From the NCBI GenBank assembly GCA_026986775.1, contig JALSNX010000027.1:62001-126000 (forward strand): a DNA stretch of 64,000 bases, written 5' to 3'. This DNA is from Caldifarciminota bacterium (GTDB lineage Bacteria > Hydrothermota > Hydrothermia > UBA1063 > CAJXJZ01). Position numbers and translations under genes: made by a program. Under the pieces are notes generated by a model. The model was not told the origin of the DNA. It saw only the letters and a program-made list of their open reading frames with translations, and ran no database searches. Positions 1-64,000 of this stretch are shown here, one piece after another; within the stretch, counting starts at the first letter, position 1; each line of letters starts with the position of its first letter.

Positions 1-624
1 CTTCCTCTTTCCATTATAAAAGAAACCTTTGAAAGGGCAAGAGAGGCAAGGATGTACATTCTTGACCTCATGAAAAAGACCCTTGATAAGCCAAGGTCCT
101 CTGTTTCAAAGTATGCTCCTAAGGTTGCTCTACTCAGGGTACCAAAAGATAAAATTGGTCTTATAATAGGCGCTGGTGGCAGAACCATAAAGAGTATTAT
201 AGAGGAAACGGATACGAGTATTGACATTGACGACATAAAGGGTCTTGTTATTATAGCGGGTAAAAAGAAAGACGATGTGGAGAATGCAAAGGAAATTATA
301 GAAAAACTCATTGAGGATGTGGAACTGGGTAAGGTCTATACGGGTAAAGTGGTCAGAATAGCCAATTTTGGCGCTTTTGTTGAAGTTCTGCCCGGTAAAG
401 AGGGTCTTTTACACATCTCTGAAATATCCGATGAGAGAATAAACAACGTGGAGGATGTTTTAAAGGTGGGTCAGGAAATCCCTGTTAAGATTATTGATAT
501 TGATGAAATGGGTAGATTTAAACTCTCCATGAAGCAGGCAGACCCCAATTATAAACCAAAGCCGGGAAAACACAACCATTCAGATAAAAAGAGATTTGGC
601 AGGGGAAGACGGGAGCACCATTAA
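1..624 (+). CDS. pnp: Polyribonucleotide nucleotidyltransferase, C-terminal part (partial at 5' edge)
   Basis: The reading frame is open from base 1, so this is the C-terminal end of a gene starting outside the window. PNPase degrades RNA 3' to 5' using phosphate and works in the cytoplasmic degradosome. The visible part holds the end of the second RNase PH domain (an ERAREARMYIL-like helix), a KH domain with the GAGGRTIKSI loop, and an S1 domain starting near VYTGKVVRIANFGAFVEV and ending LSMKQ. The tail is short, basic and His-rich. The next gene begins inside its last 29 bases, which suggests translational coupling. Confidence 0.97.
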   Translation, partial: LPLSIIKETFERAREARMYILDLMKKTLDKPRSSVSKYAPKVALLRVPKDKIGLIIGAGGRTIKSIIEETDTSIDIDDIKGLVIIAGKKKDDVENAKEIIEKLIEDVELGKVYTGKVVRIANFGAFVEVLPGKEGLLHISEISDERINNVEDVLKVGQEIPVKIIDIDEMGRFKLSMKQADPNYKPKPGKHNHSDKKRFGRGRREHH

Positions 625-1738
625 AAAATCGTGGAAGATTCCTCTCTTTGACCTTTCCTTTGGAGAGGAGGAAAAAGAAGCAGTTTCAAGGGTTTTATCT
701 TCTGGCTGGATTACACTTGGAGAGGAGACAGAACAGTTTGAACAGGAGTTTGCCCGTTACGTTGGAACAAAATACGCTCTCTTTTTCTCAAGTGGAACAG
801 CGGCACTTCACGTTGCATACATTTCAGCAGGTATAAAAAAAGAAAGCAGGGTTCTTGTTCCATCATACACTTTTGTATCAACAGTGACACCCCTTATATG
901 GTGCGGTGCTCACATAATATTCGGAGAAATTTCAGGGGAGCGTAATCTCAATCTCTCACACAGGGAAATTGATGATAAGAAACCGGAGTTTGCAGTTTAT
1001 GTTCCCATTGCGGGCTTCATGGAAGGCCTTGCAGAATTTGCTGAAGAATCACGTAAGAGGAAAGTTGTACTTATTGAAGACTGTTCCCATGCACATGGAA
1101 GTATTTTAAACGGTAAAAGATGTGGCACATTTGGAAAGGTTGGGGTTTACAGCCTTTATTCCAACAAAAATATGACAACAGGTGAAGGTGGCATGCTCGT
1201 TACAGACGATATAGAGATTTATAAAAAGGCAAAACTCCTTCGTTCTCATGGTATGACCCGGCTTGCGTATGAAAGGTATAGAGGAGAATCTGAGGTTTAC
1301 GATATAGTGGAGATAGGATACAATTACAGGGCAACTGAAATGCAGGCGGCCATTGGCAGGGTGCAGCTTAAAAAACTTGACAGGATGAACGAAAAAAGAA
1401 GGGAACTTGTCAGACTATACAGAAGCCTGTTTGCTGAAGTAAATGAGATAAAAATTCCCTTTACACATTTTGGAACAGGTTCAAATTACATTTTTCCTAT
1501 ACTGGTGCCGGCAGAAAAAAGGGCTGCGATTCTGCATAAACTTACACAGGAGGGCATTCAGACGTCATGGCATTACAGGCCAGTCCATACCTTTTCAGCC
1601 ATAAAGAAGAAAGTCGGGTTATTTCATTTACCTCTTACAGAAAGCATCGCTCAGAGAGAGATTACCCTTCCCCTTTATCCAGACATGAGCCCTGAAATGG
1701 TCAGGGAGGTTGTTAATGCCACGAAAGATTCGCTCTGA
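596..1738 (+). CDS. DegT/DnrJ/EryC1/StrS family PLP-dependent aminotransferase
   Basis: Members of this family transaminate keto-sugar nucleotides to make amino sugars for surface glycans or cofactors. The protein is 380 aa, the family's usual length. The PLP lysine lies in SNKNMTTGEGG, preceded by the acidic IEDCSHAHG segment, and the GYNYRATEMQAAIG motif is present. The start is TTG at 596, overlapping pnp by 29 nt; no ATG fits the conserved N-terminus (IPLFDLSFGEEE). The nearby sugar transferase, on the opposite strand, suggests a role in amino-sugar glycan synthesis, but the exact substrate cannot be read from sequence. Confidence 0.9.
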   Translation: MAGEDGSTIKKSWKIPLFDLSFGEEEKEAVSRVLSSGWITLGEETEQFEQEFARYVGTKYALFFSSGTAALHVAYISAGIKKESRVLVPSYTFVSTVTPLIWCGAHIIFGEISGERNLNLSHREIDDKKPEFAVYVPIAGFMEGLAEFAEESRKRKVVLIEDCSHAHGSILNGKRCGTFGKVGVYSLYSNKNMTTGEGGMLVTDDIEIYKKAKLLRSHGMTRLAYERYRGESEVYDIVEIGYNYRATEMQAAIGRVQLKKLDRMNEKRRELVRLYRSLFAEVNEIKIPFTHFGTGSNYIFPILVPAEKRAAILHKLTQEGIQTSWHYRPVHTFSAIKKKVGLFHLPLTESIAQREITLPLYPDMSPEMVREVVNATKDSL

Positions 1739-2450
1739 GCGTGGAGAGCTTATTAAAAAGCGTATATTCGGAGAATTCGGGGTATTTACCTTTGCACTTC
1801 CCAAAATAGCGGAAGAAGTTATGCCGGGACAGTTTGTTATGCTTAAAATTAAAGATGAAAAGGACCCGCTGTTAGCACGACCCTTTTCCGTATTCTATGC
1901 AGAGGATAAAGTACTGGAACTCTTTGTAAAAAGGGTGGGTAGAACTACAACGGAACTTTTTGCTCTTAATACAGGAGAAAGGGTCAATTTCCTGGGACCG
2001 CTGGGCAATGCCTTCAAAAATGCTGGAAGTTCTGTAGTTTTAATTGGAGGTGGAAGCGGTGTTGCGCCATTGAATTTTTATGCCAGAAAGTACGGATTTG
2101 GGAGATTCCTTATAGGTTTTCCCTCGTATTTAGAAGGGCTTTTTGACATATTTCCAGATGGGGTTGATATTGTGACTGAGGATGGCAGTTTCGGGAAAAA
2201 GGGGTATCCCACAGATTATCTTAGTGGTGATGAAGGTATTGTCTATGCCTGCGGCCCCCTTCCGATGCTCAGGTCCCTTGAAAAAAAGAGGAGCAAAAAC
2301 CTTGAAAATACATATGTTTCTCTTGAGAGTATGATGGGCTGTGGTTTTGGAATATGTGCGGGTTGTGGAGTTAAGAAGAGAAAAGAGGAAGGTTATTTCC
2401 GTGTCTGCTCAGATGGCCCCATATTCTCATTTTCACGCATAGCGATATAA
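1716..2450 (+). CDS. PyrK-like FAD/2Fe-2S electron-transfer subunit
   Basis: This resembles PyrK, the electron-transfer subunit of NAD-dependent dihydroorotate dehydrogenase (pyrimidine synthesis). An FAD-binding segment (LLARPFSVF) is followed by a nucleotide-binding motif (IGGGSGVAPL), YACGPLPML, and a C-terminal 2Fe-2S cluster with cysteines in MGCGFGICAGCGV plus a later RVCSDGP cysteine. ATG 1716 is chosen because GGAGGT lies 5 nt upstream; this overlaps the aminotransferase by 23 nt. No pyrD is in view, so a related electron-transfer role (for example as a sulfide dehydrogenase subunit) is possible. Its 3' end overlaps the convergent sugar transferase by 58 nt. Confidence 0.85.
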   Translation: MPRKIRSERGELIKKRIFGEFGVFTFALPKIAEEVMPGQFVMLKIKDEKDPLLARPFSVFYAEDKVLELFVKRVGRTTTELFALNTGERVNFLGPLGNAFKNAGSSVVLIGGGSGVAPLNFYARKYGFGRFLIGFPSYLEGLFDIFPDGVDIVTEDGSFGKKGYPTDYLSGDEGIVYACGPLPMLRSLEKKRSKNLENTYVSLESMMGCGFGICAGCGVKKRKEEGYFRVCSDGPIFSFSRIAI

Positions 2451-3022
2451 AACTCGCGTATTACCTTCAGGGGTGTAAGAAATGTAATTTTAATATCCAG
2501 GAGAAGATTCCAGTTTTCAATGTATTCAATATCGTATTTCACTTTCTCGCTCCATGGCTCTCTGTTAAAGACCTCAATCTGTGCCAGTCCTGTAATGCCG
2601 GGTCTTAAATAGGTTCTTTTTCCCCTGAAAAAATCCTCTTTTTCGTAAATTTCCGGTGGAACAGGTCTTGGACCAATTAAACTGAGGTCTCCCTTGATAA
2701 CGTTAATTAACTGGGGCAGTTCATCAAGTCGGAGAGAGCGAAGGATTTTGCCCAGTTTGGTTATTCGCATATGGTCGGGCAGGAGATTACCGTTTTCATC
2801 CCGCTCTTCAGTCATGGTTCTGAATTTATAGACCATGAAAGGCTTTCCAAACCAGCCAATTCTTACCTGTTTGAAAATCACAGGTTTGCCCATGAATAAC
2901 CATACAAGTATATAAATCAAAATCATGAGGGGAAGTGTAAAAAGAAACAGTGGAATGGATATAACAAGGTCAAAAATTCTCTTAATACAGGCAATCTTTC
3001 TGTACTTTTCCTTTTCAGACAC
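2393..3022 (-). CDS. Bacterial sugar transferase (polyprenyl-phosphate glycosyl-1-phosphate transferase)
   Basis: This monotopic membrane enzyme would transfer a sugar phosphate from a UDP-sugar to undecaprenyl phosphate, the first step in building a surface glycan. One N-terminal hydrophobic re-entrant segment (residues about 17-40) is followed by YKFRTM, the catalytic DE pair in LDELPQLINV, GDLSLIGPRP and RPGITGLAQI. At 209 aa it is the short PglC-like form without an N-terminal domain. The start is GTG at 3022; a TATAAT box lies only 6 nt upstream and no Shine-Dalgarno is visible, so the mRNA is probably leaderless. The last 58 nt overlap the convergent PyrK-like gene. Confidence 0.92.
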   Translation of the reverse strand: MSEKEKYRKIACIKRIFDLVISIPLFLFTLPLMILIYILVWLFMGKPVIFKQVRIGWFGKPFMVYKFRTMTEERDENGNLLPDHMRITKLGKILRSLRLDELPQLINVIKGDLSLIGPRPVPPEIYEKEDFFRGKRTYLRPGITGLAQIEVFNREPWSEKVKYDIEYIENWNLLLDIKITFLTPLKVIREFYIAMRENENMGPSEQTRK

Positions 3023-3028
3023 GAATAA

Positions 3029-3081
3029 ATTATAAGGTATGAACCTTGAAGGTTCACTTTAAAAGATGTAAGATTTATAAT
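3029..3081. promoter_or_regulatory. Divergent promoters with a shared operator-like palindrome
   Basis: Minus strand: TATAAT at 3034-3029, 6 nt before the GTG of the sugar transferase, with a weak -35 (GTGAAC) 17 nt away. Plus strand: TTCACT (3053-3058), a 17 nt spacer and TATAAT (3076-3081), 9 nt before ATG 3091. Between them, 3041-3055 is an inverted repeat with 7-nt arms (GAACCTT, G, AAGGTTC). It covers the minus-strand spacer and -35 and touches the plus-strand -35, as expected for a common repressor site. The boxes are read from sequence; regulation is inferred. Confidence 0.55.
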
Positions 3082-3090
3082 ATGAAAGAC

Positions 3091-3492
3091 ATGAGTCTTG
3101 AAGAGAAGGTGGTAAAGTACATACTTACCAGGCAAAATGACCTTTCACCCTTCAGATTAAGCAGAATACTGATTTTAAGCGAGCTTGAGTACGTCAAAAA
3201 ACACGGTAAAAAGCCACTTGAATTTTACTATGTCATATACCCGTCTGCCTTTTATATTGAAGGTTTTTCTGAGTTTTTACAGGATATTGAGGATTTAGAG
3301 AAGGTAATAGAAGAGAAAGATAGTAAGAAAAGGGGATACTTCCATCTGAAAAAACCGTGCTCCTGTGAAATCCCGGAGGATTTAAAGGAGATTATAGATA
3401 ATATTCTAACCACCACAAAAGACCTTTCAGATGAAGATTTGAATAGAATGGTGGTGGAGAGGGAAGATTACAGAAGTTATATACAAAACTAA
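3091..3492 (+). CDS. Hypothetical protein, 133 aa
   Basis: I do not recognise this family. It is a soluble, charged, mostly helical protein with a short segment PCSCEIPEDL near residue 105. It has no signal peptide or membrane segment. ATG 3091 is preferred because TATAAT ends 9 nt upstream, which fits a leaderless message; ATG 3082 and TTG 3046 are in frame upstream but lie on or before the -10 box. It is divergent from the sugar transferase and may share its regulation. A short inverted repeat (ACAAAAC/GTTTTGT) surrounds the stop codon at 3483-3499, too weak to call a terminator. Confidence 0.7.
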   Translation: MSLEEKVVKYILTRQNDLSPFRLSRILILSELEYVKKHGKKPLEFYYVIYPSAFYIEGFSEFLQDIEDLEKVIEEKDSKKRGYFHLKKPCSCEIPEDLKEIIDNILTTTKDLSDEDLNRMVVEREDYRSYIQN

Positions 3493-3526
3493 GTTTTGTT
3501 TACCACTGTGTTTTTCCTGTCAACCT

Positions 3527-3555
3527 TTGCCCGTCCCCTTTTTTTATTTTAAAAT
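3527..3555 (+). promoter_or_regulatory. Promoter of plsY-gpsA (leaderless type)
   Basis: TTGCCC at 3527-3532, a 17 nt spacer and TAAAAT at 3550-3555. The -10 ends 7 nt before ATG 3563, so transcription should start at or next to the start codon; no Shine-Dalgarno is present. Confidence 0.6.
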
Positions 3556-3562
3556 GTGATGT

Positions 3563-4147
3563 ATGAAGATAGGTATAATTGTTTTCACATTCTTTCTATC
3601 AGGTATCCCCTTTGGCCTCATATTTTCAAAGGTATTCAAAGGGGTTGATGTCCGTAAGGTGGGCTCCGGTAATATCGGTGCCACCAATGTGCTCCGTGCA
3701 GCAGGGTGGAAGGTTGCACTCCTTACTGCTATATTTGATGTTGCCAAATCAGCATTACCCGTTATTTACGCAAAAGGCGCAATAAGTCCTGATTTTGCAT
3801 ACATAGTTGCCATTTTTGCGGTAATGGGACATATCTTTTCTCCTTACCTTCTTTTTAAAGGTGGAAAGGGGGTTGCCTGCATGTTCGGAGCACTTTTGGG
3901 CCTCAATGTGTTGTACTTTTTTGCCTTTCTTGCAATTTTTGCTCTCTTTATCTATATTACCCGATATGTGTCTCTGTCTTCTATTTTAACCAGTCTTCTC
4001 GTTTTTATTTATATGGGTATTTTTAGCAGGGAGAAAAATGCAATTCTTTTCGGATTTGTGGTGTTTTTGCTTATTGTTCTGAGACATAGCGGCAATATTA
4101 AAAGATTGATTAAAGGAACAGAACCAAAGATAGGCAGTCAAAAATGA
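3563..4147 (+). CDS. plsY: Glycerol-3-phosphate acyltransferase PlsY
   Basis: PlsY is an inner-membrane enzyme that moves an acyl group from acyl-phosphate to glycerol-3-phosphate, the first committed step of phospholipid synthesis. At 194 aa it has the normal length, with about five membrane segments. The conserved loops are visible: SGNIGATNVLR near residue 36, the glycine-rich FKGGKGVACMFG near residue 100, and a C-terminal LRHSGNIKRLIKGTE. It is followed by gpsA with a 4 nt ATGA overlap, so the two successive steps of glycerolipid synthesis are encoded together. Confidence 0.97.
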   Translation: MKIGIIVFTFFLSGIPFGLIFSKVFKGVDVRKVGSGNIGATNVLRAAGWKVALLTAIFDVAKSALPVIYAKGAISPDFAYIVAIFAVMGHIFSPYLLFKGGKGVACMFGALLGLNVLYFFAFLAIFALFIYITRYVSLSSILTSLLVFIYMGIFSREKNAILFGFVVFLLIVLRHSGNIKRLIKGTEPKIGSQK

Positions 4148-5136
4148 AGATAGGTGTTTTGGGATATGGCAGTTTTGGCCTTGTTATATCCTCTATTCTA
4201 TATGAAAATGGACATGATGTGATAGTATGGGGAAGGAATCCCGAAAAGGTGAAAGAACTCAGTGAAAAACGCACGGATCCCCATAAACTTCCTGACTTCA
4301 GATTGCCCCGTGAGGTGTTGATAACATCATCTTTAGAGAAACTCAAGGATACCGAACTCATTGTTTCTGCCCTGCCATCACATGCCATAAAGGAAGTATT
4401 CAATGAGCTTTTAACTGTTTTCGTCCCCCTGAATATTGTATCCCTTACAAAGGGATTTGTTGATGAGGAAAACCTGCCATCGGACTTTTTAAAAAGCATT
4501 CTGGGAAAGTCTAAAATTGCAGTATTATCAGGCCCCACAATAGCAAGGGAACTTGCCAGAAAATTGCCCACATCATGCGTTGTTGCATCAGATGACCATG
4601 AGTTTGCCGAGCACGTCCAGAAAATCATTGCAAGGCCGTATTTCAGAATATATACCCATGATGATACGAGGGGTGTGGAATTAGGAGGTGCTTTGAAAAA
4701 TGTCATAGCCATTGCAGCGGGTATGGTGGATGGCCTTAAACTCGGTGCAAATGCGAAAGGTGCACTTTTGACACGGGGCATTGCGGAGATGAGAAGGCTT
4801 GCTCTGTCAATGGGTGCAAGGGAGAATACTCTCATGGGACTTTCTGGATACGGTGACCTAATTACAACCTCATTCTCAAAGGATTCAAGAAACCGCACCG
4901 TGGGTGAACTTATTGCAAAGGGCATGAAACTTGCCGATATTATGGAAAAACTCGGCATGGTGGCAGAGGGTGTGAGAACAAGCGGCATAGTCCTTAAAAT
5001 CGCAGAGAAAATTAAAATTGACATGCCCATTACACAGGTTGTTAATCTCATTGTCAACGAGAAAATAACCTTTGATGAGGCCATCTCAATGCTTCTTTCA
5101 AGGCCCCTTAAAAAGGAGTTTTACAATGGACATTGA
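4144..5136 (+). CDS. gpsA: NAD(P)-dependent glycerol-3-phosphate dehydrogenase
   Basis: GpsA reduces dihydroxyacetone phosphate to sn-glycerol-3-phosphate in the cytoplasm, supplying PlsY. The N-terminal Rossmann motif GYGSFGLVIS is a variant of GxGxxGxA. SLTKGF, LSGPTIARELA, the catalytic lysine region ELGGALKNVIAIAAGM and GLSGYGDLITT are all present. The length is 330 aa, typical. The start overlaps the plsY stop (ATGA) and its last 11 nt contain the start of the next gene. Confidence 0.97.
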   Translation: MKIGVLGYGSFGLVISSILYENGHDVIVWGRNPEKVKELSEKRTDPHKLPDFRLPREVLITSSLEKLKDTELIVSALPSHAIKEVFNELLTVFVPLNIVSLTKGFVDEENLPSDFLKSILGKSKIAVLSGPTIARELARKLPTSCVVASDDHEFAEHVQKIIARPYFRIYTHDDTRGVELGGALKNVIAIAAGMVDGLKLGANAKGALLTRGIAEMRRLALSMGARENTLMGLSGYGDLITTSFSKDSRNRTVGELIAKGMKLADIMEKLGMVAEGVRTSGIVLKIAEKIKIDMPITQVVNLIVNEKITFDEAISMLLSRPLKKEFYNGH

Positions 5137-5836
5137 ATATGAAATCATTGAAAAAGAAGGTATGGTTGAGGTGATAAAGAACGGTGATTCAAAAAATTAT
5201 CCTCTTGTGGAACTTCCTGATACTTTTGTAAAATGGAGCACATCTGAAAGGCTCAAAGTCCTTGATATGGTAAAAGAGCATAAGTTTCCAGAGTATCTTG
5301 AAGGACCTCACAATGGTATGGTGGCAACATGCGGAAATACAAGAGAGGATGATGTAATTTCTATTAACAATGCCGTAAAGGGTGTGGGGTATCTACCAAA
5401 GAAAGAGAGCATTGATGAGCTCATTAATATAATGAAAGATACGAAAAAAGAAGGTCTTTCCAGAAAAGTCTCGGTACTTTATGATTTTTACAGCAATTTT
5501 GATAAGTACTTCAGAAGGGATGGACTTTTATCCCTTGAACTTTACACATATGGGGATTACAGGACAAAAACCTATTTGAATCTTATAAAAAATCCAGAAT
5601 ACGCCATGGTATTCCTTGACATGCCGACCTTTCAGGTAAAGGGAATAGCAAGGCTCATACATCCAGAAGACGATGTTAATTCGTACGAGAGGAAGGTTTT
5701 TGAGTATGCCAATCTAATACACTCCTATTTTCACGGCCATTTTTCAAGGGAGTTTATAGCAATAGTCTTTTATATATCAAGGGTCTTTGATTCAACGCCC
5801 GGAAAGGGTGGAAAGGGAAAGCGCATATATAGATAA
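5126..5836 (+). CDS. Hypothetical protein, possible split-barrel flavin-binding fold
   Basis: The function is unknown. A C-terminal stretch (roughly residues 145-190, with TKTYLNLIKNPEYAMVFLDM then FQVKGIARLI) resembles the flavin-binding split barrel of pyridoxamine-phosphate-oxidase-like proteins, where a KxxNLxxNP pattern precedes a beta strand and xGxA. This is a weak resemblance only. The C-terminus is Gly/Lys-rich (TPGKGGKGKR). ATG 5126 is chosen because AAAAAGGAG lies 7-8 nt upstream; this overlaps gpsA by 11 nt. An in-frame upstream ATG at 5072 would sit deep inside gpsA. Confidence 0.7.
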   Translation: MDIEYEIIEKEGMVEVIKNGDSKNYPLVELPDTFVKWSTSERLKVLDMVKEHKFPEYLEGPHNGMVATCGNTREDDVISINNAVKGVGYLPKKESIDELINIMKDTKKEGLSRKVSVLYDFYSNFDKYFRRDGLLSLELYTYGDYRTKTYLNLIKNPEYAMVFLDMPTFQVKGIARLIHPEDDVNSYERKVFEYANLIHSYFHGHFSREFIAIVFYISRVFDSTPGKGGKGKRIYR

Positions 5837-5848
5837 AAGGAGGTAAAC

Positions 5849-7936
5849 ATGAAAAAATGGATGGCAATTTTATTAATATATACAGGTTCTCTCTCTGCTT
5901 TTAATGCCTCTTTTCAAAATACTGCCACATGTTCGGATGGACATCTCAAAATCAACAATAGGGTGGTTGATTCTGTATGCCCAGAGAGGGTATGGTGGTA
6001 TAATGGCGGTTTTGTTTTTGTATCCGGTAATTCTCTTATGGTGTGGAATAACGGCAGGATAAACAAAGTAAGTCTTCCAAAGAATGTAAAAGATTTTGTT
6101 CCGCTTAACAATATGATCCTGCTTATCGGTGATGACGGCTATTTTGCCAGACTTGACGGGGTTAACAAAGAAGTTAAAAGGATTGACAGAGAAAAAGCCT
6201 ATCTGCTTTTAAATACAGGAGAGATAATTTCAAACAGAGAGGCGAAGATAGAATATGTTACAAAGAATGTCAATGTGGCAGGTGTGTATGACACCGTTGA
6301 AATTGAAATATCCGAGCCGTATGTTATTATGGGTCATGATACCATTTCGCCTGAGTTTGAAAAGGTTTTTGGTCTTTTTTCCAAAAATCCTGATAAAAAT
6401 ATAAAAGAGACCATGCTTATGGATATAGACCAGCCCTATGTGTCCGGAGGATATGTTCCCTTTATGAGACCTGTTCATGATGGTGTTCTGTTTATGGCCT
6501 ATTATCCCTGGGCATTTGATTCCTCCTATATATGCATTTTGCATAAAGGCAGTAATTTTTATGTCCTTACGCATAAGGGATGGACTTATCCCGATAAAGC
6601 AACTGATTTAAAGGTGTTAAGCAGTATAGAGGCAAGATGGGTAATAGAGCATTCAGGATACGATTACATTGTTGCCGGTAACACCCTGTATTCTGTGGAT
6701 AATTTAAAACCCGTCGGAGAAAATGTAATTTCGGTTGGTTATGACAATGATGCTATTTTCAGATACAGCACAGGTGCGCCCAGATTCCATTATTTTGAAA
6801 GGGTTGTGGAAGTGGTGGATGAGGAACTTGGAGAGGAGAAAAAACTGAATATAACGCAAAATAACGGGCAGATATTTATAGATAAAAATGAAGTAGAAGG
6901 AGAGTTATACAACGGAAGCCTTTTTGCATGTGGTCACGGCATTTTCATGTATAATAAAGGAAAATTGAAAGGGCTTGATGTGTTTAATAGAAGAGTTTTG
7001 CCGTTGGGCTCTTTTGGAGAGTTAAAGGAAGTAGAGTGTGTGGATGACAGTATCTTGAAAACACACTGGAAAGAGGAAAAAAATGAAAGAGAGATAGATT
7101 TTATCAGTAAGGGATTGTATCTCTTCGCAACGACTTACAGCTCAAACCGTATAAAAAACGGAAACTGGCTAACCGTGAAGGATGCCTTTTCAAAAAAGGT
7201 GTCTATTTCAATACCTGATTTGATTGAACCGAATGTAGAGAGAGGTTTGAGAATAGATTCTATAGAATGCAACGGAAATTCATTTAAAGCAGTGGCAGAA
7301 TTTCCGTTTTTTGAGGACTCTTTAGCTTTAGACATGGTTCTTGGTGAAAACGGAAAAGGCACGGGGGTAAAGTCCTGTGAAGCGGTTGAGACAATAGAAA
7401 GGTCTCAGATAGGATGGGCGGAACTTGCGAGAACGATTGTCCTTGGCTCAGACGAACAGGACTGTAGCATGAGTTTTAAGTGTTTAAACGGCAAATTGGA
7501 ACTGAGTGATGAATCTCATGGAGGTAACGGTGAGTATTGTTCTCTTGATGCGCTATTTGACCCACACGAGGGCACGGACAGCGTTTACATGGTTTATTCC
7601 AGTAATTTCGTTGAAACCGACATTTCTATGGACTTCAACAATATGCAATTTTCAATGGATATAGAGGACATGAATTCCGGCAGGGTTCTTATGAAGACAG
7701 AAGGGCTCATTTACACACCGCAAAACATGCCTGATATCAGTTCTTACAGAAAACTCATTGTTGATTATGAGGAAGGCAGAATAAAAAAGGAGGCATTAAA
7801 GGATTCCGATAAGGTGAAAAATATAGTTTTATATGGTGGTCCCCATGACTGTATCATCATTATTGATAATCCCCGCTATCCGAAGATGATTACGGACTAC
7901 TATGAAATAGTGAGTAAGATGTACGGGTGGGAGTAA
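5849..7936 (+). CDS. Large secreted protein of unknown function, 695 aa
   Basis: It has a clear signal peptide (MKKWMAILLIYTGSLSAF, probable cleavage after SAF or SLSA) and then a beta-rich, acidic sequence with short repeated strands such as GGFVFVSGNSLMVW and YDYIVAGNTLYSVDN, which suggests a propeller-like fold in the N-terminal half. There are no membrane segments later and no sorting tail. A strong ribosome site (AAAGGAGG) lies 5 nt before ATG. It is 12 nt downstream of the preceding gene and probably co-transcribed. No family is recognised. Confidence 0.75.
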   Translation: MKKWMAILLIYTGSLSAFNASFQNTATCSDGHLKINNRVVDSVCPERVWWYNGGFVFVSGNSLMVWNNGRINKVSLPKNVKDFVPLNNMILLIGDDGYFARLDGVNKEVKRIDREKAYLLLNTGEIISNREAKIEYVTKNVNVAGVYDTVEIEISEPYVIMGHDTISPEFEKVFGLFSKNPDKNIKETMLMDIDQPYVSGGYVPFMRPVHDGVLFMAYYPWAFDSSYICILHKGSNFYVLTHKGWTYPDKATDLKVLSSIEARWVIEHSGYDYIVAGNTLYSVDNLKPVGENVISVGYDNDAIFRYSTGAPRFHYFERVVEVVDEELGEEKKLNITQNNGQIFIDKNEVEGELYNGSLFACGHGIFMYNKGKLKGLDVFNRRVLPLGSFGELKEVECVDDSILKTHWKEEKNEREIDFISKGLYLFATTYSSNRIKNGNWLTVKDAFSKKVSISIPDLIEPNVERGLRIDSIECNGNSFKAVAEFPFFEDSLALDMVLGENGKGTGVKSCEAVETIERSQIGWAELARTIVLGSDEQDCSMSFKCLNGKLELSDESHGGNGEYCSLDALFDPHEGTDSVYMVYSSNFVETDISMDFNNMQFSMDIEDMNSGRVLMKTEGLIYTPQNMPDISSYRKLIVDYEEGRIKKEALKDSDKVKNIVLYGGPHDCIIIIDNPRYPKMITDYYEIVSKMYGWE

Positions 7937-7951
7937 GGAAGAAGGCGAGAT

Positions 7952-7979
7952 TTGATGTTTAAAGTTAAGGCAGTAAAAT
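7952..7979 (+). promoter_or_regulatory. Promoter of the lipoprotein-barrel-murJ unit (leaderless type)
   Basis: TTGATG at 7952-7957, a 16 nt spacer and TAAAAT at 7974-7979, which is 7 nt before ATG 7987. No Shine-Dalgarno precedes the ATG, so the message is likely leaderless. Confidence 0.55.
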
Positions 7980-7986
7980 TTTCGTT

Positions 7987-8595
7987 ATGACAATGAGAAA
8001 AATATTACTACTTCTGGGATTCTTACTTCTTTCCTGCACCGTGGATATAGATTACAGACTGTATGAAAAAAAGATAGACCTCCCGCTTATGGGTGCTCAA
8101 TCTGTGGTTAGCCTTAACTTCTATGCCGTAAAGAAAGTGCCCCTTGAGGTTTTAAAAGGGCTTGACATAAAAGATGCAGAGTTTAACTTTACCGCAAGTT
8201 CCACAAAAGACATGACCTTTAAAATAATGGTGCAGGACACAGGACCGGACGCAGACATCACCATGTACGCAACCTGTGAGCCTGAATTTGCGTGTGCAGG
8301 TATCTATGCTGTTTACGGCAAAACACCGGATTACATAGTAGAAAGCCCAACCCTTATACAGGGAAGCGTAGATGGTATAAAGACATTTGAGCAGGTTGTT
8401 CCGGAGAGCATGGCTCTGTCCAAAATAGAACATGCCTTTGAAAAGGGCACGATATGGGTGATAGTCAATGTATCCACCACCGACCCGCTTTACTTTACGC
8501 AGAACGACAGTTTGCACATAAAAAACCTTGAAGGCATTTTCAAGATACAAAAAGACATGTCCTCTTTTGTGGGCCCTGCAGGAGGTGTGTTTTGA
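7987..8595 (+). CDS. Predicted lipoprotein, 202 aa
   Basis: The N-terminus MTMRKILLLLGFLLLSC is a lipoprotein signal with lipobox LLSC, so the mature protein should be anchored to a membrane by its cysteine near residue 17. The rest is beta-rich without a recognised domain. It is coupled to the next gene by a TTGA overlap and a GGAGGT site, so the pair probably acts together at the cell envelope. A second ATG two codons in (ATGAGAAAA) is an alternative start; the leaderless promoter favours 7987. Confidence 0.75.
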   Translation: MTMRKILLLLGFLLLSCTVDIDYRLYEKKIDLPLMGAQSVVSLNFYAVKKVPLEVLKGLDIKDAEFNFTASSTKDMTFKIMVQDTGPDADITMYATCEPEFACAGIYAVYGKTPDYIVESPTLIQGSVDGIKTFEQVVPESMALSKIEHAFEKGTIWVIVNVSTTDPLYFTQNDSLHIKNLEGIFKIQKDMSSFVGPAGGVF

Positions 8596-9161
8596 GTGGC
8601 ATTCTACTCTTTATGCTCTTTAACTTTTCCCATGTTTTTGACATAGAAACACCTTCACGTGGCTTTACCGTTTCATTACTTGAATTTTCCTATGCCACCC
8701 GGAATATTGCAATAAGAACATCTCCCTTAGTACTTCCCTTTATGTTTCCCCTCACCCTCAGGCTTTCAAAGAGCCGTGCCTTTTTAAAATTCTCCTTTGT
8801 CCCCTTTTACGGGGGGTATTTTGTAACTTCCTCGTATTCAGGGATAAGAAAATTCAGCGCTTCGCCCCTTTGGGAAGCAGGTGGTGGTTTGTGGCTTGGA
8901 AAAGACAATTTACAGATTATTCCTGACATGAGTTTATACATACAGAAAAAGACCATATTTTCAGGAAAACTGTCGGTAAGGTTACACGATTTATTTACAT
9001 CTTTTTCCCTCTACAGCAATGGGGCCTGGGGTGCAGAATCCCTGTACCTTCTGAAATTTGGCAGAGGTTTTATGATTTTCGGCCTGAGGTACCCCGGAAT
9101 AAAAGATATGGGCCTTGACCTTCCGATATTGCCCCTTTTCAACATGGGGATAACCTTTTAA
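8592..9161 (+). CDS. Probable outer-membrane beta-barrel protein, 189 aa
   Basis: A short hydrophobic leader (MSGILLFMLFNFSHVF) precedes alternating hydrophobic/polar strands with aromatic girdle residues, ending NMGITF with a terminal Phe, as in proteins inserted by the BAM complex. No family is recognised. The start is TTG 8592, supported by GGAGGT 5 nt upstream and overlapping the upstream stop. Only 3 nt separate it from murJ. Confidence 0.65.
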   Translation: MSGILLFMLFNFSHVFDIETPSRGFTVSLLEFSYATRNIAIRTSPLVLPFMFPLTLRLSKSRAFLKFSFVPFYGGYFVTSSYSGIRKFSASPLWEAGGGLWLGKDNLQIIPDMSLYIQKKTIFSGKLSVRLHDLFTSFSLYSNGAWGAESLYLLKFGRGFMIFGLRYPGIKDMGLDLPILPLFNMGITF

Positions 9162-9164
9162 TCC

Positions 9165-10643
9165 ATGAGACTGAAGAATATTCTTTATTTCTCCACAGGC
9201 ACGCTTCTTTCGCGGATACTTGGCTTTGTGAGAGAAGCCACAATTGCATATCTTTTGGGTGGGAAGGATGCAGCAGATGCCTTTTATGTGGCCTTCAGGA
9301 TACCCAACCTTTTAAGGGATCTCTTTGCCGAAAACTCCGTTCAGACAGCATTTGTTCCCTCTTTTGTGGAGGCAAGGGAAAAAGACCTTTCGCCTTTTGA
9401 CTTTGCAAATGCCGTTTTTACCCTCACGCTGATTATTCTGGGGGTAATTACCTTAATCGGTATCTTATTTGCACCCTTTATTGTCAAACTCATTGCATAC
9501 GGTTTTACAAAACACCCGGCAAAGTTTCATCTTGCCGCAACACTCACAAGAATAACCTTTCCCTTTTTGCTCTTTATATCCCTTTCTGCTATTTTAGGAG
9601 GGATACTCAATTCCTATAAAAGGTTCTTTGTACCGGCAATCTCACCGGTGCTTTACAACATTGCCGTTATATCTTCGGGAGTCATTGCCTATTTTATCTT
9701 AAAAGAAGGCCATTACCCCCATGCCCTTGCAGGTGGGGTTGTAACAGGCGGCATAGTGCAGTTTCTGTTTCAATGGCCTTTTGTCAGGAAGGTGGGGGTC
9801 AGATTGAAGTTGCATTTTACATTACAACACCCCATGTTCAAAAAGTTTTACAAACTCCTTTTACCCGTAGTCTTAAGCGTTTCCTTTGTTAACCTTACCC
9901 TGTTTTTCAATACGGAAATAGCCTCCTTTTTAGGAAGGGGGGCAGTTGCCTATCTTTCCTATGCCTTCCGCATAATGCACCTTCCCATAGCGATTTTCGG
10001 GGTTGCCGTCTCCACAGTCATCTTGCCCGGTCTTGTGGAAAAATTCGCCCGCGGAGAGGATATGACAGATGAATTTGAAGAGGGAATGGCATTTCTGCTT
10101 TTCCTTATTATTCCCGCCTCTATTTTTATGATTAAGGATGCACCCGGGATAATAAAATTCCTCTTTCAGCGGGGTAATTTCACATCTTATGACACGATAA
10201 TGGTATCGCAGGCCCTCTGTTTTTATGCACCTTTGATTGTGCCCTCTTCACTTGCAAAACTCTTTCAGAGTTACTATTTCGCTCAGGGAAAGGTTAAAGT
10301 GCCCAATTACTCGTTTGCCACAGCAGGTGTGGTAAACATTGCCCTTGCGTGGTATTTAGGGTTTAAATTAGGATTTCCGGGCATAGCACTTGCAAGTTTC
10401 ATTGCCATATTTGTAAGATTTATTGTGCTCTCCTTTCCTGTGTTCAGAGCCATGAAGAAAAAAGGCGTATTTTTACACAGAATCGCAAAGGTTATAATAC
10501 TTTCATTCTTGTTTGCACTGTTTGTATTCTCATTCAATCCATCTGGTGACATGGAAAACATGTTTATTCACCTCTTTGCAGGCTTCGGGGCATACTATGG
10601 GATTGGTTATTTATGGGGGATGTTCAATATAAAAAGAAAGTAG
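9165..10643 (+). CDS. murJ: Lipid II flippase MurJ (MviN)
   Basis: MurJ moves lipid II across the inner membrane for peptidoglycan synthesis. The protein is 492 aa with about 14 membrane segments. The conserved start (STGTLLSRILGFVREATIAYLLG, then ADAFYVAFRIPNLLRDLFAE) and the internal FFNTEIASFLG and FQRGNF motifs are visible. It lies at the end of an envelope gene string. About 245 nt of non-coding sequence follows before the restriction-modification island. Confidence 0.95.
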   Translation: MRLKNILYFSTGTLLSRILGFVREATIAYLLGGKDAADAFYVAFRIPNLLRDLFAENSVQTAFVPSFVEAREKDLSPFDFANAVFTLTLIILGVITLIGILFAPFIVKLIAYGFTKHPAKFHLAATLTRITFPFLLFISLSAILGGILNSYKRFFVPAISPVLYNIAVISSGVIAYFILKEGHYPHALAGGVVTGGIVQFLFQWPFVRKVGVRLKLHFTLQHPMFKKFYKLLLPVVLSVSFVNLTLFFNTEIASFLGRGAVAYLSYAFRIMHLPIAIFGVAVSTVILPGLVEKFARGEDMTDEFEEGMAFLLFLIIPASIFMIKDAPGIIKFLFQRGNFTSYDTIMVSQALCFYAPLIVPSSLAKLFQSYYFAQGKVKVPNYSFATAGVVNIALAWYLGFKLGFPGIALASFIAIFVRFIVLSFPVFRAMKKKGVFLHRIAKVIILSFLFALFVFSFNPSGDMENMFIHLFAGFGAYYGIGYLWGMFNIKRK

Positions 10644-10712
10644 AGCAGTCTTTGCCAGAAAATAAAACCTTGAGTTTCCGTGTTATATGGTGTATATTTG
10701 GAAATGTTGAGT

Positions 10713-10734
10713 GGGGTGGGTGGAGTGGGGTGGG
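10713..10734 (+). other. Potential G-quadruplex in the murJ / restriction-island spacer
   Basis: Four runs of three or four G (GGGG, GGG, GGGG, GGG) are separated by loops of 1, 6 and 1 nt within 22 bases, which satisfies the usual quadruplex pattern. It lies at the left edge of the AT-rich restriction-modification island. The rest of the 10644-10890 spacer shows a 6-nt inverted repeat (TGGTCA 10780 / TGACCA 10816) and no clear promoter. Confidence 0.4.
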
Positions 10735-10890
10735 AGGATAGATACAGGTGGTAATGTTGATATTAGATAGAATTGGATATGGTCAACGGTGAAATATATG
10801 CAGATAGTTCGAATATGACCAAGTTGTATACATTCCGCCTCAAAGCCATAAAAAATTTAAGATCTATGTATTACATAATGGAGGATAATG

Positions 10891-12249
10891 ATGGGAGAGC
10901 TTGATATTGAAAATCACGCTGTTATTGTAAATCATAAAATAAAACATATTAAAAAAGATTGGGGTATATTTTTTACACCACAATGGGTTGTTGATTTTAT
11001 GGTTGATTTGATAGATGAGGAAAGATTAAACATAAACGACCTAAAAATTCTTGAACCAGCATGCGGGATCTGCCAATTTTTGATTGGAATTAAAAAGAAT
11101 AAAAACCACATTTTTGAACATGCAGTTACTAAAATAGGTGTGGAAATTAACAAAGAGGTTATCGAATATGCCAAGCAATATGGTTTTACAGAAAAAATAG
11201 AAATAATTCATGACGACTATTTACTGTGGAATACCAAAGAGCGTTTTAATGTGATTATAGGAAATCCACCCTATGGGATACCGAGTCTATCAGAACACTA
11301 TACAATACGAGTGGATAATGAGACTAAAAATAAATACAAACAAATTTATGAGACTTGGTATGGAAAATATAATGTTTATGGAGCATTCATAGAAAAATCA
11401 ATAAAGCTACTGAAAGAAAATGGACAACTTATATTCGTCGTTCCAGCTACTTTTATGATTTTAGACGAATTTAAAAAACTTCGTAATTTTCTTGCAGAAC
11501 GAGGCAAGACTGAAATTATATATATGGGTAATGATGTTTTTAAACCAGAGGCGGATGTAACTACTGTAATTTTGAAATTTGTAAAATCTAATTCTGAAAA
11601 GAGCAAATTGAGGTTATATGATTATAACAATGGTAAACTGGAGATAATCACGAACAATAACCATTGGAAAGGAGAAGTTGTATTATTTTCAACGGAGTTC
11701 AGTAAGAAGGTAGAAAATATTTGCAGTTTTAGGCTTGGAGATGTTTATACAATAAGAATATCACCAAGAACTCCAGAAATAAAACATAATAAAGATGTAA
11801 TAAAAGCAGAAAAGATGACCGATAAAGAGAATATACTACCTATTCTTAATGGCAGAAATTTAAAGATTGGAGAAGTCGTTTATAAACCTCTTACTGGTTA
11901 TTGGATTGAAGAAAAAAAGAAAACATCTTTGCGAAAGTTTTTTGACAGGCCACATATTGTTGTAGGGTTAGGCTTTAGAGGAAATGGACAGGTAGGTGCT
12001 GCTTATGATTACATAGCCTATCCATGGATGGGTGATGTATATCATTTATTGAGAAAATATACTTTAACAAATATGCGATTTGACCTTACAGAGGAAGAAG
12101 TAGTTGAATTTTTGAATTCAGAAATAATAAAAAAATATGTAAAAGATGTTTTTAGAGACATTACATATCATTTCAACATAACACAACTTAAAATGCTTCC
12201 GTTACCTATAAAAGAGGAATTAATAAAATTGAAAGAGGTGTTATCATGA
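10891..12249 (+). CDS. TaqI-like adenine-N6 DNA methyltransferase
   Basis: The protein resembles M.TaqI, which methylates the A in TCGA. Visible signs are the N-terminal FFTPQWVVDFMV segment, the SAM motif ILEPACG (about residue 50), the catalytic NPPYG (about residue 125), KYNVYGAFIEKSI, FVVPATF and a TaqI-type C-terminal specificity domain with ILNGRNLK and AYPWMGDVYHLL. It has 452 aa against about 421 in M.TaqI. ATG 10891 has GGAGG at 6 nt; ATG 10888 is also possible. The nuclease gene overlaps by 4 nt. The region is visibly more AT-rich than its neighbours, consistent with horizontal gain. Confidence 0.92.
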   Translation: MGELDIENHAVIVNHKIKHIKKDWGIFFTPQWVVDFMVDLIDEERLNINDLKILEPACGICQFLIGIKKNKNHIFEHAVTKIGVEINKEVIEYAKQYGFTEKIEIIHDDYLLWNTKERFNVIIGNPPYGIPSLSEHYTIRVDNETKNKYKQIYETWYGKYNVYGAFIEKSIKLLKENGQLIFVVPATFMILDEFKKLRNFLAERGKTEIIYMGNDVFKPEADVTTVILKFVKSNSEKSKLRLYDYNNGKLEIITNNNHWKGEVVLFSTEFSKKVENICSFRLGDVYTIRISPRTPEIKHNKDVIKAEKMTDKENILPILNGRNLKIGEVVYKPLTGYWIEEKKKTSLRKFFDRPHIVVGLGFRGNGQVGAAYDYIAYPWMGDVYHLLRKYTLTNMRFDLTEEEVVEFLNSEIIKKYVKDVFRDITYHFNITQLKMLPLPIKEELIKLKEVLS

Positions 12250-13028
12250 CAAGAGATTGGAAAGAGGACTTAAGGAAATTTGAAAATTTTCTTAGGAATA
12301 TAGACATCAAAGAATATGCATATTTGAGACAAATAAAAACTGTAGAACAAGATTTACCACGGGACCTTTTACCCCTTGAGATTTATTACAAATATTACTG
12401 GGAAACAACTGATTTTAAGGATTATGACGAAGTTTTTAAAATATACTGGTCCGAAAAACTCAATCCTTACATCTATAAATTTATAAAGAAGTACTTTTAT
12501 GGTTGTTCATTACAATTTGTTGAGGAAGGTTTTAAGGCAAGATTGTATCGGATATGGATGTCTATACTCACTCAGTTTCACTTTCAATATTTATGGAATG
12601 CAATATTTGCAGAAAAGTTAATGTCTTCAGCAGAATTGGATATGATGGGAATTGATGCTATTGTAGAATTAAACAATATAAAGGTAGCTATTCAGGTGAA
12701 GAAAGTCTCATACAGAAGGGAAGCGTCAGACCGTAGATTTACAAGAAGGCAACAAACACGTGCCGACATTATTGTAGAAGTACCGTATTTAGTAGTAGAT
12801 ATAGAAGAACTAAAAAATAAACTGAAAAATCATAGAGTGAGAGAATCAACAAAAATAAAATGTCAAAACGCTTTAGATGTATTTAATAAAAATTTCATTA
12901 AACTTGATAATGGATTCGTTATTTTTAGAGAAGAGTACCTAAGACATATATATCAAGAAATACTTGAAAAAATAAAAACAACTGAAAAAGGAAAAAAGAT
13001 AACCTATGAGGAGATTTTAATGTGGTAA
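12246..13028 (+). CDS. TaqI-like type II restriction endonuclease (predicted TCGA-specific)
   Basis: The sequence closely follows R.TaqI as I remember it: IKTVEQDLPRDLLPLEIYY, YFYGCSLQFVEEGFKARLYR, TQFHFQYLWNA, then the catalytic region ELDMMGIDAIV and VAIQVKKVSYR (the PD-(D/E)xK variant), and NGFVIFREEYL. The length is 260 aa against 263 for TaqI. It overlaps the methyltransferase by ATGA, so the pair forms one operon. All catalytic positions look intact, so the system may be active; the strong scarcity of TCGA in the window supports that. The specificity is inferred from homology. Confidence 0.92.
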   Translation: MTRDWKEDLRKFENFLRNIDIKEYAYLRQIKTVEQDLPRDLLPLEIYYKYYWETTDFKDYDEVFKIYWSEKLNPYIYKFIKKYFYGCSLQFVEEGFKARLYRIWMSILTQFHFQYLWNAIFAEKLMSSAELDMMGIDAIVELNNIKVAIQVKKVSYRREASDRRFTRRQQTRADIIVEVPYLVVDIEELKNKLKNHRVRESTKIKCQNALDVFNKNFIKLDNGFVIFREEYLRHIYQEILEKIKTTEKGKKITYEEILMW

Positions 13029-13141
13029 TACATAAAGCCAAATTCCGCTTCGGGTGGGACGCTTCGTCGCTTTGCTCCTTGCCCAAGTTCTTCGCTATCG
13101 CTCAGGACTTCAGACACCCCAAAAACGTTAAACCATAAGTC

Positions 13142-13539
13142 ATGACATTGCATATTTTTTATGACCATCAGTGTCCGAGATGCGGGGCATACTATATACC
13201 AGATGATGAGAGTGTTCCCTGTCCTAATTGTGGTCTGATTGAAGAAGAGAGATTTGACTATATACCGGAAGCAGTATCTTCGTTGAAATATAATCTTGAA
13301 ACCACCGGGTCTTTTATGCCTCCTGCATGGTGGGTCAGTTCACTGGGTGACCATATCTCTTTATTCTTTTCCATGTGTTTGAGGAATTCAGACAAAAACA
13401 GAAAGAGATGGATTTTGAAGAGTTTGTTGATGGAGCGTTGTCAAAAATGGAGTGGAAGGACCAGCAGTATCTGAGAAAACACATTTTTCAAATTGCTATT
13501 CGGGTTTATGAGGAATTACAGAATGAAGGAATATTATAG
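13142..13539 (+). pseudogene. Zinc-ribbon protein gene broken by one frameshift
   Basis: The first frame encodes a double CxxC ribbon (CPRCGAYYI and CPNCGLIEEE) and runs well to GDHISLFF near 13369. Frame then degrades, while the -1 frame from about 13369 continues naturally as HVFEEFRQKQKEMDFEEF and ends in VYEELQNEGIL, stop TAG 13537-13539. The total length is one base short of a multiple of three, so a single-base loss near the TTTT run at 13367-13370 explains it. Restored, it would be about 132 aa. The function is unknown. A sequencing error or programmed slippage remains possible. The gene is at the right edge of the restriction island. Confidence 0.7.
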
Positions 13540-13556
13540 TCTATCCCGATTACCCT

Positions 13557-14390
13557 TCAAATCCTCCTTATATAACTCGCCTCTATTTCATTATGGAATG
13601 TGCGGTTGCCCACCTTTTTGACTTTGTAAAATATTCCTTTTACTAAAAGTCTTTCTCCTTTTCTTATGTGGTGATGTCCTCTTATAAACACTCTATAGGT
13701 TCTTCTTTTGCTTTTTATTTTGAAAATCGTATAGGCTCTGCCCCTTCTTGAAACCCTTTCCTGAACATACGTAACAACGCCTTTTACTGTGATTTTTCTG
13801 GCATTTTTCGGTACATTGAGTGTGTTTTTACGTGCATCCCTGTAAGATTTTAAAAAGAGTTCCTTAAACTTTTCTGTTTGTGAACTTTTTATTAAAACGT
13901 TCAGTTCTGTATTCCTCTCAAGGCCGTAATATGTCCAGTTGGTTGACCCTATCAAGAGCGATGTATCTGCAAGCAGCATTTTTACATGGGTGGTTCTCCC
14001 TTTTCTGTCAAATCTCACCTTAACGCCGCAGGACTTTAAAAACTCGTAGGCACTTTTCTGTTTTTTGTAAAATCTCTCGCCCAAAAAATCCTCACCACCT
14101 TCTACCAAAACCTTTACATCAACGCCCCTTTTTCTTGCTCTGCACAGTGCTGAAAGTAATGGATTTGGTCCTTCCCTGTAATTGGCTATCTCAAACATCC
14201 AGACATAAACGTATTTTTGTGCGCCGTTTATAAGGTCAAGTGCTTTGTTTTTGTAATCCTGTGAGTAAATCGGTTCCAGTGTAATATGGGAATGGGTTGA
14301 TCGCTCATTATGGAAAGCAATAGAATTTTCTTTTTCGCATCCTGATAGAAGAAAAACTGTGAAAAGTATTATGGTGAATATGTATCGCAT
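13557..14390 (-). CDS. Lipoprotein with phospholipase D-type nuclease domain and OB-fold domain
   Basis: The N-terminus MRYIFTIILFTVFLLSGC is a lipoprotein signal. Residues about 40-170 form a PLD domain with one HKD motif (HVKMLLADTSLLIGSTN, H135, K137, D142), as in the Nuc family where two subunits make one active site. Residues about 190-277 look like an OB fold (KITVKGVVTYVQER onward). The likely role is DNA or phosphodiester hydrolysis at the envelope. ATG 14390 is chosen for the signal peptide; TATACT ends 7 nt upstream, so the mRNA may be leaderless. The open frame continuing upstream is antisense to apgM and is not coding. Confidence 0.85.
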   Translation of the reverse strand: MRYIFTIILFTVFLLSGCEKENSIAFHNERSTHSHITLEPIYSQDYKNKALDLINGAQKYVYVWMFEIANYREGPNPLLSALCRARKRGVDVKVLVEGGEDFLGERFYKKQKSAYEFLKSCGVKVRFDRKGRTTHVKMLLADTSLLIGSTNWTYYGLERNTELNVLIKSSQTEKFKELFLKSYRDARKNTLNVPKNARKITVKGVVTYVQERVSRRGRAYTIFKIKSKRRTYRVFIRGHHHIRKGERLLVKGIFYKVKKVGNRTFHNEIEASYIRRI

Positions 14391-14397
14391 CTTAAAA

Positions 14398-14450
14398 AGT
14401 ATAATGTTCTCCTTCTGTCTTTTGAAATGACAGGGGACAAACTTTATAAT
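14398..14450. promoter_or_regulatory. Overlapping divergent promoters of apgM and the PLD lipoprotein
   Basis: Plus strand: TTGAAA (14422-14427), 17 nt, TATAAT (14445-14450), then a leader with AAGGAGG before ATG 14475. Minus strand: TTCAAA (14426-14421), 17 nt, TATACT (14403-14398), 7 nt before ATG 14390. The two -35 boxes occupy the same bases, so the polymerases should compete for one site. Confidence 0.6.
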
Positions 14451-14474
14451 TCTTATTAACTCAAGGAGGCTGAG

Positions 14475-15680
14475 ATGGATATAAAGAAACTCTTGGTTCC
14501 CAATGATAGTAAGATTGTTTTTTATATTGCCGATGGACTTGGTGGACTTCCCCATCCTGATTTTGAATTTAAAACAGAACTGGAATATGCAAACACACCG
14601 AATCTTGATAATCTTGCAAAAAAATCTGTTCTTGGAAGGACTATTCCGGTGAGACATGGAATTACCCCCGGAAGCGGGCCTGCGCACTTTGGCCTTTTTG
14701 GATATGACCCTGCCACTTTTGAGGTCGGAAGAGGTGTCCTTGAGGCTCTTGGTGTGAATTTTCCGCTTAAAAAGGGTGATATTGCAATAAGATGTAATTT
14801 TGCAACGCTGGATGAGGAGGGTAAAATCATTGACAGGCGTGCGGGAAGAATTCCAACTGAAGAGGCGATACCCGTTATTGAGAAGATTAAAGATGCAGTT
14901 GGTGGAAAGATTGAGGATGTGGAGATTTTTGTGTTCCCTGTTAAGGAATACAGGTTTGGTGTAGTGCTCAGGGGCCATGGACTTTATGACTGCATACCTG
15001 ATACAGACCCACAGGAGACGGGTGTAAAACCGCTTCCTGTTGAGGCTACATGTGAAAAGGGGAAAAAGACAGAGAGGATACTCGCCCGTTTTGTTGAAAT
15101 TGCTCATGATGCAATTAAGGATGAAAAGAGGGCAAATGGCTTTCTTTTAAGAGGCATATCTTCATTGCCAGACCTTGAACCTTTCCCTGAAAAGTTCAAA
15201 CTTAAAAGCCTTGCCCTTGCCAATTATCCCATGTACAAGGGGCTTGCAAGATTGGTTGGAATGGATACACCAGATGCAGGTTCAGAGTTTGGTGATTTAA
15301 TCAAGATGTTGAGGGAAAAATGGAATGATTATGACTTTTTCTTTGTACACTATAAATGGACTGATAAGGCAGGCGAAGATGGTGATTTTCTTAAAAAGGT
15401 TCACTACATAGAGGAATTTGATTCTTATCTTAAGGATGTTCTTGCCCTTGAACCTGATGTACTTGTTATAACAGGTGACCATTCCACACCATCTTTGTGG
15501 AAAGGTCATTCATGGCATCCAAGCCCGCTACTTCTTTATTCAAAGGTTGCAGGAGCGGATGCTGCAACAAGATTTACTGAAAGGGAATGCCGTCATGGGT
15601 ATCTTGGAATGATTTATGCCCATGACCTTATGCCCATTGTCCTTGCAAATGCAGGACGTCTTAAAAAATACGGAGCATGA
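14475..15680 (+). CDS. apgM: 2,3-bisphosphoglycerate-independent phosphoglycerate mutase, archaeal type
   Basis: ApgM interconverts 3- and 2-phosphoglycerate in glycolysis and gluconeogenesis with two metal ions. The alkaline-phosphatase-type start (KIVFYIADGLGGLPHP), the nucleophile region GITPGSGPAHFGLFGYDP, and the metal-binding ITGDHSTPSLWKGHSWHP are visible. It has 401 aa, typical for the archaeal form, which is also found in several thermophilic bacteria. AAGGAGG lies 7 nt before ATG, and a good sigma-70-like promoter lies upstream. It heads a run of + strand genes. Confidence 0.95.
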   Translation: MDIKKLLVPNDSKIVFYIADGLGGLPHPDFEFKTELEYANTPNLDNLAKKSVLGRTIPVRHGITPGSGPAHFGLFGYDPATFEVGRGVLEALGVNFPLKKGDIAIRCNFATLDEEGKIIDRRAGRIPTEEAIPVIEKIKDAVGGKIEDVEIFVFPVKEYRFGVVLRGHGLYDCIPDTDPQETGVKPLPVEATCEKGKKTERILARFVEIAHDAIKDEKRANGFLLRGISSLPDLEPFPEKFKLKSLALANYPMYKGLARLVGMDTPDAGSEFGDLIKMLREKWNDYDFFFVHYKWTDKAGEDGDFLKKVHYIEEFDSYLKDVLALEPDVLVITGDHSTPSLWKGHSWHPSPLLLYSKVAGADAATRFTERECRHGYLGMIYAHDLMPIVLANAGRLKKYGA

Positions 15681-15697
15681 AAAAGGGGAGGTGATTT

Positions 15698-16744
15698 ATG
15701 CTTAACATACTTCTGTATGTAATACTTGGGGCAACCACCTACACGGCAAAGGAACTTCATAAAAAGGGTGCATTCCTTGCCGTGCCACATCTTTTAAAGG
15801 TTGAAATAGAGGTTGGTGATAACGAGGGGACTTTGAAACTGTTTACAACAAAAGCGACGTCAATGGGGTACCGGGATACTATTATCAAGGAAATTTCAAT
15901 GTCAAGAGAGGAACTTTTGCGGGTGACATCCTATCTTGAATATCCAAACAAAAATGATCCACTTCTCACTGTTTTTGATAACGGTAAACCTATTTTCAAG
16001 TCAACTGTTTCAAAGTATCTCGGGCATGTCAATCAAATTGGTTATGCTTATACCCTCGCTCTTGTTCCGGGCTCTCTTGTTCCTGTTCTTGGAAACATTG
16101 GTGGTGCCATCGTTGGAGCCAAGATGGGTATGAGAAAAGACCTTCTTGAAGCCATTAACAGGTATTTGAAGCACCAGTACCTTGAAGTTGGGGAAAAATA
16201 TGGTATATTTACGTCTTTAGAACTGGGTGCTCTTTATGGTCTTCCTTTTCAGCCTGATGATAGCACTATAATTAAAGGTAAGATCATTCCTCAGGTTATG
16301 CTCTCAGGTAGAGTATTTCATTCCAAGTTTTTCTCTCATGGTATAGGTCTTGAATACCTTATGACAAAGGCGGATGTTCAGGATGCTTCTGGTAATACAG
16401 TGGGGTCCTGTGATATGAAGGGTTTTTTAGGGCTTGTTACCATGAGGTTAAGAGTTTATAAAAACGATATTCTTGAAGTGGGAGTAAATGTTGATGCAGG
16501 AGCCGGTTATGCTAATCTTGATTATACAAGGAACAATGCCACTGTAGATTCAGGTAATAAGTTCATTATGGCTACAAGGGCAGGCCTTGAAGTTCTTTAT
16601 TATCCTGTTTATGGCTCAGGGCTTGCTGTTAAGGGTGCTCTGTATGGTGTGTCCTACGGTTCAGAGGCGGCATTTGTTAAAATGCCCATGGACTTCGGGT
16701 ATCAGGGGGCTGGTCTCAGAATTGGTGCATCATACGTGTTTTAG
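15698..16744 (+). CDS. Secreted protein with probable C-terminal outer-membrane beta-barrel
   Basis: A short leader (MLNILLYVILGATTYTA) is followed by a soluble region (residues about 20-145), a glycine-rich helical segment (VPVLGNIGGAIVGAKMG, about 130-146) and a C-terminal half of amphipathic strands ending GASYVF, a terminal Phe typical of outer-membrane barrels. No family is recognised. It has AAAAGGGGAGG upstream and is 3 nt before the DUF432 gene. Confidence 0.65.
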   Translation: MLNILLYVILGATTYTAKELHKKGAFLAVPHLLKVEIEVGDNEGTLKLFTTKATSMGYRDTIIKEISMSREELLRVTSYLEYPNKNDPLLTVFDNGKPIFKSTVSKYLGHVNQIGYAYTLALVPGSLVPVLGNIGGAIVGAKMGMRKDLLEAINRYLKHQYLEVGEKYGIFTSLELGALYGLPFQPDDSTIIKGKIIPQVMLSGRVFHSKFFSHGIGLEYLMTKADVQDASGNTVGSCDMKGFLGLVTMRLRVYKNDILEVGVNVDAGAGYANLDYTRNNATVDSGNKFIMATRAGLEVLYYPVYGSGLAVKGALYGVSYGSEAAFVKMPMDFGYQGAGLRIGASYVF

Positions 16745-16747
16745 ACC

Positions 16748-17425
16748 ATGGATATAACAGGTATTAACTTTGTAAAAGAACGAATTTCCGACAACGTTTA
16801 TAAGATTGTTGTGAAAAAAGAGGAAGAGGTGTTAATTGAAAAGTATTATGTGGGAGCGGACTTTGACATATACAGTTTCATGTTAAGTCCTGTTCCCACG
16901 GACCTGCCTCTTCTTCTTGATTTTGGAGGCAATTACGTTATTCCAGAAAAAGGAAGTATGAGGATATTTGCCCCTATACCTCTTGAGTACAGGGCGCAGA
17001 TGGTTGCAGGTGGCAGGGATGAGATAGACATAGGCAGGGTTGTTCTCTGGAACAGAAAGAGGATGTATTACGGCAAACCAAATCAGGGTGAATTTGCTTA
17101 TTTTTACAAAAGTGGAGTAACTCAGAATCCTGTGCCCCGAAAAGACCTTGCCTATCTTGCCCTTGACGTGGAAAATAAAGACGATAACGAGTGGGTTCTT
17201 TCAAATCTTCTTATTGATTACAATCAATTGAGCCTTTTTCTAAAGGATGATGTTATTTATACGGAACTGGTAAGAATGAGTATAGAAGATGGACGAGCAG
17301 AACTTGAATATACCGATGAATCGCCAATAAAAGGTGGTGATGTGATACTGAAAGGTGAGGAAAACGCGAAGAAGATGGGTATTTACCGCTTTGGTAAGAG
17401 AACGCTGAAAGGACTTTTGTTTTAG
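16748..17425 (+). CDS. DUF432-like protein
   Basis: The 225 aa sequence, with LSPVPTDLPLLLDFGG near residue 40, FAPIPLEYRAQMV and the ending KKMGIYRFGKRTLKGLLF, resembles the DUF432 family, which is often encoded next to small mechanosensitive channels. The mscS-like gene immediately downstream agrees with this. It has no signal peptide and is probably a cytoplasmic partner or regulator of the channel, but its biochemical role is unknown. Confidence 0.7.
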   Translation: MDITGINFVKERISDNVYKIVVKKEEEVLIEKYYVGADFDIYSFMLSPVPTDLPLLLDFGGNYVIPEKGSMRIFAPIPLEYRAQMVAGGRDEIDIGRVVLWNRKRMYYGKPNQGEFAYFYKSGVTQNPVPRKDLAYLALDVENKDDNEWVLSNLLIDYNQLSLFLKDDVIYTELVRMSIEDGRAELEYTDESPIKGGDVILKGEENAKKMGIYRFGKRTLKGLLF

Positions 17426-17434
17426 GAGGTGCTT

Positions 17435-18220
17435 ATGAAAGAAAAACTCATATTCATTGGCCTTAAAGTGCTTTATGTCCTTGTTGCCTGGATTGTGGCT
17501 CTCGTTATAAACAAAGTGTTCCAGAAATTACTTGTAAAGAATCTCACGAAGAAAAGTGAGGTACACACTCAAAAACTGGTTTCAAAACTCACCGCCTATT
17601 CTGTTTATCTTGTGGGCATTATTGTTATATTCTCAATTATGGGGATAAGGCCCGAAACCATTATCACTTCACTGGGACTTTTCTCTGTGGCCATTGGATT
17701 TGCGGCACAGACATCTCTATCAAATGTTATTTCAGGCTTTTTTATTCTTTTTGAGAAGCCTTTTAAAATTGGTGATGCCATAGAAATAAACGGGTATGTG
17801 GGAGAGGTTCTTTCAGTAGACCTCATGTCCATTACAATGAGAACATTTGAAAACGTTCTTGTGAGAATACCAAATGAGACAGTTCTCAAGGCATCCATTA
17901 AAAACTACACAAGGTTTGATATAAGAAGGCTTGATATTACTGTTGGCATTTCTTATGGCGCTGACATTGATAAGGCAAAGACAGTAATAGAGCGTTTCCT
18001 TGACTCTAATCCGCATGTTTTAAAAGAACCATCTTACATAGTTATGACCAAGGAACTTGCCGATTCGTCGGTGAATTTAAGGATTCTTGCATGGATTGAC
18101 AGAAGGGAATACTTTACTGCATATGATTCCATAGTGACAGGGATAAAAGAGGCCCTGGATAGAGAGGGTATAGAGATACCTTTCCCGCAGGTAGTGGTTC
18201 ATATTGATAATGAAAAATAG
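17435..18220 (+). CDS. mscS: Small-conductance mechanosensitive channel, MscS family
   Basis: The protein is an inner-membrane channel that opens under membrane tension to release solutes in osmotic downshock. There are two to three N-terminal membrane helices, the pore helix (TSLGLFSVAIGFAAQTSLSN, residues about 78-97), the beta domain with PFKIGDAIEINGYVGEV, and the vestibule domain. It is 261 aa from ATG 17435, chosen because AGGAGGTG precedes it by 4-5 nt. It is downstream of the DUF432 gene and overlaps rsmD by 11 nt. Confidence 0.93.
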   Translation: MKEKLIFIGLKVLYVLVAWIVALVINKVFQKLLVKNLTKKSEVHTQKLVSKLTAYSVYLVGIIVIFSIMGIRPETIITSLGLFSVAIGFAAQTSLSNVISGFFILFEKPFKIGDAIEINGYVGEVLSVDLMSITMRTFENVLVRIPNETVLKASIKNYTRFDIRRLDITVGISYGADIDKAKTVIERFLDSNPHVLKEPSYIVMTKELADSSVNLRILAWIDRREYFTAYDSIVTGIKEALDREGIEIPFPQVVVHIDNEK

Positions 18221-18764
18221 GATTGAAATTACTGGTGGAAGGTTTAAAAGGATTCCTTTAAAGGCTCCCGTAAAGATTAGGCCCACACAGTCCATTGTAA
18301 AGAGGTCGCTCTTTGATACACTTGGTAGTTTTATTGAGGATGCAAAGGTTCTTGATATTTTTGCAGGTTCAGGTGCAGTTGGATTTGAAGCCCTCTCAAG
18401 GGGTGCAGAAAAAGTTGTTTTTATAGATAAAAGCAGGGATGCTGTGAGTGTTATTAAGGAAAATGCCAGAAAAATCGGGCTTGGTATGGATGTGGTGGAG
18501 GTTATAAAGGCTGACTTTAAAAGGGGTTTAAATCTTCTTATTGACAGGAAAGAGGTATTTGATTTTGTTTTTGCAGACCCTCCTTATGGGTTTTCAAGAC
18601 TGGATGAACTTTTCAAAAGAGTTTACAAACTTTTGAATGAGTATGGCATTTTTGTTCTTGAAGAAAGAGAAATTCCACAAACGAAATATTTTGAAAAAAT
18701 AAAGGAGGTCCGTTTTGGAGAAACACGCCTCGCCTATTATCGCCGTATATCCGGGGAGCTTTGA
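18210..18764 (+). CDS. rsmD: 16S rRNA (guanine966-N2)-methyltransferase RsmD
   Basis: RsmD methylates G966 of 16S rRNA. The conserved IEITGGRFKRIPLK and IRPTQSIVKRSLFDTLG start, the SAM motif VLDIFAGSGAVGFEALSRGA and the catalytic FADPPYGF are all present. Its 184 aa length is normal. ATG 18210 lies inside the mscS end. It precedes and overlaps coaD by 50 nt, a common gene order (rsmD-coaD). Confidence 0.95.
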   Translation: MKNRIEITGGRFKRIPLKAPVKIRPTQSIVKRSLFDTLGSFIEDAKVLDIFAGSGAVGFEALSRGAEKVVFIDKSRDAVSVIKENARKIGLGMDVVEVIKADFKRGLNLLIDRKEVFDFVFADPPYGFSRLDELFKRVYKLLNEYGIFVLEEREIPQTKYFEKIKEVRFGETRLAYYRRISGEL

Positions 18765-19257
18765 CCCCATAACCAATGGACATGTGGACATAATCAAAAG
18801 AGCGAGTGGTATATTTGACCGTGTAATTATTGCGGTTGCTGAGGCATTGCATAAAAATACCCTTTTTACGCTTAAGGAGAGATTGGATTTTGTGGAAGAG
18901 GCTGTAAAAGATATGGAGAATGTTGAAGTAAAACCATTAAGGGGTAAACTTCTTGTGGACTTCTGTAAGGAGGTGAATGCAAGTATTATAGTCCGTGGAC
19001 TCCGTGCAGTATCGGATTTTGAATATGAGTTCAAACTTGCCTGGATTAACAGAAGATTACATGGAGATATTGAAACGGTTTTTCTCATTCCCTCGGAGGA
19101 ATATGCCTATCTTGCATCCTCTCTTGTTAAAGAAATTGCCACCCTTGGTGGCAGGGTTGATGGTCTTGTCCCTAAGAACGTGGCAGAGGCTCTTTACAGG
19201 AAAAAGGAAGAGATAAAACGCAAGGGAACAGGTGAAGTTCATGAACAGTCACTTTGA
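18715..19257 (+). CDS. coaD: Phosphopantetheine adenylyltransferase
   Basis: CoaD adenylates 4'-phosphopantetheine in coenzyme A synthesis. The nucleotidyltransferase motif AVYPGSFDPITNGHVDII, IIVRGLRAVSDFEYE and the SSSxxKE-like motif (ASSLVKEIATLGG) are present. The start is TTG 18715, supported by AAAGGAGG upstream inside rsmD. The C-terminus is extended by a short basic tail (RKKEEIKRKGTGEVHEQSL). Confidence 0.96.
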   Translation: MEKHASPIIAVYPGSFDPITNGHVDIIKRASGIFDRVIIAVAEALHKNTLFTLKERLDFVEEAVKDMENVEVKPLRGKLLVDFCKEVNASIIVRGLRAVSDFEYEFKLAWINRRLHGDIETVFLIPSEEYAYLASSLVKEIATLGGRVDGLVPKNVAEALYRKKEEIKRKGTGEVHEQSL

Positions 19258-19272
19258 AAAAGGAGGCGTGTT

Positions 19273-21861
19273 TTGAATGTGTTATTGATATTCTTCATGC
19301 TGGGTGCATCTAAAATAAAGGTGGTTGGGAAGGTTTTTGATGCACTCACAGGTGAGCCACTTCCTGGTGCAGGTGTTGTAATAGTAGAACTGGGAAGGGG
19401 CACCATGACGGATATGGATGGTTATTATGAGATTCCTGTAACAGAAGCGGGAGAGTACACTATAAAGGCTTCCATGATAGGATATAAAGATGAAGTGAAA
19501 AAGGTAAAACTCTCAAAGATAACGGAGATAAACTTCTATCTCAAGGAGCAGTCCATTGAAATGCCCGAACAGGTGGTGAAAGCAAAGAAAGAAGTGGAAA
19601 TAGAAAAGGATGTGTCTTCAACTGTGAGGTCCATTGGAAAAAGTGCTATAGAAGAAGACATTGCCACAAATATACAGGAGGCTGTGGCAAAGCGAATAGG
19701 TGCAGTATCAAGAGGAACGGAAATACATATAAGGGGTAGTAGAAGCAATGAGGTCTTATTGATGCTTGATGGGATTCCCATAAAAGACCCCCTTTCCGGT
19801 AGTGCATTTGGAATATTTATACCCAAAAATGCTGTTTCTGAAGTGGAGGCAGAGATTGGAGGATACAATGCTGAGTACGGTCAGGCAACATCAGGAATTA
19901 TTAAATATCATATAAAGGATGTGGCAGATAGATTTTCCCTTTACGCCAACTATAAAACGGACAATTTAGGCTTTAAGAGATACACCAATCTTGACATCGC
20001 TTCTTTGAGCATTCAGGGACCTGTGAGGTTTTTACCCATTAATGGCAAGGTTTCTTACTTTATAAGTTTGTATGGTAAGTTTGATGACACATATCTACCT
20101 CATTCCGATACCCTTTATTCCAGTGTGATTGGTATGACCTTTCCAAGGGAGGAGAACACCCTGTCATTTACGGGAAAAGTTGCATGGCAGTCAAAAAGCG
20201 GTAATAAACTCTCCTATTTGTTTACCAGATCGGTGGAGGTTAATCAGGGTTACTTTTATCACCGCTCTGATTATCCATTTGCCTATGGATTTCCTTATAG
20301 ATACATAAACATTCTTCCTAATTACCTTACGTTTACAAGGGATGCAAATACAGAGGCTCTTTCTTACCATCACGTATTCAATATTAAAAACTTTTTTGAT
20401 GTAAAACTTGCGCGATTTTTCACCAATCTCCATGCTGATGTAAATGGAAAAACCTGGACTGAATATACAGAAGTTCAGGATACATATCCACAGGACAATT
20501 TCTATGATATCGGTGATGCCCCATATTTCCATGACCATTATGTAGAGACATACACATTTAAGTTTGATTACACGAAGATTTTCAGCAAAATAGTGCGTGG
20601 CAAGACTGGCATTTTGCTCCAGAGAAATGAACTTCAATGGGTTGACATAGATTATCCGTGGTATTCAACCACTTCAGGACTTGGTCTCAACCACGATATT
20701 TACAGGGCACATTCCATAACCGGAGGATTGTATGCTCAAACGTCAATACACTTTGCAGGAATGATAGCGAATCTTGGCTTAAGAATGGATTTCTGGGAGC
20801 CTGGCAGTTATGTTGACGAAGGAGTAAAAAGGGCCCTTCAGCGTAATGACCTTCCGTTCCAGATAAGGAAGGAGTATGAGTCCTATTTAAATGACAATTT
20901 CACTATAAGAGGACGGGTATTTAAGGCGCATATAAGCCCGAGACTTGGATTCTCATATCCAATTACAGATGTGGATAAGTTCTATCTATCTTACGGTCAT
21001 TTTACACAACTCCCGGATCTCAAATACGTTTATTCAAAACTGGGAACGAGAACTTCATCAAGTTATGAACTCGTTGGTAATCCAAACCTCAATCAAATTG
21101 TGTCCGTATCCTATGAAATGGGGGTATCACATCTTATCGGAGATTATCAGAAAGTTAACCTTTCAGCCTATTATAAGGATATTTTCAATTACCCCACTGC
21201 CAGAAAAATACAGGGTATTCCCCCAAATCCTGATTACTGGATGTACTTTAACTCAGATTATTCAAGGTCTGTGGGTATTGAGTTAAGATACAAAAGGGCA
21301 GTTAAAAACCACATAGGTTCCTCCATGTCTCTTACACTCTCACAGGATAAAGGCCGTTCGTCTTCTCCTGAGGATGCATACTGGCTTGGCGGAGAGGAGT
21401 CTTTAAAGGAGTGGTATTTGAGATGGGATAGGCCGTTTAAATTTTACGGTGATGTAAATATTGTTTATGGCAAAAATGAGTATCTAAAACTGTTTAATAG
21501 AAGTGTGTTAAGCGATTTTACTTTAAGTTTTCAGGTTTCCCTTAAATCTGGAAAAAGGTACACTCCAATGGATACTCTTGGAAATAAGGGTGAAATAAAT
21601 TCAAAGACAGGGCCCATGTGGCACAGAGTGGATGTGGTATTTACCAAGACTGTGAGAATTAAGCATATTAAAACAAAGTTAAAACTTCAGGTGCGAAACC
21701 TCTTCAATCACAGGAATGTGTATTATATCAACCCTGTTACTGGCAGGGCCTATGAGCCCGGTGACCCACTACCACCGCGAAAGACGGAGAAGGACATGCT
21801 GAATCCTGCGCGGTATCTTCAGGGAAGGGCAGTTTATTTGGGTATGGAGGTGATGCTATGA
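19273..21861 (+). CDS. TonB-dependent receptor with carboxypeptidase-like regulatory domain
   Basis: This outer-membrane receptor has a short leader, an N-terminal carboxypeptidase-regulatory-like beta domain (residues about 17-93, KVVGKVFDALTGEPLPGAGV and GYYEI), a plug (about 100-215, IHIRGSRSNEVLLMLDGIP and IGGYNAEYGQATSGII) and a large 22-strand-type barrel ending YLGMEVML. No TonB, ExbB or ExbD is in view. It starts at TTG 19273 with AAGGAGG upstream and heads six overlapping or closely spaced envelope genes. The substrate is unknown; its link with PorV-like and sorting-tail proteins suggests a role in surface protein assembly or nutrient uptake. Confidence 0.9.
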   Translation: MNVLLIFFMLGASKIKVVGKVFDALTGEPLPGAGVVIVELGRGTMTDMDGYYEIPVTEAGEYTIKASMIGYKDEVKKVKLSKITEINFYLKEQSIEMPEQVVKAKKEVEIEKDVSSTVRSIGKSAIEEDIATNIQEAVAKRIGAVSRGTEIHIRGSRSNEVLLMLDGIPIKDPLSGSAFGIFIPKNAVSEVEAEIGGYNAEYGQATSGIIKYHIKDVADRFSLYANYKTDNLGFKRYTNLDIASLSIQGPVRFLPINGKVSYFISLYGKFDDTYLPHSDTLYSSVIGMTFPREENTLSFTGKVAWQSKSGNKLSYLFTRSVEVNQGYFYHRSDYPFAYGFPYRYINILPNYLTFTRDANTEALSYHHVFNIKNFFDVKLARFFTNLHADVNGKTWTEYTEVQDTYPQDNFYDIGDAPYFHDHYVETYTFKFDYTKIFSKIVRGKTGILLQRNELQWVDIDYPWYSTTSGLGLNHDIYRAHSITGGLYAQTSIHFAGMIANLGLRMDFWEPGSYVDEGVKRALQRNDLPFQIRKEYESYLNDNFTIRGRVFKAHISPRLGFSYPITDVDKFYLSYGHFTQLPDLKYVYSKLGTRTSSSYELVGNPNLNQIVSVSYEMGVSHLIGDYQKVNLSAYYKDIFNYPTARKIQGIPPNPDYWMYFNSDYSRSVGIELRYKRAVKNHIGSSMSLTLSQDKGRSSSPEDAYWLGGEESLKEWYLRWDRPFKFYGDVNIVYGKNEYLKLFNRSVLSDFTLSFQVSLKSGKRYTPMDTLGNKGEINSKTGPMWHRVDVVFTKTVRIKHIKTKLKLQVRNLFNHRNVYYINPVTGRAYEPGDPLPPRKTEKDMLNPARYLQGRAVYLGMEVML

Positions 21862-22841
21862 AGAAGGTGATATTCGTTGTTCTTGCTTTTAACCTGCTTT
21901 ATGCAGGGAGCCTGTTTGAGTTCCTTGGAGGTCAGAAAAAGGGTACCACTGCACTTCTGTTTTTAAAAATAGCTCCCGGGGGGACTCAGGTATCAATGGG
22001 TAATACAGGAGTTTCCATTGCTCAGGATGCAACATGTCTTTACTGGAACCCAGCGCTTGCTAATTTCATAAAAACACCGTCTTCCTTTACTGCATCATAC
22101 AGAAGATGGGTTGTTGACCAGAACTATATATATGCAGGTGGGATTAAATCTATTGGAAGGTATCATAGGATTGGTTTTTATTTGAGTGGACTTTCCAGCG
22201 GTTATTTTAAAGAGACAGATGAAAACCATCCTGAGGGGACAGGAAAATATATATCATCAGACGACCTTGCTATTGGAGTAGTTTATGCAAGGAACGTATC
22301 CGACAGATTTGCCTTCGGACTTTCATTGAAATTTGCTTACGAAAATCTTGCTGGTGTTTATGGATACACAGGATTACTTGATGTTGGAACCCTTTATCAG
22401 GTAGGATACAGGGATATTCAGATTGGTGTGTCACTTTCCAATCTCGGACCCGATTTTGCACTTAAGGGAAAATATCTTTCAGAGAATGCGGATAGTGTAT
22501 CTTATGATTCCTATTCAGTTCCAGTGATTTACAGGATAGGATTTAAAGGAAAACTGAAAGAATATCTCCTTGGTGCATTTGAAATAGAAAAGCCATCTGA
22601 TGATGTTGAGCAGTTTAAGGCTGGTTTTTCATTGATACCCACTGATTTTATAAACCTGAATGTTGGTTTTAGATTGAACAATATTCCACCAGGGGGTTCG
22701 TTTTTTACAAGGGGTGTTAACTTTGGTTTTACAATAAAGAAATCAACAGGACTTCATAAAGGATTCTACATATCTTATGCTGCAGAGCAGATGGGATATC
22801 TTGGAATATCCCATATAATAACAACAGGAGTGAATTTCTGA
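21858..22841 (+). CDS. PorV/PorQ-family outer-membrane protein
   Basis: It has a signal peptide (MKKVIFVVLAFNLLYAG) and then FLKIAPGGTQVSMGNTGVS and ATCLYWNPA, the typical start of PorV/UPF0164-type barrels, whose members help release type IX cargo at the surface. The remaining sequence is barrel strands, ending HIITTGVNF with terminal Phe. It overlaps the TonB receptor by 4 nt and abuts the next lipoprotein by a 1 nt TGATG overlap. The neighbour with a sorting tail supports a role in secretion. Confidence 0.85.
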   Translation: MKKVIFVVLAFNLLYAGSLFEFLGGQKKGTTALLFLKIAPGGTQVSMGNTGVSIAQDATCLYWNPALANFIKTPSSFTASYRRWVVDQNYIYAGGIKSIGRYHRIGFYLSGLSSGYFKETDENHPEGTGKYISSDDLAIGVVYARNVSDRFAFGLSLKFAYENLAGVYGYTGLLDVGTLYQVGYRDIQIGVSLSNLGPDFALKGKYLSENADSVSYDSYSVPVIYRIGFKGKLKEYLLGAFEIEKPSDDVEQFKAGFSLIPTDFINLNVGFRLNNIPPGGSFFTRGVNFGFTIKKSTGLHKGFYISYAAEQMGYLGISHIITTGVNF

Positions 22842-23785
22842 TGAAAAAGATTTTATATTTTTCCATTCTGGGCATGGTTATTTTTGGGTGTGGTAAAAAG
22901 TTTCCACTCCCCGAGGAGTCCAATCAGGGTATGCCATCAGAAAAGGAATATGTGGAAATACAGAATACCGAATGGGATAATTTGACATTCAGCCATCTAA
23001 AAGATGTGCTGTTAGGTGAGGATGGATACGTTTATGTTCTTTCTTCGGATACCCTCTATAAGTTTTCAACCACAGGTGAATATGGAAACATATTTTCTGT
23101 TCTTGACGGGGCCGTCTCTGTAACTCAGGATGTTGAGGAAAATATATATATAGCAACAAATAAAGGCATGGTTGTTAAATATTCATGGTCAGCAGAACCG
23201 CAGGATACCTTTGACTTTTCCTTTTTATGTAATGATTCCACCCTGCTGGATTCGTTTCTTACAAGCATAGATGCGGCGGGAGAAAACCACCTTGTTCTAA
23301 GTTCTGCTCCTTTAAATCTTGTGGTCAGGTTTTATCAGGATACAATAGACACTATTGCCACTTATGGTACCGGTATAGAATACACAAGAAGGCCAATGGG
23401 TGTTTATGCCAGAACGTACCCTCAGATTGTTCTTTATGCGAGTTCCCAGAACAACTGGGTTGAAGGTCTTTCTCTTATACCGCCACATTTCAGCATGATT
23501 CATCTTGGCGGTGATTCCTATAATGGAGGAACTGATGATACGTTATTTTTAAATCCTGTGGATGTGTACATGGATGATTCATCCTGCGTTTATGTCCTTG
23601 ATAAAGGGAACAGAGCAATGAAGAAGTTTGACTTTGAGGGTAGTCTTGTTACCGTGCTTTCTCTTCCTGATGACCCTGTGGCCATCACTGTAAGCCATGA
23701 TGGAAAAACACTTTATATAGCCTTTGATGACAGGATAAGAAAGTATAAATTACCTGAGATTCCAGGAGAAGGAGGTGAACAATGA
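22841..23785 (+). CDS. Lipoprotein with beta-propeller-like repeats
   Basis: The signal MKKILYFSILGMVIFGC has a lipobox (IFGC). The mature part contains NHL-like strands (EDGYVYVLSSDTLYKFS, EENIYIATNKGMVVKYS, SSCVYVLDKGNRAMKKFD, DGKTLYIAFDDRIRKYK), suggesting a six-bladed propeller for binding protein or glycan. It is coupled to both neighbours. The specific function is unknown. Confidence 0.75.
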   Translation: MKKILYFSILGMVIFGCGKKFPLPEESNQGMPSEKEYVEIQNTEWDNLTFSHLKDVLLGEDGYVYVLSSDTLYKFSTTGEYGNIFSVLDGAVSVTQDVEENIYIATNKGMVVKYSWSAEPQDTFDFSFLCNDSTLLDSFLTSIDAAGENHLVLSSAPLNLVVRFYQDTIDTIATYGTGIEYTRRPMGVYARTYPQIVLYASSQNNWVEGLSLIPPHFSMIHLGGDSYNGGTDDTLFLNPVDVYMDDSSCVYVLDKGNRAMKKFDFEGSLVTVLSLPDDPVAITVSHDGKTLYIAFDDRIRKYKLPEIPGEGGEQ

Positions 23786-25734
23786 ATGCCCTTTTATTCG
23801 TTGCTTTTATAGTTTCCCAGACAGATTTATCCTATTACAAGATGGAGGATATAGGCAATTTCAGGGTTATTGTGAGTTCCTATGGCCTTATTGGACATGG
23901 ATTCAATCGCTCTTTTGTTGACCCTGATACACACGAGCCCATCCCCTCAGGAGAATTTCCCAAAAATTCCGGGATTGAACATGTGTACAGGGCTGGAATA
24001 TGGGTTGGAGCAAAATCTCCTTCTGGAACGCATGTCTCCACGGCTGTTGTGAACAATGCTTATCCAATTCCAGGTGCAAGTGCAGGATTTGAATTTGCTC
24101 CTCCCTTCAGGAATGAGGCAGGTTATGTGGACACAGCATGGGTAAAGTCCTCGCTGCTTTATTCTCCATATTACTCTCCGGACGCTGTGTCTGAAAAAGA
24201 CATCTATGCCACCTTTTTTGACCACGACCATTTCAGGCAGGATACTGTACCGTATCACGTACCTCTTGGTATAAGGGTAGATGAGCGTATTTATGCATGG
24301 AGTTATTCATACATTCAGGACAACATGTTTATAATATGGACCATCCACAATGATGGAACAGTTGGTGCACTTGATAGTGTTTATATATCCCTTTACATAG
24401 AACTTGCCACAGGTTCAAGGGAATTCTGGGGGAGTGATTTTTCCACAACGCCGTATTTCCAGCATAAGAGACTCTATTCTGTAACCTTTGAGGATGGTGA
24501 TACGCTGTTTGATAAGTATCAGGCATTTTATGAGAAAAACGATGGCTATGACTATATAGCCGCACCGTATATGGCAGGAGTAAGATTTCTTGGATTCGTA
24601 AAAGATTCAGTTATGTATCCCGGAGATTCACTCCCTGATTCTCTCCATGTTTCCTATGTATGGTGGAGGTGGAGTGAAAATAGAGGAGATGACCCGGATT
24701 CAATAAGATACATGATTATGCAAAGAGACACATGCTATCAAAATGTTGACGACGATTATGTGATGAACAACGGTTATCCTGACCCTATACCAATGATGAC
24801 CGTAGGCCCCATACCGAGATTGAGGCCCGGCGACTCAATACAGGTGGCATTTGCGCTCATATTTGGAGGCAGTAAGAAGGAGTTTATACAGAATGCAGAA
24901 TGGGCGATAAAGGCCTTTCGTTCAGGTTATATACTTCCTGCACCCCCACCATCACCCCGCCTTGTTGCAGTTCCGGAAAAGAACAGAGTGTTGCTTTATT
25001 TCACCAATGATCCGGAGTTTGCACGGGACCCTGCACCTCCACATCTCAGGGATTTTGAATATTACAGGATTTATAGAGGTCTTTCACCTGATGTGAATGA
25101 CACCTCGTGGATATTGCTTGCGCAGTATGATAAACTTCCCGATGATACCATACAGGATGTTGACCATAGTGGTGGTTACAATGTGTGGTTCCCTGACCCA
25201 CCAAGGGCTGATACGGTGGATACGGTTTTTATTATCAATACTGAACATGGAGTAGATACAATACATCCCAGATATGTTTTTGTTGATGATGGTGTTAAAA
25301 ACGGTTTCACCTATTATTATGCAATAACATCTGCTGATGTAGGCAATCCGGATGCAGGATTACCTTCACTTGAGAGTTCAAAACTCCTTAATCTTGTAAA
25401 AGTGGTGCCCGGAACACCACCAAACAGGAGTTTTGAGGATACAGTGGGGGTTTATCCGAACCCCTACAGGGGTTCATCTATCTGGCAGAGAGAGGGTTAT
25501 AAGGATGAGGCAGTGAGATTTTACAACCTGCCAGAAAACGCTGAAATCCTTATTTACAACCAGTCAGGTAAACTGATAAGAAAAATAGAGCACAGTTCTG
25601 ATATGACAGGGGAAGAGGTGTGGGATTTAAAGACTGATTATGGATTTCCAGTCGCACCGGGGACCTATCTTTACGTTGTAAGAGACGTAAAAACTGGTAA
25701 GATTCAAAAGGGCAAACTAATTATTCTGAGATAG
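23782..25734 (+). CDS. Secreted protein with type IX-like C-terminal sorting domain, 650 aa
   Basis: A short leader (MNALLFVAFIVSQ) is followed by a large beta-rich body with a fibronectin-like region (about 395-545, DFEYYRIYRGLSPDVND). The C-terminal about 95 residues form a sorting-type beta domain: VYPNPYRGSS, VRFYNLPENAEILIYNQSG, VAPGTYLYVV and a final GKLIILR. This tail is typical of cargo released through type IX secretion. It is directly downstream of the PorV-like and propeller genes, so it may be their cargo or a surface component. The family of the body is not recognised. Confidence 0.8.
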   Translation: MNALLFVAFIVSQTDLSYYKMEDIGNFRVIVSSYGLIGHGFNRSFVDPDTHEPIPSGEFPKNSGIEHVYRAGIWVGAKSPSGTHVSTAVVNNAYPIPGASAGFEFAPPFRNEAGYVDTAWVKSSLLYSPYYSPDAVSEKDIYATFFDHDHFRQDTVPYHVPLGIRVDERIYAWSYSYIQDNMFIIWTIHNDGTVGALDSVYISLYIELATGSREFWGSDFSTTPYFQHKRLYSVTFEDGDTLFDKYQAFYEKNDGYDYIAAPYMAGVRFLGFVKDSVMYPGDSLPDSLHVSYVWWRWSENRGDDPDSIRYMIMQRDTCYQNVDDDYVMNNGYPDPIPMMTVGPIPRLRPGDSIQVAFALIFGGSKKEFIQNAEWAIKAFRSGYILPAPPPSPRLVAVPEKNRVLLYFTNDPEFARDPAPPHLRDFEYYRIYRGLSPDVNDTSWILLAQYDKLPDDTIQDVDHSGGYNVWFPDPPRADTVDTVFIINTEHGVDTIHPRYVFVDDGVKNGFTYYYAITSADVGNPDAGLPSLESSKLLNLVKVVPGTPPNRSFEDTVGVYPNPYRGSSIWQREGYKDEAVRFYNLPENAEILIYNQSGKLIRKIEHSSDMTGEEVWDLKTDYGFPVAPGTYLYVVRDVKTGKIQKGKLIILR

Positions 25735-25743
25735 GAGGATAGC

Positions 25744-27060
25744 ATGAGAAAAATTATTTTGCTTACAGGTTTGATATTTTTGGGGCTTTCATGTAAAAAG
25801 CCCGCAGAGAACCCTGTGGAAAATATTCCTCCTGATACGCATATCTTTGTTGAAGGCACGACAGACACAGTCCCTGCTTATCAGATTATTCACTGGTATG
25901 GCAATGACCCTGATGGATATGTGGTGGGATACTATTACCACTGGGACAGCGACACCCCTGTGTTTACGACAAAAAACGTGGATACCTTCACGCTTTCTGT
26001 TCCTGATACAGACAGTATAGGTGTGCACGTATTTTATGTGAGTGCAGTGGACAATGAGGGTGAAGAAGACCCAACTCCCGCAACTGTTACCATCCCTGTT
26101 AAAAATTCACCTCCTGTAATCAGTTTTCAGCATAATACACTTCCACCGGATACCACCCTTCCTTATGTGACATTTTACATTGAGACCCACGATATAGATG
26201 GTGATGAGAGTGTGATAGGGTTCTATTATCGCACAGATTACGATACGATGTGGGTTTTCCAGAGTATTGATACAGATTATGTGACCTTTAAAAATGTACC
26301 TTCAGGAACACATGTTTTTTATTTCAGGGCTATAGACCAGAGTCATGCTGTCTCGGATATAATATCGGATACGGTTTATATAATTCCTGCAACAGGCGAT
26401 ATTCTTGTAATAGACGATTCTCCCGATGCTGAGGCTGATAATACGTATGGTGAATTTTTCGCAAATAATTATGCCGGAAATTACACTGTATGGAACGTTA
26501 ATAAGTTTTTGCCTTACTCTTTCTACGACATTGATGGTATAATAAACAGTTTAGGTTTCAGAGTTATCTTCTGGTACACAGGAACAGATGGAAATTCAAT
26601 CACTGCACTCAGAAAGTCAATTGAATCTTATATAGATGACGGTAAAGCCATGTTTCTTGTGGGACCATCAATACTGGATTCAGTATATAACCCTCATGAT
26701 ACGCTCTCATCAAGAAGCTTTATGAACAATTATCTTGGTGTTAAGAATGTAAATAAGTGGAATACCATTCTGCTTGATGGAGGAATAGTATATCTTGATA
26801 CAGGTGACACTTTGAATCTTTCTGTTCCAGCATTTAAAGTGGAATTAATTGAACCCAACGATTCTGTAAACGCCGAAACCATTTTCAGTGCATTTGGAAG
26901 TACCATTGCAGATTCTGTGAATTGCATAGGAGTAAGGTTCCCCTCATCTTCACCGAGGGTGTACTTTGTACCTGCTGAACTACATAAATTCAATGCTTCT
27001 GCTAACCTCTACACAGTACTGAAGAATATAATAGATGCTCTTCTGAGCAAAAGGAGGTAG
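25744..27060 (+). CDS. Lipoprotein with Ig/fibronectin-like repeats
   Basis: The lipoprotein signal MRKIILLTGLIFLGLSC is followed by two similar domains of about 90 aa (PPDTHIFVEG to TVTIPV; PPVISFQHNT to DTVYIIP), each with a DPDGYVVGYYYHWD or DIDGDESVIGFYYRTD motif. The C-terminal half (about 215-435) starts ILVIDDSPDAEADN and is alpha/beta, resembling the glutamine-amidotransferase-like folds found in surface proteins; this is tentative. GGAGG lies 5 nt before ATG. It is part of the envelope cluster. Confidence 0.7.
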   Translation: MRKIILLTGLIFLGLSCKKPAENPVENIPPDTHIFVEGTTDTVPAYQIIHWYGNDPDGYVVGYYYHWDSDTPVFTTKNVDTFTLSVPDTDSIGVHVFYVSAVDNEGEEDPTPATVTIPVKNSPPVISFQHNTLPPDTTLPYVTFYIETHDIDGDESVIGFYYRTDYDTMWVFQSIDTDYVTFKNVPSGTHVFYFRAIDQSHAVSDIISDTVYIIPATGDILVIDDSPDAEADNTYGEFFANNYAGNYTVWNVNKFLPYSFYDIDGIINSLGFRVIFWYTGTDGNSITALRKSIESYIDDGKAMFLVGPSILDSVYNPHDTLSSRSFMNNYLGVKNVNKWNTILLDGGIVYLDTGDTLNLSVPAFKVELIEPNDSVNAETIFSAFGSTIADSVNCIGVRFPSSSPRVYFVPAELHKFNASANLYTVLKNIIDALLSKRR

Positions 27061-27062
27061 AT

Positions 27063-29234
27063 ATGCTGTTTTTACTTCTTATGTCGTTTTTTGGAACTTC
27101 TCATGTGGCACTTGTGGAAAGAAGCGCTGCTGCCTCTTTGAATCCGGCAGGTCTGTACTTTGACCCTGCTGTGGAGTTGAAAGCCGGTCTTTATCAGGAT
27201 TCATCCTATGTTGTCGCTCTTTCTCTTATGAGAATGGGGCTTTCTGTCTTTGGGAATAACGAAGGAGTAAAGGACTTTACCATATCTGAATCCATGGGCT
27301 ACAAAAACATGGCGCTTGGGTTCTTTTATGGTAAAGATTCAAGGTATGGAATTGGGGTTATGGCAAGGCCTACAGATTTTCTCTCTCTGGGGGGTGTTAT
27401 AGACAGTAAGGATAATTTACAGGTTGGTGCTGCTTTCAATCTATTCTCAAACAAACTGTTTCTTTCAGCAGACTATATTAAAAAAGATACCGCATTTTCT
27501 ATCGGGATTGGTGCAAGGCCATTTAAGTGGATGACTGTTTTTTCCAATCTTAAAAAACGTGGTATTTCTTTGGGAGTGGACATTTACATGGGACGAATGG
27601 GGGTATCTTTTGAGGCAGATACATTAAAGTCCAACGTTGAAATCATTGTGTCAGGGCTTAATTATCCCTCTTTAGTTCCAGGAAAGCGTAAATGGATAGA
27701 GGTTGTACCACGTAGTTATAAAGAATACAGGACCAGAACTGGTTTCCTATTTTCATCTTTCAAAAAGAATTCCTTTTATGATTTCATACACTCAGTTCAG
27801 AAAGTTGTGGATGAACCCGATATAGAAGGTATATACCTTGATATGAGATTTTCGCATCTTCTTTCATATCAAAATGAGGAACTTTTAAGGGTTTTGAAAA
27901 AGGCCAAGTCAAAAGGTAAAAAGATTGTGATGTTTTCAGACATATACGGCATGTCAGAACTGCCACTCATGAACATTGCAGACAGGGTCATACTCGTGCC
28001 AGAGGGGGAGGTTATTTCTCTGGGGTTTGCATCAACAGGCATGTTCTTTAAGGGTTTTCTTGATAAAATCGGGGTAAAGGTTGAGGCGCCACGAATAGGA
28101 AAATATAAATCTGCTGTTGAACCATTTGTGAGGGAGAACTATTCTGAGCCTGCTCGCGAGCAGACTGAGGTTCTCCTTTCAGATTACTTTGATTTCATTA
28201 CAAACGCTTCCCAGCCAAAATACAACCTCAAAGAGCTACTGGATACAGGATTTTATAACAGTGACAGAGCACTAAAATATAAACTCGTGGATACGGTGCT
28301 TCATGTTGAGAAGGTGAAGGATTACATTAAAAAGTCTTTTGGCCTTAAAAAACTGAAGATGGTATCTCTGTCAAAGTATGAACGCCAAAAGGCCTATGAT
28401 TTCTCTTTTGGAAATAAAAGAGGAAACATAGCCCTTCTTGTTTTAGATGGTGATATTATACGTGGTGAGTGTTCTGAGGGTTCTCTTCCCATACCTGTTT
28501 TTGGAGGAAGACATATAGGTTCTTACACGGTCATAAGGTTACTTAACAGACTTAAAAACGATAAGAGTATAAAGGGGGTTGTCATAAGAGTTAATTCACC
28601 TGGAGGTGATGCTCTTGCTTCTGAGGAGATGTATAGTGCAGTAAAAAGTCTTGCTGAAAAGAAGCCTGTGGTTATATCCATGGCGAGTATGGCAGCATCC
28701 GGTGGGTATTACATTTCTGCTCCAGCAACCTATATAATGGCTGATAACCTGACACTCACAGGTTCCATAGGTATTTTGAACCTAAAGTTTGTTATAAGCG
28801 ATATGCTGGCAAAGATAGGTATAACAACTGAAACGGTTAAAATAGGTGAACATGCGGATGTATTTTCTCCATACAGGGAGTCAACAGTAGAGGAAAAAAG
28901 GTTCATGCAAAAAGAACTTGAATGGGGTTACAACATGTTTCTTGAAAGAGTGGCAATGGGCAGGGGACTTAAAAAGGATTCGGTTAATACAATAGGACAG
29001 GGTAGAGTCTGGAGTGGTACTAAAGGTAAAGAGATAGGACTTGTTGATGAAATAGGTGGTATACTTGATGCTATTAAAAAGTGTGCCCATTTTGCAAAGG
29101 TGAAAGAGCCCGTGGTAAAATACGTGCCCTGTATGAAAAGCAGGGGCTTTTCCTTCTTCGGTAACACGAAGGAATTTTTAAGAATTCCTCCATCGGGCCT
29201 TTACTATATTGCACCGATAATAGAGGTAAGATGA
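27063..29234 (+). CDS. sppA: SppA-type S49 protease fused to an N-terminal beta-rich domain
   Basis: Residues about 240-715 form a tandem SppA (signal-peptide peptidase, family S49). The first half carries the general-base lysine region (APRIGKYKSAVEPF) and the second the nucleophile serine in MASMAASGGYY plus VIRVNSPGGDALASEE. SppA normally cleaves leftover signal peptides from the periplasmic face. Here the N-terminal about 225 residues are different: a leader, ASLNPAGLYFDP (a PorV-like start) and repeated amphipathic strands, suggesting a partial outer-membrane-type barrel. It ends the envelope cluster, with an AGGAGG site before ATG. The fusion is uncommon as far as I know. Confidence 0.88.
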   Translation: MLFLLLMSFFGTSHVALVERSAAASLNPAGLYFDPAVELKAGLYQDSSYVVALSLMRMGLSVFGNNEGVKDFTISESMGYKNMALGFFYGKDSRYGIGVMARPTDFLSLGGVIDSKDNLQVGAAFNLFSNKLFLSADYIKKDTAFSIGIGARPFKWMTVFSNLKKRGISLGVDIYMGRMGVSFEADTLKSNVEIIVSGLNYPSLVPGKRKWIEVVPRSYKEYRTRTGFLFSSFKKNSFYDFIHSVQKVVDEPDIEGIYLDMRFSHLLSYQNEELLRVLKKAKSKGKKIVMFSDIYGMSELPLMNIADRVILVPEGEVISLGFASTGMFFKGFLDKIGVKVEAPRIGKYKSAVEPFVRENYSEPAREQTEVLLSDYFDFITNASQPKYNLKELLDTGFYNSDRALKYKLVDTVLHVEKVKDYIKKSFGLKKLKMVSLSKYERQKAYDFSFGNKRGNIALLVLDGDIIRGECSEGSLPIPVFGGRHIGSYTVIRLLNRLKNDKSIKGVVIRVNSPGGDALASEEMYSAVKSLAEKKPVVISMASMAASGGYYISAPATYIMADNLTLTGSIGILNLKFVISDMLAKIGITTETVKIGEHADVFSPYRESTVEEKRFMQKELEWGYNMFLERVAMGRGLKKDSVNTIGQGRVWSGTKGKEIGLVDEIGGILDAIKKCAHFAKVKEPVVKYVPCMKSRGFSFFGNTKEFLRIPPSGLYYIAPIIEVR

Positions 29235-29237
29235 AAC

Positions 29238-30020
29238 ATGCAGGTGTGGGATAGAATAGAGAAGATTAAGATCTACCGGGCAGATTTTCTGGAACTTGAA
29301 CTGCCACGAGAAAGTGTTGATCTGATAGTTACATCTCCTCCTTATAATGTTGGCATAGATTACAATGTACATAATGATGCCACATCGTATGAGCAGTATC
29401 TTTTATGGTCCAGAAAGTGGTTAAAAAAAGCGTTAGATGTTATAAAAGATGATGGCAGGATGTGTTTAAATATTCCTCTGGATAAAAATAAGGGTGGCCA
29501 GCAGAGCGTATATGCCGATATAACGCATATTGCTAAAGAGGTAGGATGGAAATATCATGCAACGATAATATGGAATGAAGGAAATATATCCCGCAGGACA
29601 GCGTGGGGAAGCTGGCTCTCTGCCTCTGCCCCTTATGTTATAGCACCAGTGGAGGTAATTGTGATTTTGTACAAAAAATACTGGAAGAAAAGAACAAAAG
29701 GTTTAAGTGATCTGAGCAAGGAAGAATTTGTAGAATGGACCAATGGTTTATGGACATTTTCAGGAGAAAGTAAAAAAAGGGTTGGACATCCTGCGCCCTT
29801 CCCGATGGAACTTCCTAAAAGGTGCATAAAACTGTTTTCCTACGTGGGAGATGTGGTGCTTGATCCATTTCTTGGAAGCGGTACGACTTTAATAATGGCT
29901 CATAAACTGGACAGGGTCGGTATTGGAGTTGAGATTGATGAAGAATATTTCAAATTAGCCATTGAGAGAATAGAAAAGGAATGTATAACGACCGGGAGGC
30001 TATTTGATGGAGATCAATGA
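29238..30020 (+). CDS. DNA methyltransferase, beta class (N4-cytosine or N6-adenine)
   Basis: The catalytic motif TSPPYNVG lies near the N-terminus (residue about 33) and the SAM motif LDPFLGSGTTL near the C-terminus (about 210), the order of beta-class enzymes. SPPY rather than DPPY favours N4-cytosine methylation. It has 260 aa with little room for a separate recognition domain; the middle segment (about 95-180) probably reads the site. It is only 3 nt after sppA and overlaps the nuclease by 14 nt, so the second restriction system seems to ride on the envelope transcript. Specificity is unknown. Confidence 0.88.
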   Translation: MQVWDRIEKIKIYRADFLELELPRESVDLIVTSPPYNVGIDYNVHNDATSYEQYLLWSRKWLKKALDVIKDDGRMCLNIPLDKNKGGQQSVYADITHIAKEVGWKYHATIIWNEGNISRRTAWGSWLSASAPYVIAPVEVIVILYKKYWKKRTKGLSDLSKEEFVEWTNGLWTFSGESKKRVGHPAPFPMELPKRCIKLFSYVGDVVLDPFLGSGTTLIMAHKLDRVGIGVEIDEEYFKLAIERIEKECITTGRLFDGDQ

Positions 30021-30654
30021 TATTTCAAAGTATTTGGAATCGGAGAAGGAGAGATACGTTAAAAAGAAAGTATCAGAGTATATTGAAAAGGGATTTAACC
30101 GAAATCAAGCAGTGAATAAGGCCAATCAATCGTGGAGAACCTATATTGGTTCACGCATACAAAATGTGATACTCAAATTAATTGAGAGCAGACTAAAGAA
30201 AAGTGGTCTTAAAGTTACAAGTGATAGAGCGTTATCCAGGAAAAAACTTCCATCTAAACTTGAACTTGTCAAAAGGTTGCTGGTCATTGACTATGGTAAA
30301 TACCTGTTTTTACCAGATGCTGACATTGTAGTGTACAAAAAAGATAAAAATAAGGTGAGGGTTCTGGCTGTAATTTCAGTTAAAAATTCTTTCAGGGAGA
30401 GGGGTTTTGAGACAACATACTGGAAACTTAAATTTAAAGAATCTCCTGTGACGTCACATATAAAGGTATATCTTGCCACTCCTGATAAAGATGGAGAGAT
30501 TTCTTATATAGCACCACGAAAGCGGCCAAAGAAAATGAGAGTAATCCTTGAGTATGAGTTGGATGGAATTTATTTTCTGAAGGAAGACTTTGAGAAAACA
30601 GAAAAAGCAAAGCATTTTTCTGAAATAGTGGAAGATATATTGAAACTCGTATGA
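30007..30654 (+). CDS. Probable type II restriction endonuclease partner
   Basis: A PD-(D/E)xK-like core can be seen: FLPDADIVVYKK near residue 100, followed by AVISVKNSFRER near residue 122, like the SxKxSxRER pattern of several type II enzymes (DpnII, BsaWI groups). The N-terminus is helical and basic. It has 215 aa. ATG 30007 has GGGAGG 7 nt upstream and overlaps the methyltransferase. The position directly after a methyltransferase supports a restriction role. I cannot name the family or the target. Confidence 0.75.
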   Translation: MEINDISKYLESEKERYVKKKVSEYIEKGFNRNQAVNKANQSWRTYIGSRIQNVILKLIESRLKKSGLKVTSDRALSRKKLPSKLELVKRLLVIDYGKYLFLPDADIVVYKKDKNKVRVLAVISVKNSFRERGFETTYWKLKFKESPVTSHIKVYLATPDKDGEISYIAPRKRPKKMRVILEYELDGIYFLKEDFEKTEKAKHFSEIVEDILKLV

Positions 30655-31091
30655 AAAAAGTTTACATGGTTTCAGCCTGTCTTCTCGGTTTATCCACACG
30701 ATACGATGGGAAAAGCAAGAAAAATGAAAAGGTTGTGAGACTGTGTGAAGACAATATCTGTGTGCCATTCTGCCCTGAGCAACTTGGCGGTCTTCCCACA
30801 CCAAGGCCTCCATGTTATTTTATAGGCGGTGATGGAAACGATGTGCTTTTAGGCAGGGCAAAAATAGTGGAAAAGGAAAGCAAAAAAGATAGAACCTTGA
30901 ATTTTCTGAAAGGTGCAAGAGAGGCTCTTTTTATGGCTCAGGTTGTAAAACCCCATGTCATTATCTTAAAGGATAAAAGTCCGTCATGTGGAGTCAACAC
31001 CGTTGACATTGAGGGTAAAAAGGTAAAAGGTTGTGGTGTAACCTGTGCACTCTTAAAAAAAGAAGGATATGAGGTAAAAAGCTATGGATGA
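30651..31091 (+). CDS. DUF523 family protein
   Basis: It carries the DUF523 signature: VSACLLGLSTRYDGKSK at the start, VPFCPEQLGGLPTPRPP, LKDKSPSCGV and GVTCALLKKEGYEV. Several conserved cysteines suggest metal or cluster binding. The biochemical function of the family is not established. It has 146 aa and is coupled on both sides (ATGA overlap with the nuclease, 8 nt overlap with the thioesterase). Confidence 0.9.
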   Translation: MKKVYMVSACLLGLSTRYDGKSKKNEKVVRLCEDNICVPFCPEQLGGLPTPRPPCYFIGGDGNDVLLGRAKIVEKESKKDRTLNFLKGAREALFMAQVVKPHVIILKDKSPSCGVNTVDIEGKKVKGCGVTCALLKKEGYEVKSYG

Positions 31092-31485
31092 GGTTATAAG
31101 AGACGATAACTACTGTTTTGCCTGTGGAAAGGACAATCCCATAGGCCTTAAACTTGATATTAAGGCAAAGGGAGGTAAAGCAAAAATAGAGGGCTACGTT
31201 ATAAAGAAAGAATACCAGGGGTATGCGGGTATAACACACGGGGGTATATTGTCGCTTATTCTTGACGAAATTCAGGTTTATGCGGCTTTCGGAATGGGGT
31301 ATAAGACTGTTACAGCAAAAATTGAAGTCCGCTTTTTGAAACCAGTCAAAACAGGTGTTCCCATAGATGCAGAGGCAGGGGTAATAAGCGTTAAAAAGGG
31401 TGTATGGATAGAAACGGAAGGTAAGATTTATCAGGAGGGTGTTTTAAAGGTTAAGTCAACGGCTCTTTTAAAGGTAGTGCCCTGA
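31084..31485 (+). CDS. PaaI-like hotdog-fold thioesterase
   Basis: It has 133 aa with a CFACGKDNPIGLKLD start typical of this subgroup, the hotdog helix YAGITHGGILSLILDEI (HGG motif), and RFLKPVKTGVPI. Members hydrolyse acyl-CoA thioesters, often for detoxification. The substrate is unknown. It is the last gene before a promoter for the tig operon. Confidence 0.88.
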   Translation: MDEVIRDDNYCFACGKDNPIGLKLDIKAKGGKAKIEGYVIKKEYQGYAGITHGGILSLILDEIQVYAAFGMGYKTVTAKIEVRFLKPVKTGVPIDAEAGVISVKKGVWIETEGKIYQEGVLKVKSTALLKVVP

Positions 31486-31527
31486 TTGCATTTGTAATTA
31501 TAGCACAATTATTTAGGATTTTTGAGT

Positions 31528-31556
31528 TTGATTGTCCCTTTTAGAGAATTTATAAT
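31528..31556 (+). promoter_or_regulatory. Promoter of the tig-clpP-clpX-lon-hflX operon
   Basis: TTGATT at 31528-31533, a 17 nt spacer and TATAAT at 31551-31556. A leader of about 38 nt with GGAGG precedes ATG 31601. No CIRCE-type inverted repeat or other heat-shock operator is visible. Confidence 0.6.
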
Positions 31557-31600
31557 TTACACCTCACATAAAAGTAAAAACGGGAAAATTGGAGGTTTAA

Positions 31601-32839
31601 ATGGGAAAGAAGATTATAAAGGCACCGAACCTTAAAGCAAAGAGGGAAATTACAGTCACAGTGCTACCAGAAGACATAGAAGCACTTAAAGATGAAATAA
31701 CTAAAATATACAGAAAGAAAGCGAAGGTGAAGGGATTTCGCCCGGGGAAGGCTCCCATGTCAGTTGTTTATAAATTATACGAAAATGAAATCATTGAAGA
31801 TGCAAAGGAAGAGGCCATAAGAAAAAGGGTTCTCGGTGAAGTGGAAAAAACTCAGGAGGATGTTGTCTCCCAGATTTACATTAAAGAACAGAAGGAAAAT
31901 GAGGATGGGAGCATTACGGTTGTCTGTGAATATGACGTTATGCCCACATTTGATATGCCCAACCTGTCACAGATAAAGGTAGAAAAGAGGATAAAAAAGG
32001 TTCTTGAATCCGATATTGACGAAGAAGTGGAAAAATTGAGAAAGCAATTTGCAAAATATGTACCAGTTGATGAAAAAGCACAGGAAGGCCTTTATCTTCT
32101 GGTTAATTACGAGGATAGACTTGATGGTAAACTTATTAAGAAACAGGATAAGGGTCTCTTGCATTTAAAATGGGATGAAATGAATCCAGACCTTTTTGAA
32201 CTATTTGTTGACAAAGGTAAAGGTGATACGGTTGTATTTGAACAGGAAGTAGATCTTAAGGACGGGAAAAAGGCAAAACTGGTGAGAAAATATGAAATAG
32301 TAGAGGTTCTTAAAGAAGAACTTCCAGAACTCAATGATGAATTTGCCAGGACCCTTGAATTTGAAAATCTTGAGAAACTCAGAGAGGAGATAGCAGAAAG
32401 ACTCAGGAAATCCAATGAAAGCAAAGCCGAAGATGACCTTGAGTGGACTATAATTAAAGAGATTTACGAAAGGATAAACTTTGAACTACCTGAAAGTATG
32501 GTGAGAAACAGTTATGTTTTTACCCTGCGGTCAATGGGATATGAGAAAGAACCTGAGGATGAAAATTTGAGGCAGGCCATTTACAAACTGGCTGAAGACC
32601 TTGTAAAGAGGGAGATTATTCTGGATAGGTTTGCGGACATTGAAGGCATTGAAATACAGGATGAAGAGTTGAAAGAGGAGATTGAAAAGAGAGCGAAGGA
32701 ATATAACATGTCACCTGAAAAGTATAAAAGAGAACTTAAAAAAAGAGGCGAACTTGATGGTCTTAAAAACGTTATGAGAAGAAGAAAGGCCATGGAGATG
32801 ATTAAAAAACTGGTCAATGTGGAGGTGATTTTAGAATGA
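31601..32839 (+). CDS. tig: Trigger factor
   Basis: Trigger factor is the ribosome-bound chaperone and prolyl isomerase that meets nascent chains. The ribosome-binding signature [13 protein letters not shown] is at residue about 46, the middle isomerase-like domain at about 150-240 and the C-terminal helical arms beyond. At 412 aa it is slightly shorter than E. coli's 432. GGAGG lies 8 nt before ATG. It starts a tightly overlapped proteostasis operon and overlaps clpP by 4 nt. Confidence 0.95.
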
Positions 32840-33480
32840 GTAAAGACAGGAAAATAGATGAAATAATTTCTCAGTACGTTCCCATAGTTATTGAACAGAC
32901 AGGAAGAGGGGAACGTGCCTATGATATTTATTCAAGACTCTTAAAGGACAGAATAGTTTTCATAGGGTCTGCAATAAATGACTATGTTGCCAATCTTGTA
33001 ACAGCACAACTTCTATTTTTAGAGGCAGAAGACCCAGAAAGAGATATATTTCTGTATATCAATTCTCCCGGGGGCTCTGTAACGGCTGGACTTGCAATTT
33101 ACGATACCATTCAGTATATCTCTCCCGATGTATCCACAATCTGTATTGGGATGGCTGCATCTATGGGTGCAGTGCTTCTTGCTGCCGGAGCCAGAGGGAA
33201 AAGATATTCTTTACCACATTCAAGAGTTATGATACATCAACCATGGGGTGGTGTTCAGGGGCAGGCCATTGATATAAAGATTCACGCTGAAGAGATTATG
33301 AGAATAAGGAAGATGTTGAATGAAATACTCGCACATCATACAGGTAATCCTATAGAGAGAATAGAGAAGGATACAGACAGAGAGTTTTTCATGTCAGCAG
33401 AGGAGGCAAAAGAATACGGAATTATTGACCAGATAATAGTATCAAGGAAGGGAAGAGGCAATGCCAAGAAAGAAGAGTGA
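32836..33480 (+). CDS. clpP: ATP-dependent Clp protease proteolytic subunit
   Basis: ClpP is the serine peptidase that forms the chamber of ClpXP. The catalytic triad is visible: Ser in [14 protein letters not shown], His in [11 protein letters not shown], Asp in the [11 protein letters not shown] segment. The start [22 protein letters not shown] is typical. The length is 214 aa. It overlaps tig by 4 nt and clpX by 20 nt, so its partner unfoldase is made from the same message. Confidence 0.98.
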
Positions 33481-34696
33481 GCCTGTCTGCTCCTTCTGTG
33501 GAAGGCCAGCAGGTCAGGTAAAGAGGCTGATAAGTGGTATTAACGCTTATATTTGTGATGATTGCATAAAACTTGCCTACAATATAATAAGTGAGGAAGA
33601 GGATACGAGGAAGAGGTTCAGAACATTCCATCTTCCCACTCCAGAAGAAATCAAGGATTTTCTTGACCAGTACATTGTGGGTCAGGATAGGGCAAAAAAA
33701 GCCATAGCAGTTGCTGTTTACAATCATTATAAACGTCTTAAATATCCTCAGAAGGACATAGAACTTGAAAAAAGCAATGTGATGCTTATTGGACCCACGG
33801 GGTCTGGAAAAACGCTCATAGCAAGAACCCTTGCAAAGCTTCTTGATGTGCCCTTTGCCATATACGATGTAACATCTCTCACTGAAGCAGGTTATGTGGG
33901 TGAAGATGTGGAAAACATCTTCTTAAGGCTTCTTCAGGCAGCAGATTTTGACCTTGAACGGGCACAGATGGGTATTATATATCTTGATGAGATAGACAAA
34001 ATTGCCAAGGTGCATGGTGATAATCCATCAATTACAAGGGATGTGTCAGGTGAGGGGGTGCAGCAGGCTCTCTTAAAAGCGCTTGAGGCGAATGTTGTTA
34101 ATGTTCCTCCGAAGGGTGGCAGGAAACACCCTGAGCAGGAGTTTATAAGGTTTAATACCCGTGATGTGCTCTTCATAATGGGAGGAGCCTTTGTTGGGCT
34201 TGAGAATATTATTAGAGAGAGGCTTGGAAAGAGGGCTGTTGGTTTCTTAAGTGAAGATGATAAAAAGGATAAAAAAGATTCCAATATTTTAAAGTACGTT
34301 GAGCCACAGGACATTGTAAGATATGGTTTTATCCCTGAATTTGTTGGAAGGGTGCCTGTAATAGCCACGCTGGACCCTCTTGGAATAGATGACCTTGTGC
34401 GTATTCTTACAGAGCCAAAGAATGCTATTGTCAAACAGTTTAGAAAGTATTTTGAGATGGAAGGCGTGGAATTAGTTATTGAAAAGTCAGCGCTTGAGAA
34501 GATTGCAGAGATAGCAATGAAAAGGGGGACAGGAGCAAGAGGGTTAAGGGCAATTCTTGAGAATGCCCTGCTTGATATAATGTTTAAACTCCCTTCCATG
34601 AAGGATGTAAAGAAGATTATTGTGGATGATAGAGTAATTACAGAGAATGCATTGCCATTGACTGTAAAGAGAGATATTAAGAAGAAGGCAAAATGA
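33461..34696 (+). CDS. clpX: ATP-dependent Clp protease ATP-binding subunit ClpX
   Basis: ClpX unfolds tagged substrates and feeds ClpP. The N-terminal C4 zinc finger has Cys10, Cys13, Cys32 and Cys35. Walker [12 protein letters not shown], Walker [11 protein letters not shown], the pore loop GYVGEDVE and the [14 protein letters not shown] sensor region are present. The ClpP-docking loop differs slightly: around 310 aa the usual IGF tripeptide is not obvious in the visible RYGFIPEF area. Length 411 aa. Confidence 0.98.
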
Positions 34697-36987
34697 ACAG
34701 GATAAAGACATACCCCGTAATAGTTGTTAGGGAAATGGTCCTGTTTCCAAAGCAGGTCCAGCATATAGTAATAGCAAGACCATTTTCTCTGAAAGCGGCA
34801 AGAGAGGCACTTTCTACCACGCAGGAGGTGGTGTTAATAACGCAGAAAGAGGCTGAAGTTGAGTTGCCGCAGACAGAAGACCTCTATGATGTTGCCACCA
34901 CAGGCCGTTTTATCCACTATTCCACTCCTTCTGATGGAAGTATAAGGGGATTAATATTGGGCGAACACAGGCTTAAAATACATCGTGTTTTTGTAGATGA
35001 AGATGGTATTTTTCGGGTAGAGGGTGAGATTGATGACCCTGTTATTGTGAACCCTGATGAGGTTAAAGCGAAGATGCGTATTTTCCGTGATTACATAGAA
35101 AAATTCCGTGAAAACGTCAGTCCTACATCCATTCTGGATAGGTTTAATGAGGAAGAACCACTTGTTCCCATAGGTGAAGTGCTTCTCCTTCTACCACTTA
35201 AAACAGAAGAGAGGATAAAACTGCTTAAAATTGACACTGTTGATGAACTTCTGGATAAAACAATAGAACTTTTGGTTACTGAACTTGAACTCAATAAAAT
35301 AAGGCTCAATATAGAAAAGCGGGTTCGTGAAAACATAGAGAAAAATCAGAAACAATTTTATCTTCGGGAAAAACTGAAGGAAATACAGAAGGAACTGGGC
35401 GAGGAAGAAAGTGAAGTTTTCACTCTGGAGGAAAAAATAAAAAAGGCCAGACTTCCGAAAGAGGTCAGGAAAAAGGCTCTTGATGAACTTTCAAGACTCA
35501 GGATTCTTCCTCCCATGTCCCCGGAGTACGGTGTTACAAGGACATATCTTGATTGGCTTTTAACGTTGCCATGGAATAAGAGGTCAAGGGACAATCTTGA
35601 TATCAAACATGCAAGAGAGGTTCTGGACAGTGATCACTTTGGTCTTGATGAGCAAAAAGAGAGGATACTGGAGTATCTTTCTGTATTTAAACTTAGAAAA
35701 AAAACTAAAGGTGAGGTCATATGTTTTGTGGGGCCGCCGGGCTCAGGCAAAACCTCTCTGGCAAAGTCAATAGCAAGAGCACTTGGAAGAAAGTTTGTCC
35801 GCATTTCTCTTGGGGGGCTTCACGACGAATCTGAAATAAGAGGACACAGGAAAACCTATGTAGGTGCGATGCCCGGTAAGATTATTCAAAAGATAAAAAA
35901 GGCTGGCACAAAGAACCCGGTGTTTTTACTTGATGAAATTGATAAGGTGGGGAAAGACTGGCGGGGTGACCCATACGCAGCCTTAATGGAAGTGCTTGAC
36001 CCTGAACAGAACAATGCATTCCAGGACAATTATCTTGAGGTGGACTTTGACCTTTCCGAGGTTATTTTCATTACAACTGCCAACACAGTTTACACCATAC
36101 CAAAGCCACTGCTTGATAGAATGGAGGTGATAAGGCTTAAGGGATATCTTGATTTTGAAAAACTAAATATAGCAAAGAGGCATCTTATCCCTCGTGAGAT
36201 TAAGGCTATGGGGTTACCTGAAGATACTGTCACTTTTGAAGATGAGGCAATTATGGATATCATAAGGTCATATACAAGAGAGGCAGGTGTGAGAGAACTG
36301 GAGAGGCAGATAAAGAGGATACTGCGTAAAGTGGCAAGGAGATACGTTGAAAAGGGAGAAAAAACAGTTGTAAGACGCGGTAATCTTAAAGAGTTTCTTG
36401 GTATACCAAAGTATAGAAATAAACTTGCCATTTTAGAACTGCCTGTTGGAGTTGCGTATGGTCTTGCATGGACAGAATACGGTGGAGAAATTCTCAGTGT
36501 AGAATCAAGAAAAATGAAGGGTAAAGGTACACTGGAACTTACCGGACAGTTGGGGGATGTTATGCGGGAATCTGCAAAAACCGCCTTAAGCTATATAAGA
36601 AGCAACCATGAAATGTTTGGGCTTGAACATGACTTTTATGAGAAAATAGATATTCATATCCACATTCCTGAAGGTGCCATACCCAAAGATGGGCCTTCTG
36701 CTGGAGTAGCACTTCTTGCCTCAATGCTCTCAACTCTCACAGGGCGTAAGATAAAGGGAGATATAGCCATGACAGGTGAAATCACACTTTCTGGGAGGAT
36801 TCTTCCTGTTGGCGGACTTGATGAAAAATGTCTTGCTGCAAAAAGAGGGGGAATTAAGGAAATAATAGTTCCAAAGGAAAACGAAAGAGAGATAGATGAG
36901 ATGAGCAAAGAGATAAAAGAGGGATTAAAGTTTCATCTTGTAGAAACCCTTGATGAGTTTGTGAATATAGTTTTCCCGCATTCTTGA
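34693..36987 (+). CDS. lon: ATP-dependent protease Lon
   Basis: Lon degrades misfolded and regulatory proteins. The N-terminal LON domain (from [19 protein letters not shown]) is followed by a coiled coil, the AAA+ module (Walker [42 protein letters not shown]) and the protease domain with the serine in [12 protein letters not shown] and lysine in the later [12 protein letters not shown] segment. 764 aa, normal bacterial LonA. It overlaps clpX by 4 nt and hflX by 1 nt. Confidence 0.98.
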
Positions 36988-38090
36988 TGAAACAGAATAC
37001 GAAACAGGAACAGAGGAAAGAAAAAGTACTTTTAGTTTCCCTTATCAACGATTCTGCAAAGAGACATAAGGCTATTTACAGATTTGAAGAACTTGAAGGC
37101 CTTGTAAGGACTGCAGGTGGTGAGGTCTTTGAGAAGATACTCCAGATAAGGGAAAAAGTTGACCCATCATATTATATTGGAAAAGGAAAAGCCATTGAGA
37201 TTAAAAGCATTGTTGAAAGATTTCATGTTGATACGGTGCTTTTTGATACCGAACTCTCTCCGGCCCAGCAGAAAAATCTTGAAGACCTCATAGGTGCCAA
37301 AATTGTTGACAGGAATGTTCTCATAATGGATATTTTCGCTCTGCATGCCAGAACGAGGGAGGCAAAAATTCAGGTAGAACTTGCACAGTTAAAGTATAGA
37401 CTGCCCCGGCTTACTGGATTTGGGGTGGAGCTTTCAAGACTTGGAGGAGGTATTGGTACAAGAGGTCCTGGGGAAAAAAAACTTGAGGTGGAGAAACGAA
37501 GAATTAAGGAACGCATTCAACGCCTTGAAAAAGAGTTGAAATTCATTGAAAAAGTGAGGAAGGTTCAGTCTAAAAGAAGAAAAGAAGTATTCAAAATTGC
37601 TCTTGTTGGTTATACCAATGCAGGTAAGTCAACCCTTATGAATGCTCTTGCAAAAGAGGACCTTAAAGTGGAAGACTCATATTTTTCCACTTTAGATGCA
37701 ACAACGAGGAAGTTCTATATTGATGAAAATCTCAGAGTGGTAATCTCGGACACGGTGGGATTTATAGAGGACCTGCCACCGTATCTTGTAGCATCCTTTC
37801 GTTCAACCCTCAGCGTTGCCACTGATGCGGACCTTTTGATACATGTGGTGGACGTATCAAGGCCAGGAGTAGATGAGAGAATAAGAATAGTTAACGATAC
37901 TCTCAAAGAGATAGGGTGCGAAAGTAAAAGTAAAATAATTGTGTTCAATAAGATAGACCTCGTTCTTGAGGAAACCGTACTTCTAAGGTATAGGGATAGA
38001 TATGATGGCTCCATTCTCCTATCTGCGGAATCCAGAGAGGGGATTGATGAACTGAAAAACAGAATCAAGGAATATATTTTAAACAGGTAG
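36987..38090 (+). CDS. hflX: GTPase HflX
   Basis: HflX is a ribosome-associated GTPase that splits stalled ribosomes under heat stress. The N-terminal domain holds PSYYIGKGKAIEI and the glycine-rich linker (LSRLGGGIGTRGPGEKKLE); the G domain has G1 GYTNAGKST, G3 DTVGFIEDLP and G4 NKID. It has 367 aa, lacking the C-terminal extension of the E. coli form. ATG 36987 overlaps the lon stop by 1 nt. Its place with tig, clp and lon fits a stress-response role. Confidence 0.95.
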   Translation: MKQNTKQEQRKEKVLLVSLINDSAKRHKAIYRFEELEGLVRTAGGEVFEKILQIREKVDPSYYIGKGKAIEIKSIVERFHVDTVLFDTELSPAQQKNLEDLIGAKIVDRNVLIMDIFALHARTREAKIQVELAQLKYRLPRLTGFGVELSRLGGGIGTRGPGEKKLEVEKRRIKERIQRLEKELKFIEKVRKVQSKRRKEVFKIALVGYTNAGKSTLMNALAKEDLKVEDSYFSTLDATTRKFYIDENLRVVISDTVGFIEDLPPYLVASFRSTLSVATDADLLIHVVDVSRPGVDERIRIVNDTLKEIGCESKSKIIVFNKIDLVLEETVLLRYRDRYDGSILLSAESREGIDELKNRIKEYILNR

Positions 38091-38127
38091 GTTGTTGCAT
38101 TGTCTTTTAGTTGAATGTTTATTCCAT

Positions 38128-38156
38128 TTGCCATACCATTAACCTGTAATTAATAA
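38128..38156 (+). promoter_or_regulatory. Promoter of the GH16-like gene
   Basis: TTGCCA at 38128-38133, a 17 nt spacer and TAATAA at 38151-38156. A GAGGAGG site then precedes ATG 38173 by a few bases, so initiation should be Shine-Dalgarno-led. Confidence 0.45.
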
Positions 38157-38172
38157 CATAGAGGAGGCTGAA

Positions 38173-38889
38173 ATGTTCAAAACTGTAATACTGTCCATTC
38201 TTTTTGCTCAATCCCCTTTTCAAAATCAAATTGAATTTTCAGGAAGGAAGTGGGGAATATTTACCAACTATGACAAAATGAGTGAAAGCCAGTTTACAAA
38301 GGATGGAGTTTTTGTTGATTCTCTTGGATACCTGCATCTTAGAGCGTGGAGGGTTAAAACAGATTCAGGATACAGATACTTTGCTTCGGGAGTAATTTCC
38401 ACTGATAAGCACCTGTATGGTGTTTACAAGTTTGAAACATATGGCAATCTTAGTAGTTTTTTTAACACATGCTTTGCTCCCTTTTTGTATGACTGGGATA
38501 AAGGTGTATATGAGATTGACATAGAATACTCCAGATGGTCAAAAAAATCAAATAATCCCGGCAACTATAACATACATTACATGCCGTCGGGAAAACATTA
38601 CAAAAAACATTTTGATTTCTATCTTCCCGATAGCATGGTTGATGCATTCCATTATATTTATCTTTTTCCTGATTCCGTGGTTTTTAAAACAACCGTCATT
38701 GAGAATAAGAAGGAGAAAACCTGTGGTTACTGGGTAGTGAAGGACAAAAGGTTTATACCACATCGTCCTGTGTATATTGAAATATACCTCTGGTGGCCTT
38801 ATAGAAATAGAAAAGGAGAGGATACAGGTGATATAGTCTTAAAGAGTGTTGAATTTATACCCGTGACATCAGATAAGAATAAAAAATGA
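38173..38889 (+). CDS. Secreted GH16-like protein
   Basis: A signal peptide (MFKTVILSILFAQS) precedes a jelly-roll-like sequence. GVISTDKHLYGVYKFETYG and, at about residue 115, GVYEIDIEYSRW contain the EIDIE pattern that forms the nucleophile and acid/base of family 16 glycoside hydrolases. The body continues with NIHYMPSGKHYKKHFDF and a C-terminal strand set (HRPVYIEIYLWWPY). It probably binds or cuts beta-glucan-like polysaccharides outside the cell; activity is inferred from the motif only. Its end is 3 nt from the convergent rhodanese gene. Confidence 0.65.
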   Translation: MFKTVILSILFAQSPFQNQIEFSGRKWGIFTNYDKMSESQFTKDGVFVDSLGYLHLRAWRVKTDSGYRYFASGVISTDKHLYGVYKFETYGNLSSFFNTCFAPFLYDWDKGVYEIDIEYSRWSKKSNNPGNYNIHYMPSGKHYKKHFDFYLPDSMVDAFHYIYLFPDSVVFKTTVIENKKEKTCGYWVVKDKRFIPHRPVYIEIYLWWPYRNRKGEDTGDIVLKSVEFIPVTSDKNKK

Positions 38890-38892
38890 TGA

Positions 38893-39264
38893 TTACTCTT
38901 TAAGCACACTTTTAGGTGATATGGTGCCTGCCAGCTCGGAGGCAGTGGTGGAGAGCCAGAAAACCTCATAACCTTTCCAGAGTAGATATAAATAAGCCCA
39001 GGCTGCTCTTGTTCCGTGAGAGCAAAATGTTACCACTGTCTTATTCCGCGGGATTTCGTTGATTCTATCGGGGATTTCGTGTAGAGGGATGTTAAGTGTT
39101 GGGATACCTAAAGTTGAAAGGTCAAACTTCAACACACGTGTTTCCTCTTCATATCTTACGTCAAGCAGCACTGCATTTTTCATATTGAATAACTGAGACA
39201 CTGTAATTTTATGCTTACCGTTTCCGCAAAAATTCAGGTCAAGTTTTTCAAGAACATTGTCCAT
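38893..39264 (-). CDS. Rhodanese-like single-domain protein
   Basis: A single rhodanese domain of 123 aa with VLLDVRYEEE and the active-site loop TFCSHGTRAAW (the cysteine accepts sulfane sulfur). The loop has an acceptable length for a sulfurtransferase. ATG 39264 has AGGAGG upstream. It follows a TSUP transporter with a 13 nt gap, so it probably handles sulfur compounds carried by that transporter. Confidence 0.9.
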   Translation of the reverse strand: MDNVLEKLDLNFCGNGKHKITVSQLFNMKNAVLLDVRYEEETRVLKFDLSTLGIPTLNIPLHEIPDRINEIPRNKTVVTFCSHGTRAAWAYLYLLWKGYEVFWLSTTASELAGTISPKSVLKE

Positions 39265-39277
39265 CAATTACCTCCTG

Positions 39278-40042
39278 CTAAATTACTTTGTAAATAAGTT
39301 TTATTGCCATAAGCATCAAAATACCACCAAGTATCTTTTTCACCGCTTTGTGGTCAAGTTTTGAATGCATAAATTTCGTCCCGAGAACAGCACCTATTAC
39401 CCCACCAGACGATGCGGCTGTCAATATACTCCAGTCAACGCTGCCCATTGCCCAGTACGTGAGAAAGCCAGAAAAAGACGAAAAGGGAACAACGAATGCT
39501 GTTATTGTGGCAATTTTTTTTGGATGGTATTTTAAAGAGAGCATAAGAGGTGATATTATACCCCCGCCTCCAACGCCAAGCATTCCTGATAGTGTTCCTG
39601 CAATTGCACCAATCAGGGATAGTTTGAGATAGGGAGTATTGTTATCGTTTCGGTACATGTCTTCAGAATTTACCCTGTGAAAAAGAAACATAGTGCTGGA
39701 GAATAGAAGAAACATAATAAATAAAAGCAGAATAAGTCTTGACGTAATAAATCTTGATATATATGCCCCAAAAATTGCAAACAGGAATGAGAATGCGATT
39801 ATGGGGATACCCGTTTTGACAACAAGTTTTTTGTTTTTTAAATTATGGGCTGTGGCGCCAATGAGGCTTATCGTATTAAAGAATAGCCCCACGGGCCTGG
39901 CTGTTTCAACGGGAATGCCCAGAGAAATAAGGATAGGAATGAGAATTATAGCAGCCCCAACGCCTCCAAGTGCAAATATAAAGGATGATACTCCCGATAT
40001 CAGCATAATTATAGCAAGTGTCATAGGCTTATTATGATGCAC
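39278..40042 (-). CDS. TSUP (TauE/SafE) family membrane transporter
   Basis: About eight membrane helices with the family glycine motifs (FALGGVGAAIILIPIL near the start and GTLSGMLGVGGGGIISPLML in the middle) mark a sulfite/organosulfonate exporter-type transporter. Paired with a rhodanese downstream, it likely moves sulfur oxyanions or sulfane sulfur compounds. The start is uncertain: GTG 40042 has TACAAT (40057-40052) 9 nt upstream and would be leaderless; ATG 40024 and TTG 40066 are also in frame. None has a clear Shine-Dalgarno. Confidence 0.87.
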   Translation of the reverse strand: MHHNKPMTLAIIMLISGVSSFIFALGGVGAAIILIPILISLGIPVETARPVGLFFNTISLIGATAHNLKNKKLVVKTGIPIIAFSFLFAIFGAYISRFITSRLILLLFIMFLLFSSTMFLFHRVNSEDMYRNDNNTPYLKLSLIGAIAGTLSGMLGVGGGGIISPLMLSLKYHPKKIATITAFVVPFSSFSGFLTYWAMGSVDWSILTAASSGGVIGAVLGTKFMHSKLDHKAVKKILGGILMLMAIKLIYKVI

Positions 40043-40127
40043 TCTGGATGTATTGTAAAATTGCAAATGTTTTCATGAATATAGGAATAGTGTTGTGGAA
40101 ACTTATTTTTAGAAGAATAGACCTATC

Positions 40128-40156
40128 TTGACAAAATAGGATTAACGCAATATAAT
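40128..40156 (+). promoter_or_regulatory. Perfect-consensus sigma-70-type promoter
   Basis: TTGACA at 40128-40133, 17 nt, TATAAT at 40151-40156: the full consensus, the strongest match I see in the window. It is followed by a short leader with AAAGGGGGA before ATG 40183. Confidence 0.75.
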
Positions 40157-40182
40157 AGAATTATAGGAAAAGGGGGATAGGG

Positions 40183-41622
40183 ATGAAGATATTGAGGATA
40201 ATGGCCATATTTTTCCTGATGCATGGTTTATTAATGTCCTATGAATTCATAGGTGAGTATTTAAGTGGGCACAATGCAGTTGGATGGAGTGTAGCAGAGG
40301 ATGATGAGGACGGGTATTATGTAATTTTAACAGGAGAGTGTTTAGATTATGGAGATTATTATTGTGATTCATATAATTACGGCATATTGAGGGTAGGCAA
40401 ATATGGAGAGGAGATAGATTATCGTGTGATATATCATTATGAGTATACGAGGGGTAAAGGAAAAGAGAGGCAAAAGAGGAACAGAGGTTCAAGGAAGTTG
40501 AGGGGTATATGGAAGGACAGGAGTGAGGATGGAGGAGGTAAGATATGGCGATTAAGAGATGGCAGGTATGCAGTGGTAGTGGATGACATATACTATTCAG
40601 ACGATTTTGGGTATTATGGATATCCACATGTAATGTTATTAGACCGTGATTTAAATATAATCTGGTCAAAGGACATATATGCAGACATAGATGCGTCAAC
40701 GGAACCTGGTGGAATAAAGGAGACTTCAGATGGGGATTTAATAATGTATTATACGAGTTATCCCTATTGTACGGAGGGAGTAACGATAAAGATGAGAGTG
40801 GAAGATGGTGTTGAGGATTGGCGGATAAATGGGAGCAATGACATAGAGGAGGTAGGAGGTGGTTATATAAGGTGCAGGATGAGTCATATAGGGTTAATAG
40901 ATAGTAATGGAGACAGTATATGGGAGAAGGTTTATGAGACAGAGAGTGGGAATGACCCATACAGGACACTGGTGTTAGCAAGTATAGAGAGAGGCATAGG
41001 CGGTGGATATATAGCAGCAGGAAGATATGAGATGAATCCAGACACTTTCATCGGTTATATAGTGAAGGTAGATGACAGCGGGAGAGTTGAGTGGCAGAGA
41101 GAGTACTTCGGGTGGTTACATGTAAACGGCATATTCAGAGATGGAGACGGTTATGTGGTGGGATGGAGGCCACTTGGAACAGCAGCGAGGATTACCAGGA
41201 TAGATAGTACAGGTAATATTGTATGGGACAGGACTTATTTGGATGACGTATGGACATATTACATGTATGAGATAAAACCAACATCAGATGGCGGATATAT
41301 AATGGTTGGTAAATCCAAATTTAAGCAAGATTTGAGTATAGAGAGAGTATCAGTAATCAAGACCGACAGTATGGGGCTGGTAGATGGAGTGGATTGGGAG
41401 ACAGACACGCCGAAGGTAGAGATGCCAGAAAGAGGCATGGATTACGTGGTAAGGAGTTTATATGAATTAAGAGACCTTATCTTCAGAGACAGGTTAATAA
41501 AGATATACACAGTGACAGGGCAAGAAATAAGAAGCAGAGATTTAAGCGAATTAAACAGAGGCATGTATTTATATCGGAGGTCAGGTGGAAAGGAAGGAAA
41601 GTTACTGATAATAAGAAAATAA
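40183..41622 (+). CDS. Secreted beta-repeat protein with C-terminal sorting tail
   Basis: The signal peptide (MKILRIMAIFFLMHGLLMS) is followed by about seven related repeats of roughly 45 aa with a GGYIxxG start and a DSxGxxxW end (for example GGGYIAAGRYEMNPDTFIG, VKVDDSGRVEWQREYFG, DGGYIMVGKSKF), a propeller-like pattern. The C-terminus (IKIYTVTGQEIRSRDLSEL, then GMYLYRRSG and KLLIIRK) resembles type IX sorting tails. Codon use is unusually rich in AGA/AGG and ATA. A perfect promoter drives it alone, so it may be an abundant surface protein. A hairpin follows the stop. Confidence 0.8.
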   Translation: MKILRIMAIFFLMHGLLMSYEFIGEYLSGHNAVGWSVAEDDEDGYYVILTGECLDYGDYYCDSYNYGILRVGKYGEEIDYRVIYHYEYTRGKGKERQKRNRGSRKLRGIWKDRSEDGGGKIWRLRDGRYAVVVDDIYYSDDFGYYGYPHVMLLDRDLNIIWSKDIYADIDASTEPGGIKETSDGDLIMYYTSYPYCTEGVTIKMRVEDGVEDWRINGSNDIEEVGGGYIRCRMSHIGLIDSNGDSIWEKVYETESGNDPYRTLVLASIERGIGGGYIAAGRYEMNPDTFIGYIVKVDDSGRVEWQREYFGWLHVNGIFRDGDGYVVGWRPLGTAARITRIDSTGNIVWDRTYLDDVWTYYMYEIKPTSDGGYIMVGKSKFKQDLSIERVSVIKTDSMGLVDGVDWETDTPKVEMPERGMDYVVRSLYELRDLIFRDRLIKIYTVTGQEIRSRDLSELNRGMYLYRRSGGKEGKLLIIRK

Positions 41623-41626
41623 GATA

Positions 41627-41669
41627 AAAGACACAGCATAAAAAGGAGGTGCAGTATGCTGTGGTCTTT
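41627..41669 (+). terminator. Hairpin after the beta-repeat gene, possible terminator
   Basis: AAAGACACAGCAT (41627-41639) pairs with ATGCTGTGGTCTTT (41656-41669) with one bulged base, giving about 13 pairs. The 16-nt loop holds AAAAAGGAGGTG, an ideal Shine-Dalgarno, and an ATG at 41656 opens a five-codon frame (ending TAA). The stretch after the stem is TA-rich but not a clean T tract, so termination is plausible, not certain. Confidence 0.45.
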
Positions 41670-41791
41670 GTAATATAATCCATCTTTTGTGATTATCCAT
41701 ATATTTTCTTTCCATTCTGATACTTTTCATCTCTCTTTTTTAAGAAACTCGCCTTTCTTCAGTAAGATTATTTTTGAGGAATAGCGAAAAA

Positions 41792-41820
41792 TTGCCAAAA
41801 CGGAGGGTTTGCTTTAAAAT
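41792..41820 (+). promoter_or_regulatory. Promoter of tRNA-Val
   Basis: TTGCCA at 41792-41797, 17 nt, TAAAAT at 41815-41820. The mature tRNA would begin 8 nt after the -10, so the transcript may start at or within two bases of the mature 5' end. Confidence 0.6.
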
Positions 41821-41828
41821 ATAAGAAC

Positions 41829-41902
<74 letters not shown>

Positions 41903-41939
41903 CTTTATTTATATTTAATCCCCAAAGGAGGAATATACT

Positions 41940-42074
41940 ATGAAGAGAACTTATCAGCCCTCAAGAATCAAGAGAAAGAGGAGACATGGCTTTCGTGCGA
42001 GGATGAGAACTAAGGGTGGTAGAAGGGTCATTCAGAGGAGAAGGGCAAAAGGCAGAAAGAGACTCACCGCTTGA
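41940..42074 (+). CDS. rpmH: 50S ribosomal protein L34
   Basis: A 44-residue protein beginning [20 protein letters not shown] and ending [12 protein letters not shown], the usual highly basic L34. AAAGGAGG lies 8 nt upstream of the ATG. It is followed by rnpA with a TTGA overlap, the standard rpmH-rnpA order; the commonly linked dnaA is not upstream, where tRNA-Val is found instead. Confidence 0.98.
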
Positions 42075-42385
42075 GGCTTAAAACCTTGAGTTCTCTTGAG
42101 ATAAAGAGGCTGTTCAGGGATGGAAAAAATATAAGAGGCGTGTATATAGCTGTCCGGTACATGGCTACCGGAGAAAAGAAGGTAGGTGTAGGGGCATCTG
42201 GAAAAATTAAATCAAAGCCCCTTAGAAATAGAATTAGAAGGAGATTAAGAGAGCTTTTTAGATTAAACTGGGACATTTTGCCTGACTACCACATTTTTAT
42301 GGTCGGGCGGAGTTCTGCAGCGGAGGTAGAATGGGAAAAACTGAAAAAAGACTTCTTAAAACTGGTGCAAAACATGAAAAATTAG
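42071..42385 (+). CDS. rnpA: Ribonuclease P protein component
   Basis: RnpA is the protein subunit of RNase P, which matures tRNA 5' ends. The signature [13 protein letters not shown] (RNR motif) is near residue 51, with the N-terminal [17 protein letters not shown]. It has 104 aa. TTG 42071 overlaps the rpmH stop by 4 nt; no ATG fits the conserved N-terminus. It overlaps yidD by 55 nt. Confidence 0.95.
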
Positions 42386-42594
42386 TAGTAAAGGGCCTTG
42401 TAAGTGGCATAGTATTTTATCAGAAAGCAATATCCCCTTATTTACCTCATAGTTGCAGATATTACCCAACTTGTTCAGAGTATTCTAAAGAGGCTATTTT
42501 GAAATATGGACCTTTTAAAGGTGTGTTAAAATCAATCTGGAGAATTTTAAGATGTAATCCTTTTTCAAAGGGAGGATATGATCCTGTGAGGTGA
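42331..42594 (+). CDS. yidD: Membrane protein insertion efficiency factor YidD
   Basis: An 87 aa protein with the YidD signature [25 protein letters not shown], three to four conserved cysteines ([24 protein letters not shown]) and an amphipathic helix. It helps YidC insert proteins at the inner membrane. ATG 42331 lies 55 nt inside rnpA; no later in-frame start exists before the conserved block. It is 3 nt before yidC. Confidence 0.95.
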
Positions 42595-42597
42595 GAG

Positions 42598-44127
42598 ATG
42601 GAGGAAAATAGAAACTTTACAAAGAACCTGTTTATCAGTTTTTTCATTGTGTTTGTGTTCATGATATTCTGGCAGATGTATGTTGGAAAAAATGTTCAGA
42701 AACAGAATGGCCCTGAAAAATCTCAATCTTCTGATACTACTCATGTTCAGGCATCTCATTCACAAAAGGGCATTCCCTCTCTTGCCGGTGGAACGGATAC
42801 AATCAGTGTAACGGATACCCTGTGGGATGCTGAACTTGTAAGATTGAACAGCAAAAACCTTGATATAAGACTTGCAAAACTGGGGACTTTTTATGATGTG
42901 TACTTGAAAGAGTATAATACACATCTTTTTGATACCACCTTTGCACGGTATTTCTTCACAGGCTACAGGCCTTTTGGTTATGAAGATTCACTGGTAGAGT
43001 TAACACCGGGAAAAACGATTATCCTTTATAGCCGTGATTCTGTTGAAGTTAAAAGCTTTACATTCAATCCTGATAGTTACATTGTTGACTTTTCATTTGT
43101 AAGGAAAGATGGTAAACCTGCTTATGTTGAGTTTTATGGTGACCTTTATCTCAATCCATTAAATCTGAAAGAGGAAAAGAGAATATACTCTTTTGTCCTC
43201 AAGACCAAAAAAGATTATAAAAAATATCAGATCGCAAAACTGCTCAAAAAGCCGCAGGACGTTGAAATACCCCTTAAAAATGTGGAGTTTATAGGGCTTA
43301 AAAATAAGTATTTCATGTTTGTTGTTGTAAATAAAAATAAAGAAAGTGGTAAACTCAGGTTTGGAATAAAGGCTGGTAAACCTTATTTCAGAATAGAGTC
43401 TCAGAGTGATACACTAAGGTTGCTGGCATATAGTGGCCCCATTGAATATTTCCTGCTCAAGAAAATAGGATACGGTCTTTTCGCAAACTATGATTTTGGT
43501 GGTGCCATTATTGCGCCATTTTCCATGGCGATACTCTATATTCTCAAGTTCCTGCATAACTTTATTCCCAACTGGGGATGGGCTATTGTGGTTTTTGCCC
43601 TGCTTATGAAAATTGTATTCTTTCCCCTTACCTATAAAGGTCTGGCTTCAATGAGAAAGATGCAGAAACTCAAGCCCGAGATTGATAAACTTCAGAAGAT
43701 ATACAAGAATGACCCGCAGAAATTACAGAAAGAGATGATGGAACTTTATAAAAAACACAATGTGAACCCATTTTCAGGATGTCTTACCCTTGTCGTTCAG
43801 CTGCCAATATTCTGGGCACTTTACAGGATTTTAAGAATGACCATAGAACTTCGTGGTGCAGAGTTTATTTTATGGATAAAAGACCTGTCTGTTAAAGACC
43901 CATACTACATACTTCCCATTCTGATGGGAATAACAAGCATAATTCAGTCAAAGTTGCAACAGACAGGCGCCCAGGACAGTCAGACAAAGATGTTTACCTA
44001 TTTTATGCCCATTTTCCTTGTGATTATATTTATTTCAATGCCTTCAGGCATTGTTCTTTACTGGTTTACGTATAATTTGTTTAGTGTTTTTGAAACACTG
44101 TTAATCAAGAGACTGGAGGTGTCATAA
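42598..44127 (+). CDS. yidC: Membrane protein insertase YidC
   Basis: YidC inserts and folds inner-membrane proteins. An N-terminal membrane anchor (residues about 10-28), a large periplasmic beta domain (about 40-290) and the C-terminal five-helix insertase domain (from FAPFSMAILYILKFLHNFI, with RKMQKLKPEIDKLQKIYKNDP and NPFSGCLTLVVQLPIFWALYRIL) are visible, the Gram-negative layout. Length 509 aa. GTGAGAG lies before the ATG. It overlaps jag by 1 nt. Confidence 0.97.
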   Translation: MEENRNFTKNLFISFFIVFVFMIFWQMYVGKNVQKQNGPEKSQSSDTTHVQASHSQKGIPSLAGGTDTISVTDTLWDAELVRLNSKNLDIRLAKLGTFYDVYLKEYNTHLFDTTFARYFFTGYRPFGYEDSLVELTPGKTIILYSRDSVEVKSFTFNPDSYIVDFSFVRKDGKPAYVEFYGDLYLNPLNLKEEKRIYSFVLKTKKDYKKYQIAKLLKKPQDVEIPLKNVEFIGLKNKYFMFVVVNKNKESGKLRFGIKAGKPYFRIESQSDTLRLLAYSGPIEYFLLKKIGYGLFANYDFGGAIIAPFSMAILYILKFLHNFIPNWGWAIVVFALLMKIVFFPLTYKGLASMRKMQKLKPEIDKLQKIYKNDPQKLQKEMMELYKKHNVNPFSGCLTLVVQLPIFWALYRILRMTIELRGAEFILWIKDLSVKDPYYILPILMGITSIIQSKLQQTGAQDSQTKMFTYFMPIFLVIIFISMPSGIVLYWFTYNLFSVFETLLIKRLEVS

Positions 44128-44738
44128 TGGAGGAAGTTCGCAGATTCTACGATGCAGAAGGTAAAACAGTGGAAGAAGCAGTAAAAAAGGCGCAGGAGGC
44201 CCTGGACATGGTGGGAAGGCCCCTACGATATGTGATTATGTCTGATGGAAAGGGGAACCGCCCGGCCATGATAAGGGTCTTTTTAAATCTTGAAGAGGTT
44301 GAGTTGATTGAAAGCCTTATAAACGAGTTTTTTGAAAAACTGGGCGTAAAACCACAGATACATATGATTCCAAGACAGAAAAGATACTATGTCAACATAG
44401 TTACCAAGAAATATGATTCGGTCCTGATAGGCCGAAATGGTGAGACCCTTAAAGAACTTGATTATCTTCTCAGCATACTTGTCAGAAGAAAGAAGCCAGA
44501 TCTTCACCTTACTGTTGATGTGAATGGTTACAGAGAGAGGAGAAAAAGATTCCTCATAAACAAAACCCTTGCAATTGCGAAGCAGGTTAAAGAGACCGGT
44601 AGAGAAATGAGCCTTGATCCTCTTACTGAGCAAGAACTGAGGATAGTTAAGGATGCCCTCAAAAAGGAAAAGGGTGTTATATTAAGGGCAGTGGGCAAAG
44701 AACCCAATATTACTTACGTGATTGCTCCAAGAAACTGA
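44127..44738 (+). CDS. jag: Jag/KhpB-like RNA-binding protein with degenerate R3H domain
   Basis: The protein has the Jag N-domain (EGKTVEEAVKKAQEALDM), a KH domain (LIGRNGETLKELDYLLSILV, near residue 93) and a C-terminal R3H region. Jag binds RNA and acts near YidC in cell-wall and envelope biology. The R3H core that normally reads ERRxxH is here QELRIVKD, so both the arginine and histidine of the R-x3-H motif are missing. 203 aa, in the conserved yidC-jag-mnmE order. Confidence 0.92.
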   Translation: MEEVRRFYDAEGKTVEEAVKKAQEALDMVGRPLRYVIMSDGKGNRPAMIRVFLNLEEVELIESLINEFFEKLGVKPQIHMIPRQKRYYVNIVTKKYDSVLIGRNGETLKELDYLLSILVRRKKPDLHLTVDVNGYRERRKRFLINKTLAIAKQVKETGREMSLDPLTEQELRIVKDALKKEKGVILRAVGKEPNITYVIAPRN

Positions 44739-44747
44739 ATGTGAGAT

Positions 44748-46082
44748 TTGAAGGATACGATTTGCGCTCTTTCAACTGTCCCCGGAAGAGGGGCTATTGC
44801 TGTTATAAGGGTCAGTGGCCCTGATGTCCCCTTTATATACAGGAAGTTAACCCGTTTAGATAATCTTCCAGAACCAAGGTACTCCCATCTTGTCACTCTG
44901 TTTGATAAGGATGGTAATGTTATAGATCGCGCTCTATGCGTTTATTTTAAGGCCCCTTATTCCTATACTGGAGAAGATATGCTTGAGTTTTATACACATG
45001 GGGGTTTTATTATTCCGGACATCCTTCTCAGGACTTTGTATTTTTACGGTGCAAGACAGGCAGAACCCGGAGAGTTTACTAAAAGAGCCTTTCTTTCAGG
45101 TAAAATGGACCTTATTCAGGCAGAGGCTGTAAACGATATTATAAATGCCAGAACAGAAGAGCAATTCAAAAAGGCACTTTCAAATCTTAAGGGTAATTTA
45201 ACAGGTGAACTTGAACCTGTTCTGGAACTTATCAAGAGAATCCTCATGGAGATTGAGGCAAGGATTGAGTTTGAGGAGGATGTTGGACCTCTTGACAGAG
45301 ATAAGGTAAACAGATATTTTGCTGAGATAAGAGAAGAACTGGTGTCAATCAAAAAAAGAGCACAGAGTGGAAGATATATCATAGAGGGGGTCAAAGTTGT
45401 TATTGTAGGAAAGGTGAATGCAGGAAAGTCAACTTTGTTTAACAGTATTCTTGGCAAGGAAAGGTCAATAGTCACACCTTATGCAGGGACAACAAGGGAT
45501 ATAGTTCATGAAGAAGTTGAAATTCACGGTATTCCTGTGAGGTTTATTGACACGGCGGGGATACGGGATTCAGCTGATCCTGTGGAAAGAATGGGCATTG
45601 AACGCACAAAAGAAGCGCTAAAAGATGCTGATTTTGCTATCCTGGTGGAGGATGCAGTATCCATAGTTAAAGGTGAAATCTGGAAATTTAAACCCGAAAT
45701 ACCATTTATAAAGGTCGCAAGCAAGATAGACCTTGTGCCCGCATCACAAAGGATTAAAATACCAGAAGAATACTTAATGGTCTCTGCAAAATATGGAGAA
45801 GGCATGGATGATTTCATAAAGAAACTTGAAGAAAGCATTAAAGAGCATTTTTACAGGAGTGACGCCGTGATTTTAAAGAGTAGAGAATTGGCCATTATTG
45901 AAGGTGTTATGGATGAAATTGAAAAGGCAAGGGCGCTTTTTGAAAGTAATATTGAAGAAATGGAACTTGTAAGTTATCATCTCAATCAGGCATACAGAAA
46001 ACAGATGGAAATTTTCGGTTATATGGATATGCCTGAAGAGGTCTTAAACAGCATATTTAAAGATTTTTGTATAGGGAAGTAA
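44748..46082 (+). CDS. mnmE: tRNA modification GTPase MnmE
   Basis: MnmE, with MnmG, modifies U34 of certain tRNAs. The N-terminal folate-binding domain (ALSTVPGRGAIAVIRVSG), the G domain (VIVGKVNAGKSTLFNSILG; DTAGIRDSADPVERMGIERT; ASKID) and the C-terminal CIGK with its invariant cysteine are complete; 444 aa. The start is TTG 44748, which matches the usual N-terminus. Its stop codon touches the stop of the convergent dihydropyrimidinase. mnmG is not in the window. Confidence 0.97.
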   Translation: MKDTICALSTVPGRGAIAVIRVSGPDVPFIYRKLTRLDNLPEPRYSHLVTLFDKDGNVIDRALCVYFKAPYSYTGEDMLEFYTHGGFIIPDILLRTLYFYGARQAEPGEFTKRAFLSGKMDLIQAEAVNDIINARTEEQFKKALSNLKGNLTGELEPVLELIKRILMEIEARIEFEEDVGPLDRDKVNRYFAEIREELVSIKKRAQSGRYIIEGVKVVIVGKVNAGKSTLFNSILGKERSIVTPYAGTTRDIVHEEVEIHGIPVRFIDTAGIRDSADPVERMGIERTKEALKDADFAILVEDAVSIVKGEIWKFKPEIPFIKVASKIDLVPASQRIKIPEEYLMVSAKYGEGMDDFIKKLEESIKEHFYRSDAVILKSRELAIIEGVMDEIEKARALFESNIEEMELVSYHLNQAYRKQMEIFGYMDMPEEVLNSIFKDFCIGK

Positions 46083-47438
46083 TCAGTTAAGATTTATCTT
46101 TTGCTCAAGGTATCTACCCTTAACCTCATGTCCCACGAAAAGATATTCTTTTATAAGGAATTTTCCACGCAGAATAACATATTCGGGTATCCCTCTCATG
46201 GTTAGTCCTTCAAATGGTGATATATCACTTGCTGATTTGTAAGGTGGGCTAACAACTTTTTTGAATGATGGATCAACTATCACAATGTCCGCATCAGCGC
46301 CTTCTTTTATTTCACCTTTTCCTTCAAGTCCAAATATCTTCGCTGGATTATAGGACATTAAACGAGCTATGGTTGTAATGGGCAGTTTTCTTTCTAATAC
46401 CTTTGTAAATATGGATGGCATGGAGAATTCTATAACAGAGAGGCCGTTAGGAGTTTTGTAAAACATACCCCGATACCTGTCTTTTTGTTCCTTTGTAAAG
46501 GGTGCATGATCTGTACCTATGGTGTCCATGGTGCCATCCTTAATTTTCTCCCAGAGGTATTCTACATCTTCTTCTTTTCTGAGAGGCGGGCTTGCAATGA
46601 AGTAATGGCCATCGGGTCTTTTGTATACATCATCTGTGAAATAGAGGTATTGAGGACATGTTTCTGCAAATACCCTTATCTTACGCTTTTTTGCCTCCTT
46701 TACTCTTTTAAGACCTCTTTTACTGGTCATGTGGACAATGTAAAGAGATGAGTTTGTATATTCTGTAATTAGAATGGCTCTCTGAACAGCGTCTTCTTCT
46801 GTAAATACCGGTCTTGATATGCCATGGTAGAAAGGGGTAGTGTGTCCTCTTTCAATGTTTCTTTTTATCAGATAATCTATAATTGCGCCGTTTTCTGCAT
46901 GAAGGAGTATGAGTGCGTTTATATCCTTTGCTTTCTCCTGAACCCTCAAAAACAGTTCATCAGATATCTTAAATGAGTATGCAAAAAATACCTTAAAACT
47001 CCTTGCCCCCTTTTCTGCCACCTTTTCCATGTCATCAAGAAAGCCATTGTAAAATGATGTTATATTAACATGAATGGCATAATCAACATGGGATATTCTT
47101 GCTTCATGACGGCGTCTTTCAAATGAAGAAAGAAGTGTATCTCCTGGATTCTGCACTGTAAAGTCTATAATGGTTGTGACTCCAGCGTGGGCTGCTGCAT
47201 AACTACCTGTTTTGAAGTTGTCAACAGAAAAGGTATCCATCATGGGAATACCCATGTGGGTGTGTGGGTCAATGATTCCGGGGAAGACTATTTTGCCTTC
47301 CCCGGGAATCTCTATATTTGCTTCTTCGGTTATGGTTCCTATTTTTTCTATCTTTTCACCTTTTACACCTATATCAGCCCGTTCTGTTCTGTTATGGTTT
47401 ACTATGAGTGCGTTTTTAATAACAATGTCAAATTTCAT
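46083..47438 (-). CDS. Dihydropyrimidinase / hydantoinase family amidohydrolase
   Basis: A zinc amidohydrolase opening cyclic amides such as dihydropyrimidines or hydantoins. Metal ligands are visible: HTH in IDPHTHMGIPM, the carbamylated lysine in RSFKVFFAYS, His in LLHAENG and IVHMTSKRG, and Asp in TIGTDHAPF. The 451 aa length is normal. It starts 11 nt inside the end of glgA, so it seems to be the last gene of a glycogen-related transcript; the functional link is not obvious. It could act on pyrimidines in salvage. Confidence 0.92.
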   Translation of the reverse strand: MKFDIVIKNALIVNHNRTERADIGVKGEKIEKIGTITEEANIEIPGEGKIVFPGIIDPHTHMGIPMMDTFSVDNFKTGSYAAAHAGVTTIIDFTVQNPGDTLLSSFERRRHEARISHVDYAIHVNITSFYNGFLDDMEKVAEKGARSFKVFFAYSFKISDELFLRVQEKAKDINALILLHAENGAIIDYLIKRNIERGHTTPFYHGISRPVFTEEDAVQRAILITEYTNSSLYIVHMTSKRGLKRVKEAKKRKIRVFAETCPQYLYFTDDVYKRPDGHYFIASPPLRKEEDVEYLWEKIKDGTMDTIGTDHAPFTKEQKDRYRGMFYKTPNGLSVIEFSMPSIFTKVLERKLPITTIARLMSYNPAKIFGLEGKGEIKEGADADIVIVDPSFKKVVSPPYKSASDISPFEGLTMRGIPEYVILRGKFLIKEYLFVGHEVKGRYLEQKINLN

Positions 47439-48867
47439 TTTTAACGAGTTTTTCGTAGAGTTTACTGTATTCTCCAGCGGAGTTATTCCATGAAAAGTCC
47501 ATGCTCATTATCTTTTTCACTATTGCGTTCTTTCTCTTTGTATCTTTATAGAGTTCTATTGCCCTGTCTATTGCATTTAAAAACTCTTGACCTGTAAGAT
47601 TATCAAATCTTATTCCGTAACCATCTTCCTTTTGTATATCCTTCACAGTATCTTTTAGCCCTCCCGTTGTTCTTACTACGGGGATGGTGCCGAATCTCAT
47701 GGAAATCATCTGTCCAAGTCCGCATGGTTCATACACAGAAGGCATGAGGAAAAAATCACTTGCAGCATAAATCTTCCTTGCAAAGGCTTCATCATATACA
47801 CCTATTCTTGCGTAGATTTTACCAGGATACTTTTTCGCAAGGTCAATAAAGAGGTCATTGTAAACCTTATCACCAGAACCTAAGACAACGAGTTTAAGGT
47901 CTCTTTCAAATAGTCTATCCTGAACTTCCAGAAATACGTCAAATCCCTTTTGCTTTGCAAGTCTTGATACTATACCAAAGAGTGGTTTGCATGTCCCTTT
48001 TAATCCCACATCCTTAAAAAGTGCCTTCTTATTCTCTTTTTTGCCAGTGATGGCGTTTTTAATGGAATAGTTGTAATAAATGTGTTTGTCGGTTGCTGGA
48101 TTCCAGACTTCGTAGTCTATACCGTTAATTATTCCAAAGAGGACATTGCTGCGCTTTTTGAGAATACCGTCAAGCCCGTAACCGTATTCAGGTGTCTGTA
48201 TTTCCTTCGCATAGGTTGGGCTTACTGTGTTTATTGCATCTGAATACACTATCCCGCTTTTCAGAAAATTAACCTTCCCATAAAACTCAATGCCTTCCAT
48301 ATTGAAAAGATGAGAGGGAATACCAAGAGGGCCCATTACATCAGGAGGAAATAAACCCTGATAGGCTATATTATGAATTGTAAGGAGGACCTTGATATTT
48401 CTGATGGATGAGAACTCTTCTGTATGCTTTAGATAAAGAGGTATAAGACCACTCTGCCAGTCATTTATGTGGAGAAGGTCAATATCACCAAGTTTTTCTG
48501 CTAATTTGAGAACCGCTTTGTCAAACAAACCGAATCTCAGATGATTGTCGGGATAGTCCCCGTCCTTTGTGCCATAAAGATGTTCTCTGTCAAAGTATGG
48601 GTCATATCTTAGAAGATATGCTCTGTATCCATAGGAGTTATCTTCAAAAACCTTTACTTCTCTCTCTCCATCAATGTTAACGACAAGTCTTATCCCGGTG
48701 TCTTTTATATTGTGCTTTCCCTCAACTATCCTTGTGTAAAAGGGTAGTACCACATAAGCCTCCACACCAAAGTTTTTAAGATACTTAGGCAGGGCACCTG
48801 CCACATCTGCAAGTCCACCTGTTTTTGCATATGGGAATACCTCAGAACTTACCAGCAATATCTTCAT
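47428..48867 (-). CDS. glgA: Glycogen (starch) synthase, GT5 family
   Basis: GlgA extends alpha-1,4-glucan from ADP-glucose (or UDP-glucose). The N-terminal SSEVFPYAKTGGLADVAGALP has the KTGGL sugar-nucleotide motif; IHNIAYQGLFPP, IVSRLAKQKGFDVF and the C-terminal SVYEPCGLGQM with RTTGGLKDTV are present. 479 aa from ATG 48867, which has GGAGG 6 nt upstream and overlaps the GH57 stop by ATGA; an upstream ATG at 48885 is less likely. Confidence 0.96.
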   Translation of the reverse strand: MKILLVSSEVFPYAKTGGLADVAGALPKYLKNFGVEAYVVLPFYTRIVEGKHNIKDTGIRLVVNIDGEREVKVFEDNSYGYRAYLLRYDPYFDREHLYGTKDGDYPDNHLRFGLFDKAVLKLAEKLGDIDLLHINDWQSGLIPLYLKHTEEFSSIRNIKVLLTIHNIAYQGLFPPDVMGPLGIPSHLFNMEGIEFYGKVNFLKSGIVYSDAINTVSPTYAKEIQTPEYGYGLDGILKKRSNVLFGIINGIDYEVWNPATDKHIYYNYSIKNAITGKKENKKALFKDVGLKGTCKPLFGIVSRLAKQKGFDVFLEVQDRLFERDLKLVVLGSGDKVYNDLFIDLAKKYPGKIYARIGVYDEAFARKIYAASDFFLMPSVYEPCGLGQMISMRFGTIPVVRTTGGLKDTVKDIQKEDGYGIRFDNLTGQEFLNAIDRAIELYKDTKRKNAIVKKIMSMDFSWNNSAGEYSKLYEKLVKNEI

Positions 48868-50555
48868 TTTTTCTCCTCCTTCCACTCATATGGGTCTATG
48901 TCAGGGAACAATCTGTCCCTATCTTCAAGGTCTCTTATAAATTCTTCATCTTCTCTATTTAAACCTTCACCTTTAAGGTTTTCTATTATGTCAAGTATTC
49001 TTCTCAAATAGTCTGCGTGTTCCATTACACGCTCCTCTGCATAATCCCTTGCACTCCACGTTGTTATTAGAAACTGCCAGTCAGAAGATTCAAGTAAAAG
49101 TAGCTCTCTTGCTGCCTGCTTGAACAGTCTTTCTATAAGTGCAGTTCTCTTTGTTTTGTAAAGTAGGTCAAAAAATCTGTCCTCAAGCTCGTATATCACC
49201 TTCCATGTCCACTCGGTCCATTCGTTGAGCCATACCCAGTGAAATCCCCCTTCTCCCCATGAGCCCTCGGGTAGTCCCACAGTTAACTCCGGTGGATATT
49301 TCTCAAAGTATTCTGAGAGTGTAATGCTCTTTGCGATCTTGCTTGCCGAAATTTTCTTTAAAACAAGATAGAGCCATCTTGGTCCTTCAAACCACCAATG
49401 ACCATAGAGCTCTGCATCGTATGGAGAAACAATAATGGGATTTTCTATATCCGTTTCATTTATAGTCTTTTCAATTAGGCCTACAAAGTGGTCAGATTGG
49501 TTGGATAACGGTATTTCAACGCTTTGTGGGTTATAAGGCTCTTTTGTTGCAAGATCTCCATCAGGATTGGTTATGCGCCAGTATCTGTGACCTCCCGGAA
49601 AATGCTTTTTGTGGAACTCAAGGTAGAGAGGGTCTCCCGGATAACCCCAATCCTTTGACCATACCTGAAGTGCTGTATTCGGGTCTCTTGTGAAGAATCC
49701 AACAGGCTTTTTAGTACCTTCAGATATGGCAAAATAGGGTCTGTAAACGGAAAGCTCCTTTTTTTCAAGTTCCCTATACTGTTCTCTGAATCTTTCCCAG
49801 AGTATTTTGAGCCCTTCAAACAAAGAGAGATAGGTGCCTATGGGTTTCCCGCCTTTTAAAAGGTGAGCGTCCACTAAAAAGTATTTTATCCCCTCTTCAA
49901 AGTATATCTCTTCAACCCCTTTGCGGAGATATTCTTTTCCATCGGTAGGTCTCTTCCATCTGTAACGTGGTCTGTAAGCAAGTTCAGGTGGCCATAGACC
50001 CAGAGGCTCTTTTCCATAGATTCTCTTATAACTTTTTTTGCCTTCTTTTATCTGGCCTTTAACAGACTCATCATGTGAGAGAAGGGGGGCATATCCATGT
50101 GTTGCACCTGAAGTAATGATTTCTATTGCACCTTCTTCCTGTAGTTTTCTAAAAGCAGCGGGAATGTCGTGGTTTATATGGAAGAATGTTTCTTTTATAT
50201 TACTGTAAAATTCAATCCACAACTGAGCAGTCTTTGAAAGCAGGTCTTCTTTTTTTCTTTCAAAATACTTTTTATCTTCTTTTGCAGATTCAATTTTCTG
50301 GTTAAGGTATTCAACAAATCCCTTTTTAAACCGTTCATCAACAAGCTGTTCAGACAGGACAGGGGTAAGGCCTATTGTGACTCTGGCATCTATACCTTCA
50401 TCTTTCAGTTTTCTAAAGTGTCTGTAGAGAGGAATATATGTTTCGCTGGCTGCCTCATAGAGCCATTCCGCTCCGTGTGGCCATGTTCCGTGTCCTAAAA
50501 CATAGGGAAGATGAGAATGTAAAACAAAAGCGATGTAACCTCTTTTTTTCCCCAC
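48864..50555 (-). CDS. GH57 family 1,4-alpha-glucan branching enzyme
   Basis: The protein makes alpha-1,6 branches in glycogen. It has the GH57 start FVLHSHLPYVLGHG, GATHGYAPLLS, the catalytic nucleophile region WPPELAYRPRYRW (Glu), the acid/base PYDAELYGHWWFEGPRW (Asp), and the DUF1957-type C-terminal helical part (NEWTEWTWKVIYELE). About 563 aa. GTG 50555 is preferred over TTG 50561 because AAAAGGAGGT ends 6 nt before it. Together with glgA it gives a minimal glycogen pathway of the type found in thermophiles. Confidence 0.94.
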   Translation of the reverse strand: MGKKRGYIAFVLHSHLPYVLGHGTWPHGAEWLYEAASETYIPLYRHFRKLKDEGIDARVTIGLTPVLSEQLVDERFKKGFVEYLNQKIESAKEDKKYFERKKEDLLSKTAQLWIEFYSNIKETFFHINHDIPAAFRKLQEEGAIEIITSGATHGYAPLLSHDESVKGQIKEGKKSYKRIYGKEPLGLWPPELAYRPRYRWKRPTDGKEYLRKGVEEIYFEEGIKYFLVDAHLLKGGKPIGTYLSLFEGLKILWERFREQYRELEKKELSVYRPYFAISEGTKKPVGFFTRDPNTALQVWSKDWGYPGDPLYLEFHKKHFPGGHRYWRITNPDGDLATKEPYNPQSVEIPLSNQSDHFVGLIEKTINETDIENPIIVSPYDAELYGHWWFEGPRWLYLVLKKISASKIAKSITLSEYFEKYPPELTVGLPEGSWGEGGFHWVWLNEWTEWTWKVIYELEDRFFDLLYKTKRTALIERLFKQAARELLLLESSDWQFLITTWSARDYAEERVMEHADYLRRILDIIENLKGEGLNREDEEFIRDLEDRDRLFPDIDPYEWKEEKK

Positions 50556-50740
50556 TGGCAACCTCCTTTTATGTATCTATGAAAATTTTAAAGTAAACCA
50601 TGCGCAGGTTAAAATGCAATAAACAACCATGCCCATAACTGACGAAATTTTTGGGTTTCCCTGAAAAGGATACCTGAATTTTCCATATACTCCTCTCCTT
50701 TTCTAATATTATGAAATAAATACTCCGTAAAAAAGTCTCT

Positions 50741-50817
50741 AATTGGATGTACACCAAAGAGTGTATCTCTGGTATTACAAAATAAAACATGCTCTTTGGC
50801 CGGTCATGACTCCAATT
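50741..50817. repeat. Nested inverted repeats, possible structured RNA or operator
   Basis: Outer arms AATTGGA (50741-50747) and TCCAATT (50811-50817) enclose inner arms CCAAAGAG (50754-50761) and CTCTTTGG (50792-50799), with a 30-nt loop. Both pairs are perfect and properly nested, so a single strand could fold into a two-stage stem on either strand. Confidence 0.45.
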
Positions 50818-50825
50818 CAGACAGT

Positions 50826-50853
50826 TTGTTGGACAACGGTATTGTTTTATAAT
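50826..50853 (+). promoter_or_regulatory. Promoter of the YvlD-like gene (leaderless type)
   Basis: TTGTTG at 50826-50831, a 16 nt spacer and TATAAT at 50848-50853, 6 nt before ATG 50860. No Shine-Dalgarno at that start. Confidence 0.55.
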
Positions 50854-50859
50854 TAAAAT

Positions 50860-51222
50860 ATGTATGAAGTGGAAATCATGGAGAAAAAAAGCAATTTTCT
50901 GACAAGGGTTCTGTTAAATGCTGTTTCAGTGGGTATTACAGCAGCCATACTTCCCGGGGTGGATATTTCAGGTGTTACATCTTTGTTACTTGCTGGTTTT
51001 ATTCTCGGTATTTTTAATGCTATAATAAAGCCTGTGTTACTGCTTTTAACTCTGCCAATTACTATTATTACTCTTGGCCTTTTTGCTCTCGTTGTAAATG
51101 GATTTGTTCTCTATCTTACTGCCCTTATCGTACACGGTTTTACCATCTCATCTTTCTGGATGGCTGTGCTTGCCTCTATTATAATCTCTTTTGTCAGTGC
51201 AATTCTGAACAAAGTTCTTTGA
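50860..51222 (+). CDS. YvlD-like small membrane protein (phage holin family 4 type)
   Basis: A 120 aa protein with four membrane helices and the family pattern [38 protein letters not shown]. Relatives are annotated as YvlD or holin-like membrane proteins; their function is unknown. The first ATG (50860) fits the leaderless promoter; an ATG six codons later (MEKKSNFL) is the alternative. It stands alone between two promoters. Confidence 0.85.
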   Translation: MYEVEIMEKKSNFLTRVLLNAVSVGITAAILPGVDISGVTSLLLAGFILGIFNAIIKPVLLLLTLPITIITLGLFALVVNGFVLYLTALIVHGFTISSFWMAVLASIIISFVSAILNKVL

Positions 51223-51251
51223 TTGCCCGGTGATAGATTCACTCCTTTTAG

Positions 51252-51280
51252 TTTCGGATACTTAATAAGGGTTTTAAAAT
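51252..51280 (+). promoter_or_regulatory. Promoter of the first GGDEF-STAND-TPR gene (leaderless type)
   Basis: TAAAAT at 51275-51280 lies 6 nt before ATG 51287. The -35 at 17 nt is poor (TTTCGG), so the promoter may need help or be weak. No Shine-Dalgarno is visible. Confidence 0.4.
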
Positions 51281-51286
51281 AATTAT

Positions 51287-54200
51287 ATGCGGGAAAAATC
51301 TCCTGATATATACATTGATGAACTTACGGGTGTCAGAAATCGCAGGTTTCTGGAGCATGTGAAAGTTGAGTTATTACCATCAATGCAGGATAAGGAAGGG
51401 GTGTTCAGCATAATAGTGACTGACCTTGACCATTTTAAAGAAATAAACGACACCTATGGTCATTTGAAAGGTGATGAAGCAATAAGATTCTTTGGGAACT
51501 TTCTAAAGACCAATCTCAGAAATACTGATATTGTAGTGAGATATGGTGGAGACGAATTTATCGTTATTCAACCCGGTATTTCAAAGAAAGAGGCATTTAT
51601 TGTCTGGGATAGGGTTTTAGAGCGTCTGAAAAATACTGAGTTTGACGGGCTCAAACTGAGTGCAAGTGCTGGAGTGGCGACCTATCCAGAGGATGGAAAA
51701 GTTTTTGAAGAGCTGTTTAAAAAGGCTGATGATAGATTGTATTATGCCAAGAGAGCGGGGCGTGGTAGGGTTTCTACAGAAGACGCACACAAAAAGGTGT
51801 ATATTCCCTGTGTTAAACACGTTGATAGGATAGACGATAAGGATGCCCTGAAGGCGTCTATCAAAAGTGGTGTAGTGGCTGTGATTAAAGGTGAGGCTGG
51901 CATAGGTAAAACGAGATTGATAAAGGAAGTGTTGAGCTCCATAAAGGGGTTTGATGTTCTGTTCAGCGATTGTCTTGCACTTGAGAGGAAGATTGCATAT
52001 TATGTTGTCAGGGAACTTGTTAAGTACAGAATAAGAAGGGAGAAGGAAAACCTGATAAAGGCTATGCCTGACGCTTTAAAAATTGAAATAGCCAAAATAA
52101 TCCCCGGGTTACTTGATGATTCTGAAGTAATTGGTGATGTAATGATTGACAGATACAGACTTTATGAAGCATTCAGGTATGTAATAAATTATGGTAATCG
52201 TCCAAAGGTGGTGGTTATAGACAATATACAGTGGATTGATGAAGACAGTATAGAGGCTATAAAATACATGCTGAGAATGGATAGGGGAGAGAAAATAAGA
52301 TTCATTTTCTCTGTCAGGGAAGAGGAAGAAAGTGAGGTTTCTGAGAAATTCTTGAGGGATATCAGTAGAGAAAGACAGGTTAATGTTATTGAACTTAAAC
52401 CAATGAAAAACTCATATTTAAGGGAAATGGTCCGAGTAATGATAAATGATGCTCATCATGAGCTTGAAAAATATGTGGCAAATGCAAGTTCCGGTAATCC
52501 TTTTTATGCTGAAGAGCTTCTATCTGCCTTATATCATGAAGGGTATTTACGTATAAAGGGTAATGTGTGGGAATTTAAAGAGCCAGATAGAAATATACTC
52601 CCCCGCTCAATTGAAGATGTGGTTAAGAGGAAAATCTCCATGCTTTCGGAAGAGGGTAGAGAATTACTTAAAGTGTTGAGTGTTGCAGTAAGGGGGTATG
52701 TAGATCTTCTGGTGAAGATTACAGGGTATAATGAAAGTCATGTGTTTGGATTGATTGAAGAAGCCTTGAGGCTGGGGCTTGTTCGTGAAAATGATACCGG
52801 TGAGTTTATTGAATTTAAAAGTGAATTGATAAGAAATGTAGTCTACTCCTCTCTTAGTCGATTAAAAAGGCGAGTGTTGCACAGAAAGGTGGCAGAGTGG
52901 ATAGAAAGCAATATACCGGATGGAATGGAAGAAGACCTTGCGTATCACTATTATGTGCAACAAAACGCTGAAAAGGTTATAGAGTATGGCGAAAAAGCGG
53001 GCGACAAGCTCAGAAGTATTTATGCACCCAGAGAGGCCATGCGTTATTATAAGTGGGCTCTTGAAAAACTTGAGGGAAAGAACGACAGGGAACACCTCAG
53101 AAAAAAAGCCCAGATTCTTTTAAAAGTAGCAGAAGTTTCAGGACATGTGGGAGATTATCTGTATTCGGAGGACTGTTATAAACGAGTCATAGAAATTTCT
53201 GATAGAGAAGGGTTTTATGACCTTTTGACTACAGCATACAACGGATTGGGATGGACACAGCAAATACTTGGCAAGATTGAAGAGGCCCGACGGAATGCAG
53301 AACACGCACTTGAACTTGCCAGAAAACACGGGTACCAGATGGAAGAGATAGGTGCATACAATACTCTTGGCAGTACATACAGAGATACAAAAGACCGCAG
53401 TAAGACATTTGAGATGTATGAAAAAGCGCTTGAAATCACCCGTAAAGCAAATAGAGTTGCAAATGAAGCTATTATTCTCAACAATATGGCCATCTACCTT
53501 CATGAGCAGGATAAATACGAAGAAGCGTTAAGATATTATGAGATGGCGGAAACCCTGTGTCGTGAAAATAACCTTCTTTCCCATAGTTCGATGATTTTGT
53601 ATAATATGGCCCTTGTGTATATAGACAAAAAACTTGATGAAAAAGCCGAATCTCTTTTAAAAAGTGCAATAGACCTCGCACGGAAGATTGGCTATAGAAG
53701 GATAGAAGCAAGTGCACTGTGGGCATATGGATATCACATGTTTATGAATGGTAAGTTTCGTAAAGCCCTTGAGTTCCTTGAAAATGCACTATCCATGTTC
53801 CACGGAATAAATGATGTGAGAATGACAGGGGTTACATATAGCACTATTGGTGATACTGAGAGAGCCCTTGGTTTTTATAGAAAGGCTTTAAATTCTCACA
53901 GCAAATCTCTTACACTATTTGAACAAATGGGTGGAGGAGTTAATTTAGTTGTGGAACAGATAGCCATTGGAAAGATTCTCAGTGTACTTGGACAATTTAA
54001 TGAATCGGAAAGCTATTTTTCAAAGGCTCTAAATATAGCAAAAGACCTGGATGTAGCCAAACACACAATACAGGCATTGATTGGATATTCAGAGCTGTTT
54101 TATGAACAGGAAAACTATGAAGAAGCCTATCGTTATCTTGAACTGGCAAAGAAGGAGGCACGTGAAAAAGGTGTGGATTCAGAACGCTTTGATATTCTGG

Positions 54201-54580
54201 TTATGGAGTATGACATCCTTGCTGCAGGTGAAATGAATGACAGACTTTATGATATAGTTAAAAGAATGGGAGAATCTCTAAACATGCCGGTAAATCTGGA
54301 AAAACAGGTAATTCTTTCTCTGTACGAATGTGATGTAAGTTTGAGGACAGGGAAAATAGATACATGCCAACAGAAGCTAAAAGAGGTTGAAGAAAATGTT
54401 AATAAATATCCACACGCTGCTCTTCTTGCAGAATTAATGCACCTTAAATGGAAATACTCAGTACTTACCAGAGCAGACGATGAAGAAAAGAGGTTTTATG
54501 CTCTCTTAAAGATTCTTGAGAATCTTGGTTTTAATCCCAGAATAGAACGCATAAAGAAAGAACGTATGCAAATAAAATAG
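51287..54580 (+). CDS. Diguanylate cyclase fused to a STAND-type ATPase and TPR repeats, 1097 aa
   Basis: Residues about 10-165 form a GGDEF domain starting DELTGVRNRRFL, with RYGGDEF at 85-91 and an inhibitory I-site (RNTD, 78-81) five residues before it, so it should make and be inhibited by c-di-GMP. Next is an AAA_16/STAND NTPase: Walker A GEAGIGKTRL (about 202), Walker B VVVIDNIQWIDEDS (about 305), ASSGNPFYAEELL (about 405) and a winged-helix-like region. From about 560 to the end are TPR repeats (LGWTQQILGKIEEARRNAE and many others). No membrane segment or sensor domain exists; the TPRs probably sense a ligand or partner. A paralogue begins at 61214. Confidence 0.9.
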   Translation: MREKSPDIYIDELTGVRNRRFLEHVKVELLPSMQDKEGVFSIIVTDLDHFKEINDTYGHLKGDEAIRFFGNFLKTNLRNTDIVVRYGGDEFIVIQPGISKKEAFIVWDRVLERLKNTEFDGLKLSASAGVATYPEDGKVFEELFKKADDRLYYAKRAGRGRVSTEDAHKKVYIPCVKHVDRIDDKDALKASIKSGVVAVIKGEAGIGKTRLIKEVLSSIKGFDVLFSDCLALERKIAYYVVRELVKYRIRREKENLIKAMPDALKIEIAKIIPGLLDDSEVIGDVMIDRYRLYEAFRYVINYGNRPKVVVIDNIQWIDEDSIEAIKYMLRMDRGEKIRFIFSVREEEESEVSEKFLRDISRERQVNVIELKPMKNSYLREMVRVMINDAHHELEKYVANASSGNPFYAEELLSALYHEGYLRIKGNVWEFKEPDRNILPRSIEDVVKRKISMLSEEGRELLKVLSVAVRGYVDLLVKITGYNESHVFGLIEEALRLGLVRENDTGEFIEFKSELIRNVVYSSLSRLKRRVLHRKVAEWIESNIPDGMEEDLAYHYYVQQNAEKVIEYGEKAGDKLRSIYAPREAMRYYKWALEKLEGKNDREHLRKKAQILLKVAEVSGHVGDYLYSEDCYKRVIEISDREGFYDLLTTAYNGLGWTQQILGKIEEARRNAEHALELARKHGYQMEEIGAYNTLGSTYRDTKDRSKTFEMYEKALEITRKANRVANEAIILNNMAIYLHEQDKYEEALRYYEMAETLCRENNLLSHSSMILYNMALVYIDKKLDEKAESLLKSAIDLARKIGYRRIEASALWAYGYHMFMNGKFRKALEFLENALSMFHGINDVRMTGVTYSTIGDTERALGFYRKALNSHSKSLTLFEQMGGGVNLVVEQIAIGKILSVLGQFNESESYFSKALNIAKDLDVAKHTIQALIGYSELFYEQENYEEAYRYLELAKKEAREKGVDSERFDILVMEYDILAAGEMNDRLYDIVKRMGESLNMPVNLEKQVILSLYECDVSLRTGKIDTCQQKLKEVEENVNKYPHAALLAELMHLKWKYSVLTRADDEEKRFYALLKILENLGFNPRIERIKKERMQIK

Positions 54581-54617
54581 TTTTCTTTAGAATTCGGGTA
54601 TTTTATTCCATATCTCT

Positions 54618-54646
54618 TTGAATTTACCTCATAGACACGTTATAAT
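54618..54646 (+). promoter_or_regulatory. Promoter of the symporter-usp-amrS-nth-antiporter operon
   Basis: TTGAAT at 54618-54623, 17 nt, TATAAT at 54641-54646, then a leader of about 17 nt with AAGGAG before ATG 54670. Confidence 0.65.
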
Positions 54647-54669
54647 AGAACTACAAGAAGGAGCAGGCA

Positions 54670-56100
54670 ATGGAGGCTAATGTAAGTCTTATAATTACAT
54701 TTGTTATTTACCTTATTGCACTTTTGGGTATAGGTTATATTGCTGAAAAGCGGTTCTCCAAAAGTTATGAAGACTTTGTGGCTGGAGGGAAGAGTTTTGG
54801 AGCATGGGTAACGGCCATTTCCTCTTCTGCTTCTGCTGAAAGCGCCTGGGTTATGCTCGGACTTTCTGGTATAGGTTACTCAAAAGGCATAGCCGCTTAC
54901 TGGGCAGCTATAGGATGTATGATAGGGTATCTCATAAATGCGCTTTTGATAATGGTTCCCCTTAATAGAAAAAGCAGGGAACTTGGCTCAATAAATCTTG
55001 AAGACTTTATTGAAGATAGTGTAAATGACCATACGCACATCTTAAGAATAATTTCAGCAATCATAATTGTTGTATTCATGACTTCCTATGTTGTGGCGCA
55101 GTTTACAGGCTCTGGAAAAACGATGGCTGGTATGGGTATTGCCTCATACAAAACCGGTGTGATTGTTGGGGGACTCATAATAGGTGCTTACGTTGTAATG
55201 GGAGGATATGCCTCTGTTTCCTGGACCGATCTACTACAGGGCCTTTTAATGGCTTTTGTAATGCTTGTCTTTCCCGTTGTTGCAGTCATCAAAGCAGGTG
55301 GTCCATCAAATATTATTCATGAACTTTCAAAAGAAGGGCTTGCTTCTTTGACTCGTGGCGCAGGGGGCGCTTTTCTGGGTGGTTTTATAGTGATGAATCT
55401 TGGTATAGCACTCGGTTATCCCGGCATGCCCCATGTTGTTATGAGATACATTACAGCAAAGGATGAAAAGGAGACAAAAAAGGCCGCAGTTATTTCAATT
55501 TTATGGGGATTTGTGGTATTTTTTGGCTCCACAACGCTGGGTATAGCCGGCAGGGTACTTTTACCAAATCTTCAGGATGCTGAGCATGTGCTTCCAGCTT
55601 TTACAAGGGCAGCTTTAAATCCCGTGCTTGCAGGAGTTGTGCTGGCTGCAATTACTGCCGCCATTATGTCAACTGCAGATTCTCAGCTCATGTATGCTGC
55701 CACAGCCCTTATTCACGATTTTTATAAAAAGATATCCAGAAAGAGCATGAAATCGGATGAACTTGTAAGCATAACAAGGTTGATTATTGTAGGTCTTACT
55801 CTACTTGCAATGATTTTTGCCCTCACCAATGTTCGGTCCATTTACTCCTATGTTCTTAATTTTGCCTGGAGTGCAATGGGAGCATCATTTGGCCCTATTA
55901 TTCTACTTGCACTCTATTTCAGGGGATTTAACAGATGGGGGGCGCTTGCATCTTTAATCACAGGCTCTGTTTTTACTGTTGTGTGGAGTATGCTCGGACT
56001 ATCGGAACGAATAATTTATGTTCTTGTCCCGGCATTTTTCCTGAGTCTTTTGCTCGGGATTGTCTTCAGTATTATAACAGGAGGGAAAGAAAATGTATAA
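54670..56100 (+). CDS. Sodium:solute symporter (SSS family)
   Basis: An inner-membrane secondary transporter of 476 aa with about 13 helices. The early motif KRFSKSYEDFVAGGKSFGAWV and SSSASAESAWVMLGLSG, and the later AAIMSTADSQLMYAATALIHDFY (sodium-site region of SSS proteins), resemble the proline/pantothenate PutP group. The substrate is uncertain. It heads an operon and overlaps the universal stress protein gene by 8 nt, a pairing that suggests coordinated control of transport. Confidence 0.9.
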   Translation: MEANVSLIITFVIYLIALLGIGYIAEKRFSKSYEDFVAGGKSFGAWVTAISSSASAESAWVMLGLSGIGYSKGIAAYWAAIGCMIGYLINALLIMVPLNRKSRELGSINLEDFIEDSVNDHTHILRIISAIIIVVFMTSYVVAQFTGSGKTMAGMGIASYKTGVIVGGLIIGAYVVMGGYASVSWTDLLQGLLMAFVMLVFPVVAVIKAGGPSNIIHELSKEGLASLTRGAGGAFLGGFIVMNLGIALGYPGMPHVVMRYITAKDEKETKKAAVISILWGFVVFFGSTTLGIAGRVLLPNLQDAEHVLPAFTRAALNPVLAGVVLAAITAAIMSTADSQLMYAATALIHDFYKKISRKSMKSDELVSITRLIIVGLTLLAMIFALTNVRSIYSYVLNFAWSAMGASFGPIILLALYFRGFNRWGALASLITGSVFTVVWSMLGLSERIIYVLVPAFFLSLLLGIVFSIITGGKENV

Positions 56101-56953
56101 CAGGATACTTGTACCAGTAGATTTTTCTAAGGAATCTATCAAGGCGGTGGAAAACAGTGTTAAGTTTTTGAAAGATGGAGGAAAAATAACCGTTTTCCAT
56201 GTGTTTCCATCTGAATTGCCGTCATATCTTGCTTTTTTTCAGGATATGACTTTTTTCGGGGACGCCTCAAAGATAGAGGCGAGTCTGATTGAAATAAGGG
56301 AGAAGGCTGAGGAAAAACTTTCAGAGATAGTTTCCCGATTTTCGGAAAAGGGCATAGACATTGACGCTGAACTTGTTGATGGCAAGCCCTATGTTGAAAT
56401 AATCAAAAAGAGTGCGGATTTTGACCTTGTTGTTTTAGGTTTGCGTGAAAAAGACTATGGAATTTCAGTTTCCCCAATGAAGGTTATAAGAAAGGCGAAT
56501 AGTGATGTTCTGGTTATCAAGGGTGAGAGGGATGTTAACATTAACAAAGTTCTATTCCCCATAGACATACACGAAATAAATCCTCTTGTGGTAGAGAAGA
56601 TAAAACAATTTGAAAAGGAGGACTCCATTGGTATCTATGTGCTTTCTGTTGTAGAAATGATGCCCTTTGAGGATATAGAGTATCTTGGAGGAAGGGATAT
56701 ACTTAATCTTGAGGCAGTGAAAGAAAGAACCCTGCAGGTTCTTGAGGAGCGAATCGGAATAGAGAGGATAAATTACGCTGTCTCAATTGGGGTTGATGTG
56801 GCAGATGAAATAGATAGTTTTGCAAAATCAAAGGAAATTGGCCTTGTGGTTATGGCACATAAAAAGATGAGTGGATTTGAAAGAACCATTCTTGGAAGCA
56901 CATCTGAGAAGTTTGTTCAGATAACGCGTATTCCAACACTTATCGTAAAGTGA
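56093..56953 (+). CDS. Tandem universal stress protein
   Basis: Two UspA domains (about 1-140 and 145-286). Each begins with a strand such as ILVPVDFSKESIKAV or VLFPIDIHEINPLV. The second ends GFERTILGSTSEKFVQ, matching the ATP-binding G-x-SxxxxxxV motif, while the first lacks it, so only the C-terminal domain probably binds ATP. It overlaps the symporter gene and may regulate it; Usp proteins often act next to transporters. Confidence 0.9.
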   Translation: MYNRILVPVDFSKESIKAVENSVKFLKDGGKITVFHVFPSELPSYLAFFQDMTFFGDASKIEASLIEIREKAEEKLSEIVSRFSEKGIDIDAELVDGKPYVEIIKKSADFDLVVLGLREKDYGISVSPMKVIRKANSDVLVIKGERDVNINKVLFPIDIHEINPLVVEKIKQFEKEDSIGIYVLSVVEMMPFEDIEYLGGRDILNLEAVKERTLQVLEERIGIERINYAVSIGVDVADEIDSFAKSKEIGLVVMAHKKMSGFERTILGSTSEKFVQITRIPTLIVK

Positions 56954-56959
56954 TTTAAA

Positions 56960-57970
56960 GTGAAAGAGGGTCTTTTCTGGGAACCACTTGATAAGCAAAG
57001 AGTAAGGTGCAATCTTTGCAGGCATAGGTGTATTATCCCTGAGGGAAAGACCGGTATTTGTGGAGTTCGTAAAAATGCAGGTGGTCGGCTTTATTCTTTA
57101 AATTACGGTAAACTTGTGGCCATTCATATTGACCCAATAGAGAAGAAACCTCTATACCACTTCCTGCCAGGTTCCCAGGCACTTTCAATTGCATGTGTTG
57201 GCTGTAATTTCAGATGCAAATTCTGCCAGAACTGGGATATAGCACATATACCCATACTTCTTGGTAAAATAGTTGGGGATGAGTTTCCACCTGAGAAGGT
57301 TGTAAGCACCGCTTTAAGATACCGAACACCTGTTATTGCCTACACATACACGGAACCAACCGTGTTTTACGAATATGCACTGGATATAGCCGAGAAGGCG
57401 GTAGAATTTAATATACGCAATGTCTTTGTGACCAATGGATACATTGAAGAAAAGCCTCTTGAGGAGATAGCCCCCTTCCTTCATGCAGCCAATATTGACC
57501 TTAAGGGCTGGGACAAAAAGTTTTACGCAAGTGTTATTGGAGCAAGAAGGGATGAGGTGCTAAAATCCATAAAGCATTATAAGCGTCTTGGGATATGGAT
57601 TGAAATCACCACACTTTTAATTGATGGATTTAATACAAAGGAAGAGGATATTGATAATCTAACAAGATTTATTGTAAATGAACTTGGTGAAGGCACTCCA
57701 TGGCACATATCAAGGTTCTATCCGGCTTACAAAATGCGGAATGTCCCCCCTACGGAAATTGAGACCCTGAAAAAGGCAGAGGAAATAGGGAAAAAGAATG
57801 GGCTTAAATACATCTATATCGGCAATGTCTATGGTATGGGGGAGGAAACCAGATGTCCTGTCTGCGGTAAGGTGCTTATCAGAAGGGAAGGGTTTGAACT
57901 TGTGGAAAACAGGCTTATATATGGCAGATGCCCACACTGCAAGACGAAGATTGAAGGTGTATTTGAATAA
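56960..57970 (+). CDS. amrS: AmmeMemoRadiSam system radical SAM enzyme AmrS
   Basis: The protein has the radical SAM motif CVGCNFRCKFCQNW (C-x3-C-x2-C) at about residues 74-87, an N-terminal CNLCRHRC cysteine pair typical of this family, YTYTEPTVFYEY, and a C-terminal zinc-ribbon-like pair (CPVCGK; CPHCKTK). It is 336 aa. The reaction of AmrS is unproven; the usual partners (Memo-like, AMMECR1) are not in the window. The start is GTG 56960. It abuts the nth-like gene with a TAATG overlap. Confidence 0.92.
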   Translation: MKEGLFWEPLDKQRVRCNLCRHRCIIPEGKTGICGVRKNAGGRLYSLNYGKLVAIHIDPIEKKPLYHFLPGSQALSIACVGCNFRCKFCQNWDIAHIPILLGKIVGDEFPPEKVVSTALRYRTPVIAYTYTEPTVFYEYALDIAEKAVEFNIRNVFVTNGYIEEKPLEEIAPFLHAANIDLKGWDKKFYASVIGARRDEVLKSIKHYKRLGIWIEITTLLIDGFNTKEEDIDNLTRFIVNELGEGTPWHISRFYPAYKMRNVPPTEIETLKKAEEIGKKNGLKYIYIGNVYGMGEETRCPVCGKVLIRREGFELVENRLIYGRCPHCKTKIEGVFE

Positions 57971-58608
57971 TGCTTATAAGGAGAATTTATGATGTTCTGT
58001 TCAATACATTTGGGCCACAGGGCTGGTGGCCAGGTGATACTCCACTTGAAGTTGCCATTGGTGCTATATTGACGCAGAACACAGCATGGAGAAATGTGGA
58101 AAAGGCAATTAACAATTTGAAAAAAGAAGGGTTACTTGACATTAAAAGGCTTCTTTCATTGAGCTTAGAGGATTTAAAAGAGCTCATAAGGCCTGCTGGA
58201 TTTTACAATCAGAAAGCACAACGTCTTAAGAGTTTTCTTCTGTGGCTTCTTGAAAAAGGCGGATGTCTGACTGAAATAAATGAAAGTACAGCAGAAATAA
58301 GGAGAGAGCTCCTTAAAATCAGGGGTATTGGTAAAGAAACGGCAGATTCTATCCTGCTTTATGCCATGGACAGGCCTGTTTTTGTTGTTGACGCCTATAC
58401 AAAAAGAATTCTATCAAGACACAACATAATTGAAGAAAAAGCGGATTACGATATAGTACAGGCTATGTTTGTAGAGAATTTGCCCCGTAGCGTGGCTTTA
58501 TATAAAGAGTATCATGCACTTTTAGTGAAGCTGGGAAAAGATTACTGCAAAAGCAAAAATCCTCTTTGTGAAACATGTCCTCTTAAAACCGTATTCATGT
58601 CAGACTGA
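57970..58608 (+). CDS. Endonuclease III-related HhH-GPD DNA glycosylase
   Basis: A base-excision repair glycosylase. The HhH-GPD core is visible: LTQNTAWRNVEKAI, LLKIRGIGKETADSILLYA and the catalytic aspartate in VFVVDAYTKRIL. The lysine found in bifunctional Nth (GVGRKTAN) is replaced by Glu (GIGKETAD), pointing to a monofunctional enzyme, like MagIII-type alkyladenine glycosylases. The FeS loop reads C-x6-C-x2-C (CKSKNPLCETC) but the fourth cysteine is not seen before the end (PLKTVFMSD). 212 aa. Confidence 0.88.
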   Translation: MLIRRIYDVLFNTFGPQGWWPGDTPLEVAIGAILTQNTAWRNVEKAINNLKKEGLLDIKRLLSLSLEDLKELIRPAGFYNQKAQRLKSFLLWLLEKGGCLTEINESTAEIRRELLKIRGIGKETADSILLYAMDRPVFVVDAYTKRILSRHNIIEEKADYDIVQAMFVENLPRSVALYKEYHALLVKLGKDYCKSKNPLCETCPLKTVFMSD

Positions 58609-59852
58609 TGGCACTTGCAATATTTTTAACAGGACTTATTACCTTTCTGGCCATAATATTTTCTGTCATGTTTGAAAAGTTCAGGATTCCAGATGTGCTG
58701 TTACTTATGGTCTCAGGTATGCTTCTTGGACCCCTTTTGCACATTGTAAGCCCCTCGGATTTTGGTAAGGTAGGAGAGGTGGCCACCACCATAGCACTTA
58801 TAGTGATTCTTTTTGAGGGTGGAGTAAACCTGAAACTTGATGTAATTAAGGAATCTCTTGATGATACTCTTGGAATAATGCTTTCCTCGTTTGTTGTTAC
58901 TGCGATTTTTGTTTCCCTTATAGTTCATTATTCCACGGGGATTGACTGGTTATCTGCACTCATTACAGGTACCATTCTCGGGGGAACATCATCTGCTGTT
59001 GTAGTTCCTATTATTAACTCCCTTGATATGTCAGAGAAATCGTACATTATTCTCTTCCTTGAGTCGGCATTTACAGATGTTATCTGTATTGTCGTGAGTT
59101 TCGCACTATTGAGCGCGTATGACTCGGGTAATCTTTCTGTGGGCAGAATAACCGGTAAAATCCTTGCTTCTTTTACCATGGCAGGATTAATCGGTTTTCT
59201 GGGTGCCACTGTTTGGGGTGTTATAATAAGAAAAATGAGAAAAATACCGAATACAATGTTCTCCACCCTCGCTTTTATATTTATAATCTTTGGTATAGCC
59301 GAATTTCTTGGATACAGTGGAGCGATAGCATCTTTAGCTTTTGGTATCTCCCTTGCAAATCTTGTAAAAATTCCAAAAGAGAAGATGCCGTTTAGAATAA
59401 AAGGTTTAAGGTTTTCTACGGTAACAAAAACAGAAAGAACATTTTACAGTGAAGTTGTATTTTTACTTAAAACTTTCTTCTTTGTGTATCTTGGCCTTTC
59501 CATGAGACTTGCCGATTTCTGGGTTATTTCAATAGGGTTCTTTATAACCCTGACTTTGATGTTCGGTAGACTCGTTGTAATAAGAGTTTTTAGAGCAAGG
59601 GATATTCCATGGAAGGATGCCTCCTATATGAGTGTTATGATTCCAAAAGGGCTTGCTGCAGCGGTACTTGCCTCAATTCCTGCACAGCGGGGAATAACGG
59701 GAGGCAATCTAATAAGAGATATTGTCTACTCAGTAGTATTTTTCAGTATTTTATTCTCAGCTATTTCCGTACCCCTTATAAACAAAACTTTTTTGAAAAC
59801 GGTTTATTCTGAAATTTTTGGAAAGAATGAATCACAGGCACAGCCTTCCTGA
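58608..59852 (+). CDS. Cation/proton antiporter (CPA family)
   Basis: An inner-membrane antiporter of 414 aa with 11-13 helices. Family features include ILFEGGVNLKLDVIKES, the TGTILGGTSSAVVVPI loop, FLESAFTDVICIVVSFAL with the ion-binding acidic residues (ESAFTD), and a glycine/proline-rich MIPKGLAAAVLASIPAQRG. It lacks cytosolic RCK-type domains. It ends the symporter operon and overlaps the previous stop. Sodium or potassium specificity is not decidable. Confidence 0.9.
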   Translation: MALAIFLTGLITFLAIIFSVMFEKFRIPDVLLLMVSGMLLGPLLHIVSPSDFGKVGEVATTIALIVILFEGGVNLKLDVIKESLDDTLGIMLSSFVVTAIFVSLIVHYSTGIDWLSALITGTILGGTSSAVVVPIINSLDMSEKSYIILFLESAFTDVICIVVSFALLSAYDSGNLSVGRITGKILASFTMAGLIGFLGATVWGVIIRKMRKIPNTMFSTLAFIFIIFGIAEFLGYSGAIASLAFGISLANLVKIPKEKMPFRIKGLRFSTVTKTERTFYSEVVFLLKTFFFVYLGLSMRLADFWVISIGFFITLTLMFGRLVVIRVFRARDIPWKDASYMSVMIPKGLAAAVLASIPAQRGITGGNLIRDIVYSVVFFSILFSAISVPLINKTFLKTVYSEIFGKNESQAQPS

Positions 59853-59864
59853 TGAGGCTTTCGC

Positions 59865-59893
59865 TTAAACTTTCGTGTTTCTTCTCTTATAAT
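59865..59893 (+). promoter_or_regulatory. Promoter of the flavodoxin-like reductase gene (leaderless type)
   Basis: TTAAAC at 59865-59870, 17 nt, TATAAT at 59888-59893, 7 nt before ATG 59901. No Shine-Dalgarno between them. Confidence 0.45.
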
Positions 59894-59900
59894 ATATATT

Positions 59901-60497
59901 ATGGAGAAAAAAGCACTGTTTATCAACGGTTCGGCAAGAAGGGATAAAGGTATTACTTTCAGACTTTCAACAAAAGTCAAAGAGAGTCTTGAAAAAGAGG
60001 GATATGAGGTTGAATATTTGCATCTTGTTGACCTCAATATCAATTTCTGTGAAGGCTGTGTGAGTGAAAGCGGGAAGCTCTGTAATCCTGAACGTTGTCT
60101 TGAGGGCAATTTGAATGATGATTTCCGCATAGTGATGGATAAAATGCTTGGTACAGATGTTATGGTTTTCCTGACTCCTGTTTACTGGTACTCCATGTCG
60201 GGTAGAATGAAAAACCTCATAGACAGGCTTACATCTTTAGAAAATGTGAATAAAATGCTTGATGGTAAAATTGGAGGATTTGTGGTAACCGCTCAGGAAG
60301 ATGGTGCCATGATGACAATACTGCAACTTATGGGAACGTTGAATGACATGGGATTTATGTTTCCTCCATATGCCTTCACCTATTCGGTTAATTACCTTGA
60401 CCCACTTGAAGACCGTGAGGCTGTAGAGTATGCAGAGAGGTTGGGAAAAAACCTTGCATTGATGCACAGGCTTGTTCACGGTAAAGAGTGGAGATAG
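59901..60497 (+). CDS. Flavodoxin-like NAD(P)H-dependent oxidoreductase
   Basis: A flavodoxin-fold reductase that should bind FMN. ALFINGSARRDKGITFRLS is the phosphate-binding loop, and VVFLTPVYWYSMSGRMKNLIDRL (here as VMVFLTPVYWYS) the flavin ring loop. A four-cysteine segment (NFCEGCVSESGKLCNPERC, about 49-68) is typical of iron-sulfur flavoprotein relatives, so it may carry a cluster. 198 aa. The substrate is unknown. It stands alone with its own promoter. Confidence 0.88.
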   Translation: MEKKALFINGSARRDKGITFRLSTKVKESLEKEGYEVEYLHLVDLNINFCEGCVSESGKLCNPERCLEGNLNDDFRIVMDKMLGTDVMVFLTPVYWYSMSGRMKNLIDRLTSLENVNKMLDGKIGGFVVTAQEDGAMMTILQLMGTLNDMGFMFPPYAFTYSVNYLDPLEDREAVEYAERLGKNLALMHRLVHGKEWR

Positions 60498-60545
60498 TTT
60501 ATACCTCTTAAAGTGTTGTAATTCATATAAAACCGTGCCCACCAC

Positions 60546-60576
60546 TTGAAAAAACGCAGGATGTCCTTTTTAATAT
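60546..60576 (+). promoter_or_regulatory. Possible promoter of the phosphatase-GGDEF gene pair
   Basis: TTGAAA at 60546-60551, a rather long 19 nt spacer and TAATAT at 60571-60576, 8 nt before ATG 60585. No Shine-Dalgarno is present, so this is another leaderless candidate, weaker than the others. Confidence 0.35.
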
Positions 60577-60584
60577 TCTAATAC

Positions 60585-61214
60585 ATGTCCCGAATAACAT
60601 TTTATTTTATACGACATGGGGAGTCTAAAGGGAATAAAGAGGGATTATTCAGAGGAAGGACGGATTTCCCCCTTACAGAATTAGGCAAGAAACAGGCACA
60701 GAGTCTTGCCCGTGCCTTAAAAGGTATAAGGTTCTCTGCTATAATTTCAAGTCCCTTAAAAAGGGCCTATGAGACTGCTTTATTCGTGGCAAATGGTCAG
60801 GTTGTTAGAATTATGGATGAGTTCAATAACATTAATCTTGCCGAATGGGAGGGGAAGAGGAAAGAGTACATACAGAAAAAATACCCGAGAGAGTGGCATT
60901 TGTGGATAACTGAACCCGAAAAATTGCAGATTGCCGGGGCAGAGACCCTTGATGAGGTAAAAGAAAGAGCAAAAAGAGGGGTTTTGAATCTAATCAAGGA
61001 ATATCGGGATGGGACTTTTTGTATAGTAACACATAGAGCGGTTCTAAAGCCACTCTTTGCAGAACTTCTGGGCATAAAAAAGCCCTATTTCTGGAGGCTG
61101 CATTTTGATACAGCTTCCTATTCAATAATTGAGTATGACGATAAAAGAGGATTTACGTTGATGAAGCTTAATGTAACCCATCATCTTCCCGAATTTGAGG
61201 TGGAGCGGTTCTGA
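60585..61214 (+). CDS. Histidine phosphatase (phosphoglycerate mutase-like)
   Basis: The family signature FIRHGESKGNKEGLFRG (catalytic RHG) is at residue about 9, with SPLKRAYETA and the second histidine in CIVTHRAVLKPLF. The 209 aa length is typical of alpha-ribazole phosphatase/GpmB-like enzymes. The substrate is unknown. The stop overlaps the start of the second GGDEF-STAND-TPR gene (TGATG), so the two are translationally coupled, which suggests a signalling-linked phosphatase. Confidence 0.9.
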   Translation: MSRITFYFIRHGESKGNKEGLFRGRTDFPLTELGKKQAQSLARALKGIRFSAIISSPLKRAYETALFVANGQVVRIMDEFNNINLAEWEGKRKEYIQKKYPREWHLWITEPEKLQIAGAETLDEVKERAKRGVLNLIKEYRDGTFCIVTHRAVLKPLFAELLGIKKPYFWRLHFDTASYSIIEYDDKRGFTLMKLNVTHHLPEFEVERF

Positions 61215-64000
61215 TGCTGGCCAGAAAAGATGAGGCATTTCTTGATGACCTTACGGGAGTGTATAACAGGCGGTTTCTTAAGGAGTATCTTGCCATTGAA
61301 ATAAAGAAGTATAACAGGTATTACACGCCATTTACCCTGCTTTTGCTTGACCTTGATAATTTCAAGAATGTAAATGACTCAAAAGGGCATATTGAGGGTG
61401 ACAGGATGCTCAAGGAGTTTGTTGCTTTTCTAAAGGACTATCTCAGAAAATCGGATATTCTGGTAAGATACGGTGGTGATGAATTTGTTATAATTCTACC
61501 TCACACAGAAAGGAATGCAGGGCTTATTGTGGCCAAGAGAATTATTGAGAGGATAAAACAGAGTGAATACTTCAGCAGCATGGGGGTTGGAGTGAGCATC
61601 GGGGTTGCCCAATATCCAGATGACGGGAAAGATATAGAGGAACTGCTTTCAGGAGCTGACACCGGGCTTTATCTTGCCAAGAGACATGGCAAAGGAAGGG
61701 TGTTTTTTGCTACAGGTTCAAATCTAAAACCCAGAATTCCTGCCCGTATTTTTGTTGACAGAGAAGAAGAGATGGAGGCACTGAAGAATGCCCTTGCTTG
61801 GGATAATTACAGCCTGTATCTGGTCCATGGTGATATAGGAATGGGAAAAACAAGGTTTATAAATGAGTTTTTCGCCCAGCAATCTGAAAATATCCTTTAT
61901 GGCAGAGGTTTCAGTGCCACCCATAATTTTCCCTACTATGTGGTAAGGGATATTTTAAAAAAACTCTATCAATCAAAAAAGAGTGAATTTTTGAACTTTT
62001 ACAGGGAACTCGCACCCATTTCCCGAAAACATATAGCACGCCTTGTCCCCGGAGTTTTTGAGGAGTCCGAAGATAGATATGAAAAAGGAGAAAAAGAAGT
62101 TTTCATGCACTCTATATACGGGTTTCTTCTATCCTTCACGGGTAAAGCACCTGTATTTGCCATAGATGACATTCAATGGATTGATGAGGAGAGTGCGGAG
62201 TTCCTGAAATATGCCGTAGAACTCAATCCTCAGATAAAGATAGTAGGTACACATCGTATAAGGGAAGGTTCGTCTGGATACAGCAAAATATATGAAACTT
62301 TTAAAGACAGGATGTTCAGCATTGAGATAGGACCACTGAACAGGGAGAATGTTGCACAACTCATTAAATCTATCCTTGGAGAATCTGTCAGTCATGAGGC
62401 GGTAGAGTACATTTATGAAAATGGTGGAGGAAACCCTTACTATGTTGAAGAGATAATAAGGGCTCTTTTTGCGGGTGGTTTCCTCTATCCTGACTCACAT
62501 GGCAAATGGGAACTTTCAGATAATGCCTACGCTGAGGCTGTGTTTACTCCCAATGCAGAAAGTATTATAAAAACCAAGCTCAGGTCTCTTGACGTTCAGC
62601 ATCTTAAGATACTTGAACTAATGGCAGTGTATGGAGAAGCGATATCAATTGATAAACTCTCGCATCTTGTTTCCATGGGAGAGGGAGAACTTTACAATGT
62701 GCTTGATACGATAGAGCGAACCGGACTTTTGCAGCATGAATCTTATAAGAATTACATGTTTCCCGCTGGCATAATAAGGGATGTAATTCTTAAGGAGATA
62801 TCAAAGGGCAAAAGGATATATTACCATAGAAAGGTTCTAGAGTATTTTGAGGAATTTGTTCCGAAATCCGAGAGGGAGGAGAAAAGCGCATTTTTGGCCC
62901 ATCACTATAAAATGATTGGAGATAAAAAGAAAGCCGCAGAATTTTACAGTGTTGCAGGTGAAAATGCCATGAAGGTTTTTGCCTTTCGTTCTGCACTGAG
63001 ATACTTTGAAGAGAGCTACAACCTCCTCCCGGACAATGAGACATTATATAAAATGGCCAATGCTTATTATTACATGGGAGAGCTTAAAGAGAGTCTTAGG
63101 ATACTGGAAGATCTTGTGGAGAAAGCCCCGGAAAATTACAGGTATCTTCTGAGACTGGCAGATGTCCACGAAATGCTGAACAATCTTGAAGAATCAGAAA
63201 GGATTACTCATTATATACTCAATCATGTAGAAGATGAGCAAGTGCTGGATGGTGCCAGAATAATGCTTGCCTGGATAAGACAAAGAGAGGGAAGAATTGA
63301 GGAGGCAATAGACATTTATAAAAAGGTGCTTGAGACAGCCCAAAAGAGAAATGATGAGAAAATTATAGCCAAGTGTTATCAGGAATTAGGAGTATGTTAC
63401 AGGAGGCTTGGAAAACTTGAAAGAGCTGAGGAGTACTATATTTCAGCCCTTGAGATGGACTATGCAAGGAAAAACAGGCTCTTTTACCTTGTTACCAAAT
63501 TCTCACTGTCTTCTGTGATTTTCAATAAAGGTTATCCAGAGAACGCTATAGAGATTCTCAGGGAACTAAAAGACGAATTCAAAAAAATTGGAGCAATGTA
63601 TTATTACTCCCTCTCACTTGTAAATCTTGGGGCAATTTATTCTACTACAGGTAAAATAGAAAAAGCGCGGAAATTACTTGAAATGGCGGAGGAATATGTA
63701 AGGCGTATAGGGAATTCTTATCTCCTTTCTTACATTTACGCTAATTTAGCCAACATAAGCTATGAACTTGATGACCTTAAAAGTACTCAGGAGCATCTTG
63801 AAAAGTCCCTTGAAGGCGATGATAAAAGTATTGAGAGACTTTACAACATGCTGTACCTTGCAGTCGTATATGCAAAAATGGGTAAACTGGAAAAGTCTTC
63901 AGCTATACTTGAAGAATATCTTAAATTAAAGAAAGATGTAAAAGATAATGACCTTGAAGTGCACGAATTAAGACGGAGAATGGAAATTTCGTTAATAACA
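61214..64000 (+). CDS. Second GGDEF-STAND ATPase-TPR protein (partial at 3' edge)
   Basis: The frame is open from ATG 61214 to the end of the window (929 codons so far). It has the same layout as the gene at 51287. DDLTGVYNRRFL opens a GGDEF domain with RYGGDEF at 85-91, the same position as in the paralogue, and an I-site (RKSD). Then come a Walker A GDIGMGKTRF (about 207), Walker B VFAIDDIQWIDEES, ENGGGNPYYVEEII, a winged-helix-like segment and TPR repeats from about residue 570. It is coupled to the histidine phosphatase. The paralogues are clearly diverged, so duplication is not recent. Confidence 0.9.
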   Translation, partial: MLARKDEAFLDDLTGVYNRRFLKEYLAIEIKKYNRYYTPFTLLLLDLDNFKNVNDSKGHIEGDRMLKEFVAFLKDYLRKSDILVRYGGDEFVIILPHTERNAGLIVAKRIIERIKQSEYFSSMGVGVSIGVAQYPDDGKDIEELLSGADTGLYLAKRHGKGRVFFATGSNLKPRIPARIFVDREEEMEALKNALAWDNYSLYLVHGDIGMGKTRFINEFFAQQSENILYGRGFSATHNFPYYVVRDILKKLYQSKKSEFLNFYRELAPISRKHIARLVPGVFEESEDRYEKGEKEVFMHSIYGFLLSFTGKAPVFAIDDIQWIDEESAEFLKYAVELNPQIKIVGTHRIREGSSGYSKIYETFKDRMFSIEIGPLNRENVAQLIKSILGESVSHEAVEYIYENGGGNPYYVEEIIRALFAGGFLYPDSHGKWELSDNAYAEAVFTPNAESIIKTKLRSLDVQHLKILELMAVYGEAISIDKLSHLVSMGEGELYNVLDTIERTGLLQHESYKNYMFPAGIIRDVILKEISKGKRIYYHRKVLEYFEEFVPKSEREEKSAFLAHHYKMIGDKKKAAEFYSVAGENAMKVFAFRSALRYFEESYNLLPDNETLYKMANAYYYMGELKESLRILEDLVEKAPENYRYLLRLADVHEMLNNLEESERITHYILNHVEDEQVLDGARIMLAWIRQREGRIEEAIDIYKKVLETAQKRNDEKIIAKCYQELGVCYRRLGKLERAEEYYISALEMDYARKNRLFYLVTKFSLSSVIFNKGYPENAIEILRELKDEFKKIGAMYYYSLSLVNLGAIYSTTGKIEKARKLLEMAEEYVRRIGNSYLLSYIYANLANISYELDDLKSTQEHLEKSLEGDDKSIERLYNMLYLAVVYAKMGKLEKSSAILEEYLKLKKDVKDNDLEVHELRRRMEISLIT

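Follow-up and report, generated by a model that had tools for sequence, protein, structure and literature searches.

Textbooks describe SppA as an enzyme of the inner membrane whose task is to remove spent signal peptides. Within the 64,000 nucleotides analysed here (the window, to which all positions refer), one gene encodes an SppA in which the tandem protease domains are preceded by a long extension rather than by a short membrane anchor. An earlier note on this DNA had proposed that the extension resembles an outer-membrane protein and could tether the protease to the outer membrane or serve in the maturation of surface proteins. This raises the questions of whether the fusion is genuine, what its N-terminal domain is, and at which membrane the enzyme would act.

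The gene and its reading frame

The gene, hereafter barrel-SppA, was found in the open reading frame list at exactly the proposed position, 27063-29234 on the forward strand, encoding 723 amino acids plus the stop. A strong ribosome site, the Shine-Dalgarno sequence AAAGGAGG (27050-27057, forward strand), lies 5 bases before the ATG and fixes the start codon; the exact combination of Shine-Dalgarno sequence and start at 27050-27065 occurs once, against zero occurrences expected from shuffles. Two homologues from the same genus, with 70% and 66% identity, are full length, as is the one at L034, and most of 60 relatives have a homologue of full or near-full length.

A gene-prediction or assembly artefact, or a frameshift joining two separate genes, could also produce such a fusion, and one relative (G023) does have a gene interrupted by stops. 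A domain search of 147 genomes of the phylum WOR-3/Caldifarciminota, to which the source genome would belong judging by its nearest named relative, however, found the fusion in a single intact frame in at least 100, counted from the match list as open frames of at least 650 residues and including a second type of about 810 residues. A profile search recovered a long frame with the domain in some 38 further genomes outside the phylum, again counted from the list. We therefore rule out an artefact, to which we give next to no probability, and the search for the same fusion in related genomes that the earlier note had suggested comes out in favour of an uninterrupted gene. The interrupted copy in G023 (L085:6404-8678) is itself either a pseudogene or an assembly error; its same-genus relatives are intact.

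The protease part

Tandem S49 domains were confirmed at about residues 226-690 (27738-29132, forward strand). The Peptidase_S49 model (PF01343) matches with an E-value of 1.3e-60 and 204.2 bits against a cut-off of 24.9, the TIGR00705 model for the 67K type of SppA scores 324.1 bits, above its curated cut-off of 311.45, and E. coli SppA (3bez) is matched across residues 226-687 with an E-value of 3.6e-65. The catalytic Ser-Lys dyad is divided between the two domains: Lys349 (in RIGKYKSAVEPF; 28107-28109) and Ser546 (in ASMAASGGYY; 28698-28700), both on the forward strand, align with the corresponding active-site regions of E. coli SppA and are Lys and Ser, respectively, in 96 of 96 aligned homologues. 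Judged by its dyad and domain matches, the protease is a catalytically intact tandem SppA.

Barrel-SppA thus has in common with E. coli SppA, or protease IV (67K, TIGR00705, PDB 3bez/3bf0), the tandem S49 arrangement, with the Lys in the first domain and the Ser in the second, and a protease part of the same order and length. The E. coli enzyme, a tetramer, is held in the inner membrane by one N-terminal transmembrane segment and breaks down signal peptides once they have been released (PMC9360617); barrel-SppA has a leader and a barrel-like domain instead. In standard tandem forms (L182-L192) the protease match starts at residue 52-86, immediately after the anchor segment, whereas barrel-SppA lacks a transmembrane anchor directly N-terminal of the protease, and its leader gives way to about 180 residues with a strand pattern. 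From the last predicted strand, which ends near residue 195, a linker runs to residue 225 (residues 196-225; 27648-27737, forward strand), as placed by an alignment of 48 long forms. This is the position of the membrane-proximal segment in standard SppA. The earlier estimate of some 225 extra residues was therefore about right. The only other S49 gene in the source genome encodes a short SppA (G000:C9, about 280 aa) that shares the S49 domain but is single-domain, with a transmembrane leader and no barrel.

The N-terminal domain

Residues 1-228 are matched by none of the Pfam or NCBIfam models. The PorV-like motif ASLNPAGLYFDP was recovered as residues 24-35 and contains NPAGL (residues 27-31; 27141-27155, forward strand), which corresponds to the NPA motif in proteins of the PorV/FadL type; its N27 and P28 are invariant across the 41 homologous N-termini of our alignment A3. 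When this alignment was compared by hhalign with PorV-family proteins of the same phylum, the match had a probability of 97.3 and an E-value of 2.1e-11, with NPAGL aligned on the NPAG of the PorV family. Column-shuffled controls reached at most 0.5% in 20 of 20 cases and the SppA core only 0.1%, but the reversed A3 profile reached 57%. A generic strand pattern thus supplies part of the PorV match but falls short of explaining it.

Other comparisons place the relationship as distant. The PorV_fam model matches only four of the 41 N-termini, weakly (best E-value 4.5e-4), while the A3 profile hits TodX, a barrel of the FadL family, with an E-value of 0.007 and designed transmembrane barrels with values of 0.04-0.3. 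The domain of the source protein alone gives no match to the PorV/PorQ family NF033709 (cut-off 90 bits), nor does barrel-SppA match the PorV/PorQ equivalog models of type IX secretion, and the protein of the source genome gives no match to FadL/TodX (PF03349) above the Pfam cut-off; one of 28 domains from outside the phylum matches PF03349 at 0.005. A profile search of the PDB with these other-phylum domains returned no barrel, and one chance match to a ribosomal protein. Barrel-SppA resembles PorV/PorQ (NF033709) and FadL/TodX (PF03349) in an NPA motif near the start, a 14-strand pattern predicted at low confidence and distant profile similarity, but it is much smaller, falls below the family cut-offs, lacks the approximately 20 residues that precede the NPA motif in PorV and has a protease added at its C-terminus.

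Evidence for strands was sought in two further ways. In column hydrophobicity, the lag-2 minus lag-1 autocorrelation is 0.47, compared with 0.00 +/- 0.11 in shuffles, none of 5000 of which reach it, so that the repeating amphipathic strands described in the earlier note go beyond chance; over the SppA part of the same protein the values are negative. An AlphaFold2 model of the N-terminal domain from a two-sequence alignment contains exactly 14 strands in residues 38-195 (27174-27647, forward strand) at low confidence (pLDDT 51). The structure prediction called for earlier thus yields, at low confidence, 14 strands, unlike a normal SppA extension. A full-length model made likewise from two sequences, the source protein and its L034 homologue, has a pLDDT of 34 throughout, the SppA part of known fold included, and is therefore uninformative for or against a barrel. 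Foldseek found no match with an E-value below 0.001 for the low-confidence domain model; mitochondrial VDAC/TOM40 barrels, returned with a probability of about 1 but with E-values above 0.01, were not counted as kin.

Outer-membrane barrels have long, variable loops on the outside and tight turns in the periplasm. We took the strand positions alone from the AlphaFold2 model and measured the 13 connections between them in the 41 homologues. Connections 1, 3, 5, 7, 9, 11 and 13 are variable, with standard deviations of 1.35-4.0, and connections 2, 4, 6, 8, 10 and 12 are nearly fixed, with standard deviations of 0-1.25. The seven variable and six fixed connections strictly alternate, and the ranges of the two classes are fully apart. 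Such asymmetry would put both ends of the barrel, and hence the protease, in the periplasm.

Taken with the PorV profile match and the strand alternation, this supports the outer-membrane-like, PorV-like character first suspected for the domain: its N-terminal 200 or so residues look like a minimal 14-stranded barrel related to PorV/FadL outer-membrane proteins. Alternatively, though this is unlikely, the domain could be a beta-sheet or small barrel that stays soluble in the periplasm, not inserted in a membrane, and binds substrates or partners. The source domain is very compact, with 14 strands in about 160 residues, and the strands, mostly of 6-10 residues and typically about 8, are shorter than those of usual membrane barrels; the want of a direct family match for this domain on its own points the same way. 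Against a soluble domain speak the relation to PorV/FadL proteins, the long variable loops that face fixed tight turns across the predicted barrel, as in outer-membrane barrels, and homologues in other phyla in which the domain has the size of an ordinary barrel, with about 220 residues for the strands.

The leader and export

The predicted leader, MLFLLLMSFFGTSHVA (residues 1-16; 27063-27110, forward strand), is short and hydrophobic and, as the earlier note had it, present; it contains no basic residue, and its cleavage site is a reading from the sequence. It is probably a Sec signal. The same lack of a basic residue characterizes 31 of 41 homologues, a Lys or Arg within the first eight residues being found in the other 10. 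In families f9 (L047, L055, L065, L068, L071) and f3 (L077, L080, L081) the leaders, such as MLYPFFELSSVA, are hardly signal peptides at all, and in the f9 example that was read an in-frame stop just 5' of the start leaves no upstream room in frame. Outside the phylum, the long forms mostly have ordinary signal peptides, so that export is probably the ancestral state of the fusion. Uncharged leaders may be a habit of this lineage. Two neighbouring proteins presumed to be exported (19273-21861 and 23782-25734) likewise begin with short leaders, MNVLLIFFMLGAS and MNALLFVAFIVSQ, in which no basic residue occurs.

Distribution and history of the fusion

The second, longer type of about 810 residues, whose domain is of ordinary size, led from the phylum to genomes outside it. 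From 28 such genomes 29 long forms were taken, every one of which has the domain by the A3 model (E-values of 4e-9 to 7e-39), and the in-phylum and outside-phylum domain profiles match each other with a probability of 100 and an E-value of 2e-38. The A3 model, in contrast, gives no match in 11 standard tandem forms (566-609 aa) fetched for comparison. Among plasmid records, no match extends over the barrel region. Neither a normal SppA extension nor a frameshift, the two findings that might have overturned the original proposal, was encountered.

When a tree was built from the protease part, sequences with the barrel fell apart from standard ones, with three state changes. Twelve of 13 standard rows lie on one side of a branch, although its support is weak (81/58), the outlying standard row being L185. 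Inside the barrel-bearing group lie, with a support of 100, tandem forms of family f3 that have no barrel, which means that it was lost there after duplication. The weakly supported tree fits, but does not prove, one ancient fusion with later losses.

The barrel domain also occurs as a separate protein of 216-264 aa, in families f18 and f30 (L133-L149). These proteins end 6-22 residues past the predicted last strand, which supports the domain boundary. About 10 f18 genomes (G086, G087, G094-G101) lack a tandem SppA and have, besides one short SppA, a stand-alone barrel. Several genomes of this family have three genes side by side, namely the short SppA, a beta-N-acetylglucosaminidase-like gene (PF07555) and the barrel gene; in G092, also of f18, the barrel found at this position is part of a fusion with SppA. 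Since it is kept where there is no tandem SppA, the barrel seems to serve a purpose even when the tandem protease is missing. Conversely, family f20 (G050, G056, G060-G062; 91-99% complete) has neither the barrel domain nor any S49 protease and yet retains Omp85, which indicates that barrel-SppA is not essential to the outer membrane.

A protease at the outer membrane?

The source genome encodes Omp85 and has ten PorV-family matches. We consider it probable that barrel-SppA is an SppA tethered to the outer membrane, with the barrel inserted there and the protease at its periplasmic face, and the proposed outer-membrane tether is to this extent supported through the PorV-like domain, with the placement itself inferred. 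The leader would send the protein through Sec, and residues 24-195 or so would form, in the outer membrane, a small 14-stranded barrel of the PorV/FadL type. Since the strand number is even, both barrel ends would face the periplasm and the tandem S49 protease, which like the E. coli enzyme probably forms a tetramer, would hang on the periplasmic face of that membrane. The substrates most likely to be cleared would be hydrophobic peptides, together with unfolded segments of proteins that are exported or belong to the outer membrane, and the separate short SppA with its transmembrane anchor would serve the inner membrane.

The barrel might instead be a FadL-like conduit through which hydrophobic peptides enter or leave the protease chamber, so that external peptides would be taken up and degraded or fragments exported. 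The FadL-superfamily affinity and the NPA motif would suit a conduit, as would the retention of the barrel alone in about 10 genomes without the tandem protease, where it may have its own function. The barrel is, however, minimal, its plug region is shortened and there is no sign of a pore, and we regard a conduit as rather improbable, though marginally less so than a soluble domain. A bolder reading, to which we give the same small chance as the conduit, is of an ancient and widespread class whose barrel acts as a channel, passing hydrophobic peptides or unfolded segments of outer-membrane proteins between membrane and protease chamber, the whole forming a dedicated degradation machine in many phyla.

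The literature lends some support to the idea that SppA matters for the outer membrane at all. Deletion of SppA in Flavobacterium columnare raised outer-membrane vesicle output 3.8-fold and abolished gliding (PMC13236525), although that enzyme, of 589 aa and the larger E. coli-like size, is standard, with a transmembrane anchor and no reported barrel. Leptospira SppA is among listed surface-proteome proteins (PMC8659334). We found no paper describing a barrel-fused SppA in the open-access literature, and no curated model for the class; since no Pfam or NCBIfam model covers the N-terminal domain, these proteins match SppA models only, and routine annotation does not reveal how they differ. The results suggest an overlooked class of protease at the outer membrane, across one phylum and dozens of other bacterial families. 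If so, SppA-type proteolysis would also occur at the outer membrane, and there would be a concrete gene family for studying how bacteria rid that membrane of polypeptides that are damaged or hydrophobic.

The neighbourhood

Barrel-SppA belongs to one compact same-strand gene run, 19273-29234. On its 5' side are a TonB-dependent receptor, a PorV-family protein, two lipoprotein-like genes and a protein resembling those with a type IX secretion (T9SS) sorting tail, although the tail match is weak. It might be supposed from this run, as the earlier note did, that the enzyme is a dedicated maturation protease for the adjacent surface proteins, whether T9SS-like substrate, lipoproteins or TonB receptor. 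The order TonB receptor, PorV, lipoprotein, T9SS-like gene is indeed kept in family f1 and, with one gene inserted, in its sister family f2. Within the phylum, however, conserved linkage to T9SS genes is limited to these two families: elsewhere the neighbours of barrel-SppA are unrelated and the fusion is present without these surface genes. A general functional link with the neighbouring surface genes is therefore rejected beyond f1 and f2, and dedicated maturation seems to us the least plausible of the proposed functions, with a distinctly slim chance.

On the 3' side, a type II restriction-modification pair (29238-30654), consisting of an N6/N4 methylase and a BsaWI-type endonuclease (PF18643, E-value 4e-35), sits between barrel-SppA and a DUF523 gene. 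In the same-genus loci L034-L036 the SppA gene overlaps the DUF523 gene directly, so that the pair is apparently a recent insertion.
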